Source: Syncephalis fuscata
Taxonomy: Eukaryota > Zoopagomycota > Zoopagomycetes > Zoopagales > Piptocephalidaceae
Assembly: GCA_025786725.1 (NCBI GenBank)
Contig: JAHLTZ010000050.1
Location: 1-64,000, forward strand
Reading direction: 5' to 3'
Length of the DNA stretch: 64,000 nt
In this document: piece by piece, positions 1 to 64,000 of the stretch
Position numbering within the stretch: the stretch's first letter is position 1
How the letters are laid out: every line of letters begins with the position of its first letter
The notes under the pieces: model-generated
What the model saw: the letters and a program-made list of their open reading frames with translations, nothing else
The model's database searches: none
Told to the model about the DNA's origin: nothing
Made by a program: the position numbers and the translations under genes

Positions 1-260
1 ATAAAAGAGATAGTAGAGTGTAATTGGTATAAAGTGGAGAGTAGTGCGTGTATAGCAGAGAGTAGAGCGTGATGATAATATCGCAGTTGGTTGTGTATAT
101 TTTGCAGGCTATTTATACTTATGATTATGCTGAGATGCTAGTATACTGTAGTATACGATATATACCATTGATGTGTAACATGGACCAATAAAGCAATCTA
201 AACAATGGTTTGAGGTGCGCATGTACCCATAAATCTATGGCATGATAGAATGCTCCCGGT
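1..260 (-). promoter_or_regulatory. promoter and 5' leader of a third microexon-gene copy (gene lies left of window)
   Basis: Read on the minus strand, this stretch matches the bases just upstream of the two microexon genes at 37000 and 62403. It has the same TATAAATA box (110-117), followed by the same leader with repeated CACACTCTACT-like motifs, running off the left edge about 40 nt before the expected ATG. The homology is seen in the sequence. That an intact signal-peptide exon and microexon array follow outside the window is inference. Confidence 0.7.
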
Positions 261-1845
261 CTTGATTTCAATCTGTCCGGCCTTTACTCCAATCTGCTAG
301 TCATTCGCACAAATAATGGAACAACGCTAATAACCCAGTACATATGCGATAAAAATAGATATATTAGTCTGTATTCTTTGTTATACGGTCTAACTATTTG
401 GTAAAACAAGCATATTGTTTAGTTTTGTAAACAAGACAAAGACGTCTTTGTTGCCAGTTCCCTGAATGACTCAGTCCCCAATATCTGCATCATACAAAGT
501 AGTGCACAACAATGATGCAAAAACAGGTTTAATATATTAAACTGGTATTTTTATACAGGTTTTTACTGCTGTACGTAAGTCAGTTGTAGTTTTCAAATTA
601 TAAAGTGTGCTGACTGGTACATGTGCGTATTTCATTCACTACTATGCCCATTGTTATGGGATAGCAATTGTTCTGAATTCACAAATGCATCACATCAAGG
701 TGTATCATGCCACATGTGCAACTACCATCATTCAAATGGCGGCTAATCCAAATTACCTAAAAGCAACTATACAATAAGTACTGTTTGTAGGATAATGCAT
801 CACGACATTTGAGCAATGGAATATTTCAACAAGTCATTTTCGCCATCAGTTTTTAGCTGTAGACTAAATTGCATCGGCTAAACTACACGCGATGCAATAT
901 GCAGACACTGGACTAGACACAATAGAAAGTTCCAATTGAATGTTAGCAATTTCGAGTGCATAATGTCAATGGATCGTATATCAACCGGTAATTATCCAAG
1001 GCCTAAGTGCTGCTTACATTTATGAAAACACTTTTGACAAGTTAAGCAAGATGGAATGTAGAAGAACAAGCCAAAGCAGAAACCAATAGAAAAACAATTA
1101 GCAGCTCAAAGAATTACTGGTTTGACCTATAACAAATCATTATACCTATGCTAAGCTAGACTACGTTTATCAAAAGTTGGCTGTTGCTGATGCAGCTAGA
1201 ACAGCAGTAACGTTAAATTGAGATAACGCACAGAAAACAAAGAGTTGTAGATAAAATTGAATTGACAAGTTTAGTAATTAAATACTTATTATTGTTACTA
1301 TAACTTGTAATTCTGGTTGTTTGTACAGATAAATATTTACAAGCACATTGTACCTTCTTATATACTTACATTTACACGATCATCAACTAAAACAACTAGT
1401 ATAAGGCTTAATCTAATTATTTATCAATGTAAGCAGCTAATATTATACATTATTGCAGCAATTGAAAGACAGATTAATTTCATTTATTGATCATTAATAA
1501 AAGTCGTATAATTGTATATTAAAATAAAACAAAACATTGGATTGAGCGCGTAATATTTACACGATCAAATCATTTTACCTTGACTCTCGCATTTTTTATT
1601 TACTTATTTCATTACTTTTTCTTATTGTTATCTTATCGTTTTATTCAGTAATATATCATACAATAATGTTGAATATAGCAATATAAATAGCATGTGTGTT
1701 TTAACATCAATAAAAACACTATTCAATCTTAGCTTTATTTCTTTTATTTACATCAACACCTGTTCAAATAACCTCAACAGCATGCCGTATATTCTGGCTA
1801 CAACTGTCGCCACAAGATCTTTCTGGTGAAAACACTCAACTATCA

Positions 1846-1944
1846 TTATTGCATACGGTGGAGGCCATTTGCTTGATCAATGGTTGGCAAAGAGTCTGCA
1901 TCTACCAAGTTGATACTAAGAATACGCAAGACAATGGTGAACAT
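1846..1944 (-). pseudogene. small signal-peptide ORF of the cassette, copy A1 (frame-broken)
   Basis: The ORF opens with a hydrophobic stretch ending in V-D-A followed by D-S-L-P, like a secretory signal with its cleavage site. Relative to the longer open copy at 60226-60408, one base is missing shortly after the D-S-L-P segment, so translation ends early. The same missing base occurs in the copy at 33409, so here it is probably a real inherited difference rather than a read error. Function unknown. Confidence 0.3.
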
Positions 1945-2486
1945 CAGAAACGCTAGTCGTCCTACCTTTTTGTCATCATAAATGAGTATCTTACATTGCA
2001 AATATACCCAAAATGCAACAGTAGAAGATTGGAAAATAAAAGAGACCATTCAGACGCAATAATCCACACTGTACGTAGTAATAACAACAATAACTGCGGA
2101 ACAATGTGAAAGTGCAACGATGTGGCTTTTATTAATATTCGATCAATCTTTCTACACATGGTCAACAACAACAACAATGATCAGCCTCAATATTTCAAAG
2201 AAATCAAATGGTATGTTACATTATTTATTTAAATGTTTAAAATAGTAGTTACTAGTAGAAATTTCTGTTACAGTTAATTCTATTCTATGGAAATGGTAAT
2301 GTTATTACATTATGCTGATATTTATTGTGAATGACCATTTAAATACAAATCAACCTAATCAAATTATTACAATGGATTGCGTAAAATGATTTATTGCGCT
2401 GAATGGAATCAAAATAATGCCAATCAAACACTCTTGTTTCTTTCATCATACTTCTACAACACTGGCCGCTATTAGTATAGTTTATT

Positions 2487-3308
2487 ATGCCACGTGAACG
2501 TAAATCTGCGAAATCTCCATCTAACGAGAAGGAATCCTCGGATGGAGGTATGTAATCAGATCTGTTATTCATTAATACAAACATCTTAATAATGATGTAG
2601 AGGTTGTTGCTGTCAACAAGCCAAAGCCGGACGTGATTGTGAATAAGCTTTCACTATCAGAGCTGCGATATGCATCGGATGACGCGGTAAAAGAGGTAAT
2701 CGCGTAGTTGCTATAATGTACTATATAGTGTATTAATAGGTGATGGACTACAATAGTATTTAAATGAGAAGCGCAAATACCAACAAGTGCATCGCCATAC
2801 CGATATAAAGTTACTGTTAGGCTATGCAGCGTGTGCCGTGGCCCTTGGTGATTTTCTTTATGGCTGGAAGAAACCGTTTGAGCAGTTCCGTACAGTGAGC
2901 GCCATTAGTGTTAGCGTGTAAGTAGCCACTAGCCATGATGTCACACCTATTGACCAATGATGGTGCCAATAGATATGTTATTCTAAGCTTGGCCGCCGCT
3001 TTGTATACTTATTTTGTTGAAGATAAAAACATTTATATTGGCAAACGTGGTCATGTAAGTTAATGCTAGATGAATACACCCTATATGGTTATTTATTATT
3101 ATAATTTTAGGAAACGATTCGTATGGACGTGGAAGTCAAGGACGCTAAGCCAATCTATCACGTAAATGTTGTACGAGAACTAACGGATGGCAATGAAGTT
3201 GATCGTCGGGAACGTACACTGGCCAAGCCATTTACCGACTGGTTTGATGTTAATGGATTATTGGTACGCGAGCGATTGGAGCTAGATATCGCTTCATTGC
3301 TAGACTAG
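2487..3308 (+). CDS. SPC2: signal peptidase complex subunit 2 (SPC25/SPCS2 family)
   Basis: Non-catalytic subunit of the ER signal peptidase complex, which removes signal peptides from secretory proteins. Five exons can be read: 2487-2547, 2601-2695, 2757-2917, 2973-3054 and 3111-3308. All introns are GT-AG and keep one frame of 198 residues, close to the family's usual size. Seen in the product: a charged N-terminus, the family-like 'DDAVKEYL' segment, a first membrane helix after 'RHTDIKLLLG', the short 'FLYGWKKPFEQF' turn, a second membrane helix, then a soluble C-terminal domain. No frame breaks. The acceptor of the third exon at 2756 was chosen because the nearer AG at 2739 would give an early stop. 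The start is the first in-frame Met. Confidence 0.85.
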
Positions 3309-3537
3309 TAATAAATATGTTGTTGATGCATAAATGAATATATGTTATTAGATGGGATCTACAGTTACACTTTTGTAATAGTGCTATTGTAGAATAGTGT
3401 TTATACAATAATAGTCTAATGAATGAACACCATGCATTAATAAAGTGTTTAAAAAATAATTTATTATTAAATTTATTTCTATTTTTACTATTATTCATTT
3501 GACCGTCTTTACTGTTAAACCAACCAACTACCCCTCC

Positions 3538-5539
3538 ATGACCATTAGAAGGGCGCGTTCTAGACGCAATCCGCTTATTGTTAAGCGCAATTGGCTACAG
3601 CAACGCATAAGAACATTGAGGAATAACTGCTCGTTTTCCTTTTCAGATGATGTGTTCATCACGCTAATTATCTGTTTGATTACGGGCCGGCGAGGCACAC
3701 TGTTATGTACGCATGAAGATAATATTCCTAGATTACGTCAACAATTAGAACAAGTATGAAGAAAGTAAAAGAATGTTAGTATAATGAAATTAATCATGGT
3801 ATTGCTAGATATGTGCTGGATTATTTGGTCTTTCTGTTATACAATTCGACCAGAACGACTTGTTAATTCACTTGACCCAGCATCGGCTTTTTTCCAACGA
3901 CCAGATACACCGGGAAGTAGTTTACGTGTACGGATGAATTCAAGTTCAGAACTATTATCATTGATACCACAAGCAGACCCATTTGCCCAAGCATTTGGAC
4001 ACCAAGTGAGCACTACTACTAACACTGCTGCTGCTGGTCATAGTACTGGCCATAGTGGTAGTAGTAAGCGGCCAGGTTCACCAGTATCGATTCATACGTT
4101 GTCACAAATGCCTATGGGGCCATTATCAAGTAATAGTACACCGAATCGACGGGCTGAAAAGGGACAGCGACAAGCATCGGGTATGAGTGCAGCCAATACA
4201 GCTAATGCCGCTACTACAATCCTTAGTGGCAATGGTAGTCCGCCTGATGCGCGTCCCTCTATCGATTCTGTATGGCCTAATAGTATTATATTAACGGCAG
4301 AGCCCGATACCATAGAGTCGCCGTTTCCCACTACCACTGCGGTAAATAAATTAAATAAGAAAAGATAGAGCTGGCCTGATTTGATTTGATGGTATTAGAG
4401 ATCGGTAAAGTCGGAACGACTAGCGACGGCCCATCGAGCCGGATCGGTTGTTATTGATCACCGACGCCATTTAACACCTCTATGGAATCAACCAAGTCCT
4501 GAGGGAATGCATCGTGGCTCGGTATCAACGCGTAGAACACGGCGTACCATGATGCATAATGACGATCAAGAAATAAAGCACTCCCACGGCTATAGAGGCC
4601 ATAGCTATCGGCAGAAAAGTGTTCGAGAATCGTTAATGCTAGCGGAGCGGGGCGAGGATCGCCATTTAACGCAAGTGATTATTTTAGAGAATGTAGATAC
4701 GGCTGAACCAGCAGTCATTGGTGTTCTGATGGAGGTAATGATACAGCTAAATGGAATATTTAAACTATACAATACTAAAGTGGTTGGTTTAGCTATTGAC
4801 ATTAGGGAGGGTGCGTGATCGTTATGGTATTCATCCTGTACCGACACCGTTTCTACTTATTTGTATTAGCAGTCGGGATAGATTGGCATCACATCCATTG
4901 CCATCATTTTTAGTAAGTTATTTGTATTAATTGACTGAGTTGGCGTTAATGTAAGCAGCTGGATCAATTTTTACTTAGTTTTACACATGACCTTTCTCCA
5001 ACTGGAACAACACCTACAGCTTCTACTACTAATTTGACGATGCTGAAATCACCATCCATGTCTAGTATGTTATCGATGCGACAAGCACTAGTGCCCTATT
5101 CGGTAGGCTACTAAGCGTAAATCATTAGTAATAACCATTTAACTAATTACTATGAGATTAGGAGATACGCGATTTGGCCGATCATTGTATTAATATGTCT
5201 ATTGGTGCCTCTGTTTCTCGGTATATACGAGATATAGTAGTGGCAATTAGAAATCATCATGCTGTTGAAGCGGGTGTTACGGCCCGCTCTATGCTTGATC
5301 TTGAAACGGTAGTTAGGTAAGTTTAGTGTTATGAAAGGGCTACATTGTACATGCTAATGAAGATGCTATTTAGAGCTTTGGCAACGCTTTATGGTAGGGG
5401 ATTTGTTACGCCAGAATTAGCGATGATTGCTACGGAAAAAGTATTTGCACATCGATTGCGTTTACGTAATAATACACGTTACGAGTCGATAGAAGAAGCA
5501 ATTGCCGATGTATTACGGGCCATTAGACCTCCCGTTTAA
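3538..5539 (+). CDS. Mg-chelatase/MoxR-like AAA+ domain protein of fungi
   Basis: Resembles the uncharacterised fungal 'magnesium chelatase-like' proteins. Readable exons are 3538-3753, 3809-4341, 4399-4734, 4806-4912, 4959-5102, 5162-5316 and 5374-5539. An N-terminal 'SDDVFITLIICLITGRRG' segment is followed by a Ser/Thr/Asn-rich linker (about 3860-4340). Then come a Walker-B-like strand 'VIILENVDTAEPAV' and a C-terminal lid-type segment ('RYIRDIVVAIRNHHAVEAG' and 'FVTPELAMIATEKVF'). The frame slips by one base near 3843-3870 and again at or before the 4734/4806 junction. Both slips are consistent with one missing base. An 'ag' at 3645-3646 after a pyrimidine tract could mark another intron, so the 5' end is uncertain. 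Catalytic ATPase activity is not established. Confidence 0.6.
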
Positions 5540-7415
5540 TTGTATTAATATTATTTTATATTATTTTAATAAAATGATTATTTATTTAATACGCAAAGTA
5601 AAGTGATGTAATTATGTAAGCATTGTATTATATTAGGTATGGGCAGCTGTATACAAGCTCGTATTTATTTAACAAAAAATAAATTTATTATTTTAAACAT
5701 ATCAAGTGTATACGATAGCGACACTGTGTTGTTAAATACTAATTTATCGTATACATGCTTATTCTATTACAATGATATGTAATTTTATTTATTTATTCAA
5801 CTATTTAAACCAACATATTATTATTTCACTTTCTAGAGTATATCGATATTGGTGTATTTATCTATTGATAACATTTTTATAATTTAATCTTTAATGTTAA
5901 ATATCTTGATCGTTTTATTATATTCCCTATTTTTACTAATGATAGGTTTGATGCTATATTAACATCTAAATAAATAATTTTTACTTTCTATACCTAGTAG
6001 ATTGCTTTGTTTGCAATAGTGTTAACTTATGCATTTATAATTGTCATTTTTTACTTGAATGGTGGCAGCACAGTTGTAGCGTACACATGTATTTATGAAT
6101 AAAATGAATAAATTAAAGTTTATGAGCAATGGAGCCAAAACCAAACGGGCAGCAGTTCTAGAAAATGCATATCCAATACATAATAAAATTATATATTTTG
6201 GAATGAATATATGATAAGAAAGTATGAGTAATGTTGTTAAAGTTATAGTGTACATATATCCATAAATAAATGAGCAAGATGCGTTGAGATTTATAACCAA
6301 TAGAGCTAACAACAACTTGACAGCATCATTAAGCAGTGATTATCCATCATGTGGCAGAATGGTATACAATAGAATAAATATAGAATGAAAGAGTGTGAAT
6401 AACGGTGTCGAAGTTATAGTGTGTATAGCGTAATGATTAGAGTGAGTAAAATATATTGAAGCATATAAACAATAGAATGTGTCTAGTATATTGTAGAATG
6501 ATATAGATAGATAGAGTATATATACATACTGAATAATAAAGCTACAATAATGAGTATTTGATGACTGATGTCACTCACCACCCATCATCATGTTCAATAG
6601 ATTGGATGTTATTAAATTTAGTCATTTGACCACCAAGTAAACAATAAATGTGATGATGCAATGATTAAATAAAACTCACCACTTGTCCCCATGTTCAATA
6701 GATTAAATGCGCAGTTCAATTGCGCGAATGTTATTAAATTTAGTCATTTGACCCCCAAATCATGTTAAATTGTCAATAAATAAAGTATAAAATAAATAGT
6801 ATAATAATTTAAAAGGATGCACAACACTTTGCACAATCATTATAGCATAAATAAAGATTAAATGGCATTATCATGATAAATATAATAGACAGTATTTGTA
6901 TATCTTAATTAAATGGTATTGTTTATTAAATAATAAAGAACAAGTCTTGATGTTTCTTACAATCGGTTTCTAAACAATAAAGTGTAATTAATCTACAGGT
7001 ATCTATATTATCAGTTAGCAAGTGGGCCAGTGTTAGAGGCTAATAATGAACAATAAACAGTTTAAACATTTTAACATTGGACACAAAGTATTAAGTGATA
7101 AATGCCATCAAAATACGGTGGACTCCGTTGTTGTATTAAAGGAACAACAAATGGCGGCTGTGCAAAAGCTGTTAATCGCAGATTAACGATGAAAGCAAAA
7201 TAGTAGCGGGGTGCTTGCATTGTCGACAAAAGGCAAAAAATTGCGACGCAAGCGAAGAATGTAAAGCTAAAAAAACTTGAAGAATAAAGCGAAGATTGTA
7301 GCACAAAATGGACAAGCAATGACCAAGAAGGGTCGTGTGTCCGTGAACAAAAGACGAAAAATTAGAAACCAAAACAAAACCGACAACAATCACACATCAA
7401 CAGCCATGGGAGCGC
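5540..7415. other. A+T-rich intergenic region with MITE-like fragments
   Basis: No coding region is supported. The interval 6480-6790 holds the terminal motif of the dispersed MITE-like family described at 44215-44860. Its 'TTCAATAGA...TTATTAAATTTAGTCATTTGA' block appears twice (about 6572-6645 and 6672-6775). The rest is simple A+T-rich sequence. Confidence 0.5.
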
Positions 7416-9781
7416 TTACAATGGTGTAGCTTGTCGGCTGTTTGGGGAGCCCGAGGCAAAGTACATACGTGCAGTGCCATCGTAGACTGGGGACGAGACG
7501 GAGGAAATACTGGAGATTTCCGAGACACTGTCATCGACTTCATCGATGGCTGATGGAACAAACAACCAAGGGGCCTCTGCGCGCGTGGCGTACAAAGCAT
7601 CGAAGGAGCTAGAGTTTCTAAGCACCTTTGAGGCAGATGGACGCGAGTAGCGCTCAGTGGCAGGGCGGATGGTAGAGTTCCATAGCGATTCAGTGCAAGG
7701 GAGAGAAGGCGACGGAGTGGTCGAGGGGGCAAGAGACGAAGCAACGGAGACGGATGGTCGAGACCATACACCTCGTGCTTTTCCCTTGGAAGAGGAGGCT
7801 TTCACAGCTTTAGCATCGGACCGGACGCGAGATTGGGCACCTCGCGATGTTAGTTGCACACTGGTGCTTGGTTCTTCTTGGCTTCTAGCGTATGAAGCGA
7901 CGTTTTGGCGATGGCTAGCGAGCACGGCGCTCATGCTGCGCTCGATCTGGCGCTGAATGGACGGCTGAGGTGGGCGCATTTGGTAGCCAAACGAGTCATC
8001 GCTATCCTGAGATAGAGATGGGGTGGTTAGCGGGGAGGACGTGTCCAGATCGGACGATTCATCGCACGATGTATCGTATGAGGTTGGGCGCATCATATAC
8101 ATGGCATTGCTGGGAAGCTGGGCCATGGACATTTTGCGGCCCATAGCTGGCTTGACGGACACCATGGAGGGCGCGTGGCTGGCAACACTGTGGCGACGAC
8201 GGACTGAGCTGAATCCAGCGGGCATGTATTGAGCCTGCTCGTCACGGCGGACCACGATGGTGCGTGGCTGGCAAACAAAGCGGCGCATATCCCTCTCGTC
8301 GTCGGAAGAGCGAGGGGAAGCGATTGGGGACGCAGCTCCACTGGATACAGGGGAGCGACGAACAACCTTGCGCATGCGGTAGGCATTGAAAGCTGGGATC
8401 GAGTGTTCGACCGAAGCGTTCATGTTGTTTGCTTGTGACTGCTTAATTGGCACAAGATTTGGCATCTGCTCTTCACGTCCCATCATGGTGGAGCGTACAG
8501 GGCGAGAGCGGACATTGTAGACCGTTTACCCTCAGCGTTAGGCGATGGTGGACCAGCAACTCGGACCGATTGGCGGGGCGAGAGCTTGACACGATAACCG
8601 TTTGGTGAGCAGTTGTTTGTGTCGATCATCAAAGGCAAAGACATCTTGCGCTGGTACATGGGACGAGCTGGAGCGGCAGACTGCACCATACCGACGGATC
8701 TTGGTGGGCTGCCAGCTGGAAGCTGGGCTTGTGAGCCACGGCGGACCAAGATGCGCTGAGCTGGAATAGCTGGTAGGTTGACTTCGGTGTAGACAGTGCC
8801 ATTAACGAACATGCTGCCACGGCTGGCCTGAATGCTATTGTTGCGAGGCGACAATGGAGGCGAAGCGGATGAAGCAGCAGCGCTACGGGATGTAATGCTG
8901 TTGCGGCTGACCATGCGCTCGTTGACCAAGGTGTCGTTGCTGTAGGAAGTACTGAAGCTGACCACGCTAGCATGGCTAGGCTTGCGCTGGCGGGGAGCGA
9001 CTGGAGCTTGAGCTGGGGCCGGGACTGGGGCCGCAGCTGGCTCTTGGAAGTCTTGGTACATCTTGCGACGAGTGACAGCACGTTCAGCCTGCAATTGGTT
9101 TTGAAGACTGGCCAATTGTTCGCGCAACTTCTTTTGCTCGCTGATCTGGCGGGAAAGCTCGACCTCCAAATTGCTTTGAAGGCTGGATACCGACACAGAC
9201 TTTGAACGAGAGACCCAGCGGCGGGATGGCACGCTTGAGCTGGCATCAGATTGAGCCGACGAGTCGTCGAATGAGGCCAAAGTGCGCTCGGTTCCGCTGG
9301 TTGGCACGGTGCTGGCGTAGTCGGAGGTTGACACCTCGCTATCCTCGCTATCGTTCTCGTTCTCCTCGTACGATGTTGGGAGCTGAGTTGGGGATGGTGG
9401 AAGAACTGTGGTAAAAGTGGAGTGGCAACGGCGATTGTTGCGGAGGCTGCGTAATTGAGAGGCGTTGCGTCGTAAAGTTAATGATTTAGTAAGTGGTGAT
9501 ACAGATTGGGAGTTATTGGATGCAGTAGTAGTAGTAGTAGTAGATGGATAAGTTAAAACCGACGGGCTCGACATGCGGCGACCGCGGTTGAAGATTGGCT
9601 GGCTTTCGGCGGATGCCACAGAGCGTGGTGTGCTCACACACGACATGCTATCCGAAATAAACGTCTCTCCGGATAGTCGAGCATCCCAATCGATGATTCC
9701 GTTGACACCGGGGGTGCTAGCGGCAAGCGAGTTAAGCACAGCCTTGGTAAATTTAGGCAATAAAACTAAATCTAAAGACAT
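7416..9781 (-). CDS. disordered Ser/Arg-rich protein, paralog 1 of 4
   Basis: The start at 9781 places the shared N-terminal motif ('KFTKAVLNSL') near the N-terminus, as in the paralogs at 13120, 14410 and 15849. The product of about 780 residues is Ser/Pro/Ala-rich. It has many basophilic-kinase-like sites ('GRRMSS', 'QRKMSLP', 'GRKMSMA') and one likely coiled coil ('EVELSRQISEQKKLREQL'). Two ORFs meet at 8483. Either a 59-nt intron (8471-8529, GTAAAC donor, AG acceptor) or one missing base joins them in frame. The same motif type on both sides supports a single gene. G+C content is clearly higher than in the surroundings. No known family recognised; function unknown. Confidence 0.6.
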
Positions 9782-9849
9782 GATGATAATCAAGCTAGTA
9801 GTGATAGAAAAACAGAAAACTCAGAAATATAGTAAACAGATTGGTATAT

Positions 9850-11932
9850 AAGATTTTTGAATGGAATAGTGGCAGTCCAAACACGTAAGTCTATGAGAGA
9901 TGTATAGGAGTTGATTGGCGTACTAAAACAATAATACGACAGGTAGTTTAGAAACACTGGTGTAGACAAAGCGTACAGTATAAGTCAGATATGTGTATAG
10001 AACGTGTATAGAACGTGTATATGGAAGGTGTATATATGAGGTGGAAGGTGTATATGTTTATCGAAGAGGGTGGGGCGTGACAATATAGTGAAATACCAAT
10101 CTGGTAGAAAGAGTGTGTATGTTTAATGATACGACGAAGTTGGGAACGGAACGGCAGTCCAGTTATAAAGCAAAGTGTCCATGGTCGAGACGAAACCTGT
10201 TGACTATAGGCCATCTCCAGAAACGTGGTGACCGTACGACCTGGCACATTGCTTGCATGGTGAATCTGAGCCGAATACACAGCAAACGACAGTTGAAAAG
10301 AGCAGGCAGCATGTGAGCAGTCGTATGGTTTACTCAACAACAACATTTCAGTGGTGTGGCACTGAACATGCTAGGGGGAAAACAGGATCTGACCAGCAAT
10401 TAGTCAACCGCATGCTGAATTGAGCGCGCGGATAACCGGCCACACATGATTTGGCACATGAATCTACAGTAAATTAGTGAAGCCGCTACTCCACATGAAT
10501 GGCATGCGGTACTCTGGCTGGTAGTACAGCAGCTTTTGCTGCCCACCAGTATGATGTCACTAGCAAATTCAGCCCATTCGAAGCATGAATTTCTAATTAA
10601 TATATGATGATGCCGCTGCAGTACATTCCAACGAGCACATGAAATTAATTGAACCGCATGCCAAGGACAAACAATCCAATGATGGTGTAACAGTGACGAT
10701 ATGGCCATAAGCTACTATTGATCAAAAGCATTTTCTTTCCAAATATGCTAGTTGCCAAAGGTAGACTTTGGATAATGTAAATAAGGCTATGGGATTTCAA
10801 TCGTTTGTTTTAGGAAATGTACAATTGCCAAATATGGCAATAATTAATTAACACAATATTAAATAAATTTATTGATCCCAAAATTAGTAATACTAAATGA
10901 TTTTATTAATGGCCAATGTTGTGCTGATAACAATGGTAGATTTGATGGGTATCTATAGTATGAGAAGTGTCATTAGTAACTGATCCGTAAGCACTTTCTA
11001 GACAATGGCTAGCCATCCAGCTTATCGGCGAGTCTAGAATTGATAATCAAATGGTTCAGATAATAGCACAAGTGGTGTTATGCGTGATCAAAATTCACGT
11101 GGTGCTCTATCACCACACTGCATGATTATCAGTGCACATGTAAAGCCGGTATTCGCCCTGAATGCTAGAATCTAGTAACCTTGCCGCGTTAATAACTTTC
11201 AACAAAGTCCTTAATCCAAATTTCCTCTACCTTATACTATAGCAATGTATTTTATAATGCAGCTACATGCTTATTACAGTTTTTAACTATGTATAGCAAA
11301 TAGAAAATAACCTTTATGCAACTTACAAGTATCTTGCATTTTAAAATCAATAACTTAAGAATTACCATGATATAGTAAGACCGTTTACGGCAACACGGCA
11401 CAATCGATATGCATTGTATGCTCGATTCAATATTGTTTTGTTTTATTTTATCTATGTGCGTATAAACTTGAAATACATTTGTAAGTTGAACATATAGGAT
11501 AGCATTACTCAAGCCACAAGATAGTAAGATAGTAATATTTATTTAATTTAAAGCTGAAAAGACACCGCTATTGATCAGTATAGCTGCTTTGCATTACTTT
11601 GCTGCAAATTTCCCTATGTTTCATTATATCTCATGACCTTTACAAGGCAGGATCGGTGAAACTATTGTGGGGTTTAGGAGAAAAAATTACCGGTAATTTC
11701 TTATCAAGACTTGGCTGCTGATCATTAGAAAGCACAAGAGGTACATAGGTGGTTAGGTTATGTTAATCTAGATATGACTATTATAGCAATACTATTATCA
11801 TTGCTGTAATGATGAAGAATGGCAAGACTTACCAACTAAAATCTGTACACTATTTGGCTTAATAAATTAAAATTAAAAATTCTACTTTTATTATTGATGA
11901 ACAAATAATGTATATATAAATTATCGATATTG
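9850..11932. other. intergenic, no feature recognised
   Basis: Only short ORFs without codon or domain support occur. 9960-10080 contains a small GTGTATAGAACGTGTATATGG-like direct repeat. Nothing else is seen. Confidence 0.5.
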
Positions 11933-13120
11933 TTAATGACTTGCTCGGACAGCCCGAGCTCTACGCTGTGTCATGGCAATTCCTCCTGACCGTATTGCAA
12001 ACTGTTCCTCGCCCGACATTGAATGAATTATGTCTGTGAAAAAGGCAGTACGCGGTGTGTTCGGCTCTATTCTTTCCGTGCCGCTCGACATGCTGCTATT
12101 TGCCGAAGATAACGACGACTTTTTTGATGAATGCATCATAAAAGATTCGTAAAATGCACTGGATAGTGGCGATTGGGTCAATTCAAAACACGGTGATAAC
12201 GGAGATTTTAAAGCAGCTAAAAGACTATGCATTCTAATCGGATGGCCATCAGGCCGTGTGTCCTGCTTAAAATGAGTATCCACATGTAAATGATTATTCG
12301 TCTCTAGTTGTTTAGTCGAAAGAGCACCAACTCTATCCATACCAAATACACTTACGCAGCGACGTAGTTTGTTTGGAGTCCATGACTTATTAACATGCTG
12401 TTGTCGCTGTAATTGGTTATATTCAGATAGCTTCTCAAGCTTATCGCTTGACATACCCGAGTCGATTGAATGGCGCTTTCTCAATGTTGGTACTATTGTG
12501 CTAGTTGTATTGTATGCCGAACTATCAAGATCCACATTACGATTGGACCTTTGTGTCGTCAGTTCAGTCTTATGTTGATGTTGCTGTTCAATGCTGCTTG
12601 AGAGTTGCTTAGTGGTTTTAATATCTATAGAAAGACACCGTTTTCCCCGCTGGTTTCGCATTCGCCTTTTGCTTTTAGTTAGCACACTTTCCTGTGACTG
12701 CGACGTGCCCGACCATGGCGCTAACTTTTGCGACTGGACCGGTGTCAGCGTAGAAGCTGATTTCTCAATTGCGCAGTTGTAATTCTGAAATGTTTCAAGC
12801 TCAATTAAAATATATTCAGATTGGTAAATGTGACTGCGACGCATAAGCGACGATGATTGGATATGTGAATCAGCAGCAGAGTTAATGATAGAATGCTGAT
12901 AATGCAAATGGAAAGATGCTTTATCGTTGTCGATCGGACATGTTGCTGACCTTGCCAACGAATAAATAGACTGATCCAGGTTTGAGGGGTGGTTAACTAA
13001 TGAGTACTGTTTTTCACTATTGGCGCTGTCCTTGCTCGGAGAAGCTATGTATTCAGTCAGGGAGTTTTGTGCATTGGATTGGCTATTTAAGATAGCCTGG
13101 GCAAAGGTAGAGAAGAGCAT
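11933..13120 (-). CDS. disordered Ser/Arg-rich protein, paralog 2 of 4
   Basis: Single-exon ORF of 395 residues starting 'MLFSTFAQAILNS', the same N-terminal pattern as the neighbouring paralogs. The rest is low-complexity, Ser/Gln/Thr-rich and predicted disordered by composition. Clusters of basic residues precede serines ('GKRCLS', 'RKRHSIDS', 'LRRCVS'), resembling PKA or CaMK-type phosphosites. No membrane segment or known domain is visible. It lies head-to-head with paralog 3 (1.3 kb apart). Function unknown; lineage-specific expansion is inferred. Confidence 0.6.
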   Translation of the reverse strand: MLFSTFAQAILNSQSNAQNSLTEYIASPSKDSANSEKQYSLVNHPSNLDQSIYSLARSATCPIDNDKASFHLHYQHSIINSAADSHIQSSSLMRRSHIYQSEYILIELETFQNYNCAIEKSASTLTPVQSQKLAPWSGTSQSQESVLTKSKRRMRNQRGKRCLSIDIKTTKQLSSSIEQQHQHKTELTTQRSNRNVDLDSSAYNTTSTIVPTLRKRHSIDSGMSSDKLEKLSEYNQLQRQQHVNKSWTPNKLRRCVSVFGMDRVGALSTKQLETNNHLHVDTHFKQDTRPDGHPIRMHSLLAALKSPLSPCFELTQSPLSSAFYESFMMHSSKKSSLSSANSSMSSGTERIEPNTPRTAFFTDIIHSMSGEEQFAIRSGGIAMTQRRARAVRASH

Positions 13121-14409
13121 AGTGACAAAAATGTAACAGTTAATCTAGATGTCGCTAATTGACAAAATGTTACACGATCGAATGTCTTTAAGTTGATTTA
13201 TGTCAGATAAAAACAATTATTCTGTTGTAATATGCAAGTCAATAGTCGTTAAACGAAAGTAGGTAACTGATACTATCGAGGATGGCGTAACGACATATAG
13301 AAGACAAACTATCAAAGTTTGGTATGAGCACAACAAGAAAAGAAAGAAAGCAACGAGAGAATGGAAAAAGAAAGTAATGGCCAAGAGGGTAGCAGTTTAA
13401 AACAAGTCGTCTGCGTTGTGCAGGCTATATAGAACTTTCCTACCAGAGTGGACCACGTGAAACAATGGCTCGAACCAACTTGTCAACAAACCGGTATCAG
13501 ACTAAAACGGCATTGGGGGATGCTTGTTTGTAAATTCTAACAAATCATGTCAAGTACCATTTATTATAATACACTGTTTTGGCAAACACCGCCTTCGACT
13601 CTTAAAACAGCATTTGCTAGATCAAGAGGGAATAACAGGTGCTTCAAAATACCATCTGTGTAGACATGATGAACGGTCATAGCATGATGCCATAGCGCTA
13701 TTCTGGTACATGCTTGCACGTGATACATGTTTCGAGATTTTGCTACAATAAACGAATTTGCTAGTCACTATAGTAGATTGTGGATTGGTAGGAAAAGCCA
13801 AAGCATTCTAATGAATGTGCTACTCATTTGTTTTCTGGCCTAAATAAATCATGATAACTGCCTCTTTGTGTAAATTCTTTGTTTTTGTAAAAATAAAGTA
13901 ACATAAACGATAGAACAAAGGATATATGGCAGTATTGTTCATTCTACAAACGAGTAAAACATACCTGTACCGTTGCCAAATTTAATCTGATCTAACCAGT
14001 AATATGTAATGGAATTCTGATGGCATTTGAATTCTATTCTCAGCCCGTTTCAGATTTAGTAATTTCATTGGGATCAATTTGAAGCAGCGCTTTAAGGCGC
14101 CGTTTCGTAACAACCAGACTCCGTTTTTGAATAAAGGCTATCTGCGCTATTCAAAAATTGCTCACATATATACGTTTCTTCTTCATTTCTTTTTCGTGGG
14201 CATCCGCTGGTATAGATTGACCCATATACCTTTTCCTATCACTCGACACAGCTGTAAACGACTGCTACTGGATAGCGGTTTTATTATTAGTGACACTGCC
14301 AACCATCCACACGTTCACGCATACCCGCCCACCCATACATTACTAACTGTCACTAAACAATCACTCATTGATATTGTAACCTGAATTGTACGACATTTTG
14401 GTGGCTAAA
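13121..14409. promoter_or_regulatory. shared divergent intergenic region between paralogs 2 and 3
   Basis: 1.3 kb between two divergently transcribed paralogs, presumably carrying both promoters. No specific operator was recognised. The short ORFs here lack support. Confidence 0.35.
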
Positions 14410-15057
14410 ATGAAATTTACTACATTTACTAAAGCTGTACGTATTCACATTCGTACGATTGAGCAGGCACAGCAATCGACCATTATAAAGGACAAAGAAC
14501 ATTCCAGTAGAACAGCGGATGAATGTACTGAAACTTATGTTTTATCGGACAAAGAGCCACGTATTGGTGTACGAAAGCGAAAGTTTGTTCGTTCAATATC
14601 GAATTTAATGAACTTCTTTAAGGCAGATGAGACTAAAAAGCTGGTAAGACGTGCCAGTCATATAAGATGTCACAGTGAAGCTGGCTATTTTGATACTCTA
14701 TCACAAAGTAAATCCTACGATAGTTCGTATTTAGTGCCACCCAGCTTCCCCCATCCTGACCTACACCAACTTTCTTGGAAGCACTCATTAAAGCATAAAT
14801 CGTCATTACCGGGCTTTTTAGACCCGGCTCATGCATCGAAACAACTGCCAGAGTCCTATTTAAAACATACAACCAAGCCTTTATGGTCTTCTTACAGCGC
14901 TATAGTTTCATCTAGTCTGAAAGCATTTGATGTTTCTTATGTAGATTGTAAAAGCCTAAATGACGATGGAAGCGGTACTAAAGGCCGAACGCAGCGCAAA
15001 CTTCGTCGCTTTACATTTGCTGCACCACTACCCCGCACTGAGCTGTATGGTTATTGA
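14410..15057 (+). CDS. disordered Ser/Arg-rich protein, paralog 3 of 4
   Basis: Single-exon ORF of 215 residues beginning 'MKFTTFTKAVRIHIRTI', matching the family N-terminus. It is followed by 'RKRKFVRSISNLMNFF' and 'LVRRASHIRCHSEAGYF', basic-plus-Ser motifs like those of the other copies, and ends in a basic aromatic tail. The start is set by the family motif; an upstream near-cognate extension is not supported. No catalytic domain is seen. Function unknown. Confidence 0.6.
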   Translation: MKFTTFTKAVRIHIRTIEQAQQSTIIKDKEHSSRTADECTETYVLSDKEPRIGVRKRKFVRSISNLMNFFKADETKKLVRRASHIRCHSEAGYFDTLSQSKSYDSSYLVPPSFPHPDLHQLSWKHSLKHKSSLPGFLDPAHASKQLPESYLKHTTKPLWSSYSAIVSSSLKAFDVSYVDCKSLNDDGSGTKGRTQRKLRRFTFAAPLPRTELYGY

Positions 15058-15848
15058 CATATCTCGTTTTAAAACGCCATCTGTGATACAAATAAATAAA
15101 CCATGTCATTTTACTATACTTCTAAAGTACTGTTAGCAATCAGCTGTTGTTATACTCGATACATTTGTAGGACCTGCTAAGTATAATTGGGATACAAATC
15201 GCTTACCCCGTTTTATATGAATAAGGCGATTGAATGTCGCCCATATCATTTATGCCACACGTGCAGCAAGTTTACTTACCTTGACTTGTCAATTAATTGA
15301 ATACATAAAACGTGGCGTTGTAAACGGCTAGTACATTCTTAGCTGTTCATTGAGCTGGCTATTTACATTTTACACGATGTCCAATATAAGTAGCGTTTAT
15401 TAGATGCAAGAAAATAAGACGGTAATAATAATAAGTTTTACAATCAACGCTATCGCGCCAGCAATAGACACAGTTTTCAACTGAATCATGCAGCAGCCTT
15501 TATTGCTGAGTACATGCCTTACTAACAATTGGCATAAAAATCCATATGAAAAAATAAAATAGCCACCTATCAAACCAGAATAGGAGATAACAAGGATTAT
15601 ACAATGACTAACGGTTGCACAGTAACTTGATCATCAACCTTGAACGGTTTTACAGCAACCTTGAATTATTTACAGATAAAAAGTGGCGGCATAACACCAA
15701 GTAATGCCCACCAAAGCGTTTTTCAATTATGTACCACTCAATTCGTATATTTTACTTGAATGCATTGTCTTGATTTGCATCTCCTATCAACCAAAACAGT
15801 ATTTTTGTATAGGACCGCGACACTGTTGGATTGAACAAAAAACCGACT

Positions 15849-16538
15849 ATGCTTTTTACTAAATTTACACAAGCCGCTATTGAAGCTATTCGACTGACCA
15901 GTGATAATGGCAATAGCAGTAGCGGCGTTATCAATTCTCACCGTCGAGGCGCATCACTGTCAAAACCGCTATCAAACATTAAAGCATTTTGGAAGCGCCA
16001 TATTCAAAAATCGACAGCTTCAGGCGCTGATCGATTGCTACGAAAAACTAAAAGTACCTCATTGTTTCGTAACTCGGCTATCTTCATATCTAATTATGCT
16101 TCCTCCTCATCGACAGTTAATTTAGCACTTGTTCCAGAAAAGGAGCATGCTCCTAAAAGCGTAGATGTTGCATTACAAGCAGAAAAGCCAGCTATACTCG
16201 CCAAAAATAATGCGAAAAAGGCCAACGATGCCACAGTAGCTCATATTGCAGTTAATGCTACTCCAAACCATAGAAATAATCAGAAGCGCCGGCGCTCACT
16301 TTCCATGCCAGTGCCATATACTGAACCAAAAGGCACGCTACTCAAAGCTATATCCGAGACAAAAGAACTACTCGAAGCATCGACTATTCTACACTTATCG
16401 CAGTATGCAAATATCCGACAACATTGTAAATCTCGCCGACGCTCATCATCTTACTCGGCTCAATCACTCTATCCAACAAGCATTGACACTATTGCTTTGC
16501 AGAAACGATACACCTTAATGATAACTTCGTATAATTAA
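15849..16538 (+). CDS. disordered Ser/Arg-rich protein, paralog 4 of 4
   Basis: Single-exon ORF of 229 residues starting 'MLFTKFTQAAIEAIR', nearly identical in its first residues to paralog 2. Downstream are Lys/Ala/Ser-rich stretches with 'KRRRSLSMPVP' and 'SRRRSSSYS', strong basophilic kinase consensus sites (14-3-3 docking is possible, inferred). It lies 0.8 kb downstream of paralog 3 on the same strand. No known family recognised. Confidence 0.6.
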   Translation: MLFTKFTQAAIEAIRLTSDNGNSSSGVINSHRRGASLSKPLSNIKAFWKRHIQKSTASGADRLLRKTKSTSLFRNSAIFISNYASSSSTVNLALVPEKEHAPKSVDVALQAEKPAILAKNNAKKANDATVAHIAVNATPNHRNNQKRRRSLSMPVPYTEPKGTLLKAISETKELLEASTILHLSQYANIRQHCKSRRRSSSYSAQSLYPTSIDTIALQKRYTLMITSYN

Positions 16539-17130
16539 CATTTAACGTTAAAATAAACTTTATATATATTAAATTAATTGTTATTGACTTGAACGTCGTA
16601 TTATCACTCAATTTGCTTATTCTGTATATGCTAGCAATGTATCAATATGACGATATTGTGATATATATAGTTAGTAACTTACTATCACTTTTAGCTTTAA
16701 TTTATAACTTCAAAGTCTTCTCTATTGATTAGCAATATATAGTCAATAGATTATATGGTAGCTCACGCGATGAAGAGTATACAAAAAAGTTTTTCTGGAA
16801 TGTACGCTACAAACATGCAATAATTTGTATAATCTTGCCGGTGCTTGTTAACAATATGCTTTATTGAATAAACTATAGTAATATTTGCTTAATAAATTAG
16901 AAATAACGCGTTTTAAACATAGACTAATAGACTATATCGTAGAAAATAACCTGCAGTAATCCATTAAAAATGCTAGACTCAGTCACAGTACTGAATCAGG
17001 AAAGCAGTGCAGAAATAAAAAGGCTAATACAACACGTACAAACACCAGTGCTTAGAAATGAGTATTAATAATTGAGAATATTTAGGTGATGGAAGAAAGC
17101 GAAAGAGAAGATGATCGATAGAAAGATAAC

Positions 17131-18309
17131 AGCACATATAGCCAACACGGAATCGTTCTGGCTGCTATTTACATACAACAGTAGCAATAATGGTAGACAG
17201 CACTACTGTATTGGCGCTGAAAACTTGTTCAGTGACTATGCTAGCAGTGCTTTCTATACCACCATTGTTATATGTAAACAACTGCTGTACACGATGTGGT
17301 AGTGGCTATATGCTGCCAAAATCGCTGTATGCTTTGGTTTACTATAAATATGTAATAATCCATAGTAATGGCAAAGTAAAAAACAAGGCTCACAGCACAT
17401 ATTCAACATAGCCTAAGACAAAGCCAACAAAACCAAAACTATACTTATTATATAAATGATTAAAGTGATGAAGGTGGCTGTAAAAAGTAACATTAAGAAA
17501 AAGTACTGCAGGAAAGTAATCTATAAAGTGTTTGTACTCAACTAGTAGTCAGTCAAATACCAACACTATCTATATAACATATATGGTGTGTAAAAGTATA
17601 TGCTCTGGATATTGCTATTAGGTGTGAAGAAAGAGAAAGAAAAAGAAAAGTGTGACGTAATTGTAAGCTGTAGAGCCTGTCAGTCAATATTTATTGAGAC
17701 GCGAATTAAATCTATTAACAAGCAAAGTGTAAAACAGTAAAAGTCAATTTATCCAACAGGTCGGTAGATCGCAGAACATATTAGAAATAAACAAATAAAT
17801 ACATTTAGAATAAAGTCATTTGGCCATAAACATCAATTACTATCATAAAAGATATTACTAGTAAAACAGTAAACGTAGTAAGAAGAATATATGTTATTTA
17901 ACTCCAAATAGCATTATTATAGTATTTGGTAGAACAATAGGCGTTATAGAAAAATGAATAGTAATGAATAAAGTCGATCCATCTTAAAGACAAGCGTAAT
18001 CATAAACTATTTTATTAGTGAAGCAATGAAAGATGAATCACTAATTTATTTAATAAAACTTCAGCAATTGTATTATTTTATTTTTAACACAACGGTACTA
18101 GTTTATATGACTGTTCATATGTTTATAGCTAACAAGTATTTACCGACTATATTATTGTAGTAGCTGTTTGTTTATAATAATTAGTATTACTATTTAATAT
18201 ATACATATACATATATTATTGACTGTTTGCATGTAATTTTAACAGATTCGTTTAAGCACAATGCAATTTTTAGCCACGCATCATAACAATATAAGCATGG
18301 TATTAAAAT
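17131..18309 (+). repeat. 1.2-kb inverted repeat, left arm
   Basis: The reverse complement matches 26638-27816 with only scattered differences, including a conserved short ORF (17190-17411 versus 27537-27758, 73 codons each). The ORF has a hydrophobic start and 'NNCCTRCGSG'. The two arms enclose 8.3 kb with four gene loci. No transposase is visible. Confidence 0.75.
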
Positions 18310-18599
18310 AGTACCAATGTAGCTCATTAATTAATCTGTATTCTATTAACTATAATACAATACATCTATACCCAGTATTTATAAATAGCTCCATTTATAT
18401 AAAATTAAGAAATTCACATAGAGCTTGGAAACAAATATTGCCAAATACATAGTAGTAATTACAGACCAACACGTGATTATGGCGAGAATTATTTAGTCGG
18501 CAATCTGTTTGCCGACTTGCAGTATTCTTATTTGCTATTTATCCCCTTAAACCGTTAGGCCATTCGCGCACTTCAAATATTATTTGTTTATACTGAAAC

Positions 18600-20235
18600 A
18601 TGGCTACTACAAAGTACTTTACTGAACAAGAAGTGTCTAGTCACACGTCAGAGAATGACTGCTGGATTATTGTCCGTGGCAAAGTATATGATGTTACCAG
18701 CTTTTTGACCGAACATCCGGGTGGCAAGAAAGTAAGTAAATAGTACGACAGTTGGGGCCTTAACTAATGCTGATATCCAGGTAATTATGAATGTCGCAGG
18801 TACAGACGCGACCAAGCAGTTCGACGCCTTCCACAATACAGGCGTGTTAGAAAAATACGGTCCCAGTATGTATGTTGGCGAGGCCGGAAGTCCGCCACAC
18901 GAGGCCGATCAAGCTGTAGCGGAGAATGCAGAAGTGGATCTTAGCGAACCATTTGGTGATCTTATTCCATTTGGTGATCCTGCTTGGTATCAAGGCTGGG
19001 ACAGCCCATACTATAACGATTCACATCGACGATTCCGAGCACGTATGCGGGAATTTGTAGAACGTGAGGTCATACCATACTGTGATGAATGGGATGAGGC
19101 TAAACAAGTACCACGCGCTTTATTCATTAAATGTGCCGAGGTTGGTATTACAGCGGGTATTTGTGGTGAATTACCTGTGGAATTTATGGAAATTGATAAT
19201 ATTCTTGGCGTGCCACTCGATGAATTTGATATATTCCATGAATTCATTATTGGCGATGAAATATGTCGCTGTGGCTCTGGTGGTGTGCTTTGGGGTATTT
19301 GTGGCGGTTTTGGCATTGGTTTGCCGCCCGTCTTGCTATTTGCCTCTAATGAGCTCAAGCAACGCATTGTTCCAGATGTGTTGGCTGGCCGCAAAGTCAT
19401 CTGTCTGGCCATTACTGAGCCATATGCCGGAAGTGATGTAGCCAATATTCGCTGTGAAGCTAAAGAAACACCTGATGGTGAACACTTTATCGTTAATGGC
19501 GAGAAGAAGTGGATTACCAACGGTGTATTTGCCGATTACTTTACCGTTGCCGTACGTACTGGTGGTGGTGAAGGTATGAGTGGTATTTCATTGCTACTTA
19601 TCGAGCGTACTATGCCAGGTGTAAAGACACGTCAAATGCAATGCTCTGGCGTGTGGTCCTCGGGCACTGGCTATATTACTTTTGAAGATGTTAAAGTACC
19701 CAAGGCAAATCTTGTTGGCAAGCAAGATAAAGGCTTTAAGTGTATTATGTACAATTTCAACCATGAACGTATGTCTATTTGTATACAATCGACTCGATTC
19801 GCTCGTGTGTGCTTGGAAGAATCAATCAAGTATGCTAGTAAGCGCAAAACATTCGGCCGCCCATTGATTGAGCACCAAGTCATTCGCCATAAGTTGGCCG
19901 ATATGGCGCGTCGTATTGAAGCAACACACGCCTGGATGGAACAGCTTTTATATCAAAGCAAAATTATGTCACATAATGAAGCTATGGTCAAGCTCGGTGG
20001 CCCAATTGCTTTGTTAAAGGTACAAGCAACGCAAACATTCGAATTTTGTGCTCGCGAAGCATCACAAATCTTTGGTGGTCTTGCCTATACTCGTGGTGGC
20101 CAAGGCGGTAAGATTGAGCGTCTGTATCGCGAGGTACGTGCCTACGCTATTCCTGGTGGCTCTGAGGAGATTATGACGGATCTTGGTATGAAGCAATCAA
20201 TTAAGGTGGCCCAATTTCTTGGTGCTAAAATATAA
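18600..20235 (+). CDS. acyl-CoA dehydrogenase with N-terminal cytochrome b5 domain
   Basis: FAD-dependent dehydrogenase predicted to introduce the 2,3-double bond into an acyl-CoA, fused to a heme-binding cytochrome b5 domain. Exons are 18600-18731 and 18781-20235, giving 528 residues with no frame break. The b5 part has 'TEHPGG' and a second His in 'FHN', the two axial heme ligands. The remainder shows the ACAD N-terminal helical, middle beta ('CLAITEPYAGSD', 'GEKKWITNG') and C-terminal helical parts ('AREASQIFGGLAYTRGGQGG', 'YREVRAYAIPGGSEEIM'). Acyl chain specificity cannot be read. Such b5-ACAD fusions are known in fungi. The redox partner role of the b5 domain is inferred. Confidence 0.9.
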
Positions 20236-20445
20236 GCACTCGTTAATTAGCAATGCTAGTATAATATGATTAATAATAAAGGTTTTATAGCCAAATAAGT
20301 TTATATGTTAATGCAATGTAACTACAATATGAGAACATTATATAACAGATTGAAGGCCATTTACCTGCATGTAACCTTGCACTATTATACATTTATTTTA
20401 TACTCTATGTATTAACAATTTAACATGATTTAAGTGCCAATGACT

Positions 20446-23400
20446 TTTCTGATAACATTCGCGTAATTGAACTAGGCATTCAATCTATTGAACATGGAAC
20501 TAGGTGATGAGTGGCATTAATCATCAAATACTTATCATTGTAGATTCATTATCCAGTATGCATATATTCAGTACACATATATATCATTCTATAATATACC
20601 AAACACATTCTATTTATTATAAATTTAGTACATTTATTTATTATATCCATTGAATTATATAGCTAGCACTGCTAATCACATACTTCTCGCTGTATATTCA
20701 TTAAAGTTATAAAGGTATATTGCATGCAACTCAATGAATAAAATGAATGCAGCATGTTAAGGACTATAGCAAATAGATTGTGCTCAACGTATGATAGAGT
20801 GCTATACAGCAGTATAAATATACAACATTAATTGTGTGTATGTATATAATATATGCGTACAGTATAATGAGATTGTCATTGATGAGTGATGTTATTTACC
20901 CGATTCCATGTTCACTAGGACGAATGTGGAGTTCAACTATGTTAATATTGTTACATGTAGCTATTTGATCCTCAAATTATATCAAATGGCTAGTAAAATT
21001 GCTAATAAAAACAAATTGTATAATAATGTTAAATGACATATAGTATATTATACGATTGATACAGCTTATTCGACTTGCACAACAGAGAATTAAGTTTTTA
21101 AAAATTAAAATATTTGAACACACCATACAGAACATACAATATGTTAAATACAATAGTCAAAAAGTAAAAGTGAAATCTAATATGTTTACTATTTAAGCCA
21201 TAATAAAAGCAATACTACCAACAAGTAACAAAACAATGTTAAGCATAGTCTGTATCTAAGGTGTTTAACCTCTAACTGTTCCATAATATGGAACATAAAC
21301 AGCATGGTTCGATGGTGATCCATTAATTCCTGGATTAGGATCAATTACAATATACCCGGAATATGACCATATTTCGCCATTTTGTATATTCCTCGGCACA
21401 CTAATCTTTATGTTGATCTCGCTTATCTGATTTAGTCGTAAATCAATAGATCCTGGAAGGGAAACGGTTGCAATCACATGTTTTCCTGACGATGTATTGC
21501 TAATAGGTTTTGATTTCAAAACTGCAGCGGCTGGAATATGTGAAAGTTTATACGATGCTGATGTGTCAGATAGAGGTAAAAGTTTGATCAATACATCCAC
21601 TGCGTTGGTATACGTGTCCTCCAAATTAATTAACGATGGTTCAACATGAACACTTTTAGTATCTATTAGTTTGGTAAGATTGATTATACCGGAGCCTTGA
21701 TATAATGGAGAAACGTAGGAATCTGCATTACTGACTTTGACGGGAACTGCGCTGTTTTGTAATATAGTTCTGACATGGTTAACATCAACCAAGCTCTTGT
21801 TATCAATTTCAGCTATCAATGCAGCTGCACCGGCAACATATGCAACAGCAGCTGATATATCGCTGAAATGGGGTTTGCTTATTGTTTTACGAGTGGTAGT
21901 AGTGTAGATTTCGTGACTTGGTGCCAAGATGTCAGGATAGAAAGGCGGTATGAATGGTTCATTCTGCGGTCCAGCTGTATCGACAGTAACACTGCCATCT
22001 TTAATGTAGCCATACTTTTCTGCAAAACTATATCTGTATCCAAGCTTATTCGCATAGCCTTCTTTTATAAACAAAGCATCTTTTTCACTGATATCAAATA
22101 AAGGCATATCGCATTTCTGTCTTTTTTGATAAGGACCGTTTACAATTATAAGTCCAGTCATTCTTATTGTTTTGGCATACCTTAACAAAGAAGGCATTCT
22201 TGATTTATCATACCACACAAGTGCAATGTCTCCTCTTTTAAGCCCAGTAAGATGTTCGTTTAATTTGTCATTGATATTTTTAGAAATAATATTCATTTCT
22301 TTGTTAAAGTTATAGCTCATGTCTGAACACGGAGAATTAAACTCAATACGACGGCCAGTTGTTTTCTCCTCAAACCAGTGCGATAGTCGATACTTTTGTT
22401 TAAAACCACCAACACTTAATACAGGAAGGCCTTGATATGAAAAGTAATTTGGATTTATAAAATTATTGGCTGATGCTGCAACAATCATAATCACGCCACG
22501 TTTTGCAGCATATTCTATTGTTTCTCTCAGTTTAGTGCTGTATTCATCTACAATGGCAATCTCCGGCAATACAACAATTTTCATTTGGTCCTGGCGTATT
22601 GCAATTGTTATAGCTTTCAACACCAATGAGGTTGAAGTTGGGCCCGTGCAGCCAAACACGCGATAGGTGCCAAGTGTTGCCTCGGGTGCAACTCCAGTAA
22701 AATAATTGGTTTTTGCAACAGCAATACCAGCTAGATTTACACCACGTCTATTGCATTCAGATGGATGTTTATCTTGGTTATTATCAGTGCTACAAGTGTG
22801 TAAAATAATTATAATTTCCTTCAAATGCCTTGGCGTTTAGTGTAATTCCAGCATCAATAATTCCGAGTCTAACACCTTTTCCTTTGATACCATTGGCATG
22901 AAGTGCTTCAACGCCGGTGGACACATAATAAGGTGTTACATAAACTGTTTGCTGGTGATTTAGAGCTAATATAGGGACGGCCATAATTAGGTTTTGTGTA
23001 AAAATCATCTTCATATGTTTTGGCACTGTCTACGGTAAAGTGGTGTGTTGAACAAAATAGCAACAATGTAAATATTACCAGTTGTTGTGCTTGTCTTGCT
23101 ATCATATTATAAGCAACTGATGTATCAAAAAATAATTGTATGGTTTAATTATAGGAAAGTGTTGACAAAAAGTAAATGAAAAATAAGACAATGTATATGA
23201 GACGAAAATAAATAAATAAATAAATTCAGATGACATGGCTCTATAAAAGAATAATGACATGTGCTAGATGCCATTTTAGGTTATTAAACAAAATATTTAA
23301 GAAAGGTGTCCAAAATTGTACCAACAGTAATGCGGTAGTTGAATAGAAACCACTAGTAATTCGATTTTTACTTGTTTACATTCTCCATTCTAGTAACTAT
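20446..23400. repeat. segmental duplication D1 (subtilisin segment)
   Basis: About 2.95 kb is repeated in the same orientation at 52704-55672. It includes the broken subtilisin gene, its flanks and MITE-like termini at the left. Identity is very high over most of the length, indicating a recent copy. Beyond the ends the sequences diverge abruptly. Confidence 0.85.
21265..23105 (-). pseudogene. subtilisin-like (S8) protease with lost catalytic His, copy 1, frame-broken
   Basis: Parts in order: signal peptide (from 23105), S8 core with the catalytic-Asp motif 'GIIDAGI' (near 22855), a PA-like insert, 'PDILAPSHEIYTT', the Ser region 'FSDISAAVAYVAGAAALI' (near 21860), and an Fn3-like C-terminal domain. 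In S8 enzymes the His motif is HGTHVAGI; here the aligned stretch is 'RRGVNLAGI', so His is replaced by Arg. Two frame changes (near 22955 and 22800) split the ORF compared with copy 2. Seen: the residues and breaks. Inferred: a proteolytically dead protein or decaying gene. The fragment from 21265 to 22824 is still a long open frame. Confidence 0.7.
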
Positions 23401-23765
23401 CATGTGCTGTTACTTCTTCATTAGTCAACCACCATGACTTTCATATAGTTTTATGGAACTGGCTGAACACGACATTATATACCAGTGTATATGTATTTCG
23501 ACAATTATTTTATATATTAAACATTTTGAATTATATATAGAACTGTTAAATGCTATTTCTATGCTTGCCAAACAGCAATGAGCATAATAAAGTGCAATAA
23601 TATAGATTAGGCAAATGGCTTTAATCATTTCAAATGCTATTACAACAAAGTTACAATTAATGAAATCAAATGCATGCTTCAACATATAAGCATAAACAAC
23701 AGTTTTATTCAGCCAATATCTAGCACCATACTACATTTATCAAACAAATATAAATCCTATCGAAC

Positions 23766-24340
23766 AAAAATGGCTGTTCAAAAAACTAAAACTATCTTCG
23801 TACATTAGCCAACAGTAAGCTGACTAAAAGCTCATCAATAAGCTTAAATCCAAGTTTGACAGTGATGCTATTTTGATATTTGATAACTAGTCTGCAAGTC
23901 ATGTAAAGTTCCAAGAACTTATTCGAGATGCTGGCTTGAAGCGTATACTTTAAAAGAATGGATTTAACGTACTTTTAGTTGATGAGTATAATAGCTCTAA
24001 AACCCGTTCTACTTGTCAAGCTTCAAGTCCAAAACATTTAAAATAATCGATAATCCACTTCCGTATTAACATAAAAATTGTGCAAGAGTAAAGTGCCATG
24101 GGCTTATAAGGTACTATAATTTATAGACTGAATACAAAGCGTATATTTTATTCTAACATCTAAACTGTTTGTAGGTGCACAAATCAAATTGTAAGAAAAC
24201 TCATGAGACTTTTACAGGTGCAAGATTATGGCATGGTAATTTGACTGATGCTTTGAATCCCAAGCATATTTTTGAAGGTATACAATTGAGTGGTATCATA
24301 TCAAATCGGTTTCGAAGAAGCTAATTTGCCTTGGAGTTTA
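23766..24340 (+). pseudogene. decayed Fanzor/TnpB-like nuclease remnant
   Basis: Several in-frame blocks, interrupted by stops, resemble the C-terminal RuvC/zinc-ribbon part of eukaryotic TnpB-like (Fanzor) proteins. These are 'FDSDAILIF', 'FQELIRDAGLKRI', 'NGFNVLLVDEYNSSKT' with a following Cys (near 23960-24020), then 'KCHGLIR' (near 24095). The 'DEYN-x-SKT-x-C' pattern precedes the zinc ribbon in this family. One expected Cys is Arg, and stops are frequent, so the copy is dead. The N-terminal half was not recognised upstream. Confidence 0.45.
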
Positions 24341-24554
24341 TCAACTTCAAAATCAAAATATAGATCATTATAATAATCACTTTTTAATGACGGCTACTAA
24401 TTTTTTATTAATGTAATATTTATTCGTTTTAAATTGCGTTTGTCCTATGATGATATATTTAGTACTGTATTAAACAAAACGAAAAACAAAAAAATAGTAA
24501 AAAATGGTAACAATAATAACGAAAGCGAAAAAACAAGGTATGGGGAGTGTTTTA

Positions 24555-26158
24555 TTACAAATCCTGCTCAATCGTAGGTAATGCAGTGGTAAACAATTCA
24601 CCGGACACGTAAGGAGGAGGAGGAGCTCCAGCGGTACTGGCCGTCGTTACCGTTGTCGAGGAAGGGGCGGTAGCTATGGGAGAAACGGTGAGTGTATTGC
24701 CGTAATTTGAAGTTAATGGTGCTTCACGTAATGGTGAAGTAATTTCCGGTGTAGTACTAGAAGATAGATAACGACCAGTACGTGCGGTAGAACCTAGGGA
24801 TGACGTAGAAACCCTTGATAATTAGCAGATAGTGGCCGTGCCGTATTACTTTGTTGTTGATTAGATGATGACGGAGGATAGTTACTACGCTGGCTTGGTG
24901 CCATTTCAAGTAAAACAGAACCTCGTTCTGAACCATAAGCAGGTGGTGCCTGTGCTGTCGATTCGAGCACTGGTGCAAATCCCCAATGATGTATATTGCC
25001 TCAAGGAATACAAAGCCTGATAGGCCAAAGTTCACCTCCAATGTACAAGGGCCGTTGGCAGCCACCACCGGATATAGATCAAATGTCATGCCTGTACTAG
25101 CTGCTTCTTGCTGTACTCCATTGCGTGTAAATAGCACACCACCACTATGTGTGTTTACACAAACGCCAATAACATCACCTTCAAAAAATGTACCGCCATA
25201 ATCTCGCCCTTCAAATGAGTTATTAACATGTAGTTGACCTGTATTAGCTAAATAGCCAACTGAAATTTCATGAAATCCTATATTAATACCGTAATAAATC
25301 ATCATTAATATACTATTCATTTGTATTATCCATATTTACTTACCTGGCATACGCCAATTTGGGTAAGGATGTGTGGCAAGTCCAATACCCACCTCAGTAT
25401 CGGCCGGCTTTTCTGCTAATTTGACTTCAAAATAGAATATTTCACGATTTCGAGGAATGGGTAGATTTGTTTGCAATAGCAATGGTGTTGTAGTTTTTAC
25501 GGCCGGCAGTTCAACCTCCTCGGGTGTTTGCGGCGTTAACTGCCAATTAAATGAAATTTCCGTACCTTGATGCACATAGATGCCTAGTGGCATTGTATCT
25601 TCTGCTCGTACTCTAAGGCTTGTTTCATCGAATTGCGGACAACAAACTTCCATGCTGCAACACCTTGTTCAGTAATTGTTTCTTTTTCTTCTTCGGTTAA
25701 TGGACGATGGATGCATTCAGGTGGGTGTTCTTTTAGTAGTGATCTGGCGGCAGCATATGATGCTTGCTCTGTAGATGTCCAGTTAGATACTACAGCTTGA
25801 TACTCAGCTTGATCAGGCTCGCGCAATGATCGTAGCGTTGATGCAAATAACGTCGATTCTTGCGACGCGTCCAGAAATTGACGCCAATACAAAACATGAT
25901 AATAAAAACAATTACAAGCGTAACGCCGACAATAACATATGTGGGGGAAATGTTATTTTGATTATTTTCACCATCCTTTACCGATATTACCGTGGAATTG
26001 CGCGACGGTGAGGCTTGTTCTGACGAAACGCCCAGAGGCGGTGCTGACTCGGTCGCTGCCTTTGCGTGGTGCAAATAGCTCAGAATGAGCACAAATAGTG
26101 CGCAGTGTTGGGCAAAACTGTGTACCGTCTTGGGTATACTAATCCAGCCTAATAGCAT
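24555..26158 (-). CDS. Ssh4/Ear1-like SPRY-domain ubiquitin-ligase adaptor
   Basis: Endosomal/vacuolar membrane adaptor that recruits Rsp5/NEDD4-type ligases to cargo. Seen from the N-terminus: a hydrophobic signal or anchor, a membrane helix ('TYVIVGVTLVIVFIIMFC') followed by basic residues, the 'QGVAAWKF' block and a SPRY core ('NREIFYFEVKL', 'GIGLATHPYPNWRMPG', 'GDVIGVCVNTHSGGVLFTRNG'). After that come 'GFAPV' and two PY motifs (PPAY and PPPY) near the C-terminus. One intron, 25278-25343. The frame slips by one base in three places: between 25800 and 25890, near 25645 and near 25000. Each is repaired by one added base, so the gene is probably intact in the organism. Confidence 0.75.
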
Positions 26159-26637
26159 ACTGTCTTTTACAGAATTATTTTAAAAACTAAGCACAGTTGG
26201 ATAGATAGTAAGAACCCAGAGCCTGCCGGGTAGGGAAAGAAGTTGCAAAGGAAGCGAGCAATGATAAAATTGTTGTTATGCAATGAAGCAAACGCTGAGA
26301 CCATGAGAATGCGGCACGAAACCAACCGATATCTCTAAAACAACAGTGAGCGTCTAGAAGGTAAACAAAAAAAGAGAAAACAGCTATTTTGCTTAAGGCT
26401 GTATTGATAGAGAGAACTTGCTACTAAAAAGGCATGCCTGTTTTAGTGGATATGGGCTGTATCATTTAAATAATGCCGCCTTTTACAGAAATGGCAATAA
26501 GCATGTGAACTTATTTGAACCACTAAATCTTTATTATTAGTCACATTATATTAGCATTGCTAATTATTGAGTGATTATAATTTAGTACCCAAGAATTAAG
26601 GCACTTTATTATACCAAAATTTGTTATCATATTGCCA

Positions 26638-27816
26638 TTTTAATATCATGCTTATATTGTTATGATGCGTGGCTAAAAATTGCATTGTGCTTAAACGAAT
26701 CTGTTAGAATTACATGCAAACAGTCAATAATATATATATATGTATATATTAAATAGTAATACTAATTATTATAAACAAACAGTTACTACAATAATATAGT
26801 CGGTAAATACTTGTTAGCTATAAACATATGAACGGTCATATAAACTAGTACCGTTGTGTTAAAAATAAAATAATACAATCGCTGAAGTTTTATTAAATAA
26901 ATTAGTGATTCATCTTTCATTGCTTCACTAATAAAATGGTTTATGATTACGCTTGTCTTTAAGATGGATCGACTTTATTCATTACTATTCATTTTTCTAT
27001 AACGCCTATTGTTCTACCAAATACTATAATAACGCTATTTGGAGTTAAATAACATATATTCTTCTTACTACGTTTACTGTTTTACTAGTAATATCTTTTA
27101 TGATAGTAATTGATGTTTATGGCCAAATAACTTTATTCTAAATATATTTATTTGTTTATTTCTAATATGTTCTGCGATCTACCGACCTGTTGGATAAATT
27201 GACTTTTACTATTTTACACTTTGCTTGTTAATAGATTTAATTCGCGTCTCAATAAATATTGACTGACAGGCTCTACAGCTTACAATTACGTCACACTTTT
27301 CTTTCTCTTTCTTCACACCTAATAGCAATATCCAGAGCATATACTTTTACACACCATATATGTTATATAGATAGTGTTGGTATTTGACTGACTACTAGTT
27401 GAGTACAAACACTTTTAGATTACTTTCCTGCAGTACTTTTTCTTATTGTTACTTTTTACAGCCACCTTCATCACTTTAATCATTTATATAATAAGTATAG
27501 TTTTGGTTTTGTTGGTTTTGTTGGCTTTGTCTTAGGCTATGTTGAATATGTGCTGTGAGCCTTGGTTTTTACTTTGTCATTACTATGGATTATTACATAT
27601 TTATAGTAAACCAAAGCATACAGCGATTTTGGCAGCATATAGCCACTACCACATCGTGTACAGCAGTTGTTTACATATAACAATGGTGGTATAGAAAGCA
27701 CTGCTAGCATAGTCACTGAACAAGTTTTCAGCGCCAATACAGTAGTGCTGTCTACCATTATTGCTACTGTTGTATGTAAATAGCAGCCAGAACGATTCCA
27801 TGTTGGCTATATGTGC
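26638..27816 (-). repeat. 1.2-kb inverted repeat, right arm
   Basis: Reverse-complement copy of 17131-18309, with the same internal 73-codon ORF (27537-27758, minus strand). Just beyond it, at 27880-28045, a MITE-like terminus is present. That terminus was not found next to the left arm. Confidence 0.75.
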
Positions 27817-28265
27817 TTTTAGCTTACCAGAGATAGAATGGTATATAATATTAAAAGTATGCAATGGGAATAATGCATATGTACACTGAATATATGCATA
27901 CTGGATAATAAATCTACGATGATGAGTATTTTAATGATTGATGTCACTCACTACTCAGTTCTATCTTTAATAGAACGAATGTCTAGTTCGATAGATTGAA
28001 TATTATTTAATGCAATAATTTTATTCTAAATCATGTTAAATTGTTGATAGCTTAATATAAAACGATCTAATTAATAATGTAGATAATAAATACGTAAATA
28101 ACCTTCAAGCTGTATTGTTATATAAAATATTACTATTCAATCATTTATATGTATATTATTGCAATTGTATTTTATTTGATAAACCAAAAATAGCTATAAT
28201 AATAATAATAATAAAAAGAAGACAAATGATCGTAATGATCATCATGCTAATATAATAACAACGCA

Positions 28266-29111
28266 CTATCGATGAAGATAATTATCAGTTAAAGCGCGTA
28301 GTCCTAGCCAGCCAGTTCGGATAGTAACCTCATTGGCGCAAATCTCGCCAAATCCAAGCATAACTCCATTGACGAATGGCAGACACAAATGAACAAGACC
28401 CAGTCGAATAAACCATATGGACCAGCCTTTAATCGAATAGTCCACGGACTGTTTAATCAACTCGCTGGTTGTTGATTGAGACTTATGACTAGACTTGCTA
28501 ATTGAATCTGTATCGCTATCAAATGGTAATGGCTTTTTCTTATCGTTGCTCTTACTTCTACGTCTATTAGTCTGATCCTGTTGCTTCCATGCTTGCCATA
28601 GTGTAGATGATGAAGGAGGACCACCTGTTGCGGCGGTAGGACGACCTACTCCATTACTACGAACATTACGTGTAGTATAGGCCGATTGGGGATGAAGATG
28701 CGTAGCAAGTCCATCTTCTTTGTCAGATAGTGAAATACTTTCGTCTGTATCAGTGGCGATCGAATCTAAACCGTCTATAGTTGAGTGTAAATGCCATGAA
28801 TCAGGCCGCGATGTCACAGCTCTGTGCGAAGTAGAAAAGAAGGCCGGAATAGGTGCGACATTCAACTGCGGAAATACATTTCCAGGTACCGCTGACGAGA
28901 GAATACTGGTTGAAGAACGTAATGAGTCATTGGCAGTGGCAGCGTCGTTGTTGGTTGTAGCGCTATTGTCGTTCTCCAGCGTGGCTGTCAAGATGGGGGA
29001 TGTAGCAGCTGCAGCCACTTCTTCTGTCGTTGATTCTAGAGTTGAAGTAGATGCATTCGGTAGAAGCATAAGAAACGGTGAAGGTGGCCCGTTGCCACTA
29101 GAAGAAGCCAT
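28266..29111 (-). CDS. MIM1: Mim1/Tom13-like mitochondrial outer-membrane insertase
   Basis: Mim1 inserts alpha-helical proteins into the mitochondrial outer membrane and is fungus-specific. The C-terminal 50 residues show the family signature 'LPFVNGVMLGFGEI-A-E' in a membrane helix containing GxxxG-like spacing. The preceding 220 residues are a Ser/Thr/Ala-rich disordered extension. At 281 residues it is more than twice the yeast length. Single exon, no frame break; the start is the only Met before the low-complexity region. Confidence 0.7.
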   Translation of the reverse strand: MASSSGNGPPSPFLMLLPNASTSTLESTTEEVAAAATSPILTATLENDNSATTNNDAATANDSLRSSTSILSSAVPGNVFPQLNVAPIPAFFSTSHRAVTSRPDSWHLHSTIDGLDSIATDTDESISLSDKEDGLATHLHPQSAYTTRNVRSNGVGRPTAATGGPPSSSTLWQAWKQQDQTNRRRSKSNDKKKPLPFDSDTDSISKSSHKSQSTTSELIKQSVDYSIKGWSIWFIRLGLVHLCLPFVNGVMLGFGEICANEVTIRTGWLGLRALTDNYLHR

Positions 29112-29275
29112 CAGTGTACAGAACAGGTAGATTCAAACGGATAAACAAGGCTAGAGAAAAATACGAAAAATACAGACTACAAAAGGAGCACGTCATCACA
29201 TTAGATTAATTAATCTCCATTTTTTAGTTATTCTACTCGCCTTTCGTATCATACTTTTGGCACAATATTAACAAG

Positions 29276-31820
29276 ATGCTTCAGTCAGTCTATGGTAATT
29301 ACATGGCATATTAGTACTGCAATTACTTACTAGTTTATAGAGCCAACGCCGTTTGAAACGCAATCCCGTCGTTCTACTGTGTATGGAACCCAAGGCATGG
29401 TAGCTTCTTCGTAAGTTCGTTGTTTACACATTAATATCAATTAATATTGTATATTATAGTCAGCCATTGGCTACTCAGGCCGGTTTAGATATACTGAAAA
29501 GGGGTGGTAATGCAGCGGTAAGTATATAAGTAATCCACTATTTGCAGTTAATTTATACGATAAATAGGATGCGGCAATTGCAGTGGGCAAGTTAAATCAA
29601 ATCTATTAATTAATAAATCACCGTGACTGACTCGAATTAAAGCGGCATGCCTAACGGTGACAGGTTAGCTTAATAGGCGACATCATTAAGACATTTAACA
29701 CCATATTATTAAATAGAACCGATGTCCACTGGATTGGGTGGCGATTGTTTTGCTCTGTATTATTCGGCCAAAGATGGTACTGTGCAAGGATTAAATGGTT
29801 CAGGAAGGTAATGAATTTAATGATATAAATATAGTGTTTATTAATAACAAATATGGACTAGATCTCCTGTGGGACTTAATTTGGAAAAAGCGAGAAAAGA
29901 TTTACCTGTTGGTGCAGTTGAACTACCAGAGACTTCTATCCATAGTGTCACAGTACCAGGAGCAGCAGCAGGCTGGTCGGATACACTTGAATGGTTTGGA
30001 TCGGGCAAGTTTACATTAAAGGATGTTTTGCAGCCAGCGATTCAACTGGAAGAGCATGGGTAAACAACTAGATAACTATAAACGATATAGCCACCAATTA
30101 TTATTATTATTATAGATTCCCAGTTGCATGTGTTTCTGCTCATATGGCAAGTAAATCAGTGATACACGTTAATAGTTACTAATAAAATGTATAAACAGTG
30201 GCAAGAAAATGAGGAAAAATTAAAGACGGTATCCAAGCATGGTGGTGAACTTCTTTTGAATGGACGTGCACCCAAAGAAGGTGAATTGATGCAATTACCA
30301 GAATTTGCCAAGTACGGTACAATTATATTCTTATTTATTACGCTAATAATGATTGTATATGACATTATAGCACGTTAAAAGAATTGGCGGAACAGGGCAA
30401 GGAAACATTCTATAGTGGCAAAATCGCTCAAGCTATTGTTAAAGCTGTACAGGAGCTTGGAGGATTCTTAGCGCTAGAGGATCTAAATAAACATAAAACA
30501 GAAAAGGTTACGCCCATCTCTTTAAACTATCAAGGTTGTACTTTGTATGAAATCCCACCCAATGGTCAAGGTAGCTTTTTAGTTTATTTAAATCATTCAA
30601 CTATAATTAGAAAATAGGAATTACGGCACTAATGGCTCTTGGTATACTGGATGCATTACAAGGCAACGGTCAATTACCATCAATAGAACATCTATCGCCA
30701 CAAGATCCCAAATATTTGCACCATGTCATTGAGGCATTGAGACTTGCATTTGCGGATAGTACCTGGTTTGTAACAGACCAAGAACATTCTGATGTACCTA
30801 TCAAAGAACTGCTAAGCAAAGTAGGTAGTTGTGTTAATCAATAGTAATGTTGATAATAACAATATTAATCGCAATAACAAGGATTATCTTGAGTCACGAG
30901 CCAAGCTAATTGATCCACAGAAAGCAAATATCAATCCAGGACATGGATCATTTGTTAAACGAGGTGATACCGTCTACTTTTCCGTAGTAGATGGTGAAGG
31001 CAATGCCTGTAGTTTTATAGTAAGTGACGTTTAATATACTTGACGTAATACTCATTCAAAAAAAGAACTCGACTTATTGCGGTTTTGGTGTAAGTAATTT
31101 TACCACTATTAATTGTAATACTAACTTTATTGTAGTCTGTAGGTGGCATTGATGCGATTAAAGTAGCTTAATTCGAACATTAGCCACATATTGTTTATTT
31201 ATAGGGAGTTGTACCAGAAGGATGTGGATTTGCACTACAAAATCGTGGATGCAATTTTAGTCTAAATCCAGAATGTCCCAATCGCGTTGAGCCAGCCAAG
31301 CGGCCATATCATACAATTATTCCAGGCATGGCTATTCGCAAAGACATTAATGAGATTATTTGCTTTGGTGGTAAGTTGTGTCGATTACATAGTTTTAACA
31401 ATAACTAATATATCATTGTAGTGATGGGTGGTTTTATGCAGGTAAAATAACTAAATCTGATTAATTACGATATATATATTTAATAATTAACTTTACTATT
31501 AATAATTATAGCCACAAGGTCATGTTCAAGTGTTGTTGAATCTACTGCATCGTGGTTGGACACCGCAGCGTGTACTTGATTGTCCTCGCGTGTGTCTTGA
31601 TCCAAGTACGGGTGTAGTAAGTGTAGAAGAAGGCATAACTGCTGCAACAGTCGATACACTAAGACTGCGTGGGCATGTCATTACTACGACTATGGGGCAT
31701 GCACGCAGCGTGTTTGGACGTGGCCAAATGATTATTATTCGGCGTGATACTCATACAGGCAAATTGATATTGGTTGGTGGATCCGATATGCGTGGTGATG
31801 GACAAGTTGCCGGCTGGTAA
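29276..31820 (+). CDS. gamma-glutamyltransferase-family protein (16 exons)
   Basis: N-terminal-nucleophile hydrolase of the gamma-glutamyltranspeptidase family. Exons: 29276-29294, 29341-29410, 29460-29517, 29568-29586, 29643-29663, 29717-29807, 29862-30059, 30116-30146, 30199-30311, 30371-30570, 30618-30820, 30882-31019, 31066-31089, 31205-31370, 31422-31441, 31512-31820. They join in one frame of 559 residues. Motifs: '[16 protein letters not shown]', 'PGAAAGW', 'EIPPNGQG', the predicted autocleavage and nucleophile Thr in '[16 protein letters not shown]', and C-terminal '[14 protein letters not shown]'. Introns after 29586 and 30146 use GC donors (GCAAGT). No signal peptide is evident, so it resembles the bacterial-like cytosolic subgroup. 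Substrate is not determinable. Confidence 0.85.
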
Positions 31821-31959
31821 TCTACGCCATCATTATTAATATGATCAATGGATTAGTAAATAAAGCGTTGTGCCATTGGCCATTAGCCATGGTTACATTA
31901 GTTGTTAATAAAATATAGTGTATAAATCAGCTTTATTAATTTTACGCCAGTATTCGTGT

Positions 31960-32822
31960 TTAAGCCTCAACAAATGATCTGACATTCTTTAACCAGGCAA
32001 CATACTCTTTTTGTTCTTTGTATTCAATGTAGCGAGGAATGAACATGGCAAGGCCAGTATCAACACGCGTTCTTCCAAATAGCGTTCAAACTTTGTCTGC
32101 AAATCCTCTTCAAGCTGACCAAATTGTGGGCCAACATATATGCCGCGGCGTTTCCAGTTACCTTCGGCAGTGTCCTCGTTGGCGGCCAATGCATCGTTAT
32201 AGTGAATAATGTTGCTAACAAGCATCTCCCCTGATTCACATAAAGCATCAATGGTGAGTACGCCCTTGCCGGCCTTTTCGACTGAGATTTGCACTTCAAC
32301 AGGGAAGGTGTCAAGTCCCTCATCATCTTCTAGTTCCTCTGCCTCGGCATTAGCACGGGCAGCCGATTCAGGATGTTCATCTTGTAGCTCCTTTTCAAGT
32401 GAATCCAAATCAGCATCCATACGCTGGCTTTCCTCGGCACTATTAATATCAGAAATGGAAAACGATACGGTAATGTCTTCGTTGCCAAATGATCGCTTTA
32501 GTTGTACTTCATCCTTGCCGGGCTCGTCGTGAATCGTGAATTTGCTTTGTTCTTTAAAGATCGTGAGGAATTCAGGCACAGCTTTAGCCTCTGGATCGGC
32601 CAACTCGTAGCTTAGTTCAACCTCGAGCTGGTGGGCAAGATCGCGGTCCGACAAGCCTTGGCCAAAACGTGGAGCAGAAAGGGAGAGTGCGCGCACTGGC
32701 TGCATCATAGGAGCGGCAGCAGCGGTGCGTATCAACGGCATAACGCGAGGCGTATACGTAGCCATACGCATAGCGGCGACAGGGCGCACTGCCCGCATTA
32801 GATTCAAAGCGCGAAAAGCCAT
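31960..32822 (-). CDS. MAM33: mitochondrial acidic matrix protein, p32/Mam33 family
   Basis: Matrix protein of the p32/gC1qR/Mam33 family, linked to mitochondrial ribosome assembly and respiration. It has an Arg/Ala/Met-rich presequence (about 50 residues), the 'EL-YE' N-terminal helix, a central beta region with a strongly acidic loop, 'GIYVGPQFGQLEEDLQ' and a C-terminal helix. The apparent ORF runs on out of frame to 31989. One base restored near 32060-32069 gives the expected family ending ('FIPRYIEYKEQKEY', 'VRSFVEA') with a stop at 31960. The start is at 32822. Confidence 0.85.
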
Positions 32823-32929
32823 ACTTTTGTTCGTTCGTTAATCAATCGGTTACGTGTAGGTAAGATCAAAAAGTACAACGAATGAATAAATCAAGAAAAA
32901 AGAAAAATATAATACCAATTATAATTTTT

Positions 32930-34726
32930 ATTGGCATTATTTTGATTCCATTCAGCGCAATAAATCATTTTACGCAATCCATTGTAATAATTTGATTAGG
33001 CTGATTTGTATTTAAATGGTCATTCACAATAAATATCAACATAATATAATAACATTACCATTTCCATAGAATAGAATTAACTGTAACAGAAATTTCTACT
33101 AGTAACTACTATTTTAAACATTTAAATAAATAATGTAACATACCATTTGATTTCTTTGAAATATTGAGGCTGATCATTGTTGTTGTTGTTAACCATGTGT
33201 AAAAAGATTGATCGAATATTAATAAAGCCACATCGTTGCAATTCCACATTGTTCCGCAGTTATTGTTGTTATTACTACGTACAGTGTGGATTATTGCGTC
33301 TGAATGGTCTCTTTTATTTTCCAATCTTCTACTGTTGCATTTTGGGCATATTTGCAATGTAAGATACTCGTCTATGATGACAAAAAGGTAGGACGACTAG
33401 CGTTTCTGATGTTCAGCATTGTCTTGCGTATTCTTAGTATCAACTTGGTAGATGCAGACTCTTTGCCGTCCATTGATCAAGCAAATGGCCTCCACCGTAT
33501 GCAATAATGATAGTTTGGGTGTTTTCACCAGAAAGATCTTGTGGCGACAGTTGTAGCCAGAATATACGGCATGCTGTTGAGGTTACTTGAACAGGTGTTG
33601 ATGTAAATAAAAGAAATAAAGACTAGGGATTGAATAGTGTTTTTATTGATGTTCAAATACGCATGTTATTTATATTGCTATATTCAACATTATTGTATGA
33701 TATATTACTGAATAAAACGATAAGATAACAATAAGAAAAAGTAATGAAATAAGTAAACGAAAAATGCGAGAGTCAAGGTAAAATGATTTGATCATGTAAA
33801 TATTACGCGCTCAATCCAATGTTTTGTTTTGTTTTAATATACAATTATACGACTTTTATTAATGATCAATAAATGAAATTAATCTGTCTTTCAATTGTTG
33901 CAATAATGTATAATATTAGCTGCTTACATTGATAAATAATTAGATTAAGCCTTATACTAGTTGTTTTAGTTGATGATCATGTAAATGTAAGTATATAAGA
34001 AGTTACAATGTGCTTGTAAATATTTATCTGTACAAACAACCAGAATTACAAGTTATAGTAACAATAATAAGTATTTAATTACTAAACTTGTCAATTCAAT
34101 TTTATCTACAACTCTTTGTTTTCTGTGCGTTATCTCAATTTAACGTTGCTGCTGTTCTAGCTGCATCAGCAACAGCCAACTTTTGATAAACGTAGTCTAG
34201 CTTAGCATAGGTATAATGATTTGTTATAGGTCAAACCAGTAATCCTTTGAGCTGCTAATTGTTTTTCTATTGGTTTCTGCTTGCTTGTTCTTCTACATTC
34301 CATCTTGCTTAACTTGTCAAAAGTGTTTTCATAAATGTAAGCAGCACTTAGGCCTTGGATAATTACCGGTTGATATACGATCCATTGACATTATGCACTC
34401 GACATTGCTGACATTCAATTGGAACTTTCTATTGTGTCTAGTCCAGTGTCTGCATATTGCATCGCGTGTAGTTTAGCCATGCAATTTAGTCTACAGCTAA
34501 AAACTGATGGCGAAAATACTGTTGAATATTCCATTGCTCAAATGTCGTGATGCATTATCCTACAAACAGTACTTATTGTATAGTTGCTTTTAGGTAATTT
34601 GGATTAGCCGCCATTTGAATGATGGTAGTTGCACATGTGGCATGATAACCTTGATGTGATGCATTTGTGAATTCAGAACAATTGCTATCCCATAACAATG
34701 GGCATAGTGGAATGAAATACACGCAT
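32930..34726 (+). repeat. dispersed cassette repeat, copy A2, left part
   Basis: Same sequence as A1 (inverted) and A3. It is interrupted at 34726 by the SDR gene segment and resumes at 36164 up to the microexon gene. It includes the small signal-peptide ORF at 33409-33507. Confidence 0.75.
33409..33507 (+). pseudogene. small signal-peptide ORF of the cassette, copy A2 (frame-broken)
   Basis: Starts with a hydrophobic signal-like segment ending V-D-A, then D-S-L-P. It terminates after 32 codons because of the same missing base as in copy A1. The out-of-frame downstream codons still match the Cys-containing tail of the open copy at 60226. Function unknown. Confidence 0.3.
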
Positions 34727-34871
34727 GTATTGATTAATAGTCTGTCCTCTTTCTAATAACAATAACCACCAACCACCCAACCACCCACGTCTAGTGTTAT
34801 TCAGTTTAGTTAGCAGATAACAAATCATCGTATTTTTATCCATTTACTTACTATTGATACTTCTATTCACT

Positions 34872-36031
34872 ATGCCGCACGATCATACGGGTAACGCCGA
34901 GGTCAAATTGACCTTATTGTGCGTATATTAAAAACAAGCGTGTTCCACTACTCGTTTGGTTTTGTAGGCATTATTGCTGTAAAGGCTTTCGAGTTGTCTT
35001 GGCAACACCCTTTAACCCTTTTCTTCCTTTATTATACGGCTTTCCTACTCGCCGTTTACGGCATTGCTTATGTGCTTCGCCCAAAAGGCCGTATTGATTG
35101 GAAGGACCAAGTGGTCGTCATTACTGGAGGTAAGGGTCAACCACCATAGTATAGCTATAGAGATAACCAACCACACTGCCATAGGCGCTAGCGGTCTGGG
35201 TAACTGTTTGGCGGAGGGCCTTGCTTTACGTGGTGCCGATGTCGCCATTCTAGACATCAATGAGACCAAGTCTCATATGAACAATATCCGTTCTTATAAA
35301 TGTGATCTACGTGATCCAGATATGATTAAAACGGTGGCCAATCGAATCCGTGAAGAAATAGGCACACCGACCATCCTTATCAACAATGCCGCTGTTGTTT
35401 ATCCAGGGTCAATTCTGGATATTGAACCGGATAAAGTACGTCAAACCTTTGAAGTCAATACCATTTCACATTTCTGGACGGTACGTGAATTTCTGCCTGA
35501 TATGCTAGAAGCGGATCGTGGCCATATCGTTACCGTTGCCTCGTTACTGGGCTGTATCGGTGCCGGTGGTCTTACAGCATATAGTTCAAGCAAGGGCGGT
35601 GCTGTTATTTCCATGATGCACTACAACACGAATTGTCTATGATGAATACCAAAGTACGCACAACACTCGTATGTCCAGGCCATTTGTCAACGGCCATGTT
35701 TGGCATGCTTCTACCGGCAAATGCATTCCTACTGCCTATACTTTCACCTATCGATCTGTCTATCGGTATGATTGAAACTATTGAAAAGAACGCCAATATC
35801 GACTTATACATGCCATGGGGCTGTAATTTCGCCCACTTTTTTGCTATATTCCTGGATCTTTTAAATGCTTTATTAGAAAGGTAAGTCAAGTTATTGCAGT
35901 AATTAATAATAACAATGTTTTATTTTAGGTTGCGGGAGTTAATCACTCGGTTAGTCAATTGGTTCGTTCCAAGAACTAACCTACACTTAGTCCCTTTTGC
36001 GCCAACAAATTGGTTCAAAATCACGTGTTAG
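34872..36031 (+). CDS. membrane-anchored short-chain dehydrogenase/reductase (SDR16C/RDH10-like)
   Basis: NAD(P)-dependent oxidoreductase of the classical SDR fold with N-terminal hydrophobic anchors, like retinol dehydrogenase 10/SDR16C5 relatives. Exons are 34872-35129, 35185-35880 and 35929-36031. Motifs: the cofactor loop 'TGGASGLG' across the first junction, 'ILDINE' after beta-2, 'INNAAVVYPG', the Ser in 'VASLLG', catalytic 'YSSSK' and 'VCPGHLSTAMF'. Single-base deletions near 34910-34920 and 35604-35613 break the frame; one restored base at each gives a continuous product. The gene sits inside the cassette repeat between 13-bp direct repeats (34727-34739 and 36151-36163). Substrate unknown. 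Confidence 0.8.
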
Positions 36032-36163
36032 TAAATTGAACATGGATCGAAGAATAGTGCAATAATAGTGCAGGTTAATGTAATGACATTATACGGCATA
36101 CTAAAGTCAGGCAAAGGAGAACTTAATAAAAGGGCGTCGTATACAAAAAAGTATTGATTAATA

Positions 36164-36999
36164 CTCTTTATAGTTAAAGAATTACGGTTAATTTATATAT
36201 AGCAGTAAAAACCTGTATAAAAATATCAGTTTGATACATTAAGCTTGTTTTTGCATCAGTATTGTATGCTATTTTGTATGTAACAATATTGAGACTGAAT
36301 CGGTAGAAATGGCAGCAGACATCATTATCTTTTTACAAAACCAAACAATATACTTGCTTTTACCAAATAATTAACCGTGTAATAAAAAAACAGGTTAATG
36401 TGTCTATTTTTACCATATGTACTGGGTTATGAACACCGTTACAGTACTCGTGCAAATGACTAACAGATTGAAGTAAAGACCGGGCAGGTTGTGTGCTGTT
36501 TAGTATGCATGCAGATATTGAGGACTGAATCGGTAGAAATGGCGGCAAAAATATCACTATTGCTTTTACAAAGTTAAACAATACCTTGCTTTTACCAAAT
36601 AGTTAAACCGTATAATAAAAAAGCAAAGTGATGTACATGTCTCTATCGCACATGTAATGCTCATTGGAATTGCCGTGTCATTTGTGTAAATGCCGAGCAG
36701 GTTGAAATTAAGTTTGAAAGCATAATATCACGCCATGAATCTATTGGTGCATGTGCACCTCAAACCATTATTTGGATTGTTTATTGGTTCATATTACACA
36801 TCAATGGTATATCTCGTATACTACAGTATACTGGCATCTCAGCATGATTATAAGTATAAATAGCCCACAGAATATACACATCCAACTGCGGTATCCTCAT
36901 CACACTCTACTCTCTGCTAAACACACTCTACTCTCCACTTTATACCAACCACACTCTACTATCTCTTTTTTTTGTTTGTCTTAACAATTCAATATCACC
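36164..36999 (+). promoter_or_regulatory. upstream region of microexon gene 1 (cassette A2, right part)
   Basis: Shared with A1 and A3. A block of about 110 bp beginning with the GAATCGGTAGAAATGGC motif is duplicated roughly 230 bp apart (near 36298 and 36528). A TATAAATA box lies at 36855-36862, and the leader carries three CACACTCTACT repeats (36900-36965) before the ATG at 37000. Conservation across three copies suggests a working promoter; factors are unknown. Confidence 0.55.
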
Positions 37000-39626
37000 A
37001 TGAAGCTTTCCATTGCCGTCGTTTGCACCATTGTCGTGGCTCTTGTGGCCAGTACAGCCATCGTGGATGCTAAACCAGCCTTAGTTCGTCGTGGTATGTT
37101 GCAATAACAATAAATATGCCATAGTATCTGCTTATTAATAGTATTGCTAACTAATAATGCTATTAGATCGTAAGTTGTACTGTATATTAGCTAATGACTC
37201 ATTAATTATATTCATGCACTATGTGTATCAACAACTTAATACTAATAGTTAGTAAGTTCTATTATATACCAATAAATTATACACTAATTATACGTCATGT
37301 ACTGTATCAATTGACAACTTAATATTAGATAGCTGTAAGTTATATTGTATATTGGTTGATTGCTCACTAATTGCATGCTATGGACTATGTGTATCAACAA
37401 ATTAATACTAATAGGCAGTAAGTGATATTGTATATTGATGACTTATAAATTAAGTATATATCATGTATTGCGTACATCGATAACTTAATATAATAGATGG
37501 TAAGTTGTATTGTGTATTAAATGACTATAAACTAATTATATATTATGTGTTGCATGTATCAATGACTTAATATTAGACCAATGTAAATTATATTGTATAT
37601 TGATTGTACACTGGCTAATTATATATTATGCGTTGTATGTATCAATAACTTAATAATAATAGGCAGTAAGTAGCATTGTATATTAACTGACTATGTACTA
37701 ACCACGTGTTATGCATAATATATATCAACAACTTAATACTAATAGGTAGTAAGTGATATTGTATATTGCTGACTTATGAATTAATTGTATACCATGTATT
37801 GTGCGTATCAACAACTTGATATAATAGCTGGTAAGTTATATTGTATGAACCAATTGTTCGCTAATTATACCATATACCGTGTTTATCAAAAAATTAATTA
37901 TATAGAATGTAAGCTATATTATATATTAACTGACCATTCACTAATTACGTGTTATGTATTGTATACATTAACAATTTAATATTAATAGGTGGTAAGTTGT
38001 ATTGTATATTAACTGACTATACATTAATTATGCTATTTACTAATTGTACCAATTACCTAATATTAATAGGGGTAAGTTGTATTGTATATTAACTGACTAT
38101 ACATTAACTATGCTATTTACTAATTGTACCAATTACCTAATATTAATAGGTGGTAAGCTGTATTGTATATTAAATTACTATACATTAACTATGTTATTTA
38201 CTGATGGTACCAATTGTTTAATATTAATAGTCTGTAAGTTGTATTGTATATTAACTGACTATACATTGACTATGTTATTCACTAATTGTATCTATTGTTT
38301 AATATTAATAGTCCGTAAGTGTATCGTATATTAACTGACTATAAATTAACTATGCTATTTACTGATGGTACCAATTATTTAATATTAATAGTGTGTACGT
38401 GATATTGTATATTAACTGACTATACATTAACTATGCTATTTACTGATAATACCAATTGTTTAATACTAATAGACAGTAAGTTGTATTGTATATTAAATAA
38501 CTATATATTAGCTATGCTATTTACTAATTGTACATAATGTTTAATATTAATAGAAAGTAAGTTGTATTGTATATTAACTGGCTATACATTAATTATATAT
38601 TATGTACTGTATGCATCAACAACTTAATATAATAGGATGTAAGTTGTATTGTATATTAACTGACCATACATTAAATATGTTATTTACTGATTGTACTTAT
38701 TATTTAATATTAATAGGTCGTAAGTTGTATTGTATATTAACTGACTATGCATTAACTATGTTATTTACTAATTGTGCCAACTATTTAATATTAATAGTCT
38801 GTAAGTTGTATTGTATATTAACTGACTATACATTAACTATGCTATTTACTGATGGTACCAATTGTTTAATATTAATAGGGGGTAAGTGGTATTTTATATC
38901 AACTGACTATACACTAATTATATATTATACATAATATATATCAACAACTTAATATAATAGGTTGTAAGTAGTATTGTATATTAATTGACTATATATTAAT
39001 TACATTCCATTTACTAATGCATCAACAAATTAACATTAATAGGTCGTAAGTTGTGTTGCATACTAACTGAATATATATTAATTATATACCATGTATTTTA
39101 TTCATCAATAATTTAATATTAATAGACAGTAAGGTATATTGTATATTAACCAACCATTTACTAACCACATGCTATTTAATGTATCCATCAACAACTTAAT
39201 ATTAATAGACAGTAAGTTGAGTTGTATACCAATAGAACATGCGCTAATTATATACTGTGGACTGTATCCACCAACAACTTAATATTAATAGCATGTAAGT
39301 GGTATTGTATATTAATTGATTACTTACTAATTACATGTTATGCATCATGTGTATCAACAACCTAATACTAATAGGTCGTAAGTAGCATTTTATATTGGTT
39401 GATAACCCACTAATCACATGTTATGCATCATGTGTATCCATAACTTAATACTAATAGGCAGTAAGTAGCATTTTATATTGATTAATTACTCACTAATTAC
39501 ATGTTATGCACCATGTGTATCAATAACTTAATATCAATAGTCAGTAAGTAATATTGTATATTGATGGCTTATACACTAATTATATAACACGTACTATTTT
39601 TATTTATAAATGCAGATAATCCATAA
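37000..39626 (+). CDS. microexon gene 1: secreted Cys-rich peptide from ~30 codon-sized exons
   Basis: Exon 1 (37000-37093) encodes a 24-residue signal peptide ending V-D-A, then 'KPALVRR'. After intron 1 come units of about 81 bp, each with an AG acceptor, a tiny exon and a GTAAGT-type donor. Tiny exons start at 37167, 37249, 37329 (6 nt), 37415, 37497, 37577 (6 nt), 37663, 37746, 37828, 37906, 37989, 38070 (2 nt), 38150, 38231, 38312, 38392, 38473, 38554, 38636, 38717, 38798, 38879, 38961, 39043, 39126, 39209, 39292, 39375, 39458 and 39541; all others are 3 nt. The last exon begins at 39616, with TAA at 39624-39626. All introns are phase 1. If the 2-nt exon is really 3 nt, the product has 66 residues. 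The mature part has Cys spaced C-x3-C-x3-C, about 8 residues, C-x3-C-x3-C. Splicing is inferred; function unknown. Confidence 0.65.
37094..39615 (+). repeat. tandem ~81-bp intron/microexon repeat array, copy 1
   Basis: About 31 units, spaced 75-86 bp (most 80-83). Each contains a GTAAGT donor, 'TTGTATTGTATATTAACTGA', a 'TTTACTAAT'-like branch region and a TTAATATTAATAG acceptor. Neighbouring units around 37990-38240 are nearly identical, showing recent tandem duplication. The variable bases concentrate in the 3 nt between acceptor and donor. Confidence 0.85.
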
Positions 39627-41089
39627 GCATAAGGACATTAGCATTGGTAGTGCAATCGAACCACTATTCCAATACAATTTAGGTATATATTCGGTGAAAA
39701 GCAAGACCATTTGACAATTACGCCGTCCAGTCTATTTATATATCAAGTTTTGGCCAATGCTCCGGTTTATCCAGTCTTTAATCAATGGAATCATTATGTT
39801 ACCAACATGTTTGCATCTAGTTGCCTCTATTCAACTGTGCAAGCTTATAGTAATAAATCTATGGTTCCATCTTAGCTATATACAATCAAATTGCTATATC
39901 TATAACCATGTTCTATTTGCATTCAATAATGACAATTATCAATCAAATAGTTAAATTAATAACAAAATGTGTATAATTATATCGCCTAAGCTATAGGCAT
40001 AGATTGGTATGGATAGTAGTAAAGCTATCATTATCATATAGCCCAATAATAGTATGCTGAAATTAGAATAAATACGCTTTTTAATAAAACATGACAATAA
40101 AGCATACAATATTATAAAACAAAATAAATAGACAAAACGAATACGTGAATAGTAATACAAAACTATACTGTATGCAATTAGCCAATAGTAATGAACGAAA
40201 TGGATCAAAATCTGCTAAAAGAATACAGTTAGCAATAAACTTTTAGCTTTTATTAATATAATTTCTACAATTTACAATATTAATGATATAGACGGACATA
40301 TAGTATGTGTATACAAGACAGATATGTACAGTACAACAATAATGATAAATAAATAGCTTAATAACCAATGACACTCAACAGCCAGTTTCATCTTCAATAA
40401 AGCGGATATTTTGTTTAAATGTGTGGCTATTATAGCTATTTAACTGCCAAATCACACTAAACAACCAATAGCTGCTTAATATTGTGGAAAAAGTGATCTT
40501 TATTTAGTTAATAAAAATATCATAAGATTTGATACAAATCAAGTGGTTTAAATGATCCGTCACAGCACCCTTTAAGCTTCTTTCGCCATGTTCCACACTC
40601 TTTTAAATTAGAACATTGAAGCGACTACTGCGACATTTAAAATGAACGTTACGAGTAGATTGTTTAGTTTATCAATGACAAATGTCATGTTGACGGTTTT
40701 ATTTTGCACATCTTCACTCTTGCTTGATACACCAACTAATTAATTTAAGTTGATCAAAGCAATAACACTTTTATGTAATTCGAAATTATTTATTGCTATA
40801 TCTGATATTTAAAATACTCTAAACCAATCTAATCTTATTTGTTGGTTAGATTTAAATCTAAAATATTTATTAATTAAACATTTTTGTTTGCATTACATTT
40901 ATTTATTTTGATAGTTGCTTCATTAGTAGTTTGTATTTATTCAATAAAAACGTTTATTTCAACATTAAATACTGTTCCAACACAATTAGTGCTAATCTTT
41001 ACATAGCATGTTTTTGTATGTATTTTGAATTGCATTTGCCACAAATATATTGTTAAAGCTTTTAACAAATAAAACATGATTAGCTTTTC
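39627..41089. other. 3' flank and intergenic, no gene recognised
   Basis: Contains the 3' flank of microexon gene 1 and A+T-rich sequence. An alternative reading frame of its last exon stays open to TGA at 39712. A possible MITE trace ('ACACTCAACAGCCAGTTTCATCTTCAATA') lies near 40370. No other feature. Confidence 0.45.
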
Positions 41090-41099
41090 AAATTCCCCT

Positions 41100-41800
41100 A
41101 TTTTGCCTTGAATTTCATATTTGAGTCCTCAAAGCAAAATGGCTTAATTGAAAACATGCTGTTATGTACAAGAAACATAGTTACAATATTTTCATTTACT
41201 TTCTTTGAAACATTGAGGCCAATCGTTATTATTGTGACCATGTGTAGAAAGATTGATTGAATATTAATAGAATTCACATCGTTGCAATTCCACATTGTTC
41301 CGCAGTTATTGTTGTTATTACCACGTACAGTGTGGCTTATTGCGTCTGAATGGTCTCTTCTATTTTCCAATCTTCTACTGTTGCATTTGGGCATATTTGC
41401 AATGTAAGATACTCGTCTATGGTGACAAAAAGGTAGGACGACTAGCGTTTCTGATGTTCATCATTGTCTTAAGTATTCTTAGCATCAACTTGGTAGATGC
41501 AGACTCTTTGCCGCCATTGATAAGCAAATCCCTCCACCGTATGCAATAATGATATTTGAGTGTTTTCACCAGAAAGATCTTGTGGTGACAGTTGTAGCCA
41601 GAATATACGGCATGCCGTTGAGGTTGCTTGAACAGGTGTTGATGTAAATAAAAGAAATAAAGACTAAGGATTGAATAGTGTTTTTATTGATGTTCAAATA
41701 CACATGCTATTTATATTGCTATATTCAACATTATTGTATGATATATTACTGAATAAAACGATAAGATAACAATAAGAATAAGGAAGTAAAATAAGTAAAC
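41100..41800 (+). repeat. dispersed cassette repeat, truncated copy A4
   Basis: Matches the left part of A2/A3, including the signal-peptide ORF region (41457 onward), which is further decayed. It ends near 41800 without the microexon-gene promoter or array. A MITE-like terminus follows near 41935. Confidence 0.7.
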
Positions 41801-42332
41801 AAAAAATATTGAAGTCAAAGTAAAATAGCTTACTAATGTTAAATAATTTATCAGTAAACTTATATGATTCAGTGTCAAAAGATCAAAATCAACATCTTTT
41901 ACTTGATTGAACTACACGTTTGTTGTTCTACTAAACATGGAACTGGGTGGTGAGTAATATTAAATATTAAACTATAACGCTTTTGAATACTTTACAACAA
42001 TAATAATATGGATTATCATTTATTTATTACTATCATTTACCTATTCATTATATTTTATTGTAAGTAACATGAAATACTGTTTAACATTTATTAACACTAA
42101 TATCAAATATTAAAAATAGTGCTGATTAATTAAGACTGATTAATTCAATCAAAGTTGATATGGCACTGCTTCAATAAATAACGCTTTTAATATTAAAAAC
42201 TGATCGACGGTTTATTATTTGAGTTATAAATTTTTTGTCCCTAGTTTAACCTATAAGGCATAAAGTAGAATAGTTTCGTATTAATAATTCAAATTATATT
42301 AAGTATTTTACAGCTCCAATTGCGTAAAATAA

Positions 42333-42942
42333 TTAGGTGTTTTCCAATTTTTCAATACGTTGTAATAGCAAAGTACGCTCTTTTCGCCACTGCTGTTCAG
42401 CATCCAATTGCTGATTTCGCTGTTGTTTCAATTCTTGTTGCATTTCTTCTACTAATAGTTGTTGTGCACTAGTACTATATTTTTTTCTTCATGCTCTTTA
42501 CGAACCATATTCTCAAGCTCTTTAATACGTTGTTGTGCCCGATCTAAAGCTTTCGATGCCTCTTCTAACTCGCCTTCCTCGCACGTCATATCGACACGAT
42601 AGCGTTCAAGTAAATCATCAAGTTCTTTTTGCTTATCAAATTGCTGTTGACTTAGTTGATTCTCCAACTCTTTAATACGCTCTTGTAAGTAATCATTTGA
42701 CTGTACATTTTCAATACTGCTAGATAATGTCTCCAAAGGTAGCTCATCTATATTACTTAGCAAAGTATTAAGCAGCAATTGACATGAACGTAGTGTATTA
42801 ATGGATACTGTTCCACTACTGTTAACTATTTCGTCAATTTTCTCTTTTAATTCTATTACTCGCGCCTATGATCAAATTAAATAACTTTAGTTATCAAGTA
42901 TATTCAACCTACATCAGTAGCCGAAATGGATTGTAGCGCCAT
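42333..42942 (-). CDS. small coiled-coil protein
   Basis: Two exons can be read: 42913-42942 and 42333-42865, with a 47-nt intron. The product of about 187 residues starts 'MALQSISATDARVIELKEKIDEIV'. From about residue 60 it is almost continuous heptad-like, Glu/Gln/Lys/Leu-rich coiled coil, ending 'LLLQRIEKLENT'. An A7 run (42480-42486 on the plus strand) lacks one base; restoring it joins the two frames. No known family is recognised. It could be a structural or tethering subunit; function unknown. Confidence 0.6.
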
Positions 42943-44200
42943 TAGTACTATCCTAAAACCGATTGCTATATACCAATATCTGTATTTCTAATTCAATCGA
43001 GTCATAAAAGTACAATACAAGCTGCTGTGTGTTTAATTTACACTATATAATAATCGACCAACAAATGATACTAACAAATATAGTTATGCGAATAATTAAA
43101 AGATGTATTAGTAATACTGAAAGAATATTTATAAATTACAACTGTTTCCTTGGCAACAAACAATACATATATTGCTTATAATAAATATCGATTTAGATTC
43201 AATTTTACTTTAATCCAAAGCAAAATTCATTCCAATGGAAATTTGCGGCTATACACAGCACAATTATATTGCTTTCTATTAAAATGCTGTCAATAAATTA
43301 ATTTAAATAAAGAATGTAACGGGGCTATTGGACTTTGAGACCCATGGCTCCAAAATGGGGACAAAGGACAAAATATAATTAAATAAAATAAAGATCAAGA
43401 TTAATAAATGATTTAAAGTAATGAGCCATCGTGTACACATCAGCTACCCATAGAATGACATGTAATAAACCAATAGTAGTGCGTCATCATGGTTGATACC
43501 ATTGCCGTGCCTTCAACGTATCAGCATGTCTGATGAAACCAATGAAATAACCAACAGCAGGATTGATTGTATCCATTTTTAACTGCGTTGGGTAAGCTGC
43601 TTATACCCGTTATTTCATTGGTTAATCACTACATTGGATATATGTGCGCGTATGTGTTTGTGTACAGAACAGATCCATAGCCACGCAAAGTCTATCAATG
43701 TTTTACTGGTCTACGTGTCGCTCGCTCTTCCTTTCTTCCTTGTCTTTTTCCTTTATTCTCCAGTTTATAATCTTCGTGGTGATTGAAGTGGAATTGAATG
43801 TAAATAAACTGTAAATTGTTTTCGAAAAAAAATAACGTGTGCACACAATTATAATGATTCAGGCTTGTTAAAATGAATACATTTTATTTATTTATATAGC
43901 TAGTAATTCGTTGCTTTGCCTTTTAAAAATGTTACATAGCGGTAATTTTAAATAGTAGCCCATTTAAAATACTTTTTTGCCAATGCTGTCATTTATTGAT
44001 GGCATGTTTTATGAATATACTTAATTTTATGTAATTGATTTTATTCTTTGTTTTATTTTACCACTTCAACAATTCCCTCATCTGTACTTCAATTTGTTTA
44101 TAGTCTTTACATGTATAATGTCATTCGATCTATGACTTATATAATCATATCATATATATATAATCTCATTTATTAATTAAATAAAGATGATATTTAATAA
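42943..44200. other. A+T-rich intergenic, no feature recognised
   Basis: No supported coding region. 43320-43760 is slightly less A+T-rich, with no domain-like ORF on either strand. Confidence 0.4.
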
Positions 44201-44214
44201 CATTCAAATCTATT

Positions 44215-44860
44215 AAACATGATGATGGGTGGTGGGTGGCATCACTCATCAAATACTCATTATTGTAGATTTATTATCCAATATGCATATATTCAGTACA
44301 CATGTATACTCTATTCATCTATATCATTCTCATTCTATATTCACTCAGCCTTCCTCTATCCAAAACTGTTTTTATTTTTGTTGTAGCTTTTTATTCATAA
44401 ATTCACTAATATCATTTATTGATTATTCATATAGATTTAATAACTTTAACATAGCTAATCGCCATTTCACAATGTATATTCATTATATTGCACATCATTT
44501 TATTGTCTAGTAAATACGCACCAGCTATTTCGGTTGTTCTTTTAGCTTTAGAGCTATTATTATAAATATCGACTTATTCACCTCATTCATTTAGTAAGCT
44601 ATATGTAATTGCAACCTATAACAATATGATGTATTCAGCATAGCATAGAATTATATATATATATATTAGTATAGGCGTGCATTGTTAATGATATAGGTAT
44701 ATAGAGGATACATGCATACTGGATAATAATCTACAATAATGAGTAGTTTGATCACTAATGTCATTTATCATCCATCATCATGTTTAATAGAACGAATGTA
44801 TAGTTCAACTGCATAAAAGTTATCAAGTTTAGTTATTTAACACCAAACTACATTTAAATA
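44215..44860. mobile_element. MITE-like element with ~100-bp terminal inverted repeats
   Basis: The left end (44218-44330: 'GATGATGGGTGGTG...TCATTATTGTAGATTTATTATCCA...ATGCATATATTCAGTACACATGTAT') is the inverted complement of the right end (about 44690-44795). The ends enclose about 360 bp of A+T-rich, non-coding sequence. Single ends or degenerate copies occur near 6480-6790, 20455-20960, 27880-28045, 41935, 52712-53230 and 56060-56150. No transposase was found, so it is non-autonomous if mobile. Confidence 0.6.
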
Positions 44861-45041
44861 TTAATGCACAATAAAATATTTTAAGAAATAAATAGCCATA
44901 AGACATTTATTAAATAGCAATGTGGTCATCCACAGCGGTATATAAACACAAGGTTACAATGAAAAGACGGAAAGCGAAGGAAGTGTAGAGAAAGGCTAGA
45001 CAAACGATACAACAACAAAATCTATCTTATAACATGTATAA

Positions 45042-46773
45042 CTACAGTGTAATGGTAGTTGACAATTGAGAGCTATTGGTCTTGTTGTGATCGTTATTGG
45101 CAATGGTAATTAGAATTTGAGCGGCTTCCATTAACTGAACCTGTTGATGCTTTGTCAATAGTAAGCGGCTAACTGACGACCAGTGCTCATGATGTTCCCA
45201 ACGGTGTTTGCCTAGACAGCCAGGGTGCTTGTATAGCTTACCACAGTCTGGACAGGCAAACCGACCCATCATACTATGTGCTGTCATGGTAGATAATGTA
45301 TTTGTTGTTGTTGTAGCAGTACTACTACTACTAGTAGTAGTTAATCCGGTCTTTGTGGTAGCTATAGTAGTAGCACTGGTATTGTTTGCATCGACTGAAC
45401 GTGCAACACGGTCATTTGAAATAGATGAGGCCGATGACTGGGCCTAGAAAATGAAGCATGGGCACGAGTCGATGCAGATAGTGGCAAATCATCGTCGAGT
45501 GTAAGTGTCGACATAAATGTGCTGGCTGACAAATCTCGTCGATGTTGTGGTCGATGCTGAGTTGATACGGCGGAAGACGACGAAACATGACGACGATGCG
45601 TCCATTTCTCACCTTCTATCACTGGTGATGATACAGCTGATGCAGCATCCATTGCTGTACAAGGACCAGGTGTAGTTATCAGAGGACTGGTGGTCGCCGA
45701 TGATACTACGGAAGGCGATGAAAGATCATAGGACGGTGCCGATCGATAATTCACACTGAACGTATGCTGGTCATTGGAAGTCGGTGGCGGTGAAGGCGGT
45801 GTGACTGGATGCTGCGACTGATTCATCGACAAAGCAGACACATGACTTGCTTTCTTCGTCTCTTCCAATATACTGTCTACTTCATAGTGACGCGTCTTCT
45901 TAATCTGATGGTCCTCTGGCAACGATGAAGAAGATGGCAAGAACGACGACGATGAAGACAGGGGATTGGGCGATTTAGGCTGAGCTGATACTGGACTGGC
46001 CAATCCACCATTGGACACAGATAGGCCAGATCCATAGGCGGAAGCACGTTGGTGCAGTGGCAGATCCGATCCGGATGTATGCACAGCCGTGTTGGTGTTG
46101 GTGGTCACTGTGGGTCGTTTCCGCTTTGACTGTGAGTTAGGCGGTGTAAATAGCGGTGACTGTTGAACCGATGGTGTATACTGGCTACTGGTATTCGGTC
46201 CTAGCATAATACCTAGACCGGCAGCCATAACAGCCAAACTTACGTCACCATCGTCATCTTCATCGTTATCATTGTCGTGTGCGTTACAATGACCATTGAT
46301 ATAGCTATCGCCTAATCTATCACTGCTGGCCAGTGAAGTGGCACGGGTTGGTAGCATGGGTGGATAATAGGCAGCCGTTGACGCAGAGGCCATCGTCGGA
46401 GTAACACGTGACTGGGCCCAAGCGGCTAATGGCATCGAACTAAAGTCGGGAGAAGCTTCGCGTGGATTATTTAACAATGGTGCTTCTGGCTCTAGCGATG
46501 CTGTATCCATAGACCATGCTACTGACGTGGACCGTCGCCCATGTCCATCGATGGGGGCGAGTGTTGATGACCAGGTGTCCGTCTTGACGCCATTCGTTCA
46601 CTCGATAGCACCGATGCCGGCGATGGAGGTGGTGCACCCGCAAGCAACTCGTTGAGTGATGGCAATCGAGTACTTAAAAAGCCATGCTCATTGGCCATAG
46701 AGGGTGCACCAACATACTCGGAAGGATAGGAACGACTTGAAGAAACAATATCAGAGGAAAAGGTCGTCATCAT
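45042..46773 (-). CDS. C2H2 zinc-finger protein with long disordered N-terminus
   Basis: Probable transcription factor. About 490 N-terminal residues are Ser/Thr/Pro-rich with an acidic patch. The C-terminus has one C2H2 finger ('CPDCGKLYKHPGCLGKHRWEHHEHW') followed by the 'LLLTKHQQVQLMEAAQIL' helix that accompanies this finger type in fungal proteins. Two single-base breaks (near 46521-46531 and 45441-45447) split it into three ORFs; one restored base at each makes a continuous product. The start at 46773 is the first of two Mets. A microsatellite-rich 5' region lies upstream. DNA targets unknown. Confidence 0.7.
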
Positions 46774-49050
46774 AATAATTGATGGTGACGGCGATAAGCG
46801 TGTCGGAATGCCAATAAAGACTATAAAAGGAAATTACCATTCAAGGCAATCAACAGCCACTGGGGGTCTAGAATAAAGAATGGATATGAATTAGAACTCA
46901 GTTTTATATTTAATAAAGTGAATATTATATTAGACGCGGTATAGCGTAGATTACACATAATAAATAAGGGCACTTATACACACACAGTATATAACATATA
47001 GTATACAGTATACAGTCTATCATCGCTGGATATCATGTACTTACATAGTGATATCGACGATATCTTTTGGTTTAATAAATGAAATAGCAAGAGAATAAAC
47101 ACACAGACAAACAAACAGATAAGAGGAAAAATGAAATAGTTGAACAAGCAGTGATAGATAATGAACGATAGCGTGAGGAGAAAAAGAAAGTGTTGGTGCT
47201 GTTGTAGCTACTGTTGTTGTGGCAGTGTCGCGAGTAGAAAAGAATAAGGAGGAGAGAAGAAGAAGAAGAAGAAGAATGTGGTGTTAACAACAAAGTGGAT
47301 GGTTTTTAGTTGGCGCAACAGTCGAGGGAATGTGTGGCATTGGTGGGTCAGGCGGGGAAACAAGGGAGCTGTTTAAAGAAAGAGGTCGACAAGGATCGGA
47401 TGGTTGAAAATGGGAAATCAGGAGGAAGGAAGACTACAGAGAATGTGTGTGTGTGTGTGTGAGGAGTAAGGAAGAAAAGTGACAGACAAATAGACAGACA
47501 GACAGAAAGGATTAAAGGCAAGAATAATTTTCTATTTGTTATTACACCCAAAAAAAGGAATGAGGCGGGGAATGGAAGACTAAAGAAACCGGACAGGCAT
47601 TAACAAATAGGTGGTGCATGTGTGTCTATGTGGATGTATGTATGTATGTATGTATGTGAATGAGTGAGTGTGGCAGTATAATGATATGGATGATATTCAT
47701 CACATAGTATGTCATTAATATGGTGTATGTATGTATATGATAGATACAGTGTATAAATGTATGATAGTGTGTGCGTGTATATGGTATAAACACATGCATG
47801 TGAATGAATACAAAAAGAATACACTCCAGTTTGTATATGTGTGTGTGGTGTGTGTGTGTGTGTGTGTCAAGGACCCTCATTTCTTCGCATCACTATAATT
47901 AACAGCTGTGATCATGGCACCAACTCGTTATCGACCTGTCTTCCATGCCCTTTAGCATGCGTAAATGTAAGTGTAGTGTAATAAAACATATAGAAAAGGT
48001 GTTAGTACCACGTCAATTGGTCGGTCTGTTTCTTTCTAGGCCACATACTACATAAGGAAAAGGGGAATCCAATGCTTAGGATAGGCTGTTCTAAGCATTG
48101 TTCGTTGTTCTTTCTTTCTTCCTACCATAACACAGAAATAGAATAGCGTTTAAATCTACAAATTGTAACTGTGATTAGTATTGTATAAATTATTAATGAT
48201 TGTACAGTTTAATAATGTTGTTTTAACCAAATAAACATGTGTTCTTTCTTTTTTTGCTATAATAAAACAATAGCTGCTGTGTAGTGGCCATTCTGTACGC
48301 ATTTACACCTACTCGAATCGATAGGCGTAGATATGCAACAAATACGCACAACCATGAGTTGGATGAATGTAAATGTGCTGTTGAGCATTGCTTACTGCAG
48401 TTACGAGCATTGATATGCGGCTATTACTGCTGCTGCTGCTGTTGCTGTTATCTACATTATCAAAAGTATCTTATTCATGCTTACTCCTTATTGCCATGCA
48501 TCACGGCAAAGGAAGCGATCTATCATTTGGCTTTTCACCATATCACACTACCCAGTATGGATGGTAATATGATGTGGCTGTCGCTTTAGCACCAATGGCT
48601 GAATGGCCAATGAGGACCATTTTAGGTTAAAAAAGGTTGCTATCAATTAAAAGGCGGGCCATCTGCGTTGTGACCGCATTGGGCAGTTGAAACGCCGCTA
48701 TAGACAGAGAGTGTGTGACATCCATCACATCATCAATTAGTGTTGATTGGATCAGTGGAAGGAAGGAAAGAGAGAAAGAAGGAAAGAAAGAGTGTAATGT
48801 GTGTGGTACAATAATGGCCATGGATTTGTGTTAGGAGAAAACACTTTTACGCTGCGTGTTACACACTATGAATAGAGCGATAAAGTAGCCACGCTGAAGT
48901 GTTGTTGTTAAGAGAGAGAGAGAGGAGAGGAGAGAAAGAGAAGAAAAAGGTCCACACAGTCACAATTCACTATGTATATTAGTATGGTATTAATGAATCG
49001 TAACGGGCTTTTCTTTTCTTTTTTCTATTTCTATTGTTGTAGTTATTAGT
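46774..49050. repeat. microsatellite-rich intergenic region
   Basis: Contains (AAG)n near 47260-47276, (GT)n at 47444-47461, (GTAT)n at 47634-47657, (GT)n at about 47837-47867, (CTG)n near 48425-48450 and (GA)n at 48912-48945. No coding region is convincingly supported, although a possible two-exon mini-ORF at 47914-48084 was noted. Probably includes the 5' region of the zinc-finger gene. Confidence 0.6.
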
Positions 49051-50068
<1,018 letters not shown>

Positions 50069-50365
50069 TATAAACTATAATTACAACTCTAACTATTTTA
50101 TCAAATGATTTATGCTGTATATATTGAATATTGATGTTGCAAGCCATTTACATAGTTTGTAAATTAATTGCGGTTTTTAAATAGTAATACACTAGACATT
50201 TGCATTAATAAATTAATTAAAACTACTAGAAAGGTCACGACTATTCTTAACAACACGTTTTAATACACAAAGATTGAATAAAAATATACAGACTTTTCTC
50301 TTGTAGTTCAATCGTATATATTAAGCTATTTACTTGACAGATTCCTGTTTCTGCTTTGTTGTACT

Positions 50366-51507
50366 ATGGACGAGCTTATATCTATATTCTTTCCTAGTAA
50401 TGCCTCATTACCGGCGCCGATACCGGCACCATTGCCGCCACCACCACCTAAATCAGTACTTGAAAGATTATTAGAGAAATTGCCTTGGTCAGTTGAACAA
50501 TTGCGATGGTTTACGTGTATTGTTTTGTCGACGGCAGGTGTCTCGGCGACAGTATTTGGCTATGTGCGCTATGGTCGACGAGCGCGCCGTTTACGCAATA
50601 CGCCGTCAGTCAATTCACTGCACAATATACAAGATGTGTTACAAAAAACACCACACGATTCGAGTGTTTGGCTCAAAGTAGGCGTCTATTTATCAATAGC
50701 TACGCATTCGTCTCATTTATGTATTTATTTGCCTGTTTGTTGGTTTAGATCACGGGTCGAGTCCATTGTCCGAATCCTGTGGTGGCGCCTCTTTGCGGAT
50801 TACCGTGCGCGTATGTTGACGTGATTTATGCACGCCGTCATTTACATCGCCGTAAATTGTCACCGCAAGCCACCAACGAAGACCGACGTCGATTAGAGAG
50901 ACGCGAGAAACGCCGCTGGTCTCCTAAGCAGCTTAATGTAACTTTGCTACCTCTATGTCCTATCCCATCTGTATCCACTTATACTAGCATCGCAGGAACT
51001 ATTTCATGAAAAGCTAAAATCAGCTTGGACGCTACAAATCCCCAGTGGCGAGCATGTCAACGTTGATATGGCCGGTGCCGATCTATCTCTAGAGCGCACG
51101 GTTAATAGAAAAAAGGTAACTGTCTATTTAGCAAAGGATGTAATAATAGACGGCTTACGGCTGAATAGATACATGAATCTGTATTAAGAAACGATGCAGC
51201 CGTTCTGGTACTTGGTCGAGTTAATGGCAACTTGAATGGTGATGTATTTTGTATTTCTAATCAACGTGATCAAACCATTCGGCGTAAAGCTCGTCAGTCC
51301 ACGTCAAATACCGATTGGTGCTTAATTACTACGCAAACAGAAAAACAATTACTTTATTCACTAGATAAACGATGGATAAGCTGGACGGTTACAGGTGTAG
51401 GATTCTTGAGTGGTGCTGCTTTTTTGGCCCGGATAATATTGGCTAGTGTATTTCTTTTGATTAAGCTAATAATAATTGATATTTATAGCATTGCAATAGC
51501 CATTTAA
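50366..51507 (+). CDS. MUL1/GIDE-domain membrane protein lacking a RING finger
   Basis: Four exons: 50366-50677, 50749-50937, 50996-51115 and 51169-51507; 319 residues with no break. A Pro-rich N-terminus and a membrane helix ('WFTCIVLSTAGVSATVFGYV') precede the GIDE/MULAN domain ('ITGRVHCPNPVVAPLCGLPCAYVDVIY'). The end is a second hydrophobic region ('WTVTGVGFLSGAAFLARIILASVFLLIKLIII'). Animal MUL1 ends in a RING finger after the second helix; no Cys/His RING pattern is visible here. It is therefore probably a membrane protein with the GIDE fold but without ligase activity of its own. Mitochondrial outer-membrane location is inferred. Confidence 0.75.
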
Positions 51508-51891
51508 AATCATTTTAATAAACTTTAATCCATATTGTAACTTGGTGCTATATATTAACTATTTAGTATTTACGATGAAATGTATACGCCATTTTATATC
51601 TTATTGATAAGCTTAAAATTGAATAGTAAATAAACACTTGATCGATTAGCATGAAAGCGATTGCATTGATTTTAAGCTGCTAGCTGCTAGCTGCTAGTGC
51701 AATATCGTTTGTTTATTACTGGCAATACAAGCAAAAAATACTTTTAATTGCTTTATTCCAATTATTTTATTATATTCTAATAACATGAATCATTGGAACT
51801 GGCTTGTTTAATAGTAACATGATGTCTTCCCTTATTACATGCCACTATTTACCGTATCGTTAATCGTTTGCTATTTTAATATATGTGCTAC

Positions 51892-52365
51892 TTACCGATC
51901 TTTCATCTGTTTTACCAAATGGACCTTATGAGATACGTGACGTTGGAATGCTCGCATTTCTCTTTCTTTCTTTTCCCGCTGGCGGCGTTGTGTGGGTTTT
52001 TCGTATCGTTCGCGTTTACGTAGCAGTTTGCGAATCTTATTACGCGCTAATAGCATACTTAATTGGCGATAGGCTTGACCTGGATTGTCATACGTTACTG
52101 GAACACTACGACCGGCAGTACGAGCAGCAAGTCGTGATGTTACAGGTGAAGTATTCACGGTATTGGCCATGTAGCTGAATCCTGGACTATTGCTAGCTGG
52201 TGCCGAAGTAGCATTCGTTTGATTATTAACGGTTGGTAGGACGTAGTTGGCGAAATCGGAACGGAGTCGCACAAGTGGTACTACTACGCCGGCCATGGCC
52301 CGCGGCAATTTAACAGCTTGCTGGGTCAGTGGTCGAATCAGGCCGACATGCAAGGAGGGAAGCAT
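51892..52365 (-). CDS. MRP21: mitochondrial small-subunit ribosomal protein bS21m
   Basis: Homolog of bacterial S21 in the mitochondrial ribosome. The C-terminal 70 residues carry the family core 'GRSVPV', 'AYRQLSMLLARNKIRKLLRKRERYEKP' and a very basic tail. The first ~90 residues fit a mitochondrial presequence and linker. The Met at 52365 is preferred over the upstream Met at 52488, which would add an unrelated hydrophobic stretch. Single exon in this reading, 157 residues. Confidence 0.75.
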   Translation of the reverse strand: MLPSLHVGLIRPLTQQAVKLPRAMAGVVVPLVRLRSDFANYVLPTVNNQTNATSAPASNSPGFSYMANTVNTSPVTSRLAARTAGRSVPVTYDNPGQAYRQLSMLLARNKIRKLLRKRERYEKPTQRRQREKKEREMRAFQRHVSHKVHLVKQMKDR

Positions 52366-52703
52366 TGTAGCAAATAGAATAAAGAAAGAAAACGTGTGGA
52401 CAATGGTCGAAAATAAATCAAATGGCTTAATACAAAATTTTGCTATTACACTCAACGACAATGCTAATAAATCGTATGTTTTTACCACATATTAGTAAAC
52501 ATAATTAAACGTAAAATTTAAATAAAATAAAAATAAAACAGGTATTATTTTCTAGTTGTGACATATACTCGAATAACCACTAGGACATTAACAGAGCAAG
52601 GAGCATAAGGACTTGAACAGCAGAAAAAGAAAGTTTTGTGTGTGCAGTTCTAATTATGTAAAATAACAGTATGGTATTAGTAATAGTAGTAATTTAACAA
52701 TTA

Positions 52704-55672
52704 TTTTCTGATAACATTCGCGTAATTGAACTAGGCATTCAATCTATTGAACATGGAGCTAGGTGATGAGTGACATCAATCATCAAATACTTATCATTGT
52801 AGATTCATTATCCAGTATGCATATATTCAGTACACATATATATCATTCTATAATATACCAAACACATTCTATTTATTATAAATTTAGTACATTTATTTAT
52901 TATATCCATTGAATTATATAGCTAGCACTGCTAATCACATACCTCTCGCTGTATATTCATTAAAGTTATAAAGGTATATTGCATGCAACTCAATGAATAA
53001 AATGAATGCAGCATGTTAAAGACTATAGCAAATAGATTGTGCTCAACGTATGATAGAGTGCTATACAGCAGTATAAATATACAACATTAATTATGTGTAT
53101 GTATATAATATATGCGTACAGTATAATGACGATTGTCATTGATGAGTGATGTTATTTACCCGATTCCATGTTCACTAGGACGAATGTGGAGTTCAACTAT
53201 GTTAATATTGTTAGATGTAGCTATTTGATCCTCAAATCATATCAAATGGCTAGTAAAATTGCTAATAAAAACAAATTGTATAATAATGTTAAATGACATA
53301 TAGTATATTATACGATTGATACAGCTTATTCGACTTGCACAACAGAGAATTAAGTTTTTAAAAATTAAAATATTTGAATACACCATACAGAACATACAAT
53401 ATGTTAAATACAATAGTCAAAAAGTAAAAGTGAAATCTAATATGTTTATTAGTTAAGCCACAATAAAAGCAATACTGCCAACAAATAACAAAACAATGTT
53501 AAGCATAGTCTATATCTAAGCTGTTTAACCTCTAACTGTTCCATAATATGGAACATAAACAGCATGGTTCGATGGTGATCCATTAATTCCTGGATTAGGA
53601 TCAATTACAATATACCCGGAATATGACCATATTTCGCCATTTTGTATATTCCTCGGCACACTAATCTTTATGTTGATCTCGCTTATCTGATTTAGTCGTA
53701 AATCAATAGATCCTGGAAGGGAAACGGTTGCAATCACATGTTTTCCTGACGATGTATTGCTAATAGGTTTTGATTTCAAAACTGCTGCGCTGGAATATGT
53801 GAAAGTTTATACGATGCTGATGTGTCAGATAGAGGTGAAAGTTTGATCAATACATCCACTGCGTTGGTATACGTGTCCTCCAAATTAATTAACGATGGTT
53901 CAACATGAACACTTTTAGTATCTATTAGTTTGGTAAGATTGATTATACCGGACCTTGATATAATGGAGAAACGTAGGAATCTGCATTACTGACTTTGACG
54001 GGAACTGCGCTGTTTTGTAATATAGTTCTGGCATGGTTAACATCAACCAAACTCTTGTTATCAATTTCAGCTATCAATGCAGCTGCACCCGCAACATATG
54101 CAACAGCAGCTGATATATCGCTAAAATGAGGTTTGCTTATTGTTTTACGAGTGGTAATGGTGTAGATTTCGTGACTTGGTGCCAAGATGTCAGGATAGAA
54201 AGGTGGTATGAATGGTTCATTCTGCGGTCCAGCTGTATCGACAGTAACACTGCCATCCTCGATGTAGCCATACTTTTCTGCAAAAATATATTTGTATTAC
54301 GTCTATTCTATAACCTTCTTCTATAAATATAGCATCTTTTTCACTGATATCAAACAAAGGCATATCGCATTTTTGTCTTTTTTGGTAAGGATTGTTTACG
54401 ATGATAAGCCTAGCCATCCGTATTGATTTAGCATATTCTAAAAAATAAGGAGTTTTTGATTTATCATACCATACAAGTGCAATGTCTTCTCTTTTAAGCT
54501 CAGTAAGATGTTCTTCTAATCTGCTCTTGATATTTCTAGGAATAATATTCATTTCTTTGTTAAAGTCATAGCTCATGTCTGAACATGGAGAATTAAACTC
54601 AATACGACGGCCAGTTGTTTTCTCCTCAAACCAGTGCGATAGTCGATACTTTTGTTTAAAACCACCAACACTTAATACAGGAAGGCCTTGATATGAAAAG
54701 TAATTTGGATTTATAAAATTATTGGCTGATGCTGCAACAATCATAATCACGCCATGTTTTGCAGCATCTTCTATTGTTTCTTTTAGTTTAGTACTGTATT
54801 CATCTACAATGGCAATCTCCGGCAATACAACAATTTTCATTTGGTCCTGGCGTATTGCAATTGTTATAGCTTTCAACACCAATGAGGTTGAAGTTGGATC
54901 TGTGCAACTAAATACGCGATAGGTGCCAAGTGTTGCCTCGGGTGCAACTCCAATAAAATAATTGGTTTTTGCAACGGCAATTCCAGCTAGACTTACACCA
55001 CGTCTATTGCATTTAGATGGATGTTTAGCTTGACTGTAATTAATAGACACAAGTCCATGATTATAATTATAATTTCCTTCAAATGCATCAGTGTTCGAAT
55101 TAATCCCGCTGTCAATAATTCCGAGTTTCACGCCTTTTCCTTTAATACCATTGGCATGAAGTGCTTTAACGCCGGTGGGTACATAATAAGGTGTTACATA
55201 AACTAGTTTACCGGTAATTCTAGAGCTAATATAGGGCCAGTCATAATTAGGTTTTGTGTAAAAATCATCTTCATATGTTTTGGCACTGTCTACGGTAAAG
55301 TGTGTGTTGAACAAAATAGCAACAATGTAAATATTACCAGTTGTTGTGCTTGTCTTGCTATCATAGTTATAAGCAACTGATGTATCAAAAAATAATTGTA
55401 TGGTTTAATTATAGGAAAAGTGTCGACAAAAAGTAAATGAAAAATAAGACAATGTATATGAGACGAAAATAAATAAATAAATAATATTCAGATTCAGATG
55501 ACATGGCTCTATAAAAGAATAATGACATGTGCTAGATGCCATTTTAGGTTATTAAACAAAATATTTAAGAAAGGTGTCCAAAATTGTACAACAGTAATGC
55601 GGTAGTTGAATAGAAACCACTAGTAATTCGATTTTTACTTGTTTAATTCTCCATTCTAGTAACTATCATGTG
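52704..55672. repeat. segmental duplication D2 (subtilisin segment)
   Basis: Second copy of 20446-23400, same orientation, inserted between the bS21m gene and the small ORF at 56300. Differences are mostly single substitutions and small indels. Confidence 0.85.
53525..55363 (-). pseudogene. subtilisin-like (S8) protease with lost catalytic His, copy 2, frame-broken
   Basis: Same architecture as copy 1. The N-terminal two thirds (54217-55314) is one open frame with the Asp motif 'GIIDSGI' and 'NRRGVSLAGI' at the His position, again Arg instead of His. Frame changes occur near 55303 (signal peptide), 54295, 53953 and 53787 relative to copy 1. The Ser-region block and Fn3-like tail persist in separate frames. 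Because copies 1 and 2 share the His loss but not the frame breaks, the His loss predates the duplication. Inferred inactive. Confidence 0.7.
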
Positions 55673-56299
55673 CCGTTATTCCTTCTTTAATCAAATGCTA
55701 ATTTTATATTTTCTTTTGATAAAATTGATAATTGTGGTATTATACATCAATGTATATACATATAGTCTAACAATCGTTTTATAGGCCAAATAATTTGCAA
55801 TCAATATTTAAATTATATATAAACTATTGCATGGCATCGCTATGCCTGTTAAACAATAAAAGTTATAATAAATCCGCATACAATATCAAGTCATTTACTT
55901 ATTATGCAAACATATAAATTTGTTTATTCTATTGAATGTATACATTTTTGTATTAAGTTAATAATATGAAAGTAGTAGAATTGTAGTCAATGGTCGACGA
56001 CTTATAAAACAAAATGATTAGTTTGGATACTAATAAATGCGCTATAATCATTAATATTTCTCGCCATCCGGCTTCATCTTCAATAGAACGAATGTCTAGT
56101 TCAATTGCGAGAATATGATTAAATATAATCATTTAACACCAAATCGTATTAAATAACTAATAAATCTAACGTTTGCAAAAAGAAGAGGCATTTTTTTTCA
56201 TAATAAACGAAGTTATGTAATAATAATATCACAGTATATAAATAGCATAAATATAGTTTAAGGCAAAAAGAAATAACTTGTTGCTTGGTAGTCTCAGCC

Positions 56300-56602
56300 A
56301 TGCATAATTTATTTAAAACTTGGCAATTAACAAGGCGCAAGGTATTCAGCACGGCTGTAAAACAAAGTATAATTGCTTTATTTCTGCCATGCATTAGTAA
56401 AATACTGGGGAGCATGTGGATCGGCCGCTTCAAGGCATTGCTGTGGCAACATGTGCTCATGTTATGGACAGCCGCGTGCTTCAATCCTATACACTACAAA
56501 CCTAAATGGCATAAGTTCTTTCGAGTTACCAAAATACAAAAAGAAACCGGTATACGTCCGTTCACGCGCTCTACACTAATGACACACAAAAGGAATGCCT
56601 GA
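56300..56602 (+). CDS. hypothetical small basic protein
   Basis: ORF of 100 codons beginning 'MHNLFKTWQLTRRK'. It has an amphipathic or basic N-terminus, a hydrophobic middle and a basic tail containing 'YKPKWHKFFRVTKIQKETG'. It may be a mitochondrial membrane protein, but no family was recognised. An internal GT...AG pair (56341-56397) could be an intron instead. It lies 0.7 kb upstream of the PP2C gene. Confidence 0.3.
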   Translation: MHNLFKTWQLTRRKVFSTAVKQSIIALFLPCISKILGSMWIGRFKALLWQHVLMLWTAACFNPIHYKPKWHKFFRVTKIQKETGIRPFTRSTLMTHKRNA

Positions 56603-57292
56603 CAGTTAAAACCACACACTCGACAACTCGCCACATCATTGTAGCACAGCCAATCTATAATAATCATAGAAGAATACGGTTATTGTCTTCTTCACACTTC
56701 ATTCTTATTTCTTCACACTATCAGCTACTTACTTGCCACATCCACTCACACAAATACGCACACTCGCCTATTGATTTCTATAAGAACAACTTTTTACTGC
56801 GCCATTAGTCGCTTTATACCGTTGACAGCCGACTACAATACTGTGTTCCTAGCGGACTCTGCTCAACCACCCATCTTACACCTTTACCTCCTTTCACTGG
56901 GACACGGCTCGTTTCCTTGTCCTCCCTTTTCTTTCTTTTCTTTTCTTTCCGATACACCGGCCTAGCTGTAGTGTGCGCGTACATACGAATAAAGGCGACT
57001 AACTATACGTTGTTCGTTTGAAACGGTAGGTAGCTGGCGTAATTAACGATAGGGACATCGCGAAGCTGTGCCTTCGTTATGGCAACGAATAAACAGAGCA
57101 AAGATCCACTAACTTGATTGCCATCTTCACTACCGCAACTCATGCCAATCTATCTTATTGTTTTATTGAAGACAGAATTATTTGGCGACAACTCGCTACT
57201 TCAAGCAACGTCTATTGTGCAAGAAAGATAAAGTGAAGAACACTTGCAGTGTACCTAGTATTCGTATCTACGATAACAGCAATATTGGTAAT

Positions 57293-58586
57293 ATGATAGC
57301 ACAGTCATCAACGCCAGGCGAATCGGCTAGTTGCACGTATGCTAACGGGACTGCCTCGTTCCGCGTTGGTGTGTCCGAAGATCGCAATCGTCGATGCCGC
57401 CGTGTTATGGAAGTAAGTTGTGAATTAATTATGATAAATATAAGTATTAAGCAATTGATTAATAATGTGTAATAATTGTATAATACTAATAGGACACACA
57501 TAGTATTCAAGCAGATTTTTGTGGCATACAAGGCCAAGGATTCTTTGGTGTATTTGATGGACATGGTGGAAAAATGGCTGCTGAATGGTGTGGAGAACAC
57601 TTTCATGAGGTAATTAACCAATTACTAACTAACCATATATTGATCTATCAACATAATACTATTATTACTAGACATTGAAAAGTTGTTTACAAGAAAATCA
57701 AAACCAAGAGCCTATTCCTGAAGTGTTAAAAAGGCATTTTTAGCTGCTGATGCTATATTGGGCGAGAATAAACAAGATCATTCAGGCTGCACGGTGATTA
57801 CTGCACTGTTGACAGTCGAATCTGCTGCTGCGGGACAGAATAGCAATAACGTTGCTAATACTAACAACAACAACAACAATACAACTACCGCTATTAATAA
57901 CACTAATAACAGTACCAGCAATAACACTAACACTAGTAGCACTACAAATGCTAATGGTGCTACTGCACCTATAAAACGAAGACTATACACGGCCAATGTA
58001 GGCGATGCCCGTGCTGTTCTATGGTATGTCTATTATTACAACAAATACAGTATTCAATCAATTAACATTGTATTTAAAGTCGTGATGGCAAAGCAATCCG
58101 TATGTCATACGATCATAAAGGTGCCGATCAACGTGAATCTCAACGTATTACTGATAAAGGAGGATTTATGATGGGCAATCGTGTTAATGGTAACTGCCAA
58201 TTGTAACTTTAATGTTACAATCTATACTAATTACTTGATTTAGGTATGCTGGCCGTGACACGAGCCTTGGGAGATACAGCTATGAAAGAATTTGTAATTG
58301 GTCTACCTTATACACAAGAAGTTGATTATGTGAAAAGATACGTGCCTTATTTTGGCTTGTGATGGCGTAAGTCGATATAAATGACTAATGGAAGCACGGT
58401 GTATTAACTATAATCATGTTTATTAATAATATAAATTAGCTTTGGGATGTCTGTGACGACCAAACAGCCATCGACTTGATTAAAAATGTAGTCGATCCAT
58501 TGGAGGCAAGCCAGAAATTGCTTAAATATGCCTTGGAGAACTTTAGTTCGGATAATCTTACCATTATGGTGATCCGCTTTAGTTAA
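57293..58586 (+). CDS. PTC1: PP2C-type Ser/Thr phosphatase (Ptc1-like)
   Basis: Metal-dependent phosphatase that in yeast dampens stress MAP-kinase signalling. Exons: 57293-57412, 57493-57609, 57672-58023, 58080-58189, 58244-58366 and 58440-58586. Motifs: '[18 protein letters not shown]' across the first junction, '[18 protein letters not shown]', '[13 protein letters not shown]', '[13 protein letters not shown]', 'LAVTRALGD', '[12 protein letters not shown]' and '[10 protein letters not shown]', with the metal-binding Asp residues present. An Asn/Thr-rich insert (about 57840-57960) lies in the middle. Two homopolymer slips occur (A run at 57728-57732 one short; A run at 58333-58336 one long). 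The open frame extends upstream to 57182, so the start is uncertain. Confidence 0.8.
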
Positions 58587-59163
58587 CTTGGTCTATTTAC
58601 TCAAATGGTCTAGTTAACATTGGTTATATACGTATAATTACGTTGATTTACACATTCCTTATAGGCAGATAATGATTGTTTATCTGCCACTATTATTATT
58701 ATTTCTACGAGATGGTAATGCTATTGATAATTTAATACTAATGATAATAATGTGACAATGGTATTTATATTGTCATCTACCAGTTGACAGTTAAATATTA
58801 ATGATTAAACAACAGCTAGTGTTATATTATAATGCCACTACAACTATTATTATTACTACTATTACTGTTATTACTATGCTTATCATCGCCACCACCACCT
58901 CCTTTGTACCTGTTGGTAAAAAGATATCTGTTTGTGTTTGCATATATTGCAATAAAAATCTATTTCATCATTGTGCACGACATTTTATGTGAATGCAATG
59001 TAGTTGTATAGAACTACAAGCAATTGATAGAGTTGGTTAAAAGGTGTGAAGCATTTTAATCACCTGAAGAAAGCTTATACCGTTGTATAAATGCATCTAC
59101 ATCGACAAGATCGTCAAAAACATATGCAATTGCATTGATACATGAACGCGTTTTATGGACAAT
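58587..59163. other. intergenic, convergent 3' flanks
   Basis: Lies between the PP2C gene (plus) and the uS10 gene (minus). Low-complexity A+T-rich sequence with short ATT/ACT-type repeats near 58830-58900; no gene seen. Confidence 0.4.
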
Positions 59164-59618
59164 TTAAACGTCAGCATGGTAACTTCAACCTCGACTCCTG
59201 GCTCAATGGAGATGGAGGTCTATAGTGTAATGGGCATATATAGTATATGGAAAACAATGGTTAGCAAGCTATTCATATCTATCTACAGCATATATGCTGC
59301 TGTACTTACAATCTGCTTAACGATTTCCGATGGGCTGTGGAGATCGATCAAGCGCTTGTGGATGCGCATTTCATAGCGATCCCAAGTCTTGGAACCTTCA
59401 CCGTTAGGAGTCTTACGGGTGGTGATGCGAAGGACCTTGGTTGGAAGACGAACTGGGCCCTTGACGCGAAGCTGCTTGTCCTTGGAGCGGTTGACCAAGT
59501 CGGCGCAGACCTTCTCGAGGTTCTTCACGTTGCGGCTGGTGAGCGTGATGCGGATGCGATGGATCTTGGCCTCAACAGCCTCCTCATAACCGGGCTTGCC
59601 CTTGGCGACGTAAGCCAT
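59164..59618 (-). CDS. RPS20: cytosolic 40S ribosomal protein uS10 (S20e)
   Basis: Essential small-subunit ribosomal protein. Exons are 59310-59618 and 59164-59219, with a 90-nt intron (59220-59309). The product has the family blocks '[19 protein letters not shown]', '[44 protein letters not shown]' (read in parts) and, after the junction, '[14 protein letters not shown]'. One base is missing near 59171-59178; restoring it gives the normal ending A-D-V and a stop at 59164. G+C-rich codon use suggests high expression. Because uS10 is essential and only one copy is seen here, the break is probably a sequence error. Confidence 0.9.
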
Positions 59619-59849
59619 GCTTATAGTATTCTTTTAGTTTTAAAAGTTCAACGGGGAACAAAGCAGATTGGCCCAGCGGTGACCAAAGATCTGGCAACAG
59701 TTAAGTAGTGGTAAAAAGAAAGAGGAGGAAAACAAGAAAAATGGTCAGTTGTTTTTTTCTTCAAAATGCACATGGGGCCCACCCCTGCTACTCAATTCAA
59801 ATTAGAATAGTACAACTGCCGACTGGTTGGATTGTACTTTGACATCCAC

Positions 59850-62402
59850 ATTTGGAGTCCTCAAAGCAAAGTTCGTTTTAATTGAAGTCAATTGTAACAA
59901 AGTGGTTGTAGAATGACCACTGTTACTGCTGTTATGCATAACAAAACACAAGTATAGTGTTTTTATTGGATTACTTTGAAATTCACAAAGCCTATTATTG
60001 TTGTTGTTGGTTATTTGTAGAAAATTGATTAAATATTGATAGAAGCTATATGTTGCACTTTCATGTCGTTCCGCAGTTATTGTTATTGTTACTACATACA
60101 GTGTGGCTTATTGCGTCTGAATGGTTTCTTCTATTTTCCAATCTTCTACTGTTGCATTGTGGGTATATTTGCAATGTAAGATACTCGTCTATGGTGACAA
60201 AAAGATAGGACGACTAGCGTTTCTGATGTTCATCATTGTCTTAAGTATTCTTAGCATCAACTTGGTAGATGCAGACTCTTTGCCAACCATTGATGAAGCA
60301 AATCGGCCTCCACCATATGCAATAATGATAGTTTGGGTGTTTTCACCAGAAAGACCTTGTGGTAACAGTTGTAGCCAGAATATACGGCATGCCGTTGAGG
60401 TTGCTTGAACAGGTGTTGATGTAAATAAAAGAAATAAAGACTAGGAATTGAATAGTGTTTTTATTGATGTTCAAATACACATGTTATTTATATTGCTATA
60501 TTCAACATTATTGTATGATATATTACTGAATAAAACGATAAGATAACAATAAGAAAAAGTAATGAAATAAGTAAACAAAAATGTAGGAGTCAAGGTAAAA
60601 TGATTTGATCATGTAAATATTACGCGCTCAATCCAATGTTTTGTTTTATTTTAATATACAATTATACGACTTTTATCAATGATCAATAAATGAAATTAAT
60701 CTGTCTTTCAATTGTTGCAATAATGTATAATATTAGCTGCTTACATTGATAAATAATTAGATTAAGCCTTATACTAGTTGTTTTAGTTGATGATCGTGTA
60801 AATATAAGTATATAAAAAGTTACAATGTGCTTGTAAATATTTATCTGTACAAACAACCACAATTACAAGTTATAGTAACAATCATAAGTATTTAATTACT
60901 AAACTTGTCAATTCAATTTTATCTACAACTCTTTGTTTTCTGTGCGTTATCTCAATTTAACGTTGCTGCTGTTCTAGCTGCATCAGCAACAGCCAACTTT
61001 TTGATAAACGTAGTCCAGCTTAGCATAGGTACAATGATTTGTTATAGGTCAAACCAGTAATCCTTTGAGCTGCTAATTGTTTTTCTATTGGTTTCTGCTT
61101 TGGCTTGTTCTTCTACATTCCATCTTGTTTAACTTGTCAAAAGTGTTTTCATAAATGTAAGCAGCACTTAGGCCTTGGATAATTACCGGTTGATATACGA
61201 TCCATTGACATTATGCACTCGAAATTGCTGACATTCAATTGGAACGTTCTATTGTGTCTAGTCCAGTGTCTGCATATTGCATCGCGTGTAGTTTAGCCGA
61301 TGCAATTTAGTCTACAGCTAAAAACTGATGGCGAAAATGACTTGTTGAAATATTCCATTGCTCAAATGTCGTGATGCATTATCCTACAAACAGTACTTAT
61401 TGTATAGTTGCTTTTAGGTAATTTGGATTAGCCGCCATTTGAATGATGGTAGTTGCACATGTGGCATGATATACCTTGATGTGATGCATTTGTGAATTCA
61501 GAACAATTGCTATCCCATAACAATGGCATAGTGGAATGAAATACACCCATAAAACCAATCAACACACTTTATAATTTAAAGAATGACGATTAATTTATAT
61601 ATAGCAGTAAAAACCTGTATAAAAATACCAGTTTGATACATTAAGCTTGTTTTTGCATCAGTATTGTGTGCTATTCTGTATGCAACAAATATTGAGGACT
61701 GGATTGGTAGAAATGGCAGCAAAGACATCATTATCTTTTTACAAACCAAACAATATACTTGCTTTTACCAAATAGTTAGACCGTGTAATAAAAAAACAGG
61801 TTAATGTGTCTATTTTTACCATATGTACTGGGTTATGAACACCGTTACAGTACTCGTGCAAATGACTAACGGATTGAAGTAAAGACCGGCAGGTTATGTG
61901 CTGTTTAGTATGCATGCAGATATTGAGGACTGAATCGGTAGAAATGGCGGCAAAAATATCACTATTGCTTTTACAAAGTTAAACAATACCTTGCTTTTAC
62001 CAAATAGTTAAACCGTATAATAAAAAAGCAGTGATGTACATGTCTCTATCGCACATGTAATGCTCATTGGAATTGCCGTGTCATTTGTGTAAATGCCGAG
62101 CAGGTTGAAATTAAGTTTGAAAGCATAATATCACGCCATGAATCTATTGGTGCATGTGCACCTCAAACCATTATTTGGATTGTTTTATTGGTTCATATTA
62201 CACATCAATGGTATATCTCGTATACTACAGTATACTGGCATCTCAGCATGATTATAAGTATAAATAGCCCACAGAATATACACATCCAACTGCGGTATCC
62301 TCATCACACTCTACTCTCTGCTAAACACACTCTACTCTCCACTTTATACCAACCACACTCTACTATCTCTTTTTTTGTTTGTCTTAACAATTCAATATCA
62401 CC
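59850..62402 (+). repeat. dispersed cassette repeat, copy A3 (uninterrupted)
   Basis: The most complete copy. The signal-peptide ORF (60226-60408) is followed by about 1.9 kb of conserved sequence, the duplicated GAATCGGTAG-type block, a TATAAATA box (62259-62266) and the CACACTCTACT leader, then the microexon gene ATG at 62403. It lacks the 1.4-kb SDR segment found in A2. Confidence 0.8.
60226..60408 (+). CDS. putative small secreted protein of the cassette (open copy)
   Basis: 60-codon ORF: a hydrophobic signal-like N-terminus ('MFIIVLSILSINLVDA') followed by D-S-L-P, a Pro-rich segment and a two-cysteine tail ('RPCGNSCSQ'). The signal ends V-D-A exactly as in the neighbouring microexon gene. 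An in-frame upstream extension to 60121 exists but lacks signal character. Only this copy of four is fully open, so whether it is a live gene is uncertain. Confidence 0.35.
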   Translation: MFIIVLSILSINLVDADSLPTIDEANRPPPYAIMIVWVFSPERPCGNSCSQNIRHAVEVA

Positions 62403-64000
62403 ATGAAGCTTTCCATTGCCGTCGTTTGCACCATTGTCGTGGCTCTTGTGGCCAGTACAGCCATCGTGGATGCTAAACCAGCCTTAGTTCGTCGTGGTAT
62501 GTTGCAATAACAATAAATATGCCATAGTATCTGCTTATTAATAGTATTGCTAACTAATAATGCTATTAGATCGTAAGTTGTACTGTATATTAGCTAATGA
62601 CTCATTAATTATATTCATGCACTATGTGTATCAACAACTTAATACTAATAGTTAGTAAGTTCTATTATATACCAATAAATTATACACTAATTATATGTCA
62701 TGTACTGTATCAATTGACAACTTAATATTAGATAGCTGTAAGTTATATTGTATATTAGTTGATTGCTCACTAATTGCATGCTATGGACTATGTGTATCAA
62801 CAAATTAATACTAATAGGCAGTAAGTGATATTGTATATTGATGACTTATAATTAAGCATATATCATGTATTGCGTACATCGATAACTTAATGTCATAGTG
62901 GGTAAGTTGTATTGTGTATTAAATGACTATAAACTAATTATATATTATGTGTTGTATGTATCAATGACTTGATATTAGACCAATGTAAGTTATATTGTAT
63001 ACTGATTGCACCTAGCTAATTATATATTATGCGTTGTGTGTATCAATAACTTAATAATAATAGGCAGTAAGTAGCATTGTATATTAACTGACTATGTACT
63101 AACCACGCGTTATGCATAATATATATTAACAACTTAATACTAATAGGTAGTAAGTGATATTGTATATTGCTGACTTATGAATTAATTATATCAATATACC
63201 GTGTGTATCAAAAAATTAATAATATAGAATGTAAGGTATATTATATATTAACTGTTCATTCACTAATTACGTGTTATGTATTTTATACATTAACAATTTA
63301 ATATTAATAGGTGGTAAGTTGTATTGTATATTAACTGACTATACATTAACCATGCTATTTACTGATTGTACCAACTATTTAATATTAATAGGCAGTAAGT
63401 AATATTGTATATTAGTTAACTATACATTAATTATACTATTTACTAATGTATTAATTATTTAATATTAATAGTTGGTAAGTTGTATTGTATATTAAATAAT
63501 TATACATTAACTGCTATTTACTGATTATATTGATTATTTAATACCAATAGACAGTAAGCGATATTGTATATTAACTGACTATAAATTAACCATGCTATTT
63601 ATTGATTTTATCTATTATTTAATACTAATAGACAGTAAGTGATATCGTATATTAACTGACTATACATTAACCATGCTATTTATTAATTCTGCTTATTATC
63701 TAATATTAATAGTCTGTAAGTGGTATTGTATATTGATCGACTATACATTAACCATGCTATTAATTGATTGTACTTATTATTTAATATTAATAGGTGGTAA
63801 GCTGTATTGTATATTATTTGACCATATATTAACTATGTTATTTACTAATTGTATCAATTACCTAATATTAATAGTCGGTAAGTTGTATTGTATACTAACT
63901 GACTATACATTAACTATGCTATTTACTAATTGTACCTATTGTTTAATGTTAATAGTTCGTAAGTGATATTGTATATTAACTGACTATACAATAACCATGC
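62403..64000 (+). CDS. microexon gene 2 (partial, runs off right edge)
   Basis: Exon 1 (62403-62496) is identical to that of copy 1: signal peptide plus 'KPALVRR'. Microexons start at 62570, 62652, 62732 (6 nt), 62818, 62899, 62979 (6 nt), 63064, 63147, 63228, 63311, 63392, 63472, 63551, 63632, 63713, 63794, 63875 and 63956, all others 3 nt, every intron phase 1. The first eight correspond one to one with copy 1, with one changed base set (TGG for ATG at 62899). The ninth exon of copy 1 (37828) is absent, and later exons differ. The joined frame stays open, with Cys pattern C-x3-C-x2-C-x5-C up to the edge. Splicing is inferred. Confidence 0.65.
62497..64000 (+). repeat. tandem ~81-bp intron/microexon repeat array, copy 2
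   Basis: At least 18 units with the same donor, branch and acceptor blocks as the array at 37094-39615; spacing 79-86 bp. The array continues past the right edge. Confidence 0.85.

Follow-up and report, generated by a model that had tools for sequence, protein, structure and literature searches.

Can the mature part of a secreted peptide be assembled from some thirty exons, each no longer than a codon? This question is raised by a locus in a stretch of 64,000 nucleotides of Syncephalis fuscata DNA, which was analysed as a whole and is called the window below. The first-pass annotation had described here a signal-peptide exon of 94 nt followed by about 30 units repeating at about 81 bp, most of them 3 nt long, two of 6 nt and one of 2 nt. 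Both the arrangement and the unit sizes were confirmed, with exon 1 at 37001–37094 and the units at 37167–39543. The features of this gene, and of a second one cut by the end of the window, are the following.

36900–37000, forward strand: upstream region (promoter/5' UTR), conserved in similar form between array genes and intronless paralogs
37001–39626, forward strand: window array gene, composed of exon 1, 30 units spaced about 81 bp and a terminal exon
37001–37094, forward strand: exon 1, 94 nt, ending in phase 1; signal peptide MKLSIAVVCTIVVALVASTAIVDAKPALVRR and the first base of the next codon
37095–37166, forward strand: intron 1, GTATGT...ATTAG, as read in the sequence
37167–39543, forward strand: 30 microexons (27 of 3 nt, 2 of 6 nt, 1 of 2 nt), from per-unit coordinates
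37329–37334, forward strand: 6-nt microexon; the third microexon has 6 nt in most other arrays too
37577–37582, forward strand: 6-nt microexon with a GTAAAT donor, from the unit annotation
38070–38071, forward strand: 2-nt unit GG, whose flanking introns look like near-copies of their neighbours
39544–39615, forward strand: last intron, with the 3' end TTTATTTATAAATGCAG, similar across paralogous arrays
39616–39760 (end approximate), forward strand: terminal exon with the last codons, TAA at 39624–39626 and a 3' UTR similar to that of the intronless paralogs
62404–64000, cut by the window end, forward strand: second array gene, with the same signal peptide as the window gene

The terminal exon of the second gene lies at about contig position 64692. 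In exon 1 of the window gene, which is conserved in the paralogs, the dibasic RR immediately precedes the mature part. The introns of the array are about 78 nt long, with mostly GTAAGT as donor and mostly ATAG as acceptor. The pattern AGNNNGTAAGT was found 40 times in the window, compared with a mean of 1.98 and a largest count of 6 in 100 shuffles, and 36 of the 40 matches fall within the two arrays (23 in the 37001–39626 copy and 13 in the copy from 62404). The window also carries two S8 subtilase-like genes (Pfam Peptidase_S8), both on the reverse strand, at 21265–22824 and 54217–55314; they are similar by eye and have open frames of unequal length.

A stop-free frame with six cysteines had been claimed for the joined units. 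The absence of stops held, whereas the six cysteines were recovered only when the 2-nt GG unit was skipped: the window copy then gives an open phase-1 frame with six Cys, while inclusion of GG leaves four Cys and no stop in the 60 terminal-exon bases examined. The GG unit at 38070–38071 could be either a skipped exon or a recent frameshift.

To place this gene within the genome, we used a 286-base query starting at 36890 and composed of the promoter, exon 1, intron 1 and the first 3-nt exon. At least 40 genomic places matched it with 86–100% identity, 40 of 282 candidate places having been scored, and arrays, as judged by the count of units, were present in all 30 loci read among these matches. 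We annotated 21 arrays, namely the window copy and L031–L050, in stretches of up to 6.5 kb. The terminal exon was located in 19 of them. Exon 1, whose signal-peptide nature was judged by eye, measures 94 or 97 nt in 19 of the 21 arrays (one of these without ATG), and its frame is broken in the other two. In 19 arrays the annotation comprises 543 microexons, of which 518 have 3 nt, 21 have 6, three have 2 and one has 8, so that 539 of 543 measure 3 or 6 nt. A similar picture emerged when acceptor and donor were scored separately and the length between them was left free from 0 to 30 nt: exactly 3 nt were enclosed in 484 of 488 units from the 21 arrays, with scoring matrices trained on 27 of the window copy's own 3-nt units.

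Genome-wide, the motif TTAATAG-N(0-14)-GTAAGT gave 2066 matches, against 55 for the reversed control; among the 100 matches listed, all on contigs C1 and C2, 97 enclose exactly 3 nt. Since this strict motif captures 44% of the annotated microexons, several thousand microexons may, by extrapolation, exist in the genome. Moreover, L080 is a more distant array gene with the signal peptide MKFSIAVVCAILVAIVASTATVDARPNLIRR, and the array family is therefore wider than the copies counted. As regards annotation, a 7-nt unit of L038 was set by hand to 6 nt in the intron statistics, and the final annotation also gave 6. An earlier version, which missed some GC and GTATGT donors, underlies the window Cys counts, the profile ranking, the intron statistics and the ten-pair divergence given in this text.

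Complete and open arrays account for 11 of the 21: the window copy with GG skipped, L031, L032, L034, L038, L039, L040, L041, L047, L048 and L050. The remaining 10 are broken, gapped or incomplete within the stretch. Exon 1 is broken in L036 and L049; L045 has lost its start codon and contains a stop; stops or odd units occur in L044 and L046; gaps of about 490 nt lie inside L035 and L042; L043 has a shorter, gapped array; and the terminal exon is absent from the stretch in L033 and L037. In L033 and L044 the array contains, or ends in, an inserted element of at least about 400 bp, and the end of this element resembles a tRNA read backwards, which gives it a SINE-like appearance by eye.

How would such units be read? 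Exons would be joined in order in phase 1, the first base of a codon coming from one exon and the second and third bases from the next. In this phase, the 11 complete open arrays contain 66 Cys and no stop in 346 codons, in contrast to 3 Cys and 3 stops in 357 codons in phase 0 and 11 Cys and 28 stops in 346 codons in phase 2. Since these arrays were selected as open, the lack of stops is partly a matter of choice, but the Cys excess and the contrast with the other phases are not due to this selection. With a shuffled exon order, the observed stop-free and Cys-rich state was reached in 0.02–3% of cases per gene over the 11 arrays. Phase 0, in which the triplets themselves would be the codons, was rejected in view of its few Cys and some stops. 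The genomic sequence thus strongly supports phase-1 joining of the 3-nt exons. Of the 11 open arrays, 9 encode a mature peptide with six Cys; L034, which reads CX3C..CX3C, has four and L039 has eight.

Alternatively, the whole array could be one long intron or a minisatellite, with exon 1 spliced directly to the terminal exon; the AG-NNN-GTAAGT units would then have arisen as a side effect of tandem duplication, or would serve as pure ratchet points, with loss of their three bases. This reading draws on the fact that the units are tandem copies with autocorrelated sequence and that joining exon 1 to the terminal exon also gives, by eye, a short open frame. It does not account for three-base exons that carry a Cys-rich phase-1 open frame across paralogs. 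Two further lines of evidence bear on it, namely the intronless relatives of the arrays and the divergence of the exons.

Intronless relatives were revealed when the spliced peptide of the window gene was used as a database query, which matched four deposited S. fuscata proteins. One of these, P0123, combines a signal peptide of the same type with a six-Cys mature part, and it is encoded by one open frame in the genome; among the matches listed in this genome search, about 45 of 150 extend well beyond the signal peptide and about 105 match the signal peptide alone (by eye). The six mature-part cysteines (C39, C42, C46, C58, C64 and C68 of P0123) are invariant in 19 aligned intronless proteins and are spaced, by eye, as CX2-3CX3-4C...CX3-7CX3-5C. 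Similarity to the arrays extends to both flanks: the 100 bases before the ATG show 62–94% identity to the window gene in 28 loci (27 intronless genes and the array L067), and the terminal exons of arrays carry the 3' UTR of the intronless genes with the same stop phase (by eye). The deposited models P0124 and P0127 appear, also by eye, to run into array introns; if the arrays are confirmed by RNA, annotation of such genomes can miss a whole family.

Other mature parts are found behind similar signal peptides. That of P0130 (contig C1) carries KR sites and SAIKHK/SALKHH-like repeats and differs from the six-Cys peptides; the signal exon seems to be common to unrelated mature parts. L068, P0129 and P0132 present another mature type, GPIPPFGACKCRDDDGYCTSC.

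We then asked whether the joined triplets of individual arrays match intronless genes. The clearest case is L039: along 16 successive 3-nt exons, 43 of its 48 bases are identical to those of the intronless L076. The alignment score is 71, the largest shuffled score being 34, and in tblastn the spliced L039 finds L076 with E 7e-23 and 71% over residues 1–78. For this comparison one GC-donor unit of L039 was added by pattern, and the automatic annotation later found the same unit. With spliced L047 as query, intronless genes matching the full length of L047 rank above L047's own exon 1, and 31 residues align ungapped with the intronless L089 with a score of 94 (shuffled maxima 49 for exon order and 60 for residues). 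The window copy with GG skipped aligns with the intronless L083, picked as target after the tblastn of spliced L039 had been seen; the alignment begins at the first mature residue and runs through to the shared NP ending. Its score of 47 was equalled by none of 2000 exon-order shuffles, whereas with GG included the score falls to -9, which 26 of 2000 shuffles reached.

Such matches are uneven over the family. At the nucleotide level, one of 13 arrays (L039) lies far outside the shuffles and the rest are weak or absent. In the earlier annotation, a profile of intronless peptides placed the true exon order ahead of each of 200 shuffles for 6 of 19 arrays, and in peptide alignments 5 of 11 arrays beat every exon-order shuffle. 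Residue shuffles are all beaten by two of the 11 (L039 and L047); the window copy and L031 do not stand out from them, 55 and 69 of 400 shuffles, respectively, being as good. Four spliced arrays used as DNA queries and two short mature peptides used as protein queries found nothing, an empty answer that does not show absence. That joined triplets spell homologs of intronless genes argues against the long intron and the minisatellite.

The intronless genes suggest a second alternative, in which the arrays are dead or silent copies and the working genes are the intronless ones. In its favour, the deposited family proteins that look complete (P0123, P0125 and P0126) are all intronless, and 10 of the 21 arrays show a disrupted exon 1, contain stops, odd units or inserts, or lack a terminal exon within the stretch. 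Against this stand the 11 complete and open arrays, counting the window copy with its 2-nt unit skipped, as well as the way in which their exons change.

Divergence was measured between orthologous units, both flanking introns of which are orthologous. In ten overlapping paralog pairs, 39 of 333 exon bases are changed, compared with 198 of 6718 in the intron interior; in four disjoint pairs the counts are 15 of 177 and 76 of 3575 (p 1.7e-5). In the tiny exons, divergence is about four times as fast as in their own introns. By codon position, the changes in the ten overlapping pairs amount to 21/103, 13/103 and 5/103 for positions 1, 2 and 3, and this excess at positions 1 and 2 over position 3 is what diversifying selection would be expected to produce in a phase-1 reading. 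The four disjoint pairs give 7/51, 4/51 and 3/51, in the same order, though the slower position 3 is not clear; in one of these pairs, L044/L050, all 63 exon bases are unchanged. Since two or three bases are altered together in several of the changed exons, the exon changes may represent exchange of units between paralogs or point substitution.

These results bear on both alternatives. Triplets that diverge faster than the surrounding introns are difficult to reconcile with one large intron or a minisatellite, which we rejected on the grounds of frame, homology and divergence together and regard as highly improbable. The same rapid exon change argues against silent copies, as does its concentration in codon positions 1 and 2, clear in the ten overlapping pairs but not in the four disjoint ones; silent arrays appear improbable to us. 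A mature peptide encoded by about 30 codon-sized exons with phase-1 joins, as the first-pass annotation had proposed, is supported by the frame statistics, the intronless paralogs and the exon divergence, all of them read from genomic sequence.

How did the arrays arise? Each of the 9 arrays tested shows more likeness between neighbouring introns than between non-adjacent ones, L039 weakly so. In 10 of 10 gene pairs, the first intron of one gene pairs with the first of the other and the last with the last, the middle introns being mixed. The likeness of adjacent introns and the pairing of end introns suggest that arrays lengthen and shorten through local duplication of units. Array length would change by local duplication or loss of an intron with its 3-nt unit and, since the unit has 3 nt, each gain or loss would add or remove exactly one residue without shifting the frame. 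The intronless relatives could derive from spliced mRNA through reverse transcription and recombination.

In the opposite direction, intronless genes could be ancestral, with copies of introns (introners) inserted between all codons. The introns are similar throughout, and introner-like elements have been reported from fungi (PMC4457414). A tree of the promoter and exon 1 from 31 arrays and 24 intronless genes implies 7 changes of state, at least 2 of them required by branches with good support, and is uninformative about the direction of change between the array and intronless states, which leaves room for this scenario. It would nevertheless require about 30 independent insertion events, spaced by three bases and nearly always in phase 1, while the loss of all introns through cDNA is a single step, and the greater likeness of adjacent introns fits local unit duplication. 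We therefore consider introner insertion unlikely, if somewhat less so than the two alternatives above, and retain local duplication and loss of units.

The splice sites of the arrays are uniform. In 562 introns from 19 arrays (median length 78 nt), the donor is GTAAGT in 468 and the acceptor ends in ATAG in 496. GC donors are preceded by G in 10 of 16 cases, compared with 107 of 527 for GT donors (p 4e-4), a preference that would be predicted from U1 pairing. The neighbouring acyl-CoA dehydrogenase gene (window about 18732–18780) has an ordinary short intron with a GTAAGT donor and a CAG acceptor. We infer the splicing of the family and its order from genome comparison. Because an acceptor and the next donor are 3 nt apart and could hardly both be occupied, the introns would be removed one after another. 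Each ligation would rebuild a GTAAGT donor beside the growing exon, in a ratchet-like process leaving three bases per step. In mammals, the exon junction complex is described as repressing the reuse of donors near junctions (PMC6224609). Loss of this complex as the reason for donor reuse is unsupported: Mago, one of its core proteins, is present in the S. fuscata genome, and absence of the complex thus cannot be invoked.

Little can be read from known structures about the product. The peptides were compared with the alpha-hairpinins, which are marked by CX3C...CX3C motifs and a helix-turn-helix fold. A PDB profile search gave hairpinin-like chains at E 0.96–8.8, below hepatocyte growth factor at E 0.17–0.77, none of them significant. 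Pfam returned no family for P0123, and six families were each matched by one other family member, with a best E of 0.0096. The structure model of P0123 contains helices and is poor (mean pLDDT 59.9). S. fuscata is a mycoparasite. The predicted peptide would be cleaved after RR, form three disulfides and act on host fungi or rivals, a role that is a guess from lifestyle and fast evolution.

Collectively, these data make it very likely, as judged from the genome, that S. fuscata possesses a large family of secreted, rapidly evolving, Cys-rich peptides whose mature part is encoded by arrays of codon-sized symmetric exons. More tentatively, and with our opinion slightly inclined to the negative, single-codon exons could constitute a diversification engine, in which units are duplicated, lost and exchanged under diversifying selection, so that residues and the length of loops are altered by single codons, transcripts are spliced codon by codon, and genes are occasionally frozen in an intronless state by reverse transcription. 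If RNA confirms the arrays, the spliceosome would be capable of about 30 consecutive ligations adding three bases each, far beyond the isolated tiny exons found in our literature search, and in a lineage far from the effector genes of schistosomes and aphids. Both the limits of splice-site pairing and the sequence in which introns are removed would become directly testable in one short gene, and peptides could evolve by whole codons without frameshifts.

Ratchet points of recursive splicing leave no base, whereas three bases, not zero, separate acceptor and donor in nearly all fungal units (the 484 of 488 above). In both processes, as described for recursive splicing (PMC6224609) and proposed here for the arrays, a donor is re-formed at the junction when an exon is spliced. 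Isolated microexons of 3 or 1 nt are reported to be spliced in vivo in Drosophila homothorax (PMC7392893) and plant APC11 (PMC8831610), and for APC11 intronless copies are described as well, their origin being ascribed to intron loss mediated by reverse transcriptase (PMC8831610); these microexons are solitary, whereas the fungal arrays hold about 30. In fungi, Trichoderma Xlr2 is described with one regulated microexon, in an account that calls work on fungal microexons limited (PMC11121469), which contrasts with the arrays seen here. The first-pass annotation had taken an array of codon-sized exons in a fungus to be undescribed and, in agreement, none appeared among the top-ranked results in the openly licensed literature.

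A profile search, which listed 13 S. fuscata proteins among 262 candidates, gave no homology to MEG or bicycle proteins at E ≤ 1. Schistosoma MEGs are described as having, like the arrays, a signal peptide and many short, mostly symmetric exons; they encode secreted variable proteins of a parasite and are hard for automatic annotation (PMC10526429). Their exons are given as mostly 15 bp long, within a range of 6–81 bp (3–81 in the abstract), and their introns as spanning 100 to almost 5000 bp (PMC10526429), whereas the fungal exons are nearly all of 3 nt and are separated by similar introns of about 78 nt. Aphid bicycle genes likewise have many small internal exons, nearly all of one phase and starting at codon position 2, and are presented as putative secreted effectors with fast evolution (PMC9168663). 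The fungal array exons also start at codon position 2, being flanked by phase 1 introns. Bicycle genes have about 17 exons on average (PMC9168663), while each fungal exon is a single codon and the introns are tandem copies. Finally, fungal introner-like elements share with the array introns the property of multiplying, but they are reported to insert in many genes (PMC4457414, PMC9860276), whereas the copies described here are tandem and belong to the arrays of the one family that was read.
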